A stretch of DNA of 64,000 bases, from the NCBI GenBank assembly GCA_029978335.1, contig JAPOJQ010000001.1:62001-126000 (forward strand). The letters run 5' to 3'. Position 1 is the stretch's first letter, and the number at the start of each line of letters is the position of its first letter. This document shows, piece after piece, positions 1-64,000 of this stretch. Position numbers and translations under genes: made by a program. This DNA comes from Actinomycetota bacterium. GTDB taxonomy: Bacteria; Actinomycetota; Acidimicrobiia; Acidimicrobiales; Ilumatobacteraceae. The notes beneath the pieces were generated by a model. That model was given only the letters and a program-made list of their open reading frames with translations. It searched no databases and was not told where the DNA came from.

Positions 1-1
1 T

Positions 2-55
2 GTGACCACCGGCGTGCTCGCCGTATTCCACTCCTGCGGGGCTGCCGCCTCATGA
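2..55 (+). CDS. C-terminal end of an upstream CDS (partial, product unknown)
   Basis: Open frame VTTGVLAVFHSCGAAAS* ends TGA at 53-55, overlapping the ATG at 52 (ATGA). Too short to identify. Confidence 0.3.
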   Translation: MTTGVLAVFHSCGAAAS

Positions 56-1086
56 TGCGGCGCTCTCTCCTTGCTGCGTTGCTCGTCGTCATCACAGCGT
101 GCGGTTCGCCAACAGAACCGAACGTCGTCACCCTCGTGACCTATGCGTCGTTTCCGGTCAGCGATACGCCTCTCAACGCAGCGATTACCCGATTCAGCGC
201 TGCGTCTGGCATCGAGGTCAACATCGTGATCGCTGGCGATACCGGCACCATGGTGACCAAAGCCGCACTCACGGCCGGCAATCCCGAAGGCGACGTCATG
301 TGGGGCATCGACTCGACGATGCTCGGCCGTGCGGTCGACAGCGAGATCTTTGAGTCGTACCGCTCACCCTCAGCTGATCGCATCCGCCCCGAACTCGCTG
401 ACACGGTGCCCGATGAGTTGGTCACTCCGGTCGACTTTGGCGACGTGTGCGTGAACTTCGACCGTGAATGGTTCGATGCCGCTGGTCTGGCACCACCGGC
501 GACGCTCGACGACCTGATCGACCCGATGTATGCCGACCTGCTGGTGGTCGAGGATCCCGCGGCATCATCGCCTGGCCTGGCGTTCTTGCTCAGCACCATC
601 GACCGCAATGGAGACGGTTGGGAGCGGTATTGGCGACAACTCGTCGACAACGGTGTGCTCGTCGCACCCGACTGGGACAGCGCCTACTACGGCGCCTTCA
701 CCCGAGCCGGTGGCGACCGCCCACTCGTGGTCAGCTACGGGTCGAGCCCACCCTATGAAGTGCTGTTCAGCGACAATCCCGATGCCACGACCGCGCCCAC
801 TGGCGTGATCGCTGACACCTGCTATCGACAGATCGAATACGCCGGGGTATTGCGGGGCACCGATGCGCCCGAGGCCGCCCGTCGATTGATCGATTTCTTG
901 ATCTCGGACGAGGTGCAACAACTCGTTCCACTCGATCTCTACGTCTTTCCAGCGGTCGACGTCGCGCTCGACCCAGTGTTCGTTCGTCACGCGGTCATCC
1001 CCGATGACCCCGCCATGATCGATGCAGCAACCATCGACACCTCTCGAGCGGATTGGATTTCCCGGTGGTCCGAGATCGTGGGCTGA
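52..1086 (+). CDS. thiB: Thiamine-type ABC transporter substrate-binding lipoprotein
   Basis: Lipoprotein signal (LLVVITACGS); ThiB-like pattern VTLVTYASFPVS...GDTGTMVTKA...GDVMWGIDSTML; followed by permease and ATPase genes. Confidence 0.8.
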   Translation: MMRRSLLAALLVVITACGSPTEPNVVTLVTYASFPVSDTPLNAAITRFSAASGIEVNIVIAGDTGTMVTKAALTAGNPEGDVMWGIDSTMLGRAVDSEIFESYRSPSADRIRPELADTVPDELVTPVDFGDVCVNFDREWFDAAGLAPPATLDDLIDPMYADLLVVEDPAASSPGLAFLLSTIDRNGDGWERYWRQLVDNGVLVAPDWDSAYYGAFTRAGGDRPLVVSYGSSPPYEVLFSDNPDATTAPTGVIADTCYRQIEYAGVLRGTDAPEAARRLIDFLISDEVQQLVPLDLYVFPAVDVALDPVFVRHAVIPDDPAMIDAATIDTSRADWISRWSEIVG

Positions 1087-2654
1087 ATCGGCCACCCTCG
1101 TGGGTCGGCCTCACAGCGGCCTGCGTGCCGATCGCCGTCATCGCCGCCTTCGTAGTCATCCCTGCAACCGCGCTGGTGGCCCGTACCATCGGCACCGGTT
1201 GGCCCCAGGGTGCATTCGACGTCAACCGAACGGTATTCGTCGTTGGTTCGACAGTCGCCCAAGCTGCGCTGTCGACCATCCTCACCGTACTGCTCGGGCT
1301 TGGACCCGGCATTGTCATTGCGCGCTACCACTTCCAAGGCAGGACCACGCTCGTGTCGGCGCTGACCGCAGTCTTCGTGATGCCGACGGTGGTCATCGCC
1401 GCCGGCGTGCGTTCGGCACTTCCTGCGCCACTCGACAGCGGATGGACAGCAGTGGTCATCGCGCACGTGGTGTTCAATCTCGCGGTTGTCGTACGCATCG
1501 TCGGCTCAACCCCGATGCCAGGTTCACTCGAGCGCACCGCTCGAACACTCGGAGCAGGTCCAATAGACGTGCTCCGCACCGTCACGTTGCCGCTGATCGC
1601 CCCGGCGGTTGCAGCCTCGGCAGCAATGGTGTTCGCACTGTCGTTTACGAGCTACGGGGTCGTGCGGATACTCGGGACCCACGCGGTCACCACCATCGAG
1701 GTGGAGATCTGGCGAGAAACCGTGGTGCTCGGACGAGTCGATCGCGGCACCTTTCTCGCGCTCATACAAGTCGTCGTGCTCGCCATCGTCGCTGGCGCAT
1801 GGATCCTTCTACGCCACCGCCGACGACCAGCACCGTTCATCGGCGAAGCGCCGCGGCGCGCTCCACGTTGGATTGCCGCGGTCATTGCGCCACTCGTCAT
1901 CGTGATGGTGACGCCCTTCGCCACCCTCGCTCTTGGGTCAGTCCGTGTGACCAATGGTGTATCGCTGTCGGCGTGGCGGGCGGTCCTCATGCCTAGCAAC
2001 GCCCGCAACGCTGCAATTGGCATCGATCCGCTTCATTCGCTGATGACATCGATACGCATTGCGGCCATTGCTGCTGCGATTGCCGTGCTGTTGTCGTTGC
2101 TCGTCATCGTCGCTGTCGCCACCACCAATCGACTCGGGCGGATCGCAGGGGCCGTCGTCATGGTGCCGCTTGGTCTTTCGGCGGTGACCGTCGCTCTCGG
2201 CATTCTGATCACCTACGACACGGCACCTTTCGATTGGCGGGCCTCTCGACTCATCGTGCCACTCGGCCATGCGGTCATTTCATTGCCGTTTGTGGTGCGT
2301 CCCGCCATCGCCGCTCTCCGATCGGTCAACGCACAGACCGTCGACACCGCCCTCATCCTTGGCGCTCGTCCCCAACGTGCTCGACTCACGGCGTACGGCC
2401 CGGCCGTCACGCCGGTGCTGCTCACCGGTGCCGGCCTGGCGATGGCGATCTCGCTTGGCGAATTCGGAGCGACCAGCCTGCTGTCACGATCTGGGAACGA
2501 AACGCTCCCCATCGTGATCGATCGGATGCTTGCTCGAACAGGGGGCGACTTCAGAGCCCGTGCTCATGCACTCGCCGTCGTGCTCGCCGGCGGGGTCATC
2601 ACATTGACGGTCATGCTTGATCGTGCACGAATGACACGGCGGCAACGACCATGA
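1053..2654 (+). CDS. thiP: ABC transporter permease (ThiP-like, two fused permease halves)
   Basis: 533 aa, ~12 hydrophobic segments, two EAA-like motifs (RTARTLGAGPIDVLRTVTLPLI; DTALILGARPQRARLTAYGPAVTPVLL). Confidence 0.8.
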   Translation: MDFPVVRDRGLNRPPSWVGLTAACVPIAVIAAFVVIPATALVARTIGTGWPQGAFDVNRTVFVVGSTVAQAALSTILTVLLGLGPGIVIARYHFQGRTTLVSALTAVFVMPTVVIAAGVRSALPAPLDSGWTAVVIAHVVFNLAVVVRIVGSTPMPGSLERTARTLGAGPIDVLRTVTLPLIAPAVAASAAMVFALSFTSYGVVRILGTHAVTTIEVEIWRETVVLGRVDRGTFLALIQVVVLAIVAGAWILLRHRRRPAPFIGEAPRRAPRWIAAVIAPLVIVMVTPFATLALGSVRVTNGVSLSAWRAVLMPSNARNAAIGIDPLHSLMTSIRIAAIAAAIAVLLSLLVIVAVATTNRLGRIAGAVVMVPLGLSAVTVALGILITYDTAPFDWRASRLIVPLGHAVISLPFVVRPAIAALRSVNAQTVDTALILGARPQRARLTAYGPAVTPVLLTGAGLAMAISLGEFGATSLLSRSGNETLPIVIDRMLARTGGDFRARAHALAVVLAGGVITLTVMLDRARMTRRQRP

Positions 2655-3748
2655 CCGCGTTATCACTCCACCACGTGGCCGTCGACCGCGAGGGCCACAC
2701 GGTGCTCAACGGCGTTGATCTTGACATCGAATCAGGTGAGATTGTTGCGCTCGTCGGACCGTCGGGATGTGGAAAGTCCACCTTGCTCGCAGCGGTGGTC
2801 GGTGTACTCCCACTTCGTGAGGGCACCATCGAACTCGACGGGCGACGAATCGATCAGGTTCCAACGCATCTACGGAATATCACGCTCGTGCCACAAGGAC
2901 AGCACCTCTTTCCCCATCTCGATGTCACCGGCAACATCGAGTACGGGCTTCGACGAGCACGTTGGACACTGGACGATCGTCGCGCTCGGGTCGCCGAACT
3001 GCTCGCCATGACATCGCTTGATGGCCTTGCTCGCCGACGCGTCGACCAACTCTCGGGCGGTCAGGCCCAACGTGTGGCACTCGCTCGCGCACTGGCGACT
3101 CGGCCGCGAATCATCCTGCTCGACGAGCCGTTAACCGGACTCGATCCTGAACTTCACGACCGATTGCTCGACGACGTCGTGGACGCGCTGCGGCGCGAGC
3201 ACACCACCGCGATCTGGGTGACACATGACCGTGATGAAGCAGTGCGGGCTGCTGACCGGATCGTCCGGATGAACAACGATGGATCAATGGCACCGATGAC
3301 CGCCGATCACCATGGAGATGCCGTCGTGCCAATCTCGACCGAGGCCACTTACGACCTTCGTCGACGCGTGCTGCGCGACGGCACCCCGACCGACAGCGTC
3401 AACTTCGATGGTGATGCCGAAGCCTTGCACTTTGGTGTCATCCGCAACGGCGAACTCGTCGCCGTTGCGAGTTGGTTCCACCGCCCACATCCCTCACGGC
3501 CCCACGCCAATGGCTACCAACTTCGTGGGATGGCGAGCGATCCTCGTGTTCGCCGATCTGGTGCAGGTTCGGTCTTGCTCGCCGCCGGGATGGCAGCCGT
3601 GCACTCGCTCGGCGCTGACCATGTCTGGGCGCGCGCCAGAGACACCGCTCTCGATTTCTATCGACACCATGGCTTCACCGTGACCGGCGATGGCTACATC
3701 GATGCCACCACCGACCTTGCACATCACGACATCGTCCACACGTTCTAA
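2651..3748 (+). CDS. ABC transporter ATPase (ThiQ-like) fused to a C-terminal GNAT acetyltransferase domain
   Basis: Walker A GPSGCGKST, signature LSGGQAQRVALARAL, Walker B IILLDEP, H-loop VTHDRDEA; then ~140 aa with the GNAT-like motif LRGMASDPRVRRSGAGSVLLAA...ARARDTALDFYRHHGFTVTG. One uninterrupted ORF overlapping the permease stop by 4 nt. Confidence 0.85.
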   Translation: MTALSLHHVAVDREGHTVLNGVDLDIESGEIVALVGPSGCGKSTLLAAVVGVLPLREGTIELDGRRIDQVPTHLRNITLVPQGQHLFPHLDVTGNIEYGLRRARWTLDDRRARVAELLAMTSLDGLARRRVDQLSGGQAQRVALARALATRPRIILLDEPLTGLDPELHDRLLDDVVDALRREHTTAIWVTHDRDEAVRAADRIVRMNNDGSMAPMTADHHGDAVVPISTEATYDLRRRVLRDGTPTDSVNFDGDAEALHFGVIRNGELVAVASWFHRPHPSRPHANGYQLRGMASDPRVRRSGAGSVLLAAGMAAVHSLGADHVWARARDTALDFYRHHGFTVTGDGYIDATTDLAHHDIVHTF

Positions 3749-3807
3749 GGCTTCCGTCGCGCCGATGTCGGGGTCCTCACTCTCGACGCCCATGGAGGCG
3801 CTCGACG

Positions 3808-4080
3808 ATGATGGACGTGGTTCACGGCACCCCCGCACTCGCACAAGCCACTGACCTCGTTCGACTTGCTCGAGCAATTGAGCAGTTGGGTGTGCACGAA
3901 CTGAGCGCGTTGGCCGGACCCTCAACGTGGTCGATGCCGGCAGCTGACCGGTGCAGGTCGACGTTGATCACTGAACGTCACCGGCTCGCCGCTCTGGCAG
4001 CGGACCTGCGCCATCGGGCGGCGCAACTCACGACAACCACGTTGAACGCCCCAAGCGGCGTGAGAGGAGACCTTCGATGA
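3808..4080 (+). CDS. Small helical protein of unknown function (weakly WXG100-like)
   Basis: 90 aa, SD-like GGAGG upstream of ATGATG, stop overlaps the next start (ATGA). Pattern W-x-x-PAADRCRS...L..LAADLRHRAAQL. Confidence 0.6.
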   Translation: MMDVVHGTPALAQATDLVRLARAIEQLGVHELSALAGPSTWSMPAADRCRSTLITERHRLAALAADLRHRAAQLTTTTLNAPSGVRGDLR

Positions 4081-5792
4081 GCCCCTCAGCCGAACTGTGG
4101 TACTCACCTCCGGCGCTGCGCGAACTCCGCACACGCGCGACGACTGCAGCGAACGAGATTCGCCAACTCATGCGCTCGTGTAGCGACGATGCCGCACACC
4201 ACACACTGCGCCTCACCGTCCACAGCCTTGAGCAGCAGCTGCTGCCTGTGCTGGATCAGCTCTGCTTATCAACCTCGCTCCTTGAGTGGCGCGCCGAGGA
4301 ACCGGCGCCCACCAGCCATCGTCGTCCCGCACCGGTGACGCTCGGAGGTCAGGTGACCACACTGCTGCGGATCATCAATGACCCACTCGCCGCGCAGGAC
4401 GAGTTGCTCGCAGCAGCGAGTGCGTTGGCGGCAGTGATCGAGCGGCATCCATCAAGGGCCACCGACATCGCCGTATTCGCGCACCAGCCGTCGAGCACCT
4501 GGAACCGATTGCTTCGCCAACTGGCCGACAGCACCATCCACCGTGATACCCAACGCAGGTATCACGACGCGACGGCTCGTCTTGCCGCCTCGATCATCAA
4601 CGCCGTGTCGACCGCTGAAGCGTCTGAGCTCCTCGAACTACTCGCCAGATCGGGCTCGACAACCATTGAGGGGGCGGCCATCGTCACTGCACTCGCTCCC
4701 CACCTCAGCAACGACCGACTCGCCGAACTGACACATACGCTCAGCGCCACGCCGGTGCTTCCCCCCGTGCTTGGCCCCGCCGCCATGACCGGTCGACGAA
4801 TCGCCATCGAAGGCCTGCTCCTCGCTGTGGCCGAACGACCCGCGGCCGCCGGACTCATCGCTGTCAATCCCGCAGCGCTCACGATGGTGGCAACGGACCC
4901 AGCGCTTCACGCCGATGCCGTCACACACGCGCTCACCGCCGCACTGCATGCCCTCGGACCAGCGAACGTCTTGAGCGGTCTCGTCGCCCTCGGCCCCGAT
5001 CAACTATCCCTCGGCGCCGTGCGCGCGGCGGCCATCGCACTCGCCGCCGTCGTCGATGACCTCGCGACCGTGATCGACGCCCCACTGATCCGACTCCCCG
5101 GCCGCTCCGGTCCGATCGACATCGCCACCGACAACGAGATCGGTGCGCTGCTCGCGAACGTAATGTCAGATCGCGACGCACGAGTGATGCTCGGTATTGC
5201 GGTCGGTGCACTTCGTGACGAACGCCTTGAGCGTTCTCTCAGTGCCAGCCCAACCGCAGGATCGCTTCCTGCGGTCGTCGCCAGTCAGCTCGCCGATGTC
5301 GATGCCATGACCGATGCACTCACCGACGCCGCAAGTCACGCCGAGGCTGCTGACGAGGCCCGTCGGGCGACATTGCTCTCCCAGTCCCGTTCCGCATTGT
5401 TGCTGCTCGGCCAAATCGGGTCGCTCGCCATGCCCGGCGCGCGGCTCGTCGTCGCTGGCATCACCTCCACGGCACGGGAAGTCATCGACTTGGTGATGGC
5501 CTCCACGCCAACGTCGGATGGCACACACGATCTCGGCGACCAGTTGATGATGGCCACACGGGTGGGGTTCATCGCCATGTTGAGCGCACAACACTCGCTC
5601 TGGCCCGGGCTTGGACTGAGCGATGTGGCCGCCACCGTCTGGGAGGAGATCGGCGATCACGTGCGAAGGTTCAACGCCGCAATCGACGACGTTGCGAGAG
5701 CACAGTCCTACGCCGACCTGTTGGCCGTCGTTGCCGATTCAGTACCTCTCAGCACCATCGTCAATACCGTTAGGGCGCTTGCAAACCGTTGA
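4077..5792 (+). CDS. 571-aa Ala/Leu-rich all-helical protein of unknown function
   Basis: Long ORF translationally coupled to 3808-4080; no motif recognised; no signal peptide. Confidence 0.7.
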   Translation: MSPSAELWYSPPALRELRTRATTAANEIRQLMRSCSDDAAHHTLRLTVHSLEQQLLPVLDQLCLSTSLLEWRAEEPAPTSHRRPAPVTLGGQVTTLLRIINDPLAAQDELLAAASALAAVIERHPSRATDIAVFAHQPSSTWNRLLRQLADSTIHRDTQRRYHDATARLAASIINAVSTAEASELLELLARSGSTTIEGAAIVTALAPHLSNDRLAELTHTLSATPVLPPVLGPAAMTGRRIAIEGLLLAVAERPAAAGLIAVNPAALTMVATDPALHADAVTHALTAALHALGPANVLSGLVALGPDQLSLGAVRAAAIALAAVVDDLATVIDAPLIRLPGRSGPIDIATDNEIGALLANVMSDRDARVMLGIAVGALRDERLERSLSASPTAGSLPAVVASQLADVDAMTDALTDAASHAEAADEARRATLLSQSRSALLLLGQIGSLAMPGARLVVAGITSTAREVIDLVMASTPTSDGTHDLGDQLMMATRVGFIAMLSAQHSLWPGLGLSDVAATVWEEIGDHVRRFNAAIDDVARAQSYADLLAVVADSVPLSTIVNTVRALANR

Positions 5793-6438
5793 CTTCGTCC
5801 ACCCAACCCACGCCGTCGACCTCCAGTCGACCGAGAAACCACAACAAACGGTCAGCGGGCGGCGTGGCCAGCACCGGTTGCGGCAACGGGGTCAACCCAA
5901 TTGGACGACGGGCTCGCCACAACATCTCACACAGCCGAAGATCGCAGCGAAGATAATGACGATCAAGGTCGACCGACCGGTATCCCACATCGAGATCCAT
6001 GCGGTGAATTTCCACCTCGCGCCATCGCAACAATGGCAGCGATACCAACGGCCGCGGCCCAGACAGGCCAAGGGCAGTCTGCGACCAGCGAAGGTCGACG
6101 TCAGCAACGCAGAGCGCTTCGTGCCATGCTGATTCAAGTGCGAGAGACGACTCACGCACATCGGTGATGAGCTCGTCAATGGACCGCCGAGCACCCGCTT
6201 CGATGTCCGCATCACGAGCAGCACTGTCGCGATACTGCGGTCTGCCCTCCAGCATTGCTACATGGCTGTCGGCATTGCGGGCCAGGTGGCTCAACACATG
6301 ACCCACCGTCCACCCTGCCAGTGCGCTCGGCGCAGATGGGTCAAGGACCGTCAGCGACCCAAGGTGCTCGTCAAGGGCGTGTTGCGAGGCAACACAACCG
6401 TCGATTTCTGACCGCAAGGCGCGCTGATCCACTGCCAC
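5770..6438 (-). CDS. Maleylpyruvate isomerase family (MDMPI/DinB-like, mycothiol-dependent) protein
   Basis: N-terminal pattern LAGWTVGHVLSHLARNADSHVAMLEG typical of the MDMPI N-terminal domain. Confidence 0.8.
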   Translation of the reverse strand: MAVDQRALRSEIDGCVASQHALDEHLGSLTVLDPSAPSALAGWTVGHVLSHLARNADSHVAMLEGRPQYRDSAARDADIEAGARRSIDELITDVRESSLALESAWHEALCVADVDLRWSQTALGLSGPRPLVSLPLLRWREVEIHRMDLDVGYRSVDLDRHYLRCDLRLCEMLWRARRPIGLTPLPQPVLATPPADRLLWFLGRLEVDGVGWVDEVNGLQAP

Positions 6439-6459
6439 GTCGACATTGTGGCGCAGCGA

Positions 6460-7239
6460 TCAGAGCCGGTCGCGCCGCGGCACCACGACCACGGTGCCAT
6501 CGGACTCCTGGTGCACGGTCACCCGCACCCCGTAAAACTCTGCCAGCGTCTCAGCCGACAACACCTCGACCACCGTTCCATGCGCAACCATTGACCCCTC
6601 GTGCAACAGCACCAGTCGATCGCTGTACATGCCAGCCAAGGTCAAGTCGTGCATTGCCGACACCACCGTCAAACCATGCTCATCGCGAAGACGCGCAACG
6701 AGCTCGAGCGCCTGCTGCTGGTGACCGATGTCAAGGGCGCTCGTCGGTTCATCGAGCAACAGAATCGGTGCTTCGGTTGCCAACGCCCGGGCGATCACGA
6801 GACGCTGCCGTTCACCACCACTCAATGACCCGAGCCGTCGTCGAGCAAATGACGTCAATCCAAGTCGTTCGATCACGCCATCGACCATTGCTCGATCATT
6901 TCGGCTTGGCATACCGAAGTACCCGACGTGCATCGTGCGTCCGAGCATCACGTACTCAGACCCGGTCATATCATCGGGAAGAATCGGATCTTGCGGGACA
7001 TACGACACCAACGCAGCGCGGCGTGAACGATGGCGGAGGTCGAGCGGTGCCCCATCGACGAGCACCTGCCCAGAGTGGGCAACCACGCCTGCGGCTGCCT
7101 TGAGCAGCGAACTCTTTCCGGCGCCATTCGGGCCGATGATGCCGAGCCAACTTCCCGACGACACGGTCATCGAGAAGTCATTGACCACCTGTCGCCGGCC
7201 AAGACGAACCTGCACCTGGCGAAACTCAATCGAACTCAT
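6460..7239 (-). CDS. FecE/BtuD-type ABC ATPase (B12/siderophore class)
   Basis: Walker A GPNGAGKSS, signature LSGGERQRLVIARAL, LLLDEPTSALD; operon with a FecCD permease behind a cobalamin riboswitch. Confidence 0.9.
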   Translation of the reverse strand: MSSIEFRQVQVRLGRRQVVNDFSMTVSSGSWLGIIGPNGAGKSSLLKAAAGVVAHSGQVLVDGAPLDLRHRSRRAALVSYVPQDPILPDDMTGSEYVMLGRTMHVGYFGMPSRNDRAMVDGVIERLGLTSFARRRLGSLSGGERQRLVIARALATEAPILLLDEPTSALDIGHQQQALELVARLRDEHGLTVVSAMHDLTLAGMYSDRLVLLHEGSMVAHGTVVEVLSAETLAEFYGVRVTVHQESDGTVVVVPRRDRL

Positions 7240-8312
7240 CGACTCACCTGCCGGGTCCGCAACAAGACAATGAAGAACGGGGCTCCGATAAAGGCCGTAA
7301 CGACACCGATCGGCACCTCAGCCGGTGAGGACAGCGTCCTCCCCGGGATATCAGCGAGGATCAAAAAGGAGGCGCCAATCGTCACCGCTAGCGGAATCAC
7401 CACGCGATAACTCGAACCCGCCATGAGCCGCACCATGTGAGGCACGACGAGCCCAACGAAGCCGATCAGCCCACTCACCGCTACAACGGCCGCTGTGCCG
7501 AGGGTCGCTGCAACCACGACCACGAGACGAACACGCGCGACCGGCACACCGAGAGCGGTTGCTTCATCATCGCCAACGCGCAACACATCGAGATGTCGAC
7601 GATGGAGCAGCAGCACACCTGCCGACACCAGCACATACGGCGATACGAGCAACACATCAGCCCACGTGGCCGTCGAGAGTCGCCCAAGAATCCAGTTGTA
7701 CACCTCTCGCACAACATCTGAATTTCGCTGGAGCACAAAGGTCTGGATCGCAGTCATCAGCGACACCATGGCCACACCAGCCAAGACCAAGGTGCCACTC
7801 GTTCGAAGGCCACCAAACGACGCCCCGACGGCGTACGTCACCGCCACCGTCCCGAGGGCGAAGACAAACGCCACCAACGGGACCGGGTCGATGGGCCAAT
7901 CAAGACCGGAGCGACCAACCGTGGTGATAACCAGCGTTGCGCCAAGACCACCACCAGCCGCAGCACCGAGGAGATACGGATCAACGAGCGGATTCCGAAA
8001 GACGCCCTGATACGAGGCCCCACCGAGTGAGAGCATCGCCCCAACGATGCCGGCGAGCACCACTCGTGGCATTCGGATATCCCAGACAATCGACCACTCC
8101 CGATCAGTGACACCGCTCGAAATTCCGAGCCCATCCGCTCCAAGAAATGGCACACGCTCCAGCACCGCAAGCGGAACTCGCCACCACACTGGACCGGCGG
8201 GGCCGATCATGGCCCCAGCCGCAGCAACGGCGATCAGCACCACGATCGAACCCGCGATCCACCATCGAGGACGACCTGCCGAGGCAGTCGGATGCAATTG
8301 CTGGTCGCTCAC
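7236..8312 (-). CDS. FecCD/BtuC-type ABC permease
   Basis: Typical pattern RMPRVVLAGIVGAMLSLGGASYQGVFRNPLVDPYLLGAAAGGGLGA. Confidence 0.92.
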   Translation of the reverse strand: MSDQQLHPTASAGRPRWWIAGSIVVLIAVAAAGAMIGPAGPVWWRVPLAVLERVPFLGADGLGISSGVTDREWSIVWDIRMPRVVLAGIVGAMLSLGGASYQGVFRNPLVDPYLLGAAAGGGLGATLVITTVGRSGLDWPIDPVPLVAFVFALGTVAVTYAVGASFGGLRTSGTLVLAGVAMVSLMTAIQTFVLQRNSDVVREVYNWILGRLSTATWADVLLVSPYVLVSAGVLLLHRRHLDVLRVGDDEATALGVPVARVRLVVVVAATLGTAAVVAVSGLIGFVGLVVPHMVRLMAGSSYRVVIPLAVTIGASFLILADIPGRTLSSPAEVPIGVVTAFIGAPFFIVLLRTRQVSR

Positions 8313-9292
8313 CGGGCCCCACTGGTCAACACCCGCTCCACCGCATCGACGACAGTCGACATGTGATCGACGATGCGAGGCCCCCAGCGTGACGCCGTGT
8401 CATCGTCAAGAGGAACGACATTGCCCTGCGCAACGGCGGTCAAGGTGTTCCATCCTGGACGTGCGGCCACCGACTCTGGCGTCTCACCGCAGTAGATCGT
8501 GCACGCGAGGAAGATCAGATCGGGATCCTTGTCGAGGATGAATTCAGCTGACAGTTGCGGATACCCGTAGGACTCACCCTCGGCAAGATCAGCAATATTG
8601 CGCAAGCCCAGCATTGTGTACGTCGACCCAATAAAGGTGTCGCTCGTTACCGAGTAGTAGGTGTTGTCGAGTTCGTGGTAGTAGGTCAGCGGTTCATCGG
8701 CGGCAGGTAACGCCTCGATGCGGGCCATCAATTCGGCGAGGTCGGCCTCCATTTCCTCGACCAACGCTGCCGCCTCCGTAGCATGACCAGTGGCCGCTCC
8801 GATTTCTTCGATCTGTCGCAAGGTGTCGTCAATCGTTGTTGCCGCAGTGCCAGCCCAATGGGCGATACCAGCGCGCTCGATGGCGTCGATCAGATCTGGA
8901 TTCGTGCCATCGGTGACGATGAGGTCGGCGTTGAACGCAAGAATCGCCTCGATGTTGGGGTCAAAACCACTGATACCGGGCATCTTCGACCCCGCATCTG
9001 ACGGGAAGTTTGAAAAGTCGTCGACGGCGATGACCTGATCGCCCGCTCCAACGGCATAGAGCATCTCGGTCGCCGTCGGCGACAGCGAGATGATGGCGGT
9101 GGGAACCTCCACGACCTCGGCAGGCAGCATCGTGGTCTCAGGGGTTGCGACCTCAGCCAGTGAGCCCGTGGTCGTTGTTGTGGTTGCGAGCGATGCATCA
9201 CTCGTCGATGGTTCGGATGTCGTTGAACCACCGCACGCGGCGGCGATGAGCGACATGCCGACGATCACGCCGGCCATGAGATGACGTTGCAT
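8309..9292 (-). CDS. BtuF-like periplasmic binding lipoprotein (cobalamin uptake, predicted)
   Basis: Lipobox LIAAACGG; ISLSPTATEMLYAVGAGDQVIAVDDFSNFP...MPGISGFDPNIEAILAFNADLIV. Start set at MQRHLMAG (ATG 9290-9292) with GGAGG SD. Confidence 0.88.
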   Translation of the reverse strand: MQRHLMAGVIVGMSLIAAACGGSTTSEPSTSDASLATTTTTTGSLAEVATPETTMLPAEVVEVPTAIISLSPTATEMLYAVGAGDQVIAVDDFSNFPSDAGSKMPGISGFDPNIEAILAFNADLIVTDGTNPDLIDAIERAGIAHWAGTAATTIDDTLRQIEEIGAATGHATEAAALVEEMEADLAELMARIEALPAADEPLTYYHELDNTYYSVTSDTFIGSTYTMLGLRNIADLAEGESYGYPQLSAEFILDKDPDLIFLACTIYCGETPESVAARPGWNTLTAVAQGNVVPLDDDTASRWGPRIVDHMSTVVDAVERVLTSGAR

Positions 9293-9298
9293 TACGTG

Positions 9299-9315
9299 CC
9301 TCCAGAAAGTGGAGG
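9299..9315 (-). promoter_or_regulatory. SD-sequestering hairpin upstream of the BtuF-like gene
   Basis: Minus strand CCTCCA-CTTTC-TGGAGG: perfect 6-bp stem whose 3' arm holds the GGAGG SD, 6 nt before ATG. Confidence 0.75.
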
Positions 9316-9384
9316 TCAAGTCGGGTCGTGGCCGCAAGCGGCCGGCGAGCCTCCCTTGCCTCGAGGGATGTGTCGCGCACGAAA

Positions 9385-9505
9385 GTGGTCGACCGGGCTC
9401 GTCTTCTCGGGCGAACCCTCAAAGAACCACCGTTGCGGGACAGCGCCGGGATCTCACCGGACTTCGCTCACCAACGTGACGGCGATGACCGTAGCACCAC
9501 CAACA
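9385..9505 (-). ncRNA. Cobalamin riboswitch
   Basis: Minus strand GCTACGGTCATCGCCGTCACGTTGGTGAGCGAAGTCCGGTGAGATCCCGGCGCTGTCCCGCAACGGTGG...CCCGAGAAGACGAGCCCGGTCGACC matches the conserved core (CCGGTGAGA-TCCGG, GTCCCGCAAC) of actinobacterial cobalamin riboswitches; precedes a BtuFCD-like operon. Ends approximate. Confidence 0.85.
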
Positions 9506-9568
9506 GCATCGTTAGCGAATGCGGACGGTCAGGCAGGTCAGTGGCTGCGCACCTATGCTCGACCATGC

Positions 9569-10153
9569 ATGCCCGATGTCACCGATAACGACCACGCTCC
9601 CCTTACCGAAGACCCTCGACCAGATGGCCTCCGATCGGCCCCATCGCTCGTGGTGGTCAACACCGGCAACGGCAAAGGCAAAAGTTCATCGGCATTCGGC
9701 ATGATGCTGCGCGGCTTGGCAGTCGATTGGAAGGTCGCCGTCTGCCAGTTCGTCAAGAGCGGCGACTGGCACGTGGGCGAAGAAAAGATGGGCCGTCAAC
9801 TTGGGGTCGAGTGGCACTCATTCGGCGATGGCTTCACCTGGGATTCCGACAACCTTGACCACGACCGCAACCATGCCCGCGAGGGCTGGGCACAGGCGGC
9901 ACGTCTGATTGCGGCTGGCGACCATCAACTCATCATCCTCGATGAGTTGACCTACCTCTGCACATGGGGATGGGTGCCAACTGACGAGGTCGTGGCCGCC
10001 ATTGTCGGACGGCCCGAACACGTGAACATCGTCATCACCGGTCGTGACGCCGCCCCCGACATCGTCGCTGTTGCCGACACCGTCACTGAGATGACCGAGA
10101 TTAAGCACGCCTACGCCAACGGCATCCGCGCCAAGCGCGGCATCGACTACTGA
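9569..10153 (+). CDS. cobO: Cob(I)yrinic acid a,c-diamide adenosyltransferase
   Basis: P-loop NTGNGKGKSSSAFG, DELTY, NIVITGRDAAPDIVAVADTVTEM...HAYANGIRAKRGIDY. Confidence 0.93.
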   Translation: MPDVTDNDHAPLTEDPRPDGLRSAPSLVVVNTGNGKGKSSSAFGMMLRGLAVDWKVAVCQFVKSGDWHVGEEKMGRQLGVEWHSFGDGFTWDSDNLDHDRNHAREGWAQAARLIAAGDHQLIILDELTYLCTWGWVPTDEVVAAIVGRPEHVNIVITGRDAAPDIVAVADTVTEMTEIKHAYANGIRAKRGIDY

Positions 10154-10155
10154 CG

Positions 10156-11061
10156 ATGAACGTTCTCGACGTCGGCGACTTCGACGCAGCGTTGCGGCAA
10201 CATCGCGACGCGGGATGGCGTCCGGTCACCATCCGGCCAGCGGATGACCCAGCCGAGGCCGTACTCGAGTCACCCGCTGGGGCTCGGCTCACGTTGCGCC
10301 GCACTTCCCTGGCGATCAGCCGCGCCGATGATGCTGCTGCCTGGCACACCGGAAGGGCCGGCATGGCCTACCGAGACCTGATCCCTGATCGGTGGGATGG
10401 CCGCTACGTCGCTTCCCACATCGCCGTGCCAGCTGGCGGCCGACTCGCTGACGACGTGCACTTCCACCATGTCGACTTTCAACTGCTCGCCGTTCGCCGT
10501 GGATGGGTTGATGTCGAATACGAGGGTTGGGGTGAACGCCTTCGAATGGAGGTCGGTGATGTGGTGCTTCAGCCTCCGGGCATTCGTCACCAAGTGATCG
10601 AAGCCTCTCCGGGCTTTGAAATCGTCGAGGTCGGGTCGCCAGCCGATCACCTCACCGAATTCGACCCCAGCACCACTCTCCCCGATGACCCCAGTCCGCC
10701 GGATCGCACCTGGGGTGGACAACGATTTGTGTTCTCAACGGCACGAGATCGTCCCAACGACTCATGGGATCATCCGGGATTCCTTGCGGGTGATACCGGC
10801 ATCGGCGCAGCGACCGGAGGGCGCGTCGAGGTGTTGATGGTGGATCCTGATGCCCAACGACTCGCCGTCAACCGACCGGCGCGATCGCTGCGCTTCATGT
10901 TCGTGATGGATGGTGAGGTCACGGTCACGCTCGATGATGCGTCCCCGATTCGACTCGGTCCCGGCGATGCCATCACCATCCCCGCAGATATCCGCGAACT
11001 GGTGAGCGACCCATCGAAGGACTGTCGACTACTCGACGTCACCACACCGGCCGGCGGTTAG
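10156..11061 (+). CDS. Two-cupin-domain protein
   Basis: Cupin patterns HFHHVDFQLLAVRRGWVDVEYEGWGERLRMEVGDVVLQPPGIRHQV and a C-terminal MFVMDGEVTVTLDDASPIRLGPGDAITIPADI. Confidence 0.75.
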   Translation: MNVLDVGDFDAALRQHRDAGWRPVTIRPADDPAEAVLESPAGARLTLRRTSLAISRADDAAAWHTGRAGMAYRDLIPDRWDGRYVASHIAVPAGGRLADDVHFHHVDFQLLAVRRGWVDVEYEGWGERLRMEVGDVVLQPPGIRHQVIEASPGFEIVEVGSPADHLTEFDPSTTLPDDPSPPDRTWGGQRFVFSTARDRPNDSWDHPGFLAGDTGIGAATGGRVEVLMVDPDAQRLAVNRPARSLRFMFVMDGEVTVTLDDASPIRLGPGDAITIPADIRELVSDPSKDCRLLDVTTPAGG

Positions 11062-11070
11062 TCTCGCCGC

Positions 11071-11967
11071 GTGCATCTTCGTCAGGTACCCCTGCAATTC
11101 GTCCGCGGTTTCGCCATGGGATCTGCCGACATCGTGCCGGGGGTTTCTGGGGGAACCGTGGCCCTCGTGCTCGGCATCTACGAGCGATTGATCTCACACA
11201 TCCGCTTCGGGGCGACCGCACTGCGACAACTTGTCTCGCGCGAACCTCGTGCGGCGTTAGCCACCGTCCGCCGTATCGACTGGGTGTGGCTCGGTTCGCT
11301 CCTTTTGGGCATCCTCACCGCAATCGCAGCCCTTTCCGCAGTGATCGAACAGATGCTGACCGAACAACCGGTGCGCACAGCAGCAGTGTTCAGCGGGCTC
11401 GTCATCGGGTCGGTGCTCGTCGCATGGCAGCTGATCCGGTCCCGCACCACCATGCAATGGATCGTCGCCGCAGCAACCGCCGTGGCACTCTTCGTGCTCC
11501 TTGGACTGCGGTCCGACACGCACTCAACCAGCGCTGAAGTCGTCACACAGCAGTGGTGGGTGTTCACCGCAGCCGGCGCGCTCGCGATTTGCGCCATGAT
11601 TCTGCCCGGCATCTCCGGTTCGTTCATTTTGGTGATGATCGGCATGTATTCAGAGGTGCTCGGAGCGGTCAACGACCGCAACCTTGTGGCGATTGCCGCC
11701 ACTGGACTTGGCTGCGTCATTGGGCTCGGCGCGTTCTCGACACTGCTCGACTGGCTGCTGCGCACCCACCACGACATCGTGATTGCGGCCATGGTGGGAC
11801 TCATGCTCGGCTCGATGCGGGTTCTGTGGCCATGGCCAGCTGGAACCGAGACCACCACCATCAGCGCGCCGAGCGGTGACGTGGCGGCGCCGATCGTGCT
11901 CGCTGCCGTCGCGTTCGTTGTGGTGCTCGGCGTCGACCGTGTCGCCCGCCGCCGGCCGACCGACTGA
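11071..11967 (+). CDS. DUF368 family membrane protein (PopT-like polyprenyl-phosphate transporter family)
   Basis: FVRGFAMGSADIVPGVSGGTVALVLGIYERL and CAMILPGISGSFILVMIGMY are hallmark DUF368 motifs. Confidence 0.88.
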   Translation: MHLRQVPLQFVRGFAMGSADIVPGVSGGTVALVLGIYERLISHIRFGATALRQLVSREPRAALATVRRIDWVWLGSLLLGILTAIAALSAVIEQMLTEQPVRTAAVFSGLVIGSVLVAWQLIRSRTTMQWIVAAATAVALFVLLGLRSDTHSTSAEVVTQQWWVFTAAGALAICAMILPGISGSFILVMIGMYSEVLGAVNDRNLVAIAATGLGCVIGLGAFSTLLDWLLRTHHDIVIAAMVGLMLGSMRVLWPWPAGTETTTISAPSGDVAAPIVLAAVAFVVVLGVDRVARRRPTD

Positions 11968-11969
11968 GA

Positions 11970-13118
11970 CTACGCGGCCCCGACGAGCACGGTCCGGTCG
12001 ATGCCGTAGAGGTCGGCCACATTGCCCGACAGGATCGCCTCGGTCATCTCTGCTGTCATTCCGGCAGTGTGCTCGGCAAGCACATCGCGCGACCACGGCC
12101 ACGTCGAATCGCTGTGCGGGAAGTCATTCGCCCACATGAGCCGCCGCCAATTCATCCGATCGGCGAATTGGAATGCCGTCCAGTCGTCTTGGAAGGTGGT
12201 GTAGATGTGTTCGGCGAAGTACTCCGAGGGGAGCCGGCGAAGTTCAACGCCTGGCGCCATCCAGTTTCGATGGCGCTTCCACGCATGGTCCATTCGATAG
12301 GTGTAGTGCGGCACCCATCCCGCATCGGCCTCCACACACACCACCCGCAGCTGCGGATGTCGTTCGAACACACCGCCGAAGACGAGCGTGCCCATGATGT
12401 CTTGGATACCGCGGATGATGCCGAGAAATCCATTGAGACGAGACCCTCGAGGACGACAATTGAAGGCGCTATGCCGCGAGGTCAGGATGTGAAAACTGAG
12501 CGGCATGCCGATTGCCACCGCTGCCTCCCAAAAGGGATCCCACATGGGATCGTCGTAGTCGCCGGTGCCATCTGGCTGCAAGGTCGCCGGCTCCCCCGGC
12601 ATCATCACCCCGCGCAGTCCGAGGGCCTGAATGCGCTCGAGATCAGCGATGCCTTCGGCCACCGATCGCAGGGCGGTCTGGCCACAGCCGAGAAGGCGGT
12701 CCGGTTCAACCGCGCAGTACTCAGCGATCCAGCGGTTGTACGCCACAAAACATGCCTGTTTGAAATCGGCATCGGGATGATTGCAGATCATCATGCCAAC
12801 GGTCGGGTAGATGATCTCAGCCGACACCCCATCGCGGCGTTGATCCGCAACCCGATGAGCGGGGTCCCAACCGGACCGATGCAGTTCTTCAAAGGTCACA
12901 CCGCTGACACTCAATTCCTCTGCGGCTTTACCCGCCGCTGCGACGAGACCCATCGCAACCGGACGCATCCCCTCCACTACGAACATGTCGCCGCGCTGGT
13001 CATCGCGCACCATCTGCGGTGCGCGATCCCTCCACGCCGGATCGATGTTCGCCGAGTAGCAGTCCGGTGGTTCGGTGATGTGCGAGTCCGCACTGATCAC
13101 CGGAAAATCGAAGTTCAT
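11970..13118 (-). CDS. Amidohydrolase family 2 (TIM-barrel metal-dependent hydrolase)
   Basis: VISADSHITEPPD...VCVEADAGWVPHYTYRMDH...MWANDFPHSDSTWPWSR. Confidence 0.85.
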   Translation of the reverse strand: MNFDFPVISADSHITEPPDCYSANIDPAWRDRAPQMVRDDQRGDMFVVEGMRPVAMGLVAAAGKAAEELSVSGVTFEELHRSGWDPAHRVADQRRDGVSAEIIYPTVGMMICNHPDADFKQACFVAYNRWIAEYCAVEPDRLLGCGQTALRSVAEGIADLERIQALGLRGVMMPGEPATLQPDGTGDYDDPMWDPFWEAAVAIGMPLSFHILTSRHSAFNCRPRGSRLNGFLGIIRGIQDIMGTLVFGGVFERHPQLRVVCVEADAGWVPHYTYRMDHAWKRHRNWMAPGVELRRLPSEYFAEHIYTTFQDDWTAFQFADRMNWRRLMWANDFPHSDSTWPWSRDVLAEHTAGMTAEMTEAILSGNVADLYGIDRTVLVGAA

Positions 13119-14821
13119 CGCGCCCCCCGAACAAGACGACCTGGCGTTGCACCAGTGGACTCACCGTCAGCCATGATCTCAACACCTCCGACGAAGGTGT
13201 TGCGATACCCCGTCGCTCGCTGGATCATGCGGCGGCCACCGGCGGGAAGGTCGTAACGGATCTCTGGGGCATGCAATCGAAGTCCGTCAAAGTCGATGAT
13301 GTTCACGTCGGCCCGATAGCCGGGCGCAAGCACACCTCGATCACCAAGGCCGACGGTTTCAGCGGTCATCCGGCATTGCTTGGCCACCAACGTTTCCACC
13401 GGAATTCGGCCTTCAGGACGGTCACGGCCCCACCATTGGAGCAGCGTGGTCGGGAAACTGACGTCGCAAATCGTTCCCACATGCGCGCCGCCATCGGACA
13501 AACCGGGCACCGATGCGGGATGCCGCAGCATCTCCCCGACCGCATCGAGGTTCTCCCCGAACCAGTTGAGGATGGGCTGATACAACAACGCATGACCGCC
13601 GTCGGCAATCGTCCAGTCGTAGAGCACCTCGAGTGGATCGACGCCACGGCGGGCCGCTTCGGCTGCAGCCGAGGACGACGGATGCGGCTCGTAGTTCGGC
13701 GGATCGCCGAGCTGGAAGATGTAATTCGAGCGGTGAATCGCCCGGCTACCCAACACGGTGTCATCGACCCGAGCACCGTCGATAATCGCGCGCCGCAGGT
13801 CCGGGTCCGCCATGACGCCAACCCGTTCGGCAAGCGGGCGATCAGCGATCGCCCGGTATGGCTCGCTGAACATGAACGGATGCAACGTTGCTTCGAGCCC
13901 CAGCATGATCCCTACCGCTCGAGCCCCGACCTGCCCGCGCATCGTCACCCCGCGCGCAGTTGCTGCGGCGAAGTGATCGAGTTCAACCCGCCAGTCATCG
14001 CCCGACCGAGCCCCTTGCGCAATCGACACCGAAATCGGACGACCCGATGCGGCTGCCATCCGCTCAAACAGTTCGAGTTCGCCATCACGATCGAGAAAGT
14101 CGCTCACGACTTGGAGCACACCTCGACCTGAAGCACCGAGCGCACAGGCGATGCCGACGAGCTCATCGGCTTCGGCCCGAAGGGTCGGCGTGGGCTCACC
14201 AAGGCTCGTACGGTGATTCAAGGTGCGGCTGGTGGAAAATCCGAGCGCTCCCGCTTCGACCGCTTCTCTGGCTAACGCTGCCATCTGTTCGATGTCGTCG
14301 GGCGTGGCTGGTTGCTGGGTTGCACCGCGTTCACCCATGACATGAAGACGCAGCGCCCCATGTGGCACCTGAGTGCCGAGGTCGATGTCACGGGGACGAC
14401 GTTCGAGCGCATCGAGATATTCGGGAAACGATGACCAGTCCCATGAGAGGCCCTCATGGAGCGCCGTGCCTGGGATGTCTTCAACGCCTTCCATCAGCTG
14501 GATCAATCGTTCACGGTTGTGGTCGAGCACCGGAGCGAATCCCACACCGCAGTTCCCCATCACGACCGTGGTCACACCGTGCCAACTCGATGGTGCGAGC
14601 TGTGTGTCCCACGTCGCCTGCCCGTCGTAGTGGGTGTGAATATCGACAAATCCAGGCGTGACGAGGTGACCCTCCGCATCAATCTCTCGTCGACCGGAAC
14701 CTTCGACCTCACCTACAGCGATGATCCGACCGTCTTTGACCGCGACGTCGCCAATGAATCGCTGCGCCCCTGTTCCATCGACCACCGTGCCGTGGCGAAT
14801 GACGAGATCGTGTTCAGCCAT
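13115..14821 (-). CDS. N-acyl-D-amino-acid deacylase family amidohydrolase
   Basis: [52 protein letters not shown]. Confidence 0.88.
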
Positions 14822-14885
14822 GGGGACCCCCTTCCCTCAGGCGCGACCGTATCGCCTCGCTGGTCGTGAGGTCAGACCCGGAGGA

Positions 14886-16079
14886 TCAGCGGCTGACAAG
14901 GTCGGCGATGCGGCGAATGCCTTCGGCGATGTCATCATCACCCATCGCGAATGAGAACCGTGCGTAGCCAGGTGCCCCGAATGCCTCTCCGGGCACAAAC
15001 GCGACCTTTGCCTCCGACAGAACAAGATCGGCCAGTTCAAGCGTCGACCCAGCGACGGTCCCAGCGATGGGCCGGCCGAGCAAACCCGTGACGTTCGGGA
15101 AGCAATAGAACGCGCCCTGCGGTTCGAGGCAGGTGACACCCGGGATCTCCGACAGCATGCGGTGCATCATCGCCCCGCGTCGGGCGAAGGCCTCGCGCAT
15201 CATGAACACATCGTCGAGTCCGCCCGCAACAGCGGCAAGCGCCGCTCGCTGCGACACATTCGACACATTGGACGTGGCATGCGACTGGAAGTTGGTCGCT
15301 GCCTTGATGACGTCGAGTGGCCCTGCCATCCAACCAACGCGCCAGCCCGTCATGGCATAGGTCTTCGCCACACCGTTCACGATGATGCATTGATCAGCGA
15401 TCTCGGGGACGAGCGCCGGCATCGACGCGAAGACGTTGTCCCCAAACACCAGATGCTCGTAAATCTCATCGGTGATCACCCACACGCCGTGTTCAACCGC
15501 CCAGCGACCAATCGCTGCGATCTCATCTGGCGTGTACACCGCTCCCGACGGGTTGTCGGGGCTCACGAACAACAGCACCTTGGTGCGCGCCGTTCGTGCC
15601 GCGTCGAGTTGTTCAACGGTGACCTTGAATCCTGAGACATCATCGGTATCGATGATCACCGGAACACCGCCGGCGAGCGTGATCGCCTCTGGGTACGTCG
15701 TCCAGTACGGCGCAGGGCAGATCACTTCATCACCCGGATCGCACAAGGCAGCGAAGGCTGTGTAGACAGCGTGCTTGCCGCCGTTGGTGACGAGCACCTG
15801 ATCGGCGCCAATGGTCACGCCTGAATCGCGCAAGGTCTTTGCGGCGATCGCCTCGCGGAGTTCTGGCAACCCGCCGGCAGGTGTGTAGCGATGATTGCGC
15901 GGATCTCGACACGCCTCAACCGCCGCCTCAACGATGTGAGCAGGCGTAGGAAAGTCGGGTTCACCAGCGCCAAATCCCACGACGTTCTCACCCTGCGCTT
16001 TCAGTGCCTTCGCCTTGGCATCAACGGCCAAGGTTGCAGACGGGGCGATCGCAGCGAGACGGGCGGAAGTTCGGTTCAC
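14886..16079 (-). CDS. Pyridoxal-phosphate aspartate aminotransferase family
   Basis: [17 protein letters not shown]...[10 protein letters not shown]...[20 protein letters not shown] start inferred at 16077-16079. Confidence 0.88.
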
Positions 16080-16140
16080 CCCGCAATGTTGCCAGCAGAT
16101 ACGCCAAGTGCCACGCATCGTTGGCATACAAACGAAATGT

Positions 16141-16158
16141 CCACACCTCACGGTGTGG
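16141..16158. promoter_or_regulatory. Perfect inverted repeat CCACACC-TCAC-GGTGTGG in the aspartate aminotransferase/serC divergent region
   Basis: 7-bp arms, 4-nt loop, in the 108-bp gap between divergent start codons. Confidence 0.5.
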
Positions 16159-16187
16159 CCGGGTGTTCGTGCTGCCATCCTTGGGGC

Positions 16188-17318
16188 GTGGAAGCATCGC
16201 ACATCACCATCCCCACCGATCTGTTGCCCGCAGATGGACGGTTTGGTTGCGGCCCTTCGAAAGTGCGTGCGGAACAGATTGACGCCGTTGCGTCGCTCGG
16301 ACGGTCAGTCATGGGTACTTCGCACCGCCAGGCACCGGTGAAGAACATCGTTGCGTCCGTCCGAAGCGGGCTCAGCGAGTTGTTCGGACTGCCCGATGGC
16401 TGGGAGATCGTGCTCGGCAACGGTGGCTCCACGGTGTTCTGGGATGTGGCAACCTTTGGCCTGATTCGTGAGCGAAGCCAGCATCTCGTATTCGGCGAGT
16501 TCTCATCGAAATTCGCCGAAGCCGCCGCCAGCGCCCCACACCTTGGGCAACCCGAGGTCATTCGTTGTGAACCAGGTGATCATCCGGACCCGATCGCTGC
16601 AATGGGCATCGACGTCTACGCGTTGACCCACAACGAGACGTCGACCGGCGTGGCGATGGATCTTCGCCGCCCACAAGGCGCCGACGCCGACGCCTTGGTG
16701 GTTGTGGATGCGACGAGCGCTGCCGGTGGCTTGGCATGGCGGCCCTCTGACGTTGACGTGTACTACTTCGCGCCGCAGAAGAGTTTCGCCTCCGATGGCG
16801 GGCTCTGGCTCGCCGCATGCTCCCCTGAAGCGCTCGACCGGATCAACGAACTGACCGACGGCCGCCGGTGGTGCCCTGCGTCGCTCGACTTGGGCATCGC
16901 CGTGTCGAACAGCACCCAACAACAGACGTACAACACACCCGCGCTCGCAACGCTCATCATGTTGGACAACCAGGTCAACTGGATGTTGCACAATGGCGGA
17001 GCTGCATGGGTGGCCGAACGCGTCGCACGTTCATCGAGCACGGTGTACGACTGGGCTACAACCCGTGAGTGGGCAACGCCATTCGTCAGTGATCCATCGA
17101 AGCGGTCCAAGGTTGTCGCCACCATCGACCTAGATGACGCCATCCCGGCGGGCGACGTGTGCGCAGCCCTTCGCGCTAACGGGGTCGTCGATACCGACAG
17201 CTATCGAAAGCTCGGCCGCAACCAACTCCGCATCGGCATGTTCCCTGCCGTTGATCCTGACGACCTCGCCGCGCTCACCGGGTGCATCGACTATGTCGTT
17301 GAGGCATTGGCATCGTGA
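16188..17318 (+). CDS. serC: Phosphoserine aminotransferase
   Basis: [56 protein letters not shown] start at 16188. Confidence 0.9.
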
Positions 17319-18205
17319 TGCCATCGGACACGCCAAGTGTCGACGAAGTGCTGCGCTTCGATATCGACTCGCTCGGTGCACTGCGTCAACCGGTGCTCGT
17401 CGTGAGCCTCGAAGGTTGGTTCGACATGGCAGGCGCGGCCACCGCTGCGGTTGAAGCGCTGTTCCCCGACGATCACCGCGTCACCGTTGGCGAGATCGAC
17501 AGCGACCCGTTCTACGACTTCACGGTGGAACGGCCGATGATCGAAATGGTCGATGGCCTGCTGCGCCGTATCCGCTGGCCTCGCAACACCGTTGATGTCT
17601 GGCGTTCCCCCGAACCCGAAGGCAGAGATGTTGTGCTGCTGCTCGGCGTTGAGCCGCATCTCGGGTGGCGGACCTATTGCGAGGCGATTCGAACCGTTGC
17701 CGAGCGAGCGGGCTGCTCGGTGGTGGTAACGGTCGGCGCTGGGGCAGAGCAAGTGCCGCACACCAGATCACCATTCGTCACCGGCAGTTCGACCAATCGA
17801 TCGCTGGCACGTCGCCTTGGGCTCGGCACGCCGAGCTACCAAGGGATGACCGGCACGATCGGCGTGCTCCACACCGTGCTGGAAGCAGCACAGATCGCCT
17901 CGGTATCACTGCGCGTCGGCATCCCGCACTATCTCTCGAATGCCTCGCATCCGCTCGCCGTCGCCGCCTTGCAACAGCACCTCTCTCATGTGCTCGGCGT
18001 CGGCCCCGGAACCGATCTCATCGACGACATCAACCGACATCGCTCACTCCACGACGAGGTCGTCGCAGCCGACCCACAACTCGCCATGTACGTGGCAATG
18101 CTCGAGCGAGAGTTCGATCGCCGAGCCGAGGCTGCCATTCCGACCGCCGACGACCTCGGTGCCGAGCTCGAAGCATTCCTTCGAGAACTCGACGACGAGG
18201 GTTGA
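17315..18205 (+). CDS. PAC2 family protein
   Basis: PVLVVSLEGWFDMAGAATAAVEAL...RTYCEAIRTVAERAGCSVVVTVGA...HYLSNASHPLAVAALQQHLSHVLG. Confidence 0.85.
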   Translation: MMPSDTPSVDEVLRFDIDSLGALRQPVLVVSLEGWFDMAGAATAAVEALFPDDHRVTVGEIDSDPFYDFTVERPMIEMVDGLLRRIRWPRNTVDVWRSPEPEGRDVVLLLGVEPHLGWRTYCEAIRTVAERAGCSVVVTVGAGAEQVPHTRSPFVTGSSTNRSLARRLGLGTPSYQGMTGTIGVLHTVLEAAQIASVSLRVGIPHYLSNASHPLAVAALQQHLSHVLGVGPGTDLIDDINRHRSLHDEVVAADPQLAMYVAMLEREFDRRAEAAIPTADDLGAELEAFLRELDDEG

Positions 18206-18219
18206 CCTAGAGTCGGCGA

Positions 18220-19920
18220 ATGGCCGACACCTCCGCCCTGCGCGCTGATCACCGTGATGTCATCAACGATGATGAGGGAAGGTTGATCGACCGTTCGCTG
18301 CATGACCACACCCAGCGCCTCAAGCGAACGCTGCACTGCGTTCGAGATGGCGTCTGGTGCCTCGTCGGTAATGGCCTGTCGAACCAGACGTTTGTCCAGG
18401 GCCCAGAGGGCATCATCGCCATCGATACCGGCGAGTCAGTCGAGGAAATGACCGCTGCGCTTGGTGAATTGCGCACCGTCACCGATGCGCCGATCGTGGC
18501 GGTGATCTACACCCACTTTCACTACGTCAGCGGCACTGCGGCCGTACTCGACGCCGAACCCGTCACTGCGATCTGGGGTCATGCACTCATCGAGGACAAT
18601 CTCCGGCGCTCAGCAACCGACATCGCACCTGCATATGGGCGCGGCCTCGTCGAGCAGTTCGCCATTGCGCTCCCCGAACACGGCCCTGATTCCACACCCA
18701 ACGTCGGGCTTGGACTCGCCTACCGAATGCCACAACACGCGCCGTTCACGCCCGGTCACGTCGCCGCCGACCACACCTTTGACGATGCAAGGACGATCAC
18801 GGTGGCGGGCCTCACGGTCGACGTCACACCCGCCCCATCTGATGCCAACGACTCGGTGACCTTGTGGTTCCCCGAACTCCGCACGGCAGTTCACAACCTC
18901 ATGTGGCCCGCCCTGTTCAACGTGTTCGCCATCAGGGGTGAGGAATACCGCGATCCAAGGGTGTTGCTGCGTGGACTCGATCACCTTCACTCACTTGGAG
19001 CGGACCATCTCATTGCCACACACGGCCCACCGCTGTCGGGCGCAGGCGATATCGATCGACGACTCGAGCGGTACCGAGACTCCATTCAATTCATCTGGGA
19101 CCAGACCGTGCGCTGGACGAATAGGGGTGCGTCGTCAAGTGACCTTGCGCACCGCATCAGCCTTCCCGCCGTGTACGACGACGACTGGTTGACCCAACAG
19201 CACTATGGCGTTGTTGAGCATCACGTTCGACAGGTACGAAGTGGACTCTTCGGCTTCTTCGACGGCGACCCGGCCAACCTGTTTCCATTGGAACGAGGCG
19301 ACCTTGCGACTCGCACCATTGCGGCGATGGGCGGGCTTGATGAGGCTCGCACACGGTGCGACGATACGGACGATCTGCGATGGGCGCTGCACCTCGCATC
19401 ACTGCTTGCCGACCATCCCGAAGCCACTGACGCCGACCGCCAACGGCTCGCCCACCACCTTCGCGTTGTGGCGAGTCGGACACCGTCGGCGAACATCCGA
19501 AGTTGGAGCCTTACTGCTGCGCTTGCAATCGAAGGTTCGATCGACATGAGCCGTCATCGGACGCATCGCCTTGGTCGACGACAGGTTGAGGGCTGGGATC
19601 TGGCAACGTCAGTGGCGGTACTCAAGGTGCTGGTTGTGCCAGAACGCCTGACCGGCATCGATCTCCGACTCGCGGTGGACACCGGCGCTGAACGAGCGGG
19701 CCTTCATTTCCGCAACCACATCGCATGTCCGATCTCTGGTGACCACGCTGAAGCCGTCGTGCGTTGCTCGAGATCGGTGTGGAACGCGCTGCTCACAGCG
19801 TCGACCGACCTTGAGGCTGCCCTGGCCAACGGTGACCTCCACTTGGACGGTGATATCGACACCGCTCGACGTGCCCTCGGCGCACTCGACCACAGCGCGT
19901 TCGAAAGAGCGGACCAGTGA
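18220..19920 (+). CDS. MBL-fold alkyl sulfatase-like protein
   Basis: MBL N-terminal part (AIDTGESVEEM...VIYTHFHYVSGTAAVLD...ATHGPPLSG) plus an alkylsulfatase dimerisation/SCP2-like C-terminal part. The metal motif is HFHYVS rather than HxHxDH. Confidence 0.75.
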   Translation: MADTSALRADHRDVINDDEGRLIDRSLHDHTQRLKRTLHCVRDGVWCLVGNGLSNQTFVQGPEGIIAIDTGESVEEMTAALGELRTVTDAPIVAVIYTHFHYVSGTAAVLDAEPVTAIWGHALIEDNLRRSATDIAPAYGRGLVEQFAIALPEHGPDSTPNVGLGLAYRMPQHAPFTPGHVAADHTFDDARTITVAGLTVDVTPAPSDANDSVTLWFPELRTAVHNLMWPALFNVFAIRGEEYRDPRVLLRGLDHLHSLGADHLIATHGPPLSGAGDIDRRLERYRDSIQFIWDQTVRWTNRGASSSDLAHRISLPAVYDDDWLTQQHYGVVEHHVRQVRSGLFGFFDGDPANLFPLERGDLATRTIAAMGGLDEARTRCDDTDDLRWALHLASLLADHPEATDADRQRLAHHLRVVASRTPSANIRSWSLTAALAIEGSIDMSRHRTHRLGRRQVEGWDLATSVAVLKVLVVPERLTGIDLRLAVDTGAERAGLHFRNHIACPISGDHAEAVVRCSRSVWNALLTASTDLEAALANGDLHLDGDIDTARRALGALDHSAFERADQ

Positions 19921-22241
19921 CGCGACTGCCACGACCAACGCCTCCCTTCGCAGGACACATCGAGTCGCGATTCGAGCAGTCGACGCCATCGCCACTCCAA
20001 GCGGATCACCCAACAGCAGGCAGCCCGAACGTGCTGCTCATCATGCTCGACGACGTGGGATTCGGCTCCATGTCAACCTTTGGCGGACCGGTCCCGACAC
20101 CTGCGCTACAACGCGTCGCCGACGCTGGCCTCACCTATAACCAATTCCACACCACGGCCCTGTGTTCCCCAACTCGGGCGGCACTGCTTACCGGCCGCCA
20201 TCACCACCGAGTGCACATGGGCGGCATCACCGAAATCGCCAACTCCTATCCGGGATATGACTCTGCGCTTCCTCCCGAGGCCGCCACGGTCGCCCAAGTG
20301 CTCCGCCTGTCGGGCTACTCGACTGCATGTTTCGGGAAGTGGCATCTCACTCCCTCCTGGGAACAAGGCCCAGCCGGACCGTTTGATCGCTGGCCAACCG
20401 GTCTCGGCTTCGATCGCTTCTACGGCATCATTGGGGCCGAGGCGTCGCAATGGGAACCGGCGGTCTACGACCAGACCACTCCCGTGTCGCCCCACGTCGG
20501 ACGGTCCGACTACCACCTCACCGAAGACCTCGCTGACAAGGCGGTCGATTGGATCGCACGCCAGCGTGCCACTGCGCCCGATCGGCCATGGTTCTGCTAC
20601 TTCTCCACCCCGGCCGTGCATGCACCACACCATGCGCCACGCGACTGGATCGATCGATTTGCCGGACAGTTCGATGGCGGGTGGGACGAACTGCGCGAGG
20701 CCATCTATCAACGACAACTGGACATCGGTGTCATTCCTGCCGGGACGGCCAACACGGCGCGCCCCGACCAGGTCCCGGCATGGGATGACTATCCAGAGCG
20801 ATTCCGTCCGGTCGCGGCCCGACTCATGGAGTGTTTCGCAGGCTTTCTCGCTCATACCGACCATCACATCGGTCGTGTTATCGACGCTGCTCGAGCGGCC
20901 GATGCGCAAGACAACACCGACACCCTGATCATCTACTTGACCGGCGACAACGGTGCGTCTGCTGAAGGCACCATCCACGGCGCATGGAGTGCCCCGTCGT
21001 TCCAGAACGGCATCCACGAGGACCCAGAGTGGCTGCTCGAGCACCTTGACGACTTTGGTACCGCACGCTGTGAGAACCACTTCAACGTCGGCTGGGCCTG
21101 GGCGCTCGACGCACCATTCCAGTGGATGAAACAGGTCGCCTCGCATTTCGGCGGGACCCGTAACGGCCTTGCCCTCTCGTGGCCAACGCACGTGCCGGCC
21201 GGCGGTCTACGCACGCAGTTCCACCACGTCGTCGACATCGCTCCCACGATCTATGCAGCAGCGGGCATCACCCCGCCGACCCACGTGAACGGCATCGAGC
21301 AACTCGATTTCGACGGTGTCCCAATGGACTACTCGTTTGCGGCAGATGGCCCAAGCACTCGCTCGACCCAATACTTCGAGATCCTCGGAAACCGAGCGAT
21401 CTATCACGACGGGTGGATCGCGTCCTGCTTTCACGGACGCGTGCCGTGGATTCGGATGCAGGCCTATGAGTTCGACGGTCCCGATGAACGATGGGAGTTG
21501 TACAACGTCGCCAACGACTTCTCACAGTCGGTCGACCTCGCCGCTGAACAACCCGAGCGGCTTGCGATGATGCGGGACCTCTTTGACCGAGAGGCCCGAC
21601 GCAATGGCGTGTACCCGCTGCGCGACGCCGGTTCACCCCGTAACGGACCTCTCTCAGTGCCTCATACCCTCGGTGGACGAACACGGATGGTGTACGGCAC
21701 TGCCCATGTTCGACTGCCCGAGTCGACCGTGATCAACTTGAAGAACTGCTCGTGGCGGATCTCAGCATCCATCACCGTCGACAGCGATGGCGCCGAAGGG
21801 GTGATCGCCTGTCAGGGCGGGAATATGTCGGGGTGGTCACTATGGCTCGAGCACGGCTCCGCAAAGTTCACCTACAACTGTTTCGGGCACGACATCACGA
21901 CGATCACCTCGCCCCCAATCGAACCCGGACAGCACCGCATCGTCGTCGACTTCGCCTACGACGGAGGTTTCGGCGCAGGCGGAGTGATGGTGATCTCAGT
22001 CGATGGGATCACCGGCGAGGGAGCCCGCATTGAGCGAACCGTGCCACTCGTGTATTCGATGAGCGGCGAAACCTTTGATGTTGGCATCGATACCGGATCA
22101 CCGGTTGGGCCGTATCCACACGACTACCGGTGCACCGCAACCATCGACGAAGTGGTCCTCGAACGGCTCAGCGAACCTGACCCAGCGATTGCAGCGCTCG
22201 TTGCCGAGGGTATGTGGCGTGCGGGGCTCAGCACCCAGTAG
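19917..22241 (+). CDS. Type I (formylglycine-type) sulfatase
   Basis: NVLLIMLDDVGFGSMSTFGG, active-site CSPTRAALLTGR, GKWHLTP, GDNGAS. Confidence 0.92.
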   Translation: MTRLPRPTPPFAGHIESRFEQSTPSPLQADHPTAGSPNVLLIMLDDVGFGSMSTFGGPVPTPALQRVADAGLTYNQFHTTALCSPTRAALLTGRHHHRVHMGGITEIANSYPGYDSALPPEAATVAQVLRLSGYSTACFGKWHLTPSWEQGPAGPFDRWPTGLGFDRFYGIIGAEASQWEPAVYDQTTPVSPHVGRSDYHLTEDLADKAVDWIARQRATAPDRPWFCYFSTPAVHAPHHAPRDWIDRFAGQFDGGWDELREAIYQRQLDIGVIPAGTANTARPDQVPAWDDYPERFRPVAARLMECFAGFLAHTDHHIGRVIDAARAADAQDNTDTLIIYLTGDNGASAEGTIHGAWSAPSFQNGIHEDPEWLLEHLDDFGTARCENHFNVGWAWALDAPFQWMKQVASHFGGTRNGLALSWPTHVPAGGLRTQFHHVVDIAPTIYAAAGITPPTHVNGIEQLDFDGVPMDYSFAADGPSTRSTQYFEILGNRAIYHDGWIASCFHGRVPWIRMQAYEFDGPDERWELYNVANDFSQSVDLAAEQPERLAMMRDLFDREARRNGVYPLRDAGSPRNGPLSVPHTLGGRTRMVYGTAHVRLPESTVINLKNCSWRISASITVDSDGAEGVIACQGGNMSGWSLWLEHGSAKFTYNCFGHDITTITSPPIEPGQHRIVVDFAYDGGFGAGGVMVISVDGITGEGARIERTVPLVYSMSGETFDVGIDTGSPVGPYPHDYRCTATIDEVVLERLSEPDPAIAALVAEGMWRAGLSTQ

Positions 22242-22242
22242 G

Positions 22243-23559
<1,317 letters not shown>

Positions 23560-23578
23560 GGGGCGAGATGCTACGTCG

Positions 23579-26659
<3,081 letters not shown>

Positions 26660-26696
26660 ATCGAGGTCATTCCTTCGTTTGCTCGTTCTTCGCCCG

Positions 26697-28460
26697 TCAC
26701 AACTGTGAGCGGTGCTCCTGTTGTGATGGGTGCACGAGCACCTGATCGTTGGTACATCCCGCCGGAATCATCGGGAACACCTTCTCATCCGAGTCGGTTC
26801 GGAATTCGATCACGACGGTCAGATCGTTAATCGAGTTCGCCAAATCGATCGCTGGTTGCACTTCTTCCGGACTCTCAACGCGGATCCCGACGCACCCCAT
26901 CGACTCCGCCCACTTCACGTAGTCGGGCGTATCAGTTGAGAGGTACACCTCTGAATAACGCTCGTCGTAGAACATCTCCTGCCATTGCCGGACCATGCCG
27001 AGATAGGAGTTGTTCAACAGCGCGATCTTGATCGGAATGCGCTCCACCGTTGCCGTCACGAGTTCTTGGGCGGTCATCTGGAAACAGCCGTCACCGTCAA
27101 CTGCCCACACCGTGGCATCGGGCCGGCCCATCTTGGCGCCGATCGCTGCGGGAATCGAGAAGCCCATCGTGCCGAGACCACCCGAGTTCACCCAGGTGTA
27201 CGGGTGGTTGAAACGCCAGTGGAGCGATGCCCACATCTGGTGCTGACCGACGCCTGACACGACGATGGTGTCTTCGGGTGATGAGTCGCGAAGTCGCTCA
27301 AGACAGAACTGCGGCTTCAGCGCTGCGCCCGGCTCGGCCGGGTCGTAGGTCAACGGGAAGATTTCCTGCCAACCAGACACTCGGCTCTTCCACTCGGAGA
27401 TGTCAGCCTGGGCAACGCCAGACGCCAAGAGATCACGGATCTCGCGGATGATGTCCTCGGTGACCAGTCGACAGTCGCCAACGATCGGCACATCAGGCCG
27501 GCGAACCTTGCCCTGTTCGGCGGGGTCGATATCGACATGGATCACTTTCGCGTCAGGGGCGAAGCCATCAACCTTGCCGGTGATTCGATCATCGAAACGG
27601 GCACCAAGGGTGATGAGCAGATCAGAACGCTGCATCGCGGTCGTGGCCGCGATCGTGCCGTGCATACCGGGCATTCCGAGGTTGAGTTCGTGGTCATCAG
27701 GGAACACACCACGCGCCATCAGCGTGGTGACGACGTTGATACCCGTGAGTTCGGCGAGTTCACGCAATGCTTCAGCGGCGCGAGCCTTCAACATGCCGCC
27801 GCCCACGTACAGGATCGGACGCTCAGCAGCCAGAATCATCTGCGCAGCTTCTTTGATCATCCGAGGATGACCCTTTGTATTCGGCCGATAGCCCGGCAGC
27901 GAGGCGCGGACCTCCTCATCGGTCGGCCAGTGCCACGTCATCTCGTTCTGTAGGACGTCCTTGGGGAGGTCGAGCAGCACCGGTCCGGGTCGGCCGGTGG
28001 TAGCGATGTGGAATGCCTGCCGCACCGCCATCGGAATGTCGTCTGCGGACATGACGAGTTCGTTGTGCTTGGTGCATGACCGGGTGATGCCGACCGTGTC
28101 GCACTCTTGGAATGCGTCGGATCCGATGGCGCCGGTGCCCACCTGACCGGTAATCCCAATCATGGGAATCGAGTCCATGTAGGCGTCCATCAGCGGCGTC
28201 ACCAGATTGGTGGCCGCAGGACCGGAGGTGACCATGGCAACGCCAGGACGGCCGGTCACATGGGCGTAACCCTCTGCCATGTGCCCTGCGCCCTGCTCGT
28301 GACGAACCAGCACGTGGCGAATCGACGATTCGAGCAGCGGGTCATAGGCGGGGAGAATGCAGCCGCCGGGCAGGCCGAAAATCGTGTCGACCTGCTCCAT
28401 TTCGAGCGCCCGGATGAGCGCTTGGGCCCCGGTAATCCGTTCGGGTTGATTGGTACTCAT
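26697..28460 (-). CDS. ilvB: Acetolactate synthase large subunit
   Basis: [34 protein letters not shown]...[15 protein letters not shown] 28458-28460 with AGGAG SD. Confidence 0.96.
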
Positions 28461-28498
28461 GTCGTCTCCTGGAACAGGGGGAGGTGAGGGGTGGGCTG

Positions 28499-28531
28499 AA
28501 AAACGGAACGACCTCCCGTGAAGGGAGGTCG
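28499..28531 (-). terminator. Intrinsic terminator/attenuator in the ilvB leader
   Basis: Minus strand CGACCTCCC-TTCAC-GGGAGGTCG (perfect 9-bp stem) then TTCCG and TTTTT, upstream of ilvB and downstream of the leader peptide. Confidence 0.75.
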
Positions 28532-28545
28532 GAGCGCACGCAGAG

Positions 28546-28564
28546 ATCCGGCGCGCTACCGGAT
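28546..28564 (-). promoter_or_regulatory. Pause-type hairpin overlapping the end of the leader peptide
   Basis: Minus strand ATCCGG-TAGCGCG-CCGGAT: perfect 6-bp stem covering the last leader codons (ATC CGG TAG). Confidence 0.5.
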
Positions 28565-28606
28565 GACTACTACAAGGTCGAGGACCAAAGTCGTTGCGAC
28601 GTGCAT
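28556..28606 (-). CDS. ilvB leader peptide [16 protein letters not shown] (16 aa)
   Basis: ATG CAC GTC GCA ACG ACT TTG GTC CTC GAC CTT GTA GTA GTC ATC CGG TAG; 9 of 15 non-initiator residues are Val/Leu/Ile; followed by hairpins and ilvBNC. Confidence 0.8.
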
Positions 28607-28678
28607 CGCCCGAGAGTCTGCCACCAGAAACGCTGCAACGCAAACGCACGTGTGCTGTATTTGTTATGTCAATGTGAT

Positions 28679-30046
28679 ATGAATCAACCGATGCCCTCTC
28701 CCCTAGCGTCGTCCAACGTGACGCAGCCCAACGTGTTCCCACCCGCTCCCGCTGAGGGTCGCCTCGGCATCCTCACCGTCGGCCTCGGTGCTGTCGCCTC
28801 CACGCTCATCGCAGGTGTTGAGCTGGCAAAGGCCGGCATCGCCGCACCAATTGGTGCGCTCACTCAGATGGGCACCATCCGTCTCGGACGGCGCACCGAG
28901 GATCGCAACCCCCTCATTCGTGACTTCGTACCTCTCGCCTCGCTTGACGATCTCGTCTTTGGCGCGTGGGACCCGTTCCCCGACGACGCCTACGTCGCCG
29001 CTCAGCGCGCCGGTGTGCTCGAAGCCGGACGCCATCTGGAGGCCGTTTCCGATGCGCTGCGCTCCGTCCAGCCGATGAAAGCTGCGTTTGACCGTGAGTA
29101 CGTCAAGCGACTCGACGGCGAGCACACGATTGGCACCGTGTCCAAGCGAGCAATGCTCGAATCAATTCGCACCGACATCAATTCCTTCCGCGAGAAGCAC
29201 AACCTCGAGCGCGTCGTGATGATCTGGGCTGCTTCCACCGAGATCTTCATCGAGCCGGGCCCCGCACATGCCTCGATCGAGGCGTTTGAGGCCGCGATCG
29301 ATGCCAACGACCCGACCATCGCGCCCTCGATGCTCTACGCCTACGCCGCAATTCTCGAAGGCGTGCCGTTCGCCAACGGCGCACCAAACCTCACCGTGGA
29401 TATCCCTGCGCTTCGGGAACTCGCCGTCGAGAAGGGCGTGCCCATCTCGGGCAAAGACTTCAAGACCGGCCAGACCCTCATCAAGACCGTCATCGGACCG
29501 ATGCTTCGCGCTCGCATGCTCGGCCTGAACGGCTGGTACTCGACCAACATCCTTGGCAATCGTGACGGTGAAGTGCTCGACGACCCGGACAACTTCAAGA
29601 CCAAGGAAGAATCCAAGCTCGGTGTGCTGGAGCACATCTTGGAGCCCGACCGTTTCCCCGAGTTGTACGGCGACGTCTACCACAAGGTGCGGATCAACTA
29701 TTACCCACCGCGCGGCGACAACAAAGAGGGCTGGGACAACATCGACCTGTTCGGCTGGCTCGGTTATCCGATGCAGTTGAAGATCGACTTCTTGTGCCGT
29801 GACTCGATCCTCGCAGCACCGTTGGCGCTCGACCTCGTGCTCTTCTCCGACTTGGCACACCGCGCCGGCCTCGGCGGCATTCAGGAATGGCTGAGCTTCT
29901 ACTACAAGGCGCCGATGGTGGCTCCTGGGCTCTACCCGGAGCACGACCTCTTCATCCAGCTCACCAAGTTGAAGAACACGCTTCGATGGATGATGGGCGA
30001 GGAACAGATCACCCACCTCGGCCGCGAGTACTACGACGAGACCTGA
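28679..30046 (+). CDS. ino1: myo-Inositol-3-phosphate synthase
   Basis: [25 protein letters not shown]...[46 protein letters not shown]. Start may instead be ATG 28691. Confidence 0.94.
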
Positions 30047-30516
30047 TCGTCGTCGACGACCACGGCGTCGACACGAACATCGTGTGGCTCAACCGGCAAC
30101 GTCGCGCTGATCTGCTCGGCGAAACACACGCCGATGGTCATCACGCCAGCTCGACGCTGTGGCAGAAATCGGTCGTACCAGCCACCGCCTTGTCCCAAAC
30201 GATCCCCGTTCGCGGTGAACGACACGCCCGGCACGATCACGAGATCAACATCGGTTGGTTCCGGGTCGTCCTCGGGAACCACCCAGCGATGACCAGAGCC
30301 GCGAATGAACGCCGCGAGTGGGCCGAGATCGGGTTCGCCTCTCACCGCGGAAAAACCCATCACGGTTGTCGCTGCCATCACGTCGCTGCGCTCCAACAAG
30401 TGGCCGATGATGCGCTTGGATCGATTCGCCAACTCGTCATCGGATAACGAGCGGCGCCAGTCGCGCATCGACCGACGAATCGTCGCCTTTGCGAGCGTCA
30501 CCTCGTCCACGGCCAC
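30031..30516 (-). CDS. 5-formyltetrahydrofolate cyclo-ligase
   Basis: LVIVPGVSFTANGDRLGQGGGWYDRFLPQ motif. Confidence 0.92.
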   Translation of the reverse strand: MAVDEVTLAKATIRRSMRDWRRSLSDDELANRSKRIIGHLLERSDVMAATTVMGFSAVRGEPDLGPLAAFIRGSGHRWVVPEDDPEPTDVDLVIVPGVSFTANGDRLGQGGGWYDRFLPQRRAGVMTIGVCFAEQISATLPVEPHDVRVDAVVVDDDQVSS

Positions 30517-30562
30517 ACCTTAGGGCTGTGGGGCGGCGCCTTGATCGCGTAATGTCGTGGCC

Positions 30563-31051
30563 ATGTCGACCATCGATCCACACGAGTTCCGCCGCGTCCT
30601 CGGCCACTTCCCAACTGGCGTCACGGTGGTGACAGGGATGGACGGAGCCGAGCCCGCTGGGCTCACCATCGGGTCGTTCACCTCGGTATCGCTCGACCCA
30701 CCTCTCGTTGGCTTCTTGCCGGGCCGAACTTCAACCACCTGGTCAGCGATCGAGTCCAGTGGTCACTTCTGCGTCAACGTGCTGGGCTCAGCACAAGGCG
30801 ACACGTGCTGGACCTTTGCCAAATCGTCCGGTGACGCCTCTCGTTTCGATGGACTGTCATGGCATACCGAGGCCACCGGAGCGCCCGTGATCGACGACTC
30901 GCTTGCCTGGATCGATTGTTCGATCGAGCAAGTGATCGAAATGGGCGACCACTGGTTTGTGCTTGGCGCCGTCGTCGCGCTCGGCGCCACCGACGGCGAC
31001 CCGCTGCTGTTCTTCAGAGGCGGACTCGGCACCTTCGGTGCCTTGTCGTGA
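30563..31051 (+). CDS. Flavin reductase family (FMN-binding) protein
   Basis: FRRVLGHFPTGVTVVTGMDG...GLTIGSFTSVSLDPPLVGFLPGRTSTTW...GHFCVNVL. Confidence 0.9.
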   Translation: MSTIDPHEFRRVLGHFPTGVTVVTGMDGAEPAGLTIGSFTSVSLDPPLVGFLPGRTSTTWSAIESSGHFCVNVLGSAQGDTCWTFAKSSGDASRFDGLSWHTEATGAPVIDDSLAWIDCSIEQVIEMGDHWFVLGAVVALGATDGDPLLFFRGGLGTFGALS

Positions 31052-31407
31052 CGACTCGCCGCCTGGCACCACTCGCTGACGCCGCAGTGCTGGCGGTCTT
31101 CGTTCTCCTCGGCCGAGCCGAGCACGACAGCGGTTCATCGCTACTTGGGTACGTCGCAACGCTCGCACCCTTCATCATTGGCCTCGCGATCGCGTGGCTC
31201 GCCGTTGCAGAGGTGCGCGCTCAACCCCTCGCTGGCCGCAGCGGACTCATCGTCTGGGCGTGCGCCCTGCTCGTCGGTCTCGCGGTTCGGCGAGTGGTCT
31301 TTGGCGATGGCATTGCACTCGCCTTCATCATCGTTGCTGCCGCATTTACGGGGCTCGGATTAAACGGATGGCGAGCCGTCGTCCGACGTGTTCCCACAGG
31401 CGACTGA
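31048..31407 (+). CDS. DUF3054 domain membrane protein
   Basis: GTG start overlapping upstream TGA; LADAAVLAVFVLLGRAEHDSG...ATLAPFIIGLAIAWL typical of DUF3054. Confidence 0.82.
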   Translation: MTTRRLAPLADAAVLAVFVLLGRAEHDSGSSLLGYVATLAPFIIGLAIAWLAVAEVRAQPLAGRSGLIVWACALLVGLAVRRVVFGDGIALAFIIVAAAFTGLGLNGWRAVVRRVPTGD

Positions 31408-31409
31408 CC

Positions 31410-33116
31410 TCACACGAGGTTGGTGATCGCGCCCTTTTCCGCCCCTTGTGCCAAACGGGCGTATTTGCCAAGGACACCCGAGGTGTAGCGGGGAGGATTC
31501 GGCGACCAACCTTCACGGCGACGAGCAAGTTCATCAGCATCGACCACAAGGTCGAGCGACAGCGTCGGCACGTCGATCCGGATGATGTCGCCATCGCGAA
31601 CGAATGCGATCGGACCACCATCGACGGCCTCAGGAGCCACGTGACCAATGCAGAAGCCCCACGTACCACCCGAGAAACGACCATCGGTGATGAGTGCACA
31701 GTCGGCTCCGCGGCCAACACCTTTCAAGGCGCCGGTGATCGCCAACATCTCGCGCATCCCAGGCCCGCCCTTGGGCCCTTCGTAACGGATGACGATGACG
31801 GTTCCGGGCTGAATCTCTCCGCCCATCACGGCAGCCATCGCACCATCTTCGCCGTCGAACACCCGGGCTGGACCCTCGAAGGTCCGCTGTTCCTTGGTGA
31901 GGCCAGCAACTTTCACCACCGAGCCACTCGGCGCCAAGGTTCCCGTGAGCACATTGAGTCCACCCTCGGCATTAATCGGCGACGAGATCGGATAGACCAC
32001 CGTGCCATCTGGTGCCGGCGGATCGATCTCGGCCAAGTTCTCCGCCATGGTCTTACCCGTGACGGTGATCTCGTCGCCATGGAGCAGTCCCTCTTCGAGC
32101 AGGTGCCGCAGCACGACAGGCACGCCGCCGATGCGATCGAGATCGGTCATGTGGAACTTGCCACCTGGCTTCATGTCGGCAAAGTGCGGCACACGAGCGG
32201 CGATGCGGTTGAAATCCGCCAACTCGAGATCGACGCCAGCCTCATTGGCGATCGCCAACAAGTGGAGCACCGCGTTCGTTGAACCGCCAACCGCGTTCGC
32301 CAACGCAATCGCGTTCTCAAATGCACCCTTGGTCAAGATGTCATGCGGACGAATACCGAGGCGCAACATGTTGAGCACGGCTTCACCAGCGCGACGAGCA
32401 TCGTCCTCGCGCCGACGATCCACCGCAGGAGGTGATGCTGAACCAGGAAGGCTCAATCCCAATGCTTCGCCGATCGACGACATCGTGTTGGCCGTGAACA
32501 TGCCACCACATGCACCCTCACCGGGGCAGGCGTTTGCCTCAATAGCGTGGAGTTCCTCTGGGGTGATCGCACCGGCTGCACACGCCCCGATCGCTTCGAA
32601 CACGCTCGTGATGTCAAGGGCTTTGCCATTGAGGTATCCCGGAAGCGTCGAGCCGTTATAGACAAAGACGCCTGGAAGGTCGAGACGGGCAATCGCCATC
32701 ATCATGCCGGGCATCGACTTGTCGCAGCCGCCGAGGGCGACCACGCCGTCGAGTCGCTCCGCGTGGACCACCGCCTCGACCGAGTCGCAGATGATTTCGC
32801 GACTGATGAGTGATGCACGCATACCTTCATGCCCCATCGAGATGCCGTCAGAGACCGTGATGGTGCCGAACTCAAGGCCGACACCACCCGCGCGCCGCAC
32901 CCCGTCCTTGGCAGCTTCGGCAAGTCGCCGCAAACTGAGGTTGCAGGGTGTGATCTCATTCCATGACGAGGCGATACCCACCTGAGGCTTGTCCCAGTCA
33001 TCGTCGGTGAGGCCAACTGCACGCAACATTGCACGGGATGCCGCTTTTTGAATGCCATCGGTGACGTCACGCGAACGGGGCTTGATGTCGACAGAGGTCT
33101 CGCTGGGGCCGGTCAT
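31410..33116 (-). CDS. ilvD: Dihydroxy-acid dehydratase
   Basis: [17 protein letters not shown]...[13 protein letters not shown]...[17 protein letters not shown]. Confidence 0.96.
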
Positions 33117-33176
33117 AGCCAACACGCTAACCGTCGCCGGCCCCGACGTCTGAGGTCGACCGCTCCGCCGCCCGAT

Positions 33177-34616
33177 CTACGTGGGTCGTCGGGCCTGCAG
33201 CAATGCAGTCACCACCTTGCCGTCAGCTTGGCCGCGCGACGCCTTCATCACATGACCAACGAGTGCGCCCATCGCTTTGCCCTCGCCGGCGCAGAACTTC
33301 TCCCAGGCATCGGGATCAGCTGCAATCGCCGCATCCACCATCGCCTCGAGTTCGTCAGATGCCATCGCCTCAAAACCCCGCTCAGCAGCAATGGCAACTG
33401 GGTCACCATTTGGTTGAGCAATGAGATCGGCAAGCACGGTCTTGGCCTGCGTGGCCGTCAACTGGCCGCCGGTCTCCATCGCAATCAGCGATGCGAGCGT
33501 CGCAGCAGGGAGAGCAGGATCGATGCCTGCCTCGGCGAATGCTTCCTTTACGTGGATGACGGCCCTCTCGCCGGCACCACCGGCAGCAATCACCGCATGG
33601 ACGTACGCATCCTGGCCGCGCTCCACAATGGTCATCACGGCCTCACCATCGATCGCTTGGCCAGTCGCCTCAGCGAGTTGTTGCCGTCGCTGCGCCGGCA
33701 GCGGTGGCAGCGACGCTCGAACCGCGTCGATCCAGGCAGCGTCGGGACAGACCGGCACAAGATCTGGCTCGGGGAAGTAGCGATAGTCGTCTGCATCTTC
33801 TTTGGTGCGCAAGGTGTGGGTTCGGCCATCGGCCTCATCCCAGTGCCGAGTCTCTTGACGAATCGACTCTCCAGCGGTGATTAACGCCACCTGGCGTCGC
33901 GCTTCGTAGTCGATGGCACGACCAAGAGAACGAACCGAGTTCACGTTCTTGATCTCACACCGCGTGCCGAGCGGCTCGCCCGGACGGCGCACGCTCACAT
34001 TGGCGTCCACCCGCATCGATCCCTCTTCCATTCGTGCATCCGATGCGCCGACCGCCACGAGGATCGCTCGCAGTTCAGCGGCATAGAGCCGCGCCTGATC
34101 TGGTGATGAGATATCGGGCCGGCTCACGATCTCGACAAGGGGCACACCGGCGCGGTTGAAGTCGATCAGCGAGCCTTCGCTGCCGTGAATTCTTCCGCTC
34201 CCGCCGATGTGCGTGCTCTTGCCAGTGTCCTCTTCAAGGTGGGCTCGCTCCACGCCCACCGATGACCCATCGGGCAGATCAAGGCGACCATCAACGTTGA
34301 GCGGTCGGTCGTATTGCGAGATCTGATACGCCTTTGGCATATCCGGATAGAAGTAGTTCTTGCGGGCAAACACGCACTCTTGGACGGTGCAGCCGAGCGC
34401 AAGTCCGATGCGCATCGCCAATTCGACCGCCTGTCGATTCAGCACCGGCAATGCCCCGGGCAGGCCGAGCGTGACGGGATCGATATTGGTATTCGGTTCG
34501 TCACCGAAGCGGTTGGGAGAGCCGGAGAACAACTTGGTGGCCGTGGCGAGTTCGACGTGAACCTCGAGACCGACCACCATCTCGAAACCCTCGTGCATCC
34601 AGGGTGCAGCACTCAT
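33177..34616 (-). CDS. gatB: Asp-tRNA(Asn)/Glu-tRNA(Gln) amidotransferase subunit B
   Basis: GLEVHVELATATKLFSGSPNRFGDEPNTNIDPVTLGLPGALPVLN; C-terminal YqeY-like domain. Confidence 0.96.
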   Translation of the reverse strand: MSAAPWMHEGFEMVVGLEVHVELATATKLFSGSPNRFGDEPNTNIDPVTLGLPGALPVLNRQAVELAMRIGLALGCTVQECVFARKNYFYPDMPKAYQISQYDRPLNVDGRLDLPDGSSVGVERAHLEEDTGKSTHIGGSGRIHGSEGSLIDFNRAGVPLVEIVSRPDISSPDQARLYAAELRAILVAVGASDARMEEGSMRVDANVSVRRPGEPLGTRCEIKNVNSVRSLGRAIDYEARRQVALITAGESIRQETRHWDEADGRTHTLRTKEDADDYRYFPEPDLVPVCPDAAWIDAVRASLPPLPAQRRQQLAEATGQAIDGEAVMTIVERGQDAYVHAVIAAGGAGERAVIHVKEAFAEAGIDPALPAATLASLIAMETGGQLTATQAKTVLADLIAQPNGDPVAIAAERGFEAMASDELEAMVDAAIAADPDAWEKFCAGEGKAMGALVGHVMKASRGQADGKVVTALLQARRPT

Positions 34617-36046
34617 TGGGCGGCTCCGGCTGCTCGTTCGAGTTCTGCGGCGACTGCGAACATCGTGGCTTCGCCGAGCGCTGGGGCGAGCACCTGCACC
34701 CCGACCGGCAAGCCGTCAGCGCCGGTACCAAACGGCACACTCATCGCAGGATGACCGGTGAGATTCGACGGAATCGTGTACGTGTCGCAGAGATACATCG
34801 CCAAGGGGTCCGACGTTTTTGACCCAAAGGGGAACGCCACACTTGGCGATGCAGGTGTGAGCACCACATCAACATCGGCATACGCGGCATCGAAGTCGTG
34901 CGCCATCAGCCGCCGAACCTTGAGCGCCTTGCCGTAGTACGCGTCGTAGTAGCCAGCCGACAAGGCGTAGGTGCCCAGCATGATGCGTCGGCGCACCTCA
35001 GGACCAAAACCCGCTGAACGCGTCGCCGAGTACATGGCGTTCGTGTCAGCGGCAGCAACTCGCATGCCGTAGCGCACGCCGTCATAACGCGCGAGGTTCG
35101 ACGATGCCTCGGCAGGTGCGATCAAGTAGTACGCCGTGAGGCCATAGGTAAAAGCCGGAATGGTGACGTCAACGATGGTTGCCCCGGCCGCAGCCAAGGC
35201 ATCAAACGCAGCGTCGACACGAGCTTGTACATCAGCATCAGCACCACCCGGCAAGTCGGTGATTCGACCGATACGAAGGCCCTCAACACCACGAGTCAAT
35301 GACGGCTCAAGCGAGGGAAACGGCTTCGGAATCGATGTCGAATCACCAGGGTCGTGACCAGCAATCGCCTCAAGCAACAGCGCGGCATCGGCAACATCAG
35401 TGGTGAACGGCCCGATTTGGTCAAGGCTTGACGCAAAAGCCACCAACCCGAGCCGACTCACCGTGCCATAGGTCGGTTTCACCCCAACCACACCGCACAA
35501 CGCCGCTGGCTGACGGATCGAACCGCCGGTGTCAGAACCAAGCGAGCCGGCTGCGAACCCCGCAGCCACCGCAGCGGCAGAACCACCCGACGATCCACCG
35601 GGCACCCTCGTGACATCGAGCGGATTGCGTGTTGGCCCGAACGCTGAATTCTCCGTACTCGAACCCATTGCAAACTCGTCAAGGTTGGTCTTGCCGACGA
35701 TGACGGCCCCTGCCGCCGCGAGCCGCTGCACGACCGTTGCGTCATACGGTGGCCGCCAGTCTTGGAGAATCTTCGATGAGCACGTGGTCGGCACCCCACG
35801 GGTGCACATGTTGTCCTTCAGGGCAATAGGCACACCCGCGAGCACACCCGGATCACGTCCCGCTGCTACTTCAGCGTCGATCACCTCGGCCCGTTCGCGC
35901 GCCTCGTCGTGGAGCACAAGATTGAACGCATTGATCTCCGCCTCACGAGCGTCAATCCGTGCGAGGTAGCCGTTGAGGACATCGACCGCTCGTGCTGCGC
36001 CAGAGCGAACCGAATTCGCGATCGGGCGAATCTGGCCCGCGGTCAC
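34613..36046 (-). CDS. gatA: Asp/Glu-tRNA amidotransferase subunit A
   Basis: Amidase signature VPGGSSGGSAAAVAAGFAAGSLGSDTGGSIRQPAALCGVVGVKPTYG. Confidence 0.96.
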   Translation of the reverse strand: MTAGQIRPIANSVRSGAARAVDVLNGYLARIDAREAEINAFNLVLHDEARERAEVIDAEVAAGRDPGVLAGVPIALKDNMCTRGVPTTCSSKILQDWRPPYDATVVQRLAAAGAVIVGKTNLDEFAMGSSTENSAFGPTRNPLDVTRVPGGSSGGSAAAVAAGFAAGSLGSDTGGSIRQPAALCGVVGVKPTYGTVSRLGLVAFASSLDQIGPFTTDVADAALLLEAIAGHDPGDSTSIPKPFPSLEPSLTRGVEGLRIGRITDLPGGADADVQARVDAAFDALAAAGATIVDVTIPAFTYGLTAYYLIAPAEASSNLARYDGVRYGMRVAAADTNAMYSATRSAGFGPEVRRRIMLGTYALSAGYYDAYYGKALKVRRLMAHDFDAAYADVDVVLTPASPSVAFPFGSKTSDPLAMYLCDTYTIPSNLTGHPAMSVPFGTGADGLPVGVQVLAPALGEATMFAVAAELERAAGAAQ

Positions 36047-36345
36047 GGTTCAATCCCCAGAATCGGAGGAACGCCAAAGCGACCATCGACCGGATCCGGC
36101 GCCGCTAACAACACTTCGTCACGATCCAGCGTCGGTTGCTCCACGTCATCGCGCATGACGTTCACCAACGCAAATGGTTGCGTCATCGGCTCCACCGAGG
36201 AGAGGTCGAGTGCGTCGATATCAGCGAAGTGGTCGAGCATGTCGCCAAGCTGCGCCGTGGCGGCTGCAAGTTCAGCGTCGTCGAGGTCGAGTCTCGAAAG
36301 GCGGGCCACTTTGGCCACGACCTCAGAAGTGATGCGGTCGGACAC
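36043..36345 (-). CDS. gatC: Asp/Glu-tRNA amidotransferase subunit C
   Basis: VVAKVARLSRLDLDDAELAAATAQLGDMLDHFADIDALDLSSVEPM; adjacent to gatA. Confidence 0.94.
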   Translation of the reverse strand: MSDRITSEVVAKVARLSRLDLDDAELAAATAQLGDMLDHFADIDALDLSSVEPMTQPFALVNVMRDDVEQPTLDRDEVLLAAPDPVDGRFGVPPILGIEP

Positions 36346-36356
36346 GAGGGTCGAGG

Positions 36357-37211
36357 CTACCGCTGCTCAGCCTCGGCCTGTCCGTTGTCATCAGTGCACG
36401 CAGTTGTGAGGAGCGCTCGTTGGTGGCGTGTGATGAGCAGGTGAACGCATCCACCGACGATGGCAGCGAGTGCCACCCATTGGTTCCATCGCAAACCCGC
36501 AACGGTGCTTGCTGCATCGATGCGAAGCCCTTCAACCCAGAAGCGACCAAGTCCGTATCCCGCCACATAGAGCGCAAATAATCGACTCCCGCCGAGCGGA
36601 CGACGTCGATCGACCTGCAACAAAAGGCCGCACAGCGCCAGATTCCACAGACTCTCGTAAAGGAAGGTCGGATGGAAGGTGGTACCGATGTCGTAACCCA
36701 CCGGCATGTGGACTGCATCGATCTGCAACGCCCACGGCAGCGTCGTTGGACGACCGAACAGTTCCTGGTTAAACCAATTACCCCATCGGCCAATGGCTTG
36801 AGCGAGTGGTATCGCCGGTGCGGCAGCGGTCAGCACCGCGGCGACGGGAACGCCCCGAGTCCGGCCACGCCACACCCCGACTGCGGCGCCAACCAGCAAC
36901 CCGCCCGGAATGCCAAGGCCGCCTTTCCACACTTGAGGAATTGCCCCGAGATTGTCGGCGAACCGATCCCACTCGGTCACCACGTGATACAGCCGAGCGC
37001 CGATAAGTCCGCCCACCACACCCCAGGTACCAATCGATGCGGCATCGTCGCGTGTGCCAGTAGCCGCGGCCTCTAAACGGCGCCCCATCAGCCAGACGGC
37101 CGCGATCGCTCCGAGCGCGATCAGCAATCCGTACGCCCGAAGGTCAATCGGGCCGATCGAGATACCCGTCCCAGGGGGTGACGGCAATGCCGCCGGCAGG
37201 AGTTGGCTCAT
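36357..37211 (-). CDS. lgt: Prolipoprotein diacylglyceryl transferase
   Basis: IGRWGNWFNQELFGRPTTLPWAL; TLPSPPGTGISIGPIDLRAYGLLIALG-type N-terminus. Confidence 0.94.
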   Translation of the reverse strand: MSQLLPAALPSPPGTGISIGPIDLRAYGLLIALGAIAAVWLMGRRLEAAATGTRDDAASIGTWGVVGGLIGARLYHVVTEWDRFADNLGAIPQVWKGGLGIPGGLLVGAAVGVWRGRTRGVPVAAVLTAAAPAIPLAQAIGRWGNWFNQELFGRPTTLPWALQIDAVHMPVGYDIGTTFHPTFLYESLWNLALCGLLLQVDRRRPLGGSRLFALYVAGYGLGRFWVEGLRIDAASTVAGLRWNQWVALAAIVGGCVHLLITRHQRALLTTACTDDNGQAEAEQR

Positions 37212-37978
37212 GACGCCGCCGAGCGTTCGACGACGAAGGCCACCGAACGCTCACAGATCAACTCGCGATCGAAATCCTGGGTCGCCACGTGGAAGGACCG
37301 CTCGAGCCACACGTGTTCGACAGCACCGCCGTACGTCGATGCCAAGTGGGTCGAGTCGGCGGGGTCAACGACATGATCGTGCTCTGAAGTGAACAGCAAC
37401 AGTGGAGCAGTGAGTTGACCCCAATGTTCGCAGCGGGGCTTGACGCCATCGAAAAACATTGAACGCAATGGCACGAGCGGCGTTCCCTCATAGGCGAGTT
37501 CTCCGGCATCAGGATCAGCAATATCAGAGCCGATTCCCGGCAGCACGGTCATCCCATCCTCAATCAACTCCTCCACCATCGCCGTCTCTTCTGGCGAACG
37601 CATCCGAGCGACGGGATTCACGCAGATCAGGCCCGATGCAGGCCGCTCGCCGCCAACGGCCAACGTGAGCAAACCCCCCATCGAAAGACCAGCAACCACC
37701 ACCTGATCGCATCGACTGGCCAAGGTGTCGAACCCATCGAGCGCCGCCCCAAACCAATCGCTCCACGAGGTCGTCATCATGTCCTCAATCGTGGTGCCAT
37801 GCCCTGGAAGTCGGGGCATCTCCACGTCATACCCGGCAACGGCCATCGCCTCAGCGACAGGACGCACCGATGAAGGGTTGCCGGTGAAGCCGTGCAGCAC
37901 CAGTACTCCGGTTGACGAGCCCGCCATGTGGGACATCGGTTCAGCACCTGGCATAACGGGAGGGGTTGATGACGACAT
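37208..37978 (-). CDS. Alpha/beta hydrolase (carboxylesterase Est30-like)
   Basis: GVLVLHGFTGNPSSVRPVAEAMAVAGYDVEMPRLPGHG, nucleophile elbow GLSMGG, SEHDHVVDP. Confidence 0.88.
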   Translation of the reverse strand: MSSSTPPVMPGAEPMSHMAGSSTGVLVLHGFTGNPSSVRPVAEAMAVAGYDVEMPRLPGHGTTIEDMMTTSWSDWFGAALDGFDTLASRCDQVVVAGLSMGGLLTLAVGGERPASGLICVNPVARMRSPEETAMVEELIEDGMTVLPGIGSDIADPDAGELAYEGTPLVPLRSMFFDGVKPRCEHWGQLTAPLLLFTSEHDHVVDPADSTHLASTYGGAVEHVWLERSFHVATQDFDRELICERSVAFVVERSAAS

Positions 37979-38037
37979 AGGCACAGTCTGCCCGATCCAA
38001 CAGCCCGTGGTATCGCCGGTCGCCCTAACCTTTCGTT

Positions 38038-38967
38038 GTGGTGTCGACGGCATCGACGCTTCGCAGCAAGCGACGGATTGAGGGTTCAGCGCTATCAGCC
38101 CTCGCGCCGGTCGTCGTCCTCGCACCGTTCTGTTTCCTGACGCTCGTGGCTGCGAGTTATCCACTCGGCGCCCTCGTCACCACTGCCGGCATCGACAGTC
38201 GATGGTGGTGGTACCCCGTCGGCTGGCTGGTCCTCGGATGTGCGCTGTTTGTCAGGCCATTCCAAGTTGCCATCCTCTCCCCTGCGCTCAGCGCACGCCG
38301 GCCGAGTGTCCGAGAACTGCACCGCCTCATGCCGACCTGGCACAAGGTCACTGGCGCAGCTGGTATCGACGCTGACCGCTTTGTGCTGCGCGTGCTCGAT
38401 GCCGACGACATCAATGCGTTTGCGACGGGCGGCCACCTCGTCATCGTCACGTCGTACGCCGCACGTGAACTTCCCGAAAGCGAACTCTCGGGTGTGCTCG
38501 CCCACGAACTCAGCCATCACCTCGGGCTGCACACCGTGGCGCTCACCTTTGGCCACTGGCTGTCGCTGCCGATCGTTGCGCTCGCACGCCTTGGCTTTCG
38601 CCTCCAGACGGTTGCCGCGGCAGCCACGTCCAGCTTCGCGGCCCACTCGGCTGCGCTCACCGCACTCGGTCGAGTCATCGCAGGATTGCTCACTGTGGTG
38701 TCGTGGATGCCGCTGTCAGTGGTCTACGCCAGCGATGCCATCGGCAATCTCGTCGGGCACCGATCCGAATTCGAGGCTGACCGTCGGGTTGTCCAACTCG
38801 GGTTCGGTCCACAACTTGCCGCCGCACTGCGACGAGTGATCGCTGATGGAGGAGGTTCACGTGCGATTGGATGGCGACAACGACTCTCCGCGTCGCACCC
38901 GGCCGCTCGGACTCGAATCGCACGAATCGAAGCGATGGAACGTCACCCGACGGGACGGGTGCAGTAA
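38038..38967 (+). CDS. M48 family-like membrane zinc metalloprotease
   Basis: HELSHH motif (ELSGVLAHELSHHLGLHTVAL), FEADRRVVQLGF, multiple TM segments. Confidence 0.85.
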   Translation: MVSTASTLRSKRRIEGSALSALAPVVVLAPFCFLTLVAASYPLGALVTTAGIDSRWWWYPVGWLVLGCALFVRPFQVAILSPALSARRPSVRELHRLMPTWHKVTGAAGIDADRFVLRVLDADDINAFATGGHLVIVTSYAARELPESELSGVLAHELSHHLGLHTVALTFGHWLSLPIVALARLGFRLQTVAAAATSSFAAHSAALTALGRVIAGLLTVVSWMPLSVVYASDAIGNLVGHRSEFEADRRVVQLGFGPQLAAALRRVIADGGGSRAIGWRQRLSASHPAARTRIARIEAMERHPTGRVQ

Positions 38968-38970
38968 GTC

Positions 38971-39474
38971 CTAGCCGTCAGCGATCGCTGCGTACTGGCC
39001 ACCGGTTACCGACAAGAGGTCGTCGGGTGCGAGGCCGACGTCGAGCCCCCGACGGCCCCCACTGACACACACCTCATCGAACAGTTGTGCGGTCTCATCG
39101 ATCACCACCGCCAGCGGTCGCTTCTGCGCGATCGGCGAGATACCGCCGACCACATATCCCGTCACACGTTGCGCACGATCTGGCGGACACATGTCGACGC
39201 GCCGCACCCCAAGTGCTGCGGCCATCGACTTGGTCGACAGACGGCGACTCACCGGCACGACGGCGCAGGCCTCGACACCGTCACCGATCACGATGAGCGT
39301 CTTGAAGACCCGGTCAGGATCAATGTCAAGCACTTCAGCTGCTTCGATTCCGAAATCGCCCCGAGCGGGATCGTGGTGATACTCATAGAGCCGATGAGCA
39401 ATCGCGAGCGACTCGAGTCGTTGCACCGCTGGGGTCACCACCACATCATCGCCGACCAGAACCCGATGCGCCAC
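38971..39474 (-). CDS. YbaK/EbsC family Cys-tRNA(Pro) deacylase
   Basis: VFKTLIVIGDG...VVPVSRRLSTKSMAAALG...GYVVGGISPIAQKRPLAVVIDE. Confidence 0.92.
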   Translation of the reverse strand: MAHRVLVGDDVVVTPAVQRLESLAIAHRLYEYHHDPARGDFGIEAAEVLDIDPDRVFKTLIVIGDGVEACAVVPVSRRLSTKSMAAALGVRRVDMCPPDRAQRVTGYVVGGISPIAQKRPLAVVIDETAQLFDEVCVSGGRRGLDVGLAPDDLLSVTGGQYAAIADG

Positions 39475-39492
39475 GCCGGTTAGGTTCGCCCT

Positions 39493-39933
39493 ATGCGCAT
39501 CGGGACCGATCCGTCAACCGATCCAGCGAACTACACGTTCACACATCGCCTCAGGGTTCGATTTTCTGAGACCGACGCGATGGGCATCGTCCACCACAGC
39601 CGGTATCTGCCCTACCTCGAGGAAGCCCGAGTCGAATATCTACGGGCGATTGGTCATCCGTATCACGAGATACGTGAGACGGGAATCGACATGGCCGTGC
39701 TTGAGGCACATGTTCGTTACCGCCAACCGTTGCGATTCGACGACGTGGTCGACGTCCATGTCGCCATGGGCGAGATCACACGAGCGACGTTTCAGATGAC
39801 CTACCTCCTCACCGTTGACGGGTCGATCAAGTCGAGCGCCGTCACGGCACACGGTGCATTGACCCACGATGGCCGGCCGACCCGGCTACCCGATTGGTTC
39901 CGCGGTTTCGCCACAGGCGCCCACGCCACCTAG
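39493..39933 (+). CDS. Hotdog-fold acyl-CoA thioesterase
   Basis: LRVRFSETDAMGIVHHSRYLPYLEEARVEYLRAIG. Confidence 0.92.
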   Translation: MRIGTDPSTDPANYTFTHRLRVRFSETDAMGIVHHSRYLPYLEEARVEYLRAIGHPYHEIRETGIDMAVLEAHVRYRQPLRFDDVVDVHVAMGEITRATFQMTYLLTVDGSIKSSAVTAHGALTHDGRPTRLPDWFRGFATGAHAT

Positions 39934-39942
39934 CGTCTGAGC

Positions 39943-40998
39943 GTGCGCTCTCCAAAGGACTTCTTCAAGCCGCTTGCCGTCGGCGCTCCGGAACCCGTGC
40001 GCGAGGTTCCGTTCCGACCAAGTCGAATGCTCCACTTCTTCCCGCCAAACAATGAAAAGGTTCGGGCAAAGATCCCATCAATGGTGGGCACCGTCGACGT
40101 CCTCGTCGCCAACTTGGAGGACGGCGTGCCCATGGCTGACAAAGAGGCCGCCCGGGCTGGGTTGGTCGAACTTGCGACTACCGTCGACTTTGGCTCTACC
40201 CAACTGTGGACCCGAGTCAACAGCCTTGACTCGCCGTGGTGCCTTGACGACATGAGCGCAGCGGTGCTCGAAGGTGGCAACGCCATCGACGTCATCATCC
40301 TGCCCAAGGTCGAAGGACCAGAAGACATCCATTACGCCGATCGCCTCCTCGCCCAACTCGAGGCAAAGGCCGGATTGGATCGTCCGATTCTCATCCACGC
40401 CATCCTCGAAACCGCTCGCGGCGTCGCCAACGTCGAAGAGATCTGCCTCGCCTCACCCCGAATGCAAGGCCTCTCGCTCGGACCGGCTGACCTCGCTGCG
40501 AATCGTCGGATGAAGACAACCCGCGTGGGCGGTGGACACCCGGACTATCTCGTACGTTCCGACCCCGATCCGGACAATCCTGAGGCTCCCCGGCAACACT
40601 TCCAGCAGGACCTCTGGCACTACACCTTGGCTCGAATGGTTGATGCCTGCGTCACCGCCGGCATCTTGCCGTACTACGGACCTTTTGGCGATATTCGCGA
40701 CCTCGTTGCATGTGGCGACCAATTCAGAAATGCCTACCTCCTCGGTTGCGTTGGCGCTTGGACACTGCATCCCGATCAGATCGCAGTCGCCAAAGAGGTG
40801 TTCTCGCCATCCCTCGCCGAGGTCGCCCACGCCCGCCGCGTGATCGAGGCCATGGGTGACGGCACGGGTGCCATCATGCTCGACGGAAAGATGGAAGACG
40901 ATGCGTCGGTGAAACAGTGCCGCGTCGTCGTAGCACTCGCCGAACAACTCGCCGCATCAGACCCATCTCTCGCTGAGCGCTACGGACTTGGGGGCTGA
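39943..40998 (+). CDS. HpcH/HpaI aldolase / CitE-like lyase (long form, malyl-CoA lyase-like)
   Basis: [48 protein letters not shown]...[36 protein letters not shown]. Confidence 0.85.
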
Positions 40999-40999
40999 G

Positions 41000-41869
41000 A
41001 TGAGTGATCAACTCCGCCCGCGCCGTTCCGTGCTGTACATGCCCGCAGCAAACGAGCGTGCGCTCGAAAAAGCCAAGTCCATCCCGGCCGATGCAATCAT
41101 TCTCGACCTCGAAGATGCCGTCGCCCCCGATGCGAAGGTCGAGGCACGATCTCACGCGGTGGCCGCAGCCTCCTCAGGCGAGTACGGACACCGCGAGATG
41201 ACCATCCGCTGCAACGGTCTCGATACACCGTGGGGAGCGGACGACCTCGCCGCTGCAGCAACGTCTGGCGCTGCATCGGTCGTGATTCCCAAGGTGGCGA
41301 GCGTTTCGCACCTCGACGATGTCTCTGCTCGACTTGATGCCGCCGGTGCGCCTTCGACCATGACCATTTGGGCGATGGTTGAAACGCCAACGGCCATCTT
41401 CGATGTCCGTGCGCTTGCTGCCCACCCGCGCGTCACCGTGCTCGTGATGGGGACCAACGACCTCTTAAAAGAACTTCGCTGCGAGTCCGATCCGATGCGC
41501 AGTGCGCTGGTGCCGCACCTGTCCACCGCCCTGCTCGGCGCGCGCGAGGCAGGCAAAGTCATCCTCGACGGGGTCTATAACGATGTTCGCAACCCCGATG
41601 GGTTCTTGGCTGAGGCCCAACACGGTCGCCTACTCGGTTTTGACGGCAAAACGTTGATCCACCCGTCGCAAGTTGAACCGACTAATGATGTCTGGAGTCC
41701 AACTGCTGAGGCGGTTGCGTACGCCCAGCGGGTGATCGAAGCCTTTGACGAGGCTGTCGCAGAGGGGCGCGGCGTCATCACCGTCGACGGTCGCATGATC
41801 GAAAATCTGCACGTCGACAACGCTCGACGCGTGCTGGCGGTCGATGCCGCGATCCGCTCAATGGGTTGA
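41000..41869 (+). CDS. CoA ester lyase (CitE-like)
   Basis: RRSVLYMPAANERALEKAKSIPADAIILDLEDAVAPDAK...GFDGKTLIHPSQVEPTN. Confidence 0.92.
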   Translation: MSDQLRPRRSVLYMPAANERALEKAKSIPADAIILDLEDAVAPDAKVEARSHAVAAASSGEYGHREMTIRCNGLDTPWGADDLAAAATSGAASVVIPKVASVSHLDDVSARLDAAGAPSTMTIWAMVETPTAIFDVRALAAHPRVTVLVMGTNDLLKELRCESDPMRSALVPHLSTALLGAREAGKVILDGVYNDVRNPDGFLAEAQHGRLLGFDGKTLIHPSQVEPTNDVWSPTAEAVAYAQRVIEAFDEAVAEGRGVITVDGRMIENLHVDNARRVLAVDAAIRSMG

Positions 41870-41871
41870 CA

Positions 41872-43101
41872 TCAACCGTCGAGTCGCTTGCCGATCTCGA
41901 CAATCTTCGTGCCCGCGTCATTGGCGTCATCACCCTTGTCGGCGAGCAACTGTGAACGATCGCGAGCTGCCTCGCGTTCAGCGCGTTCGGTATCGGCTCG
42001 CGCGATTGCGGCGTCAGTGCCGTGCTCGTGAATGAACTCCGCCCACTCGACGAGCGCCGACACCATTTCGTCTTCAGGCACGACCGCCACATTGCGACCT
42101 TTGACGAAGAGATGCCCACGCTTGTTTCCCGCAGCAATCCCGATATCAGCCTCGCGGGCCTCCCCAGGACCGTTGACGACACACCCCATGACGGCAACCT
42201 GCAGTGGTATCTGTCGCTCGCCGAAGGCATCCATCGCTCGACGGGCGACGTCGATGACATCAATCTCCGCTCGGCCACATGACGGACACGCGATGAGATC
42301 GACGTTTCGACGTTCACGAAGGCCAAGGGCCTCGAGCAGTTGGCGTCCAGCGCGCGCCTCCTCGACAGGGTCAGCGGTGAGTGAATAGCGAATGGTGTCG
42401 CCGATGCCCTCCATGAGGAGTGTCGCAATTCCCGCCGTTGCTTTCACCAAACCAGCAGGCGGTGGGCCGGCCTCTGTCACGCCAAGATGCAACGGATGAT
42501 CGGTGACCTCCGCAAGTTGACGGTAGGCCTCAACCATCAACGGGACGCTCGATGCTTTGACCGAAATCTTGACGAGATCGAAATCCACCTCAGCGAAGTA
42601 GGCGAGTTCACGTTGAGCAGACTCAACCATCGCTTCTGGGGTCGCACCCCCAAAGCGCTCGTAAAGGTCAGGGTCGAGCGAACCAGCGTTCACTCCAATC
42701 CGAATCGGGACGGCTCGATCGCGGCACTCACTTGCAACTGCCTTGATGTGCTCGGGCCGGCGAATATTCCCCGGATTCAACCGCAGACCGTGCACACCTG
42801 CTTCAAGAGCGGCGAGAGCCATCTTGTATTGATGATGGATGTCAGCGATCACAGGGATTGGTGACCGAGGAACGATCTGAGCGAGGCCGACCGCCGCTTC
42901 AGGTTCGTTACAGGTGCACCGCACGATGTCGCACCCGGCAGCAGCTAACGCGTAGATCTGCTGCAAGGTGCCTTCGACATCGGCGGTCTTCGTCACCGTC
43001 ATGGACTGCACCGTGATCGGTGCACCGCCGCCTACCGGCACCCCACCAACTTCAATCCGACGCGTGGTACGCCGCTCCCCCGACCATCCTTCGACTTGCA
43101 T
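41872..43101 (-). CDS. ispG: 4-hydroxy-3-methylbut-2-enyl diphosphate synthase
   Basis: VQSMTVTKTADVEGTLQQIYALAAAGCDIVRCTC...LIACPSCGRAEID...VAVMGCVVNGPGEAREADIG. Confidence 0.96.
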   Translation of the reverse strand: MQVEGWSGERRTTRRIEVGGVPVGGGAPITVQSMTVTKTADVEGTLQQIYALAAAGCDIVRCTCNEPEAAVGLAQIVPRSPIPVIADIHHQYKMALAALEAGVHGLRLNPGNIRRPEHIKAVASECRDRAVPIRIGVNAGSLDPDLYERFGGATPEAMVESAQRELAYFAEVDFDLVKISVKASSVPLMVEAYRQLAEVTDHPLHLGVTEAGPPPAGLVKATAGIATLLMEGIGDTIRYSLTADPVEEARAGRQLLEALGLRERRNVDLIACPSCGRAEIDVIDVARRAMDAFGERQIPLQVAVMGCVVNGPGEAREADIGIAAGNKRGHLFVKGRNVAVVPEDEMVSALVEWAEFIHEHGTDAAIARADTERAEREAARDRSQLLADKGDDANDAGTKIVEIGKRLDG

Positions 43102-43111
43102 ACGACCTCCC

Positions 43112-44398
43112 TCAGCCCACCGGCCGCACGATGTCGAGGTACAGCCCCGACAAGAACAAGAACGCCAGCAATGCAACAACGGCCATCGTGAGCGGCATCA
43201 GACGGGCGACATCCACGTGGTAGCGACGTCGACTACGGCCTTCACGAACGCGTTCGTAGACGGCGATTGCGGCATGGCCCCCATCGAGTGGCAACAGCGG
43301 AAACAGGTTGAAGACCCCGACGAAGACATTGAGATACGCCAACAGCTCCAGCACGCCGGTAACACCAGCGGTCCGACCGACATCGTCGCTGACCGCCGTG
43401 ATTCCCACCAGCGTGGTCGGTCTCGTCATTGGATCAGTGCTCGAGCCGGATAGGTGCGCCACGATGTTGACCGGGTCGAGGATGCGAATGACACCCGTGA
43501 CCGAGTCCCCAACCTGTCCCACAATCGACCCGATGGCGTATGCAGGCGACGACCACCAGGCGTGTTGGACCGTGTCGACCACCGTGCGCGACGACACGCC
43601 GAGAAACGCTGAGGTCGGGTCACCGCCGATGGCGTCAAGGGAGCCCAGTGTGACGCTGACCGTGGTCGCGACGCCGTTTCGGTCGAGTTCGATGATGACC
43701 CGATCGCCCGGATCGTGCGCGGTAACTGCAGCAGCGAGACCGTCAATGGCACTCACTGGTACGCCACCGACCGATCGGATCACGTCACCGGACTCGATGA
43801 TGCCGGCAGCAGGCACATCATCGCCAACGGCGACGATCTCCGCGGCGTCGCGGGCGACCGATTCGCCGCGAACCATGAAAATGCCCGACAACAGCACGAG
43901 CGCCAGCAACAAGTGCATGGCAGAACCGGCCGTGATCACCAGCATGCGCCGTGGAAACGATGCGGCCCGATAGGCACGCGCCTCGTCAACTGGTGCCACC
44001 TCGTCGAGATTGTTCATGCCGATAATGCGAACGAACGCTCCCAGCGGCAGCGCACGCACGCCGTACTCGGTCTCACCCCGGCGAATGCTCCAAAGCCGGG
44101 GACCAAACCCGATGAAGAACTGCGTCGCCTTCATTCCCGTCACACGAGCGGTCACAAAGTGGCCGAGTTCGTGCAACACGATCGAGATCAACAAACCCAA
44201 GGCGAAGACCAGCCACCACACGTCGATGAAGCCCAACACCACGAACACGGCCACTACGCCCGCAAGGCCCATCGCGCCGCGCGGCCCGGATAACGGCACG
44301 CCATCATCGGCATCACCGCCCACCATGATGTCGGCGGCGAAGCCACGACGTTCCATCGTGGGTGGGGGCCAAGGTTGATCGTGCTGGGGGTCGTTCAT
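43112..44398 (-). CDS. Site-2 protease family membrane metalloprotease (RseP/M50)
   Basis: HELGHFVTARVTGMKATQFFIGFGPRLWS, PDZ region, NLFPLLPLDGGH. Confidence 0.94.
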   Translation of the reverse strand: MNDPQHDQPWPPPTMERRGFAADIMVGGDADDGVPLSGPRGAMGLAGVVAVFVVLGFIDVWWLVFALGLLISIVLHELGHFVTARVTGMKATQFFIGFGPRLWSIRRGETEYGVRALPLGAFVRIIGMNNLDEVAPVDEARAYRAASFPRRMLVITAGSAMHLLLALVLLSGIFMVRGESVARDAAEIVAVGDDVPAAGIIESGDVIRSVGGVPVSAIDGLAAAVTAHDPGDRVIIELDRNGVATTVSVTLGSLDAIGGDPTSAFLGVSSRTVVDTVQHAWWSSPAYAIGSIVGQVGDSVTGVIRILDPVNIVAHLSGSSTDPMTRPTTLVGITAVSDDVGRTAGVTGVLELLAYLNVFVGVFNLFPLLPLDGGHAAIAVYERVREGRSRRRYHVDVARLMPLTMAVVALLAFLFLSGLYLDIVRPVG

Positions 44399-44416
44399 GG
44401 TTTCACCGTGGGGTTG

Positions 44417-45571
44417 TCACATCATGACACCGAGGTGATGCAGCGCGACCTCACGAGCCCGCCGATCGGCATCAATGACGTCGTCGATCGTGGTCGGCAT
44501 CGTCACTTCGATGTGGTCAAGCGTTGCAACCACGACCTCAGGAATCTGATTCCACCGAATACGACCGGAGAGAAACGCCTCAACCGCCACCTCGTTCGCA
44601 GCAGACAACATCGCAGGAGCCGTTCCGCCAGCACGACCAGCGGCATACGCGAGGTCAAGGCATGGAAACGTCGACCGATCGGGCGGTTCGAAGTCAAGGC
44701 GAGCGAGCGTCGTCCAGTCGATGCGACCAAATGGCACCGTCATGCGGTCAGGCCATCCAAGCGCATAACTGATCGGGAGTCGCATATCGGGCATCGACAG
44801 CTGCGCGATCGTTGAACCGTCGGTGAACTCGACCATCGAATGGACCACCGACTGGGGGTGGACGACGACGTCGATGTCATCGACCGCCACCCCGAACAAC
44901 TCATGCGCTTCAATGACCTCAAGACCCTTATTCATGAGCGTCGACGAGTCGACGGTGATCTTCGGCCCCATCGACCACGTCGGATGAGCCAACGCATCGT
45001 CAACGGTGACCGATGCCAAATCGGTTGCCGAGCGACCGCGAAACGGCCCGCCGCTCGCCGTTAACACCAGCCGTGCAGTTTCACGCTCTGGCGCGCCTGA
45101 CGACCGGAGACATTGATGTAAGGCGCAGTGCTCTGAGTCGACCGGAATCAGCTCGGCTCCAGGCGTCACACGCAACGGCTGCACGACTGGCCCCGCCGCA
45201 ATCAAACTCTCTTTGTTGGCCAGCCCTAATCGGCGGCCACTGGCAAGTGTTGCCATCGTGATCGGCAGACCGGCGAAGCCGACCACGCCATTGATCACCA
45301 CATCGGCATCGCAGATCGCTGTGGCGTCGTCAACGACGGCAACTCCTGGCATGTTCGCCAATGCCTCGGCAACGAGCTGACGAGCAGAGGGGTCGGCAAC
45401 GGCGACCACTTCAGGCTGCAACTCTCGTGCCTGAGCCACGACCGCGTCAACCGAGGACCCAACCGAGAGTCCAACGACACGAAAGCGATCCGGGTCGGCA
45501 CGAATGACATCGATGGTCTGCGTGCCGATCGACCCCGTGGAACCGGCGATCGCTACGCGAACCGTACTCAC
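44417..45571 (-). CDS. dxr: 1-deoxy-D-xylulose-5-phosphate reductoisomerase
   Basis: VAIAGSTGSIGTQTIDVIRA...LANKESLIAAGPVV...VDSEHCALHQCL. Start may be 45571 or 45601. Confidence 0.96.
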   Translation of the reverse strand: MSTVRVAIAGSTGSIGTQTIDVIRADPDRFRVVGLSVGSSVDAVVAQARELQPEVVAVADPSARQLVAEALANMPGVAVVDDATAICDADVVINGVVGFAGLPITMATLASGRRLGLANKESLIAAGPVVQPLRVTPGAELIPVDSEHCALHQCLRSSGAPERETARLVLTASGGPFRGRSATDLASVTVDDALAHPTWSMGPKITVDSSTLMNKGLEVIEAHELFGVAVDDIDVVVHPQSVVHSMVEFTDGSTIAQLSMPDMRLPISYALGWPDRMTVPFGRIDWTTLARLDFEPPDRSTFPCLDLAYAAGRAGGTAPAMLSAANEVAVEAFLSGRIRWNQIPEVVVATLDHIEVTMPTTIDDVIDADRRAREVALHHLGVMM

Positions 45572-45581
45572 CGTCAGATGC

Positions 45582-46991
45582 TCAGTTAGCCCACGGCTCA
45601 AGAATGAGCGCGAGGTAGTACACCACCGGGAGCGTCAACAAGAATCCATCGAAGCGATCGAGTACGCCCCCGTGGCCCTTCACCAGCGACCCGAAATCCT
45701 TCATGCCGAGGTTCCGTTTGAACATCGACTCAACGAGATCACCAAGCGGGGCAAAGATCGACACCACGATGGCGAGCAGCAACAGATCGCCCGTGCCGTC
45801 CCAGGTGCTGTTCCAACCACCGATTCCGACCACGATGAGCACGACGATCGTCATCAAGGCACCACCGATGAAGCCCTCGACCGTTTTACCCGGCGAGATC
45901 CACGGGCGCAGCGGTGTCCGGCCTGCGGCAACACCGACGAACAACGCCCCCACATCGTTCGCCGCGACGGCAAGCGCCAGCATGAACAGCGTGTCGGTGC
46001 CGGTGTCGGCTCGCAACACCTCACCAGTGGTCGAGAACCGCAGGATCAAAGCCGCATAGGCCCCTGCGAGACCAATCCACACCATTGGCAACGTCGTGAT
46101 CGACACATTGGGCAATGGGCCGATCTCCACCGATCGCGAGGCGATGTACGTGCCGGCCGTGGCCATGAAGCCAAACAGAATCACCAATGGCAACGTGCCA
46201 TCGCCCAGCCAATACGCAGCGAGCGGCGCAGTGACACACGTGACGATGCCGGGCACGACTGCAGGTCGGTACCCCTTCTCGGTCACCTTGTCGTAGAACT
46301 CAACCGCACCGAGACCAAGGATGACCGCGACGAGCGCCACCACAGCCCAGGGCCGGTAGGTCAGCGCAGCCACAAACACCGCAACGAGAACGAGTCCGAC
46401 AGCGGTTGCGATGGGGAGGTCGCGACCCGATGACGGTGGCGCGCCTGGCCCCGGACGCGGACGCCCCTGACGCTGGCCGCCCCGTGGCACGCCGCGCTGG
46501 GGCGTTCTGCCCGTCGGACGCCGCTTCGCCCCAGACGGATCGGGCCGATCGATCCCTGAAGGATCCGTGCCGATCACAATGCGTGAAGGACGCTGCGCCG
46601 TCACCTCGCCCCCACCAGTGCCTGGATCAAAGGTTGGCACCACCGGCGACTCACGGGTCGGCTCAGGCGCATCCGTTGGTTGCCAGACCGGTTGTTCAGC
46701 GGTGAACGTCGCCCATAGCTCATCTTCATCGCGAGCAGCCGGTTCATCGTCGAAGTCGAGCAACTCATCATCGTCGTGGATCGCGCGAACTGGTTCATTG
46801 CCGGCGCCAACCGTCAGATCGTCCGGTCGTGGAATCTCTCCGGTCGGGGGCTCGGTCCAGTGCGGCATCGGGCCCGAGGTGTCGCCAAACGACAATGCGG
46901 GCGCTTCGCCGGTTGGCTCATCGCCACGACGGCGGCGGTCATCAGGTCCATCGAAGAGTGAGCCTGATCCGCCCCACATGTCATCGCTCAT
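45582..46991 (-). CDS. cdsA: Phosphatidate cytidylyltransferase with ~190-aa disordered N-terminal extension
   Basis: C-terminal CdsA signature SIFAPLGDLVESMFKRNLGMKDFGSLVKGHGGVLDRFDGFL; N-terminal acidic/Pro-rich extension before the first TM segment. Confidence 0.94.
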   Translation of the reverse strand: MSDDMWGGSGSLFDGPDDRRRRGDEPTGEAPALSFGDTSGPMPHWTEPPTGEIPRPDDLTVGAGNEPVRAIHDDDELLDFDDEPAARDEDELWATFTAEQPVWQPTDAPEPTRESPVVPTFDPGTGGGEVTAQRPSRIVIGTDPSGIDRPDPSGAKRRPTGRTPQRGVPRGGQRQGRPRPGPGAPPSSGRDLPIATAVGLVLVAVFVAALTYRPWAVVALVAVILGLGAVEFYDKVTEKGYRPAVVPGIVTCVTAPLAAYWLGDGTLPLVILFGFMATAGTYIASRSVEIGPLPNVSITTLPMVWIGLAGAYAALILRFSTTGEVLRADTGTDTLFMLALAVAANDVGALFVGVAAGRTPLRPWISPGKTVEGFIGGALMTIVVLIVVGIGGWNSTWDGTGDLLLLAIVVSIFAPLGDLVESMFKRNLGMKDFGSLVKGHGGVLDRFDGFLLTLPVVYYLALILEPWAN

Positions 46992-47009
46992 GATTCCTCC
47001 TCGTCCTGC

Positions 47010-47567
47010 TCAGACCTCAAGCAGCTCAGCCTCTTTACGGCTGAGCCCCTGGTCGATCCGTTCCACATGATCGTGGGTCATCTTGTCGAGTTCTTTCTCT
47101 GCTCGCTCGAGATCATCGGCAGAGATCTCACCGTCTTTCTCGAACGCCTCGAGTTGTTTGCGCGCGTCACGTCGCACGTTGCGTACGGCAATGCGACCGT
47201 CCTCCGCCATGTTTTTGGCGATCTTGACGTAGTCACGACGACGCTCTTCAGTCAACGGCGGGAAGTTCAGTCGGATGACCACGCCATCGTTGTTCGGCGC
47301 CACGCCAAGATCACTGTCACGAATTGCCCGCTCGACCGCGGCCATCGATCCGCGATCGTGTGGCTTGATGAGCAACTGGCGAGCCTCTGGCACCTGAATA
47401 CTCGCCAACTGCTGGAGCGGCACATGGCTGCCGTAGTACTCAACCTGCAGTTGCTCGACGAGAGCCGGAGCGGCACGCCCGGTACGGACCGTTGCAAACT
47501 GGCCTTGAACGTGGAGGACCGCCTTGTCCATCTTGTCGAGGGCGTCAAGGAGGGTCTCTTCGATCAC
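47010..47567 (-). CDS. frr: Ribosome recycling factor
   Basis: ALDKMDKAVLHVQGQFATVRTGRAAPALVEQLQVEYYGSHVPLQQLASIQVPEARQLLIKPHD; GTG start. Confidence 0.96.
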   Translation of the reverse strand: MIEETLLDALDKMDKAVLHVQGQFATVRTGRAAPALVEQLQVEYYGSHVPLQQLASIQVPEARQLLIKPHDRGSMAAVERAIRDSDLGVAPNNDGVVIRLNFPPLTEERRRDYVKIAKNMAEDGRIAVRNVRRDARKQLEAFEKDGEISADDLERAEKELDKMTHDHVERIDQGLSRKEAELLEV

Positions 47568-47637
47568 GCCTGACAGCGTACCTAGCGACAGATAGCCGAC
47601 GGGGGACACGCCACCCATTCGTGAACGAGCTCGGTTG

Positions 47638-48384
47638 TCAGTTCACATCGTGGACGAGGGTTCCAACCGACTCGCCCGTGAGAATCTTTCGCAATGAGCC
47701 CTCTTGGGACATATCGAACACCACGATCGGGATCGCGTTGTCGCGACAGAACGCGATCGCCGTTGCGTCCATGACCTTCAAATTCTTGGTCATGACCTCC
47801 ATGTAGCCGACCTCGTCGTACTTGACAGCGTCGTCATGCACACGAGGGTCAGCGTCATAGACCCCATCGACGCCTGAGTGGGTGCCCTTCAGCAGTGCAT
47901 CCGCTTCGATCTCAGCGGCACGCAACGCTGCTGCGGTGTCGGTGGTGAAGAACGGGTTGCCAGTACCCGCCGCAAAGATCACGACACGGCCCTTCTCCAG
48001 GTGACGAACTGCTCGACGTCGAATGTACGGCTCGGCGATACGAGGCATCTCGATTGCTGACTGAACCCGAGTCGGTTGACCACGGCGCTCCAATGCATCT
48101 TGGAGTGCCAATGCGTTCATGACAGTGCCGAGCATGCCGATGTGGTCGCTCTGGGTGGCGTCCATGCCCTCCATCGCTCCGGTGCGGCCACGCCAGAAGT
48201 TGCCGCCACCAACGACGACCGCCACATCAACGTCGAGATTTTGCCGAAGATCGATGATCTCAGCGGCGGTCGCGTCGATGGTCGGGCCGTCAAGCCCGCG
48301 GCCAGATGGACCGGCGAGTGCCTCACCAGAGGGTTTGAAAACGATGCGCTTCCAACGTGTTGTGGTGGGTGGCGCCTCGCTCAT
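47638..48384 (-). CDS. pyrH: UMP kinase
   Basis: [13 protein letters not shown]...[11 protein letters not shown]...[23 protein letters not shown]. Confidence 0.96.
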
Positions 48385-48397
48385 GAGGTGAAGTATC

Positions 48398-49186
48398 TCA
48401 GCCGATCTCGATTTGAGCGAAGCGGACGATCGACGCCGAGCCGATGATCTGCTCGATCGACTGCTTGTCGTCCTTCGCAAACGGCTGCTCCAACAAGCAG
48501 ATGTCCTTGAAGAACCCACCGATTCGACCTTCGACGATCTTGGCAATCGCGGCTTCGGGCTTGCCTTCGTTACGAGTGATGGTCTCAAGCGTCGCGCGCT
48601 CGGCCTCAACGACGTCAGCGGGGACATCGTCACGGCGTAGGTAACGAGGACGGGCAAATGCAATGTGCACCGCAACGTCGTGCGCGAGCTCATCATTGGC
48701 GCCCGACATCTCGACCAGCACCGCGTTCACGCCGCGGCCGCCCTGCACGTGTTCGTAGTGTCCGAGCACATTGCCTGGGGCGGCTTCGATCCGAACGACC
48801 TCTCCGAGTTCGATCTTCTCCTTCAGCAGGATGCGAAGCTCTTCGAGTTGCGTCGACCGCTCGGCAACCGCCTCAGTACCGCCAGCCATCACCGCAGCGG
48901 CAAGCGCGTTCGCCTCTGAGATGAAATGCTCCGATCCCGCCACAAAGTCGGTCTCACACTTCAACTGAACGATCACGCCGGTGGAGCCTTCGAGCAACAA
49001 TGCAACGAGACCCTGGTTGTTCTCGCGGTCGTCGCGCTTGGCGCTCGCGGCAAGACCCTTTTCACGCAGGTACTGCTTAGCGGCCTCAATGTCGCCAGCG
49101 GTCTCCTCGAGGGCCTTCTTGCAGTCCATCATCCCGGCGCCAGTGGATTCGCGCAGGGCTTTCACATCTTGTGCAGTAAACGACAT
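48398..49186 (-). CDS. tsf: Elongation factor Ts
   Basis: [46 protein letters not shown]. Confidence 0.97.
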
Positions 49187-49204
49187 GGGGGGTGCTCCTT
49201 GGGA

Positions 49205-50104
49205 TCAGGCGTCGGATGGGGCGGCGTCAGTGTCAACAGCGTCAGATGCCTCGGCTGGGGTCTCGGACGCCTTCTTGGCGGCGAGACGAGCCTCGCGCTC
49301 AGCCTGTGCTCGAGCGGCTGCGGCGCGAGCCTCAGCCTGCGCCTGAGCGAACGCTGCTTCCTCGGCGGGCGTGCGCTGTGGCGGCGCTGGGATGGTGGGT
49401 GCCGCATTCGGCCGGCGCGAAGCCACGTAGCGACCTTCGAGCACTGCTTCTGCAATCACGTTCGCGAAGAGTGCGTTGGCGCGGATGGCGTCATCGTTAC
49501 CGGGGATCGGGAACTGGATGACATCAGGGTTGACGTTGGTGTCAACCACGGCCATCACGGGAATGCCGAGCTTGTTGGCCTCGGTGACGGCGATGTGCTC
49601 TTTCAACGTGTCGAGCACGAAGATCGCGTCCGGTGCCTTCTTCATCGAGCGAAGTCCGCCGAGATTGCGCTGCAACTTGGTCAACTCACGATCGAGCAGC
49701 AGTGCTTCCTTCTTGATCATGAGGTCGAACTCGCCGATCGCCTTCTGGCGCTCCAGTTCGAGCATCTTGTTCACGCGAATCGAAATGGTGTTGAAGTTGG
49801 TGAGCATGCCACCGAGCCAACGCTCGTTCACGTAGGGCATGCCGCACCGCTCCGCAGCTTCGCGGATCGGGTCCTGCGCCTGCTTCTTCGTGCCGACAAA
49901 GAGCACATTGCCGCCATCAGCGACGAGCTCACGGGCGAAGTTGTAGGCCTTCTCGACACGACTGAGGGTCTGGTCGAGGTCGATGATGTAGATGCCATTG
50001 CGCTCGCCAAAGATGAAGCGACGCATTTTGGGGTTCCAACGACGGGTCTGGTGCCCGAAGTGGGCCCCTGCCTCAATCATCTGGCGCATGCTGATAACAG
50101 CCAT
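49205..50104 (-). CDS. rpsB: 30S ribosomal protein S2
   Basis: [46 protein letters not shown]; Ala/Glu-rich C-terminal tail. Confidence 0.97.
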
Positions 50105-50257
50105 GAAAGTCTCCTGATCTGCGGTTGGGTTGCCGGTCCGGACGCCGAGGCGACCGCAGTGGGCCGGTTGGGTGTGATGTCGGGATCCGCCCGAACGGGC
50201 CTTCACCGATCGGTGAGACGCCGAAACACTATCGGCGAGCCCGAGAATCACCTCCGA

Positions 50258-50824
50258 CTACGTGCATGATGCCGGCCGAGAGGCGCTCCGTTCGGCTGTG
50301 CCATCGACTGGAATGAGCATTGGCGCCATGCGACCACTGCCAAGCCAGCGTGCTGGATCCGCGTACTCCCCTGCCACCCGCACACCAAGGTGAACGGCAC
50401 CAGATGCGCGGCCAAGTAGCTCACCAGCGGAGACGGCAGTCCCTCGAGCACGTCGCGGCGTCGATGGATCCAACCCTCCAATGGTCACGAGGAGGCGGGT
50501 TGCGCCCGAACCACGCTGCAGCGTGAGAAAACGAACGCCCGCAACCTCGCCGTCGAAACTCACCACCGCATCGAGTGGCGCATTCACGTCATCGCCTGGC
50601 GCAGATCCGAATTCGAGACCGCGATTACCTGGACACCACCGACATTCAGGTGGCCGGAATGGATCGATAACCGGCGCATCGACAAGGCGATTCCAACACG
50701 GGCGCTCACCGACCGCCTCGTCAACATGAACCACGACCGCTCTCACGACTGACGCATCGTCAACAGTTCGCTGCGCACCGATGATACCGAGCATCGAGGC
50801 CAGCGCGACGAGCGCCCACCTCAT
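50258..50824 (-). CDS. Degenerate M23/LytM-like domain protein with signal peptide
   Basis: PGNRGLEFGSAPGDDVNAPLDAVVSFDGEVAG...GTAVSAGELLGRASGAVHLGVRV aligns by eye to LytM, but the metal-binding H-x-G-x-D is N-R-G-L-E; located between rpsB and whiG. Confidence 0.6.
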   Translation of the reverse strand: MRWALVALASMLGIIGAQRTVDDASVVRAVVVHVDEAVGERPCWNRLVDAPVIDPFRPPECRWCPGNRGLEFGSAPGDDVNAPLDAVVSFDGEVAGVRFLTLQRGSGATRLLVTIGGLDPSTPRRARGTAVSAGELLGRASGAVHLGVRVAGEYADPARWLGSGRMAPMLIPVDGTAERSASRPASCT

Positions 50825-50840
50825 GGCAGCGGATCCAGAT

Positions 50841-51638
50841 CTACAGCAGTTCGGCCGCCCGCAATCGTGACCGCAGGTGCAGCACCGACCGAGTGTGAAT
50901 CTGGGAGACGCGCGACTCGGTCACGCCGAGCACTTCGCCGATCTCGGCCAAGGTGAAGTTCTCGTCGTAGTAGAGACCGAGTACGAGCCGCTCTCGCTCG
51001 GGTAAGTCGCGAATCGCGTGACGCATCGCGGTCCTCATCTCGTCCTCTTCGACGATAGATGTTGGCGCCCGAACACCATCGCGCTCGTTGGCCTCGGGTT
51101 CGTGACCAGCAGCGACCGCTCGGTCGAGCGGACCGATCGTGGTGGTGGCGACGGCGGCTAACCATGCTGCGAGTTCGTCCTCGCTGATCCCAAGATGGCT
51201 GGCGAGGTCGGCATCTGACGGTTCGGCACCGTCGCGTCGTTCGAGTTCGCTGATCGCCTCTTCGATCCGTCGCGCCCTGCTGCGAACCGAACGCGGCACC
51301 CAGTCGAGTGCACGCAAACCGTCGTAAATGGCACCGCGAATACGGGGCGCTGCAAAGGTCTCGAACTTCGCTCCACGCCCTGGTTCGTAGCGTTCGATGG
51401 CGTCGATGAGGCCGAAGACGCCGTAGCCCACGAGGTCGGCTGGGTCGACTGACCGCGGGAGTCCTGCGCCGATACGACCAGCGACAAACTTCACCAACGG
51501 TGAATAGTGAACGATCAGATGATCCCGGGCCGAGGTCGCTCGGCGGCGGGTCCATCGTCGCCATTGCTCGTCGAGTTCGGCTGCTGCGTCGACGAGGCCA
51601 GGGCGTTGCCCTGCAGGGGGTGGCGGCGGCGGGGTCAT
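50841..51638 (-). CDS. whiG: FliA/WhiG family sigma factor
   Basis: YSPLVKFVAGRIGAGLPRSVDPADLVGYGVFGLIDAIERYEPGRGAKFETFAAPRIRGAIYDGLRALDWVPRSVR; region 4 present. Confidence 0.92.
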   Translation of the reverse strand: MTPPPPPPAGQRPGLVDAAAELDEQWRRWTRRRATSARDHLIVHYSPLVKFVAGRIGAGLPRSVDPADLVGYGVFGLIDAIERYEPGRGAKFETFAAPRIRGAIYDGLRALDWVPRSVRSRARRIEEAISELERRDGAEPSDADLASHLGISEDELAAWLAAVATTTIGPLDRAVAAGHEPEANERDGVRAPTSIVEEDEMRTAMRHAIRDLPERERLVLGLYYDENFTLAEIGEVLGVTESRVSQIHTRSVLHLRSRLRAAELL

Positions 51639-52546
51639 GCCCGTGGATGTGACTGTCGATATGCCGCCGCCAGCCGCTCTCGGCTGACGTGGGTGTAGCG
51701 CTGCGTGGTCGCCACATCGGAGTGGCCAAGCAGTTCTTGGACCGAACGAAGATCAGCGCCGCCATCGAGTAGGTGCGTGGCAAAGGTGTGCCGAAGGGCG
51801 TGTGGATGCGTTGGCGATGGACTGCGGCGGTCGAGGATGCGGCGCACATCGCGTGGTGTGAGGCGATGTCCTCGTTCGTTGGCGAACAGCGCACCCTCGA
51901 GATCGGCAGGTACCACCTCAGCGCGAACGTCCAACCACGCGCGCACCGCGTCGATCGTTGGTTCGCCGAGTGGCACTCGACGCTCTTTTGAACCCTTACC
52001 CCACACGCGCAACATCTCTGCGTCGAGGTCGAGCGCAGCCACGTCAATCGAACAGAGTTCAGAGACGCGAAGGCCTGATCCGTACAACATCTCCAACACC
52101 GCATCATCGCGGCGACGTCGCCACTCTGGCTCTTCCGGGTCGACGGGCGGTTCGAGAAGACCTTCAATTTCTCTGCGCTCCAGCACCCGAGGAAGCCGTC
52201 CTGATCGGCCGGACACATGCACACCGATCGTCGGGTCGACAGTCACGATCGCTGTGTCGATCGCCCAACCGAAGTACCGACGGATCGACGCTGCCTTGCG
52301 AGCAATGCTGCGTTGCGCATATTGACGGGTGGTGAGATGAGCGATGTATCGACGCACCACGGTGCGGGTCACGCCCGCCGGGCTCTCGATGTTGAGCCGA
52401 AGGACCCACGTTGCAAACAGCACAACATCGGATCGATAGGCCTCGACGCTGCGCTCGGACAACGAGGTGAGCGACGCGACGAAGTCGTCCACACGCCACG
52501 ACACCGCGTCGAACCCTGCGTCGGGTGGCGAGGAGTCGTCGGCCAT
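51635..52546 (-). CDS. Tyrosine recombinase XerC/XerD family
   Basis: LYGSGLRVSELCSIDVAALDL, HALRHTFATHLLDGGADLRSVQELLGHSDVATTQRYTHVSRERL. Confidence 0.94.
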   Translation of the reverse strand: MADDSSPPDAGFDAVSWRVDDFVASLTSLSERSVEAYRSDVVLFATWVLRLNIESPAGVTRTVVRRYIAHLTTRQYAQRSIARKAASIRRYFGWAIDTAIVTVDPTIGVHVSGRSGRLPRVLERREIEGLLEPPVDPEEPEWRRRRDDAVLEMLYGSGLRVSELCSIDVAALDLDAEMLRVWGKGSKERRVPLGEPTIDAVRAWLDVRAEVVPADLEGALFANERGHRLTPRDVRRILDRRSPSPTHPHALRHTFATHLLDGGADLRSVQELLGHSDVATTQRYTHVSRERLAAAYRQSHPRA

Positions 52547-52564
52547 GGGGCCGAGGGTATTCGC

Positions 52565-53689
52565 TCACTGGGGTGTGACCGGGTGCACCAAACGCGAACC
52601 CGCCACTTCGATCCATCCATCGCGCTCACATAGCGTGCCGGCGGCGAGGAGATCAGCCACGGCCATCGCAACCAGACCAATCCCGAGTTCGCAGTCCGCC
52701 ACGATTGAGTCGAGCGTCGCCGGACCAGCTGCGCACCGTTCCACTACCTCTGCGCTCACCGCATCGAGCGGCGTGCTCACGGGCGCAGGCAAGTGCCGCA
52801 CCCCTGATCCAACAGCTTCGAGGATGTCGACAACGCTCGTTGCCGGCGTCGCGCCATCACGAAGCAACAGATTCGTGCCCGCACTCGCTCGTGACTTTGG
52901 CGATCCCGGAACCACCATGACCTCGATACCTCGATCGAGACAGGCGCGAGCGGTGATCAGGCTTCCACCGTGCTCACGACTTTCCACCACGACGAGCACC
53001 CTCGACAGTGCGGCGATGATGCGGTTACGCAATGGAAACCGAAACGCATCAGGAGCGGTCCCGGGCGGCCACTCCGAGAGGAGCAAATGGCTATCGATCA
53101 GCTGCTCCCACAGTCGCACATTTCGCTTCGGGTAGCACTCGTCGAGTCCATTACCGACGACCGCAACACACCGTGCTATCGCCGAAGATGCGTTGACTGC
53201 GCCCCGATGCGCAGCAGCATCGATTCCAAGTGCGAGACCGGACACCACGCAGATCCCCGCCTCGGCAAGTGCTGCACCGAGTTCTTCAGCAGTCGCACGC
53301 CCGGCGGCCGTGGCATTGCGGGTGCCGACGATGCCCACGCGTTCGGCATTCAGCGCCGAGAGTTCACCTCGATAGAACAACACCCCCGGCCGCTCCGGGT
53401 CATCGGCAAGACACTGCGGGTACTCGGCCGATCCCACTGTGGTGACGCCGATTGCTGACTCCGCTATGAGCCGAGCCATCACTCCTTCGTCAACTGCCCG
53501 TGCTTGCACAGTGAGGCGCTCGAGGAGAGAGTCGCTCATGGCCATCGAGTCACCCGGTGCGCGCCCGGCTCGCAGCTCTTGGAGGGCGTTGGTTGGTGAT
53601 CGGTCGAGCAACAGCCGCTGAAGGCGGCGACGCGACATCGACGCCAGCCCTGCGAGGACGCTCGCCGCCACCTGATCATCGGTCGTCAT
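52565..53689 (-). CDS. dprA: DNA-processing protein
   Basis: VGIVGTRNATAAGRATAEELGAALAEAGICVVSGLALGIDAAAHRGAV...GNGLDECYPKRN. Confidence 0.95.
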   Translation of the reverse strand: MTTDDQVAASVLAGLASMSRRRLQRLLLDRSPTNALQELRAGRAPGDSMAMSDSLLERLTVQARAVDEGVMARLIAESAIGVTTVGSAEYPQCLADDPERPGVLFYRGELSALNAERVGIVGTRNATAAGRATAEELGAALAEAGICVVSGLALGIDAAAHRGAVNASSAIARCVAVVGNGLDECYPKRNVRLWEQLIDSHLLLSEWPPGTAPDAFRFPLRNRIIAALSRVLVVVESREHGGSLITARACLDRGIEVMVVPGSPKSRASAGTNLLLRDGATPATSVVDILEAVGSGVRHLPAPVSTPLDAVSAEVVERCAAGPATLDSIVADCELGIGLVAMAVADLLAAGTLCERDGWIEVAGSRLVHPVTPQ

Positions 53690-55209
53690 GCCGCACCTGC
53701 GTGGGCACGACGAGCGATCACGGCGCGCATTGACAACGCAACGGTGATGTCCTCGTCCGACAACACGGCATCGGTGCGCCCGGCGAGGTCGGCAATGGTG
53801 CGAGCCGAGCGTCGGACACGGTGGTAGCCACGGCCAGTGAGCCTGCCGTGCTCCATCTCTCGACGAAGTCGCAGTGCCGCGTCAGGGTCTGGAATGGCCC
53901 ACTGGTCGAGCAGCACACCTTCGAGAGATGCGTTCAACACGCCCGCTCGTTCAAGCGCGACCGTCCGTGCCGAGGCAACGCGCGCCGCAACGACAGCGGT
54001 TGGTTCGCTGGCGCCATCACCCATGAGTTCACCAACGGCCGGTCGTGCCACGGCCACCCTCAGATCGAAGCGGTCGAGCAGCGGACCGGACAGTCGACCG
54101 AGGTACCGCTGCCGGGATCGCTCGTCGCACTCGCACGAGCCCGGAGCACTTCCCTCCCCGCATGGACAGGGATTGGTCGCACCGACGAGCTGGAAGCGGG
54201 CCGGGAGCGTCACGTGATGGTTCACCCGCCCAACCGCCACCGTTCCCGATTCCACCGCTTCGCGCAGGGTGTCGAGCACCGAAGGAGCGAACTGGCCCAT
54301 CTCGTCGACAAACAAGACGCCACCATGCGCGAGTGAAACTTCGCCTGGACGCATGTAATGCGAGCCACCGCCCACCATCGCCGCCGCTGACGAGGTGTGG
54401 TGGGGCGAGCGGAACGGCGGGCGCCGCACCAACCCCTCGGCGGGCAGCGATACCCCCGCCGCTGACCGGATCATCGTCGCTTCGAGTGCCACATCGGGCT
54501 CGAGGTCTGGCAGCAAACCAGGAAGGCGCGTCGCCAACATCGTTTTGCCCGAACCGGGAGCACCAACGAATAACAGGTGATGCCCGCCGGCAGCAGCGAC
54601 TTCAAGTGCAAGTCGAGCAACCGGTTGGCCGCGCACCTCGGCGAGGTCAGGCACATGCTCATCGTCGACGACTGCACGTACCGGGGCGACGGCCTCGGCC
54701 CATTGCGCAGACCCTGACAACGCATCGACCAGTCCACGCAATGATGCAGCGGCACGAATGCGTCCGCTGGCTACCACGCGCGCTTCGCTCACACCATCAG
54801 GCGGCACCACCCAATCGTTCTCTGCACGCACACCAACGATGGGAGCGACGCCGGGAACGTGGCGAATAGAGCCATCGAGCCCGAGTTCTCCGACGAAGGC
54901 AAGCGCACCAACCGCCTCGGCGGTCAATTGATCAGTGGCGATGAGCACACCGACGGCGATCGCAAGATCGAGTCCTGAACCAGTCTTTCGGTGACGTGGA
55001 GGCGCAAGGTTGACCGTGATCCGCCGATCAGGCCATTCGAGTCCCGACGACATCAGCGCCGCGCGAACACGGTCGCGCGCTTCGCGGCACGCCTCATCTG
55101 GTAACCCGAGCATCGAGAAGCCCGGAAGGCCCCGGCCGACGTGCACCTCGACGGTGACCGGGTAACCACGTGCGCCGAGCAACGTGGCAGAAGGAACAGA
55201 TGCGATCAC
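53686..55209 (-). CDS. comM: YifB/ComM Mg-chelatase-like AAA ATPase
   Basis: VEVHVGRGLPGFSMLGLPDEACREARDRVRAAL; GAPGSGKTMLATRLPGLLP; GTG start (VIASVPSATLLGARGYP) preceded by GGAGG. Confidence 0.94.
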   Translation of the reverse strand: MIASVPSATLLGARGYPVTVEVHVGRGLPGFSMLGLPDEACREARDRVRAALMSSGLEWPDRRITVNLAPPRHRKTGSGLDLAIAVGVLIATDQLTAEAVGALAFVGELGLDGSIRHVPGVAPIVGVRAENDWVVPPDGVSEARVVASGRIRAAASLRGLVDALSGSAQWAEAVAPVRAVVDDEHVPDLAEVRGQPVARLALEVAAAGGHHLLFVGAPGSGKTMLATRLPGLLPDLEPDVALEATMIRSAAGVSLPAEGLVRRPPFRSPHHTSSAAAMVGGGSHYMRPGEVSLAHGGVLFVDEMGQFAPSVLDTLREAVESGTVAVGRVNHHVTLPARFQLVGATNPCPCGEGSAPGSCECDERSRQRYLGRLSGPLLDRFDLRVAVARPAVGELMGDGASEPTAVVAARVASARTVALERAGVLNASLEGVLLDQWAIPDPDAALRLRREMEHGRLTGRGYHRVRRSARTIADLAGRTDAVLSDEDITVALSMRAVIARRAHAGAA

Positions 55210-55293
55210 GGCGACCTCCACAACATGAGTGAGTAGGAGGCAGGCCTCAATCGATGACCGCAACGTAGACGGCGGGTGTGTCACACTCGCCCG

Positions 55294-55746
55294 GTGGACA
55301 CGAACCGTCTGAAGATCATCGCGTCAGCGCTGACGGTCGGGCTCATCTTGAGCAGTTGTGGACCGAGTGACCCCACTCCCAACGCCGCTCAGTTCTGCGC
55401 GGAAGTCGCCGACAATCGCGCTGCAATTGTCGCCCCCACCGTGACGTCAGATCTCGACGTCGATGAGATTGTTGCGCTCCACCAACGCCTCGCCGCTCTC
55501 GCCCCTCTCGCGATTGCCGTCGAATGGTCAGCGCTCACCGAAGCAGTCGAAACAGCGGCCACCGTCGTACCCAACGATGGCGCTTCAGTTCAACGAGCAG
55601 TCGACGCCGCCTATCGAAGCGAATCGGCGGCGGTCGACGTTGCCGAGTGGGTGCGCGCGTCGTGTGGGGTGGACCTTGGACCGGTCACCACATTGGTGCC
55701 ACATGACCAGCCCGAACCGGCTACTCCGGTCGGCGCCGATCAGTGA
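55294..55746 (+). CDS. Small lipoprotein of unknown function
   Basis: Lipobox LILSSCGPSD; four-helix-like AQFCAEVADNRAAI...LAALAPLAIAVEW...VRASCGVDLG. Confidence 0.65.
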   Translation: MDTNRLKIIASALTVGLILSSCGPSDPTPNAAQFCAEVADNRAAIVAPTVTSDLDVDEIVALHQRLAALAPLAIAVEWSALTEAVETAATVVPNDGASVQRAVDAAYRSESAAVDVAEWVRASCGVDLGPVTTLVPHDQPEPATPVGADQ

Positions 55747-56349
55747 TCAGAGCATTTCGCCGCGGCGAAGAATGACTCGGTCGCACAATCCGTAGTCCTG
55801 GGCCTGCTCGGCCGTGAACCAACGGTCGCGCTCTGAGTCAGCCTGAACCTGCTCGAGTGCTTGTCCGGAGTGCTGTGCGATCAACTCGGCCATACGGCGC
55901 TTGGTGTACGCCAGCTGCTCGGCCTGAATTGCAATGTCGGCCGCCTGGCCACGAAGACCTGCGAGCGGCTGATGCATCATGATCCGAGCGTTCGGAAGGC
56001 TGTAGCGCTTTCCCGCCGCACCCGCGGTGAGCAAGAACTGACCCATCGACGCAGCCAGACCCAAACACACCGTCGCCACATCACACGAGACGAACTGCAT
56101 CGTGTCGTAGATCGCCATACCGGCAGTCACGGAACCACCCGGCGAATTGATGTAGAGCCAGATATCGGCGGCCGGGTCCTCGCCCTCGAGATAGAGCAAC
56201 TGCGCGCAGATCTGATTCGCGATGTCGTCGTTGACATCCGATCCGAGCAGGACCACTCGGTTCTTCAACAAGCGATTGAAGACATCGCTTCGGGGGTCGA
56301 ACCCACCATCGAGTGCGAGCGGTGCGGATGCAGTGGACTCCATTGCCAT
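55747..56349 (-). CDS. clpP: ATP-dependent Clp protease proteolytic subunit
   Basis: [43 protein letters not shown]...[11 protein letters not shown]. Confidence 0.96.
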
Positions 56350-56380
56350 GGGGTGAGGCTACCTGCGAGCACCGTCGACG

Positions 56381-57592
56381 TCAGCGTGCAACTCCCGACA
56401 ACACGATCGCCACGGGTCGCTCAGGACGAAAACCCTCATCGAGATCAGCCATGAGTCCTGCCAATCCAGCCGTTCCCGTCGGCGATGTGGGTGGTCCGGT
56501 GCGCTCGACGAGCGATGCAGCCGCCACGATCGACGACTCGGGTGCGATCACCGTACGACCCCGACTTGCGAGCACGGACCGCCGCACACCGATCCAGTCA
56601 TAGGTCTCATCATCGAGAATGCCATCAGCCAACGACGTCGGGGCCGACCACGGCATCATCACCTCGGCCCAATGATGTTCAGGGTCAGTGACATGGATCG
56701 CTCGTTCCATCGCAGCTGCAAATGGCGCGCACCCCTGCGCCTGCACGGCCACCAACGGCACCTCCCTACCGAGTCCGGCGCTGAGGCACGTTGCCAAGGC
56801 GCCGCCGCCGATTTGGACGTACACCGCCTCAAGCCCAGAGTCGGGCAGGGACTCGGCCATTTCCCAACCAATGGTTCGTCCGGTATCAAGACACCACGCA
56901 TTCGCGGGGCCTTGCACACTGAATGGAACGGCCCCATCGGCAACCGCGGCCCGGAATCCGGCCATTGCCGGATCACCGAGAGCACCATCATCACGGCGCT
57001 CACACCGGTGCACCTCGGCCCCAAGCCGGTCGAGACCGTCGCCAAAAGCGTCGTCCATCCATGTCGGCACGAAGACGCGTATCGGCCAGCCTTGGCTCGA
57101 CGCGATCGTCGCCGCAGCAAGAGCGGCATTACCGCACGACGAGATCGCCAGCGCAGGACGCTCGGTCAACAATCCGAGCGTCTCAGCGACTCGAAGGTGG
57201 AGCATGATGCCGATGAGATGGCGGGCCTTGTGCGAGCCGGCTACCGAGTGCGTTTCGTCTTTGGCCCACACATTGATTCCAAGAGCTGCCGACAACGCCG
57301 CGTGCCGCCCAAACGGTGAGGTCGCAAAGCCCCCGGCCACCGTCGAGGCGATGTGAAGGGTGTCGTCGTCGGACATCCCATTCGCCCGAGCGAACGCCCA
57401 CCACGCGCAACGACGGCGATAACGGATGATGGGCTCGGTCGTTCGCGTGTCCACCGGCTCAACAACGCCGTCGTCAACGAATTCGAGCAGGTGATGTGGG
57501 TCATCGGGAGCAGCGTTGGGGCACGCCCAGGTGAACGGTTGAACGATCTCGACGCTGGCATCGCAGACCGCGCAACGCAGGCCGGTAATCAC
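56381..57592 (-). CDS. Fold-type II PLP enzyme, threonine synthase-like, with N-terminal Cys-rich segment
   Basis: LRCAVCDASVEIVQPFTWACPN; KDETHSVAGSHKARHLIGIMLHL; ISSCGNAALAAATIA. Confidence 0.82.
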   Translation of the reverse strand: MITGLRCAVCDASVEIVQPFTWACPNAAPDDPHHLLEFVDDGVVEPVDTRTTEPIIRYRRRCAWWAFARANGMSDDDTLHIASTVAGGFATSPFGRHAALSAALGINVWAKDETHSVAGSHKARHLIGIMLHLRVAETLGLLTERPALAISSCGNAALAAATIASSQGWPIRVFVPTWMDDAFGDGLDRLGAEVHRCERRDDGALGDPAMAGFRAAVADGAVPFSVQGPANAWCLDTGRTIGWEMAESLPDSGLEAVYVQIGGGALATCLSAGLGREVPLVAVQAQGCAPFAAAMERAIHVTDPEHHWAEVMMPWSAPTSLADGILDDETYDWIGVRRSVLASRGRTVIAPESSIVAAASLVERTGPPTSPTGTAGLAGLMADLDEGFRPERPVAIVLSGVAR

Positions 57593-57604
57593 ATCAACGT
57601 CCGC

Positions 57605-59128
57605 TCAGCTGGTGGCGACACGTGCGTTGAAGTCATCGATCATCTCGTCCCACACGCCGACATAGCGACGAAGGCCAACCCAGAACGATTGATCCCGCCG
57701 CTGCTCAAACAGTTCAAACGGCGTTCCTTGCTGTTCAACCCAGGTGTAATACCCGAGGTTAAACACGCGCCGACGATCCGCTTCGGTCATGTCGATCATG
57801 TGCTCAGTCGACACATGACCGAGATGGCGACCAAAAATCTCGGCCGCATCGGCGGTGGTGCACTCGCCTCCGAATCGTCCAGCAAGGGTCTTGGCGCGCT
57901 CGCTCGGGTAGAGCGCACTGCCATCGGTCGCCACAGTGACGAGGGCATCATCGGGGCCAAGGTCCAACAGACGCGCCGTCTTGATCGCGGCGAGCGTGTT
58001 GCAGATCGCCGAGAACCCGAAATGGGTGAGCGCCTCGATCGTCGCGACATCGACGCCCTTGACATCGGCCAGATACGCCTGCCCAGCGGGCGTGTTGAAC
58101 AGCACGTCCAAATCGTCGGTGGCGTGGTCGCTGATGGCGCACACGACATCGGTGTTCATCACGTTATGAATGAGCGGGATGTGCTTGTCGCCGATGCCTT
58201 GAATGTTGTGCTCGCCGTAGCCGTTCTCAAGCATCGTTGGGCACTCCAATGCCTCAACCGCAACGATGCGGGTCCCATACTCGTCTTTCAGCCGATCACC
58301 CGCTGCGATCGTTCCAGCAGAACCGGTTGCCGACGTGAATGCGGCGAGGCGCAGATCTCGGCCTGACGATGCCCGCACATGCTCGAACGCATGAGCGAGC
58401 GCCCGACCCGTCACGGTGAAGTGGCCAAGGTGGTTGCCGAACTCGGAGAACTGATTGAGGATGAAGTTCTCCGGGTCACGTGCGAGCGCGTTACACGCGT
58501 CGTAGATCTCTTTGACGTTCGACTCGGTTCCCGTCGTGCGGATGACATCGTCAGCAGGGTTCTCGCACCAGCGGTCAAGCCAATCAAAACGTTCCTGACT
58601 CATGCCTTCGGGAAGGATCGCCACACCTCGGCTTGCCATGATGCGGCTGATCGCAATACCACCGCGGGCGTAGTTGCCCGTCGATGGCCACACGGCGCGG
58701 TGACGCGTTGGATCGAATTGCCCGGTGACCACTCGAGGCGCAAGGCATGCGTAGGCAGCCAACACCTTGTGCGCTGTGATCATCGGGAAGCGATCACCAA
58801 AGACCACGATGATCGGGCTCTGCACCCCGGTCACCGACGGCGGCAACACCACGTGATCGGGAACGTCAACGCGGCCACCGACAAGGTTGTTGTACCAGTG
58901 CACCCGCCAGAGATTCCGAGCATCTGGCCCTTGTGGGTCGGCGTCGCCCACGCGATCGTCGTGACTGAACCGCGATGGGTCCGCGAGCTGAGCGAACGTT
59001 GGCAATGTGATGCCGCGTTCGCGGAAACGCTGAACCGAATTCGCCAGAGCCGACTCGTCGACGACGCGATCGGCAAGCCCGAATTGATTCTCAAGTGCGT
59101 CGGCGAGGGTCGAATCAGTCACGGTCAC
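57605..59128 (-). CDS. Fold-type II PLP enzyme (cysteine synthase / D-serine dehydratase-like)
   Basis: [67 protein letters not shown]. Confidence 0.82.
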
Positions 59129-59129
59129 C

Positions 59130-59144
59130 TTGACAGTCTGTCAA
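59130..59144. promoter_or_regulatory. Perfect palindrome TTGACAG-T-CTGTCAA upstream of 57605-59128
   Basis: 7-bp arms, 1-nt centre, ending 1 nt before the GTG start; contains the CAGACT -10-like hexamer on the minus strand. Confidence 0.55.
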
Positions 59145-59208
59145 AGGACGACGGTGACTGCACGGAGCGGGCGAACCTTCGATGCGGCAGCGGTACCATC
59201 ACGGGCCT

Positions 59209-59288
59209 GCGGGCGTGGCGGAACTGGCAGACGCGCAGGATTTAGGTTCCTGTTCTTCGGAGTGTGGGTTCGAGTCCCACCGCCCGCA
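59209..59288 (+). tRNA. tRNA-Leu (anticodon UAG, 59243-59245)
   Basis: Acceptor GCGGGCG/CGCCCGC + discriminator A; anticodon arm CAGGA-TTTAGGT-TCCTG; T arm GTGGG-TTCGAGT-CCCAC. Confidence 0.93.
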
Positions 59289-59331
59289 CGGTACATCGAC
59301 ATTCGAGCGTTGGTGCATCGGAGGTGCAGCA

Positions 59332-59451
59332 ATGGACGATGAGGACGATGAAGGGGCACAAGGGGCGGCGTGCCCGTATTGCGGTGACGCGTTGATCGAG
59401 GACGGGCCCGGGGGCCGTTGGTGTCCAGCGTGCGGTTCAGCGTTCAGATAA
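59332..59451 (+). CDS. 39-aa zinc-ribbon microprotein
   Basis: MDDEDDEGAQGAACPYCGDALIEDGPGGRWCPACGSAFR; two CPxCG knuckles; GGAGG SD 7 nt upstream of ATG; 43 nt after tRNA-Leu. Confidence 0.65.
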   Translation: MDDEDDEGAQGAACPYCGDALIEDGPGGRWCPACGSAFR

Positions 59452-59469
59452 CCCGCCGAAGTATCTGGC

Positions 59470-61011
59470 CTAGTCGATCGGTCGCGTGACGACCGTCGAG
59501 AAACACATCTCGTCGTCGCTGCCAAACGACCACAACACGTACGCCGGCTCCAGCGACGGATCACGACGTGATCGCTCCCACGAGCATTCGAAGCGCAACG
59601 TATCCCCAGGAGTGATCACGATGGAATCTGCTGGTTCGTAGTTGTACTGCCAGTCGTAATCCCAGTCCGGAATGTCCAATAGGACGAGTTCGTCTGGTGT
59701 GTCGGGGTTCAGCGTCATGCGATAGGTCGCGCCGAGATCATGCATATGCCCAAGCACCGAGATGATCTCACCGCTCGCTCGCACGGGCATGTCGCACGTC
59801 GACCACGCGGTGCCGGTTGTCATGCCAGCAAAGTCATCTGGTGTCACACCACACGACATGTTGATGAAGTCAGCCGGCACCACTCCATATTCCGCTCGTG
59901 CCGCAGCGGCGATGGCGTCCCGGTCGCATAGCGGCCCCGACTCGCCGGGACCGCACGGAATCTCCGCTGGCGTGAGGTACTGAGTAATCGTCACCTGTTG
60001 AAGTGAGAAGTCGCCCCGTGCGAGTGACAACTCAATGTGTGATGCATCAGGGCCCGGCCGCGTGTCGTAGTGGTAGTGAACCTGAATAACGAAGAAGTCA
60101 CCGGCGTCAACCCACAGCCCAGATCCATCGGGATAGACGTCGGGCAATTGCCCAGGCGCCCATCCCATCACGAAGGTGTCGTCCCCAAGGCCGGTGCCTC
60201 CGAAACACTCCCAGCCACTTCCAGGATCAGCAGCGTCGCGGGCATCGGCGGCGGCCCGTTGTGAGGACGGCACCAAGTACCCAATCGCATGATGGACCAC
60301 AGCGGTTTGGTCGGCTACGAATTGATGGCCGCGAAGCCACGCACCTTCGGTGAGGTTGGGGTCATAGACGAGGCACCGGTAGTCGTCGTAGCGACCGCCC
60401 TCTCCGTCATACGGCTCGCTCGGTGGGACGACCAAAGGTTCTCGAATCGCAGCGATTGGACCACCGACCATCGAGGTCGACGGGTCAACATCGAGGTTCG
60501 ATCCAGCGGCGATCCAGTCGAGAATGTCGGTGAGTTCTTCCTCGGTGAGCGCAAGAGAATCGACGTACGGCACGCCAAGATCGCTCGCTGGCCACGGCGG
60601 CATTGCGCCGCTCTCAAGCTGCTCGACAATGAATCGGTCGACATCCACCACGTCACGTGCCGTCGACAGATACCAATGCGTCGATCCGGGGCCACCCGGG
60701 TTATGACACGACGCGCAGTGCTCCATCAAGAGTGGCGCGACCCGGTCGGCAAACCCTGTTGGTTCACCACTTGGACTGAACGACACCGCCATCGCCGTGG
60801 ATCCTGCAAGAACTGGCTCAAGCGCCGGCTCGGTGGTCGTCGTCGTGGCAGGTGTCGTCGACGACGACACCGTCTCGGGCGCGTTCGTCGTCGAGGGCGG
60901 TGCACTTGTCGTACTCGTCACTGCAGTGGTCGACGAGCCTGATGGCGCAGCAACGCTCGCTCCGCAACCAGCAATCACCATGCTGGCAACGAGGATCAGC
61001 GCACCGCGCAC
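59470..61011 (-). CDS. Lipoprotein with heme c (CASCH) domain and copper type II monooxygenase-like (PHM-like) domain
   Basis: Lipobox VIAGCGAS; Ser/Thr-rich linker; CASCH; Cu-ligand-like motifs VVHHAIGY, IQVHYHYD, LGHMHDLG, DEMCF. Confidence 0.72.
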   Translation of the reverse strand: MRGALILVASMVIAGCGASVAAPSGSSTTAVTSTTSAPPSTTNAPETVSSSTTPATTTTTEPALEPVLAGSTAMAVSFSPSGEPTGFADRVAPLLMEHCASCHNPGGPGSTHWYLSTARDVVDVDRFIVEQLESGAMPPWPASDLGVPYVDSLALTEEELTDILDWIAAGSNLDVDPSTSMVGGPIAAIREPLVVPPSEPYDGEGGRYDDYRCLVYDPNLTEGAWLRGHQFVADQTAVVHHAIGYLVPSSQRAAADARDAADPGSGWECFGGTGLGDDTFVMGWAPGQLPDVYPDGSGLWVDAGDFFVIQVHYHYDTRPGPDASHIELSLARGDFSLQQVTITQYLTPAEIPCGPGESGPLCDRDAIAAAARAEYGVVPADFINMSCGVTPDDFAGMTTGTAWSTCDMPVRASGEIISVLGHMHDLGATYRMTLNPDTPDELVLLDIPDWDYDWQYNYEPADSIVITPGDTLRFECSWERSRRDPSLEPAYVLWSFGSDDEMCFSTVVTRPID

Positions 61012-61019
61012 CGGTCTGC

Positions 61020-62171
61020 TCAGAGCCGCTCGATGATCGTCACGTTGGCTTGGCCGCCACCCTCACACATGGTCTGAAGGCCAAACCGACCGCCGGTGCG
61101 CTCGAGTTCATTCAGCAGCGTGACCATGAGTCGGGCACCAGTGGCACCGAGTGGGTGACCGAGCGCAATGGCCCCACCGCTTGGGTTGACCTTGGCCGGA
61201 TCGGCACCGATTTCTTTCAGCCATGCCATCGGCACAGGTGCAAACGCCTCATTGATCTCAACAGCATCGATGTCGTCGATCGACATACCGGTGCGCTCCA
61301 AGGCGCGGCGGGTCGCTGGAATCGGCGCGGACAGCATCATGATCGGATCATCGGCCAGCACGGTCATGTGATGAATTCGGGCCCGTGGGGTCAACCCATG
61401 CCGCTTCACCGCGTCCTCGCTGGCAATGAGCAATGCCGCCGAACCATCGGAAATCTGACTTGCGACCGCAGCCGTGATTCGGCCGCCCTCTCGTAACGTG
61501 GCGAGCGATCGCATCTTTTCGATGTTTGGCTCGCGGGGGCCCTCGTCATAGGTGAGACCATTGAGAGGAACGATCTCGTTATCGAAACGGCCTTCTGCTC
61601 GCGCCCGAATGGCGCGCTCGTGTGACTCGACAGCGAACGCCTCCATCTCGTCTCGCGAGATATCCCAATGCTCGGCCATCATCTCGGCACCGAGAAACTG
61701 GCTGACCTCGCCGCCGCCAAAACGTGACGACCAGCCGTGGGCACCGGTGAATGGATTGAACTCTGGGTCGTCATCTTTGCCAGCAAGGGCGCCTGCGGTG
61801 ATCGGCACCATCGACATGTTCTCAACGCCGCCAGCAACAACCATGTCCATGGTCCCCGACATCACCGCTTGAGCGGCAAACTGCACTGCTTGCTGCGCCG
61901 AACCGCACTGACGATCGATCGTGACCCCAGGAACGTGCATGGGCAGTCCAGCGGTCAGCCACGAGGTGCGAGCGATGCAACCCGACTGCTCCCAGACCGA
62001 GTTCACATTGCCGAAGACGACATCGTCGACGGCGTTGGGATCAACGCCGGAGCGCTCGATGAGCGCCTTGATCGAATGGGCGCCGAGATCAGCAGGATGC
62101 ACACTCGACAGTGCACCGCCACGGCGACCAACAGGAGAACGGACTGCATCAACAATGAACGCTTCGGTCAT
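61020..62171 (-). CDS. Acetyl-CoA acetyltransferase (thiolase)
   Basis: DRQCGSAQQAVQFAAQAVMSGTMDMVVAGGVENMS; NPSGGAIALGHPLGATGARLM; QTMCEGGGQANVTIIERL. Confidence 0.94.
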   Translation of the reverse strand: MTEAFIVDAVRSPVGRRGGALSSVHPADLGAHSIKALIERSGVDPNAVDDVVFGNVNSVWEQSGCIARTSWLTAGLPMHVPGVTIDRQCGSAQQAVQFAAQAVMSGTMDMVVAGGVENMSMVPITAGALAGKDDDPEFNPFTGAHGWSSRFGGGEVSQFLGAEMMAEHWDISRDEMEAFAVESHERAIRARAEGRFDNEIVPLNGLTYDEGPREPNIEKMRSLATLREGGRITAAVASQISDGSAALLIASEDAVKRHGLTPRARIHHMTVLADDPIMMLSAPIPATRRALERTGMSIDDIDAVEINEAFAPVPMAWLKEIGADPAKVNPSGGAIALGHPLGATGARLMVTLLNELERTGGRFGLQTMCEGGGQANVTIIERL

Positions 62172-62239
62172 GGCCGCACCGTAGCCGCCAGCATTCGTCA
62201 GGTACCGAGCCGGAGCGACAGGAATGGCAGGCTGTGAAG

Positions 62240-63271
62240 ATGCGGGTCGAAGAACTGTCTACGCCAGCGCTACTCGTCGATGTCGATGCATTTGAGCGCA
62301 ATCTGGCGACGATGGCGACTCGTTTCCCCGGCGCATCGCTGCGACCGCACGTCAAGGCGCACAAGTGCACTGCACTGGCATCTCAGCAGGCCGCCATTGG
62401 CCATACGACCTTTACCTGTGCAACGCCGCGTGAAGTCATCGGCATGGCGGAGGCCGGCGTCGGAACCCATCTGTTGCTCGCCAACGAGGTCGTCGATCGG
62501 GATCGGCTTCGATCGATGGTCGTCGCGTGCGAGGCAGCGGGGATTGGACTCGCCGTGGCGGTCGATTCCGACGAGACGATTCGCTCCGCCACGCAGGCCG
62601 GTGTTCGTGAGGTGCTGATCGATGTCGATGTCGGGCTGCCGCGATGTGGCGTGAGCCCGGACGGCGCCAGGCGACTTGCCGACATGGCCCGTTCATCTGG
62701 CATGGCGGTTGTCGGGGTGATGGGCTACGAAGGGCACCTTCAGATGGTCACCGACCAACATGAGCGAGCGACACGAGTTCGCGAGTCCATGTTGTTGCTG
62801 CGACGAGCACACGATGACGTCGGCGGTGAGATCGTGTCGGCTGGCGGCACCGGCACGCATCGCATGCACACGATCGGCCTCGAATCTCCGAGTGGGGTCA
62901 CCGAGATCCAAGCAGGCAGTTACGCGCTGCTCGACAGCCAGTACGCAGCACTCGACGACGGATTCGCCGTGGCGTTGACCATTGCCGGCACCGTGATCTC
63001 CGTCAACGGTCGGCGCGGTGTGGCCGATGTCGGGTTGAAAGCGCTCGGCATGGATCACGGCGATCCCAGCATCGATGGCGCAAGCGTCTGGTTTTGCTCG
63101 GACGAGCATGTGACCTTCGCCGTGCCCGAAGGACAACAACTCGTGGTCGGCCAGCGCGTGCACGTGATCCCCGCCCATGTTGATCCAACGATCGCTCGCC
63201 ACGAGGCGATGTGGCTCGTTCGTGATGGCGAGGTGATCGATCGTTGGGCGATCGACCTGCGCCACTGGTAG
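62240..63271 (+). CDS. Alanine racemase N-terminal/D-threonine aldolase (DSD-like) PLP enzyme
   Basis: LSTPALLVDVDAFERNLATMATRF...LRPHVKAHKCTALA; C-terminal HVIPAHVDPTIARHEAMWLVRDG with the putative metal-binding H. Confidence 0.88.
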   Translation: MRVEELSTPALLVDVDAFERNLATMATRFPGASLRPHVKAHKCTALASQQAAIGHTTFTCATPREVIGMAEAGVGTHLLLANEVVDRDRLRSMVVACEAAGIGLAVAVDSDETIRSATQAGVREVLIDVDVGLPRCGVSPDGARRLADMARSSGMAVVGVMGYEGHLQMVTDQHERATRVRESMLLLRRAHDDVGGEIVSAGGTGTHRMHTIGLESPSGVTEIQAGSYALLDSQYAALDDGFAVALTIAGTVISVNGRRGVADVGLKALGMDHGDPSIDGASVWFCSDEHVTFAVPEGQQLVVGQRVHVIPAHVDPTIARHEAMWLVRDGEVIDRWAIDLRHW

Positions 63272-63275
63272 CTGT

Positions 63276-63857
63276 TCAGCCAGCTTTCAAACGCTGCAGC
63301 AAGGCTTGCAACGCACGCGACCGGTGCGAGATCGCATTCTTCTCTGCGGCGTTCATCTCAGCAAACGTCCTGCCGTCGCCATCAGCAGGAATGAAAATGG
63401 CGTCATAGCCAAACCCACGCTCGCCCCGATCGCGAGTGCCAATCGTCCCTTCGCAGACGCCTTCCGCGAAGGCGACTCCGCCAGCCGGATCGACGACGCA
63501 CATCACGGTGCGAAATCGTGCTGATCGGTGCTCAACACCTTCGAGACGTTCCAAGAGCAGACGCCGATTGGCTGCATCATCGGACGGCTCCCCGGCGAAT
63601 CGAGCCGACCTGACTCCCGGAGCGCCGTTGAGGGCATCGACTTCGAGGCCAGTGTCGTCGGCGAGTGCGGCGATACCGGTTGCGTCAGCAATGGCGCGGG
63701 CCTTGAGTTCGGCGTTGCCCTCGAGCGTCGGCGCGTCCTCCACGACATCGGGAACGTCAAGCGGTCGAGGCTCGAAAACGACGATGCCCTCGAGGAGCGC
63801 GGCGAGTTCGGCGACTTTCCCTGGATTCGCTGAGGCGCAGACGAGACGGCGGGTCAC
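63276..63857 (-). CDS. rdgB: XTP/dITP diphosphatase
   Basis: [53 protein letters not shown] start. Confidence 0.95.
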
Positions 63858-64000
63858 GAACGCGCTGGCGGGGCGACGGCGGTCATCTCATCTTGCAGAT
63901 CGGCGATTCGGCCAAGCCCGGCTTCGGCAAGCACGAGCATCGAATCCAATTCCGACCGAGTAAAGGCCATGCCTTCGGCTGTCCCCTGCACCTCGACAAA
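63854..64000 (-). CDS. rph: Ribonuclease PH, C-terminal part (runs off the window)
   Basis: Minus-strand translation [48 protein letters not shown]; overlaps rdgB start. Confidence 0.9.

Follow-up and report, generated by a model that had tools for sequence, protein, structure and literature searches.

A probable branched-chain amino acid attenuator upstream of ilvBNC in Acidimicrobiia, with matching leaders before cimA and leuA

The window analysed here is a 64,000-nt stretch of contig JAPOJQ010000001.1 from a member of the Ilumatobacteraceae (class Acidimicrobiia). On its minus strand lie ilvB, ilvN and ilvC (Table 1), and the identification of ilvBNC in a preliminary description of this DNA was confirmed with NCBIfam models. 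A short open reading frame (ORF) is situated between ilvB, which begins at 28460, and a divergent inositol-phosphate-synthase-like gene, which begins at 28679 on the plus strand. The divergent gene (28679-30046) gave a weak NCBIfam match as an inositol-3-phosphate synthase, with 26 bits as compared to a cut-off of 638, and no obvious Shine-Dalgarno site was seen before it. As claimed previously, the short ORF comprises 16 codons, and nine of its 15 non-initiator residues are Val, Leu or Ile. Downstream of the run of sensor codons are two stem-loops (i.e. P1 and P2) and a U-rich tract.

Table 1. Features of the ilvBNC upstream region and of the related leaders in the same genome
Feature	Position	Strand	Basis	Locus
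-35-like TTGCGT, 17 nt before the -10-like hexamer	28638..28643	minus	comparison of leaders	
-10-like CAGACT, ending 8 nt before the leader ATG	28615..28620	minus	comparison of leaders	
Leader ORF, 16 codons (ATG 28606-28604 to TAG 28558-28556)	28556..28606	minus	ORF reading and homologs	
Sensor codons CTT GTA GTA GTC ATC (Leu-Val-Val-Val-Ile)	28562..28576	minus	positional conservation in homologs, GTA bias	
Alternative hairpin ATCCGGT/GCCGGAT, 7 bp counting a G-U pair	28546..28564	minus	folding	
P1 stem-loop, 5' edge in the leader stop codon, candidate antiterminator	28533..28557	minus	folding, covariation	
P2 terminator-like stem CGACCTCCC-TTCAC-GGGAGGTCG, perfect 9 bp, 1 nt after P1	28509..28531	minus	sequence, covariation	
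Bipartite U-rich tract TTCCGTTTTT	28499..28508	minus	sequence, homologs	
AGGAG, Shine-Dalgarno site of ilvB	28466..28470	minus	sequence	
ilvB, acetolactate synthase large subunit, putative regulated gene	26697..28460	minus	NF005860 and TIGR00118 above cut-off	
ilvN, acetolactate synthase small subunit	26099..26659	minus	NCBIfam	
ilvC, ketol-acid reductoisomerase, start codon provisional	25063..26100	minus	NCBIfam	
Ile-run leader MTSTSRHIIIIP with P1 and terminator, before cimA	C79:129561-129651	minus	R1, E 3.3e-8	L138
Leu-run leader MTELRTLLLLT (GTG start) with P1 and terminator, before leuA	C79:142449-142541	plus	R1, E 0.024	L139

The leader ORF was assessed by shuffling and by comparison with homologs. 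Among 4000 dinucleotide shuffles of the intergenic region, five contained an ORF with a comparable branched-chain amino acid run and none combined such an ORF with a 9-bp hairpin and a T-rich tail. Far stronger evidence for the leader than these shuffle statistics is its conservation throughout the class. Searches for IlvB, run on 61 genomes and on the GTDB contig collection, placed the window with Ilumatobacteraceae-like Acidimicrobiia; among the ilvB upstream regions recovered from Acidimicrobiia, the leader was present in 73 (70 distinct), and the arrangement of leader, P1 and P2 was kept in 70 distinct regions. A covariance model (i.e. R1) built from 51 of the upstream regions matched in 139 of 151 family genomes (74 of the 76 of good quality) and exhibited scattered matches elsewhere in the phylum, where 58 of 247 sampled genomes were positive. 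Ile, Leu or Val occupied positions -6 to -2 from the stop codon in 77-96% of homologs and the flanking positions in 25-27%, the leaders terminating in runs such as LVVVI, LVVLI or LVVVT. GTA accounted for 69% of Val codons in the last eight leader positions, the corresponding share being 3.8% in long ORFs of the window and 3.4% in ilvB genes. The ilvB leader is real.

The sequences preceding 120 leaders were compared for promoter elements. A NANNNT hexamer ended 6-9 nt upstream of the leader start with a sharp peak (18, 33, 28 and 14 of the 120 leaders at distances of 6, 7, 8 and 9 nt, respectively, and nine or fewer at other distances), and TTG[ACG] was found at the -35 position in 84. A strict sigma-70 consensus scan of the region returned no promoter and missed the -35-like element, the -10-like element having been found by the comparison. 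The position of the CAGACT hexamer predicts a transcription start at or adjoining the leader ATG. Motifs resembling a Shine-Dalgarno site preceded 12 of the 120 leaders as compared to 49 of 62 ilvB genes. Given the placement of the -10-like hexamer 6-9 nt before the start and the scarcity of Shine-Dalgarno sites, the leader mRNA is probably leaderless. The weak Shine-Dalgarno site of the leader ORF, raised in the preliminary description as a caveat, would be accounted for by the probable absence of a 5' untranslated region.

A perfect 9-bp stem followed by TTTTT had been reported and was found as P2 and the run at 28503-28499. The separation of this run from the stem by 5 nt, previously regarded as a caveat, was likewise verified and counts against the attenuator reading; a split tract is nonetheless a conserved feature, kept by relatives in the form UUU-NN-UUUUU. 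P1 exhibited a median energy of -18 kcal/mol across homologs. Its 5' edge coincided with base 2 or 3 of the stop codon in 54 of 70 ilvB homologs, and the linker between P1 and P2 measured 0-4 nt in 69 of the 70. Covariation was examined in 89 distinct sequences using an alignment that was fitted to the structure, so that the following counts lean towards it: standard pairs in 92.6% of pair cells, with 98.7% of P2 cells paired; two-sided changes at 15 of 17 pairs overall and at all eight pairs of P1; and 126 cells changed on both sides as compared to 31 in shuffles. The covariation score was 0.304, and structures slid along the alignment scored 0.056 or less. Both P1 and P2 covary.

The last leader codons had also been placed in a 6-bp hairpin (ATCCGG...CCGGAT). 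This hairpin is present, and extends to 7 bp when a G-U pair is counted, but the conserved hairpin is P1 instead, which overlaps its 3' half. Folding indicated that the two compete and that the ATCCGGT/GCCGGAT form prevails in the window only without a ribosome. It was rejected as the key element because counterparts of at least 5 bp were found in 16 of 70 homologs, mainly those of the window's genus.

Within the genome of the window, R1 had three leader-type matches, upstream of ilvB, cimA and leuA. The cimA gene encodes citramalate synthase (TIGR00977 above cut-off) and is preceded by an Ile-run leader; leuA, encoding 2-isopropylmalate synthase, is preceded by a Leu-run leader. In relatives, Ile-run leaders were present at 22 of 30 cimA loci examined and Leu-run leaders at 29 of 30 leuA loci examined; in nearly all of these a hairpin began in or just past the stop codon. 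Every cimA element had a linker of 0-5 nt between P1 and P2, as did 28 of 29 leuA elements. No such leader was found in the upstream regions of trpE and hisD in the window's genome. A joint covariance model for ilvB, cimA and leuA was dropped because the leuA P1 pairs in a different register. As the sensor codons match the pathway that the downstream gene serves, these leaders provide the strongest available evidence for sensing of charged tRNA, and the occurrence of the cimA and leuA leaders in the same genome is decisive support for reading the ilvB leader as an attenuator. Ribosome-mediated attenuation of ilvBNC, as proposed in the preliminary description, is strongly supported by conservation, by covariation of P1 and P2, by selection for GTA and by the cimA and leuA leaders. 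We put the probability that the ilvBNC leader is a branched-chain amino acid attenuator at roughly 0.9; with the mechanism included, this remains the best explanation as a whole and is held with only slightly less assurance.

Leader translation, ribosome stalling and termination would, we infer, be coupled as follows. Transcription would begin at the leader ATG or adjoining it, and the 16 codons would be translated by a ribosome on a leaderless transcript. If charged Leu, Val or Ile tRNA were short, the ribosome would stall on CTT-GTA-GTA-GTC-ATC, its front edge then lying close to the stop codon; by the standard footprint, a ribosome stalled with the first GTA in the A site has its front edge ~3 nt before the stop. 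P1, beginning in the stop codon, would then be free to fold, and its flush position (1 nt) against P2 would impede the full closure of P2 within the exit channel of RNA polymerase, permitting read-through into ilvB. With plentiful amino acids, the ribosome would reach the stop codon, where the standard footprint covers ~10 nt beyond the stop, and would occupy the 5' arm of P1. With P1 blocked, P2 would close and transcription would end at the U-tract. It is the footprint relative to the stop codon that would make P1 foldable during stalling and block it once translation finishes. That P1 acts as a flush antiterminator hindering P2 is given an even chance.

Partition functions were calculated for 72 homologs in three ribosome states. 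The mean probability of P2 was 0.94 for free RNA, 0.96 with a stalled ribosome and 0.98 with a ribosome at the stop codon, and P1 and P2 co-folded in every state. State-specific calculations gave no mutually exclusive antiterminator in any of the 72 homologs, in keeping with the earlier statement that no clear antiterminator could be identified. As P2 is near 1 in all ribosome states, thermodynamics alone predicts no switch, and any action of P1 must be kinetic or steric. A similar folding calculation was applied as a control to ilvB leaders of Actinomycetes, and the stalled state of the mycobacterial leaders consisted of a long hairpin, a linker of 0 nt and an intact P2. The presence of a flush hairpin and intact P2 in Mycobacterium means that the missing exclusive antiterminator is no argument against function. 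The same co-folding in mycobacteria related to M. tuberculosis, whose ilvB1 leader has been tested experimentally, suggests that the flush position of P1 at the polymerase exit channel is what hinders P2. The 'textbook architecture' claimed previously was therefore not quite right, since the element has a stop-codon hairpin flush with the terminator, as in mycobacterial ilvB leaders.

Alternative roles for the hairpins were weighed against this steric mechanism. The stability of P1, its start at the stop codon and its end just before P2 are also consistent with a transcription pause hairpin that keeps ribosome and polymerase in step, the switch then lying in the coupling itself, and the C. glutamicum model assigns pausing to the upper portion of its first hairpin (PMC11857589). 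Pausing by itself, however, gives no account of how a stalled ribosome prevents P2, and this explanation was considered rather unlikely. A classical trp-type attenuator, in which an unrecognised exclusive antiterminator pairs with an arm of P2, was judged unlikely. An outward extension of P1 (CGG:CCG) in members of the window's genus overlaps the base of P2 by 2 bp, with basal competition of 0.10 in the stalled state and 0 with a ribosome at the stop codon. The C. glutamicum model similarly has one boundary trinucleotide (i.e. GCC) common to antiterminator and terminator (PMC11857589), whereas the shared 2 bp are absent in most relatives. Moreover, in a pseudoknot-free calculation for the 72 homologs, the 5' arm of P2 paired upstream with a mean probability of 0.03, and P2 itself was maintained in all states as described above. 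A ligand-binding riboswitch or T-box before ilvB would fit a structured 5' region conserved before a biosynthetic operon and the enrichment of a CATA loop motif in P1, but is highly improbable: an Rfam search of the region gave no match to a T-box, ppGpp or other riboswitch, or to any other family, at the gathering score or even at E <= 10, and the reading frame is conserved with amino acid codons matched to three pathways. Short ORFs are common, but a chance small ORF beside an ordinary terminator is refuted by the shuffles, the conservation in family genomes and the codon-level selection, leaving it a negligible probability.

The attenuators of E. coli ilvB, ilvGMEDA, leu and trp have a codon-matched leader peptide and an intrinsic terminator, as found here; they differ in that their antiterminator and terminator exclude each other and their leader carries a Shine-Dalgarno site. 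The exclusion by base pairing of the classical trp/his type was not found in this element, in which P1 and P2 coexist. In the window, an ORF with a Leu/Val/Ile run lies upstream of ilvB, an intrinsic terminator is predicted from sequence and covariation between the leader and ilvB, and a hairpin adjoining the terminator follows the sensor codons; the element very probably belongs among actinobacterial ilvB leader attenuators. The M. tuberculosis ilvB1NC attenuator (PMC13236596) likewise has a branched-chain amino acid leader with LVVI, GUA sensors and an intrinsic terminator before ilvBNC. Changing LVVI to AAAA in the ilvB1 leader abolished induction, and disruption of the terminator gave the expected effect (PMC13236596). 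In the mycobacterial leaders examined the ORF runs past the sensors and itself supplies the 5' arm of the hairpin, whereas in Acidimicrobiia the ORF stops 1-2 codons beyond the sensors, and it is at the stop codon that P1 starts. The C. glutamicum ilvBNC leader (ilvB-II motif; PMC11857589, PMC10272879) is near-leaderless, with a start site 1 nt from the start codon, and shares with the present element LVVV, GUA control codons, three hairpins and an antiterminator adjoining the terminator; it differs in that the window's element has no Rfam match. GUA has been named as the control codon for both M. tuberculosis (PMC13236596) and C. glutamicum (PMC11857589). Seliverstov et al. 2005 (PMC1262725) predicted ilvB leaders in Corynebacterium, Mycobacterium and Streptomyces, with a short I/V/L ORF and a terminator as here; Acidimicrobiia are absent from that study, in which leuA has a LEU pseudoknot element, unlike the Leu-run leader with P1 and P2 of the present genome. 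For the S. coelicolor ilvB leader, replacing possible regulatory codons had no effect according to work cited in PMC1262725, which counts against attenuation.

The open-licence literature searched contained no leader-peptide attenuator from Acidimicrobiia and no cimA leader. Within the literature covered, what is new is the distribution across the class Acidimicrobiia, the putative Ile attenuator of cimA, the putative Leu-run leuA attenuator of the same anatomy and the geometry of a stop-codon hairpin flush with the terminator. On the present reading, ilvB attenuation, for which mycobacteria and corynebacteria provide experimental support, would extend to the class Acidimicrobiia, and cimA would join the targets with a sensor made purely of isoleucine codons. 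As the codon run can be predicted from the downstream gene, the set of leaders amounts to a natural codon-swap experiment, and with more than 100 natural variants of one design it can be tested whether antitermination needs shared base pairs. Tentatively, and at somewhat below even odds, the three operons may form a matched regulon (ilvBNC with Leu/Val/Ile, cimA with Ile and leuA with Leu) in which P1, gated by the ribosome at the stop codon, sterically blocks the terminator by its flush position and shares no base pairs with it, the same principle applying to ilvB attenuation across Actinobacteria.

Two minor features of the hairpins were observed. CATA, often as CACATA, occurred in 21 of 110 distinct P1 apical loops as compared to two expected by shuffling; such loops were found among the ilvB, leuA and cimA P1 hairpins (e.g. 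loci L022, L213 and L189), and the P1 loop of the window lacks the motif. The 5' arm of P2 carries CCTCCC (28522-28531, minus strand), which is near-invariant across the class and resembles an anti-Shine-Dalgarno sequence. CCTCCC persists while the 3' arm, through G-U pairing, drifts to GGGGGG, and the 5' arm thus seems to be constrained beyond pairing.
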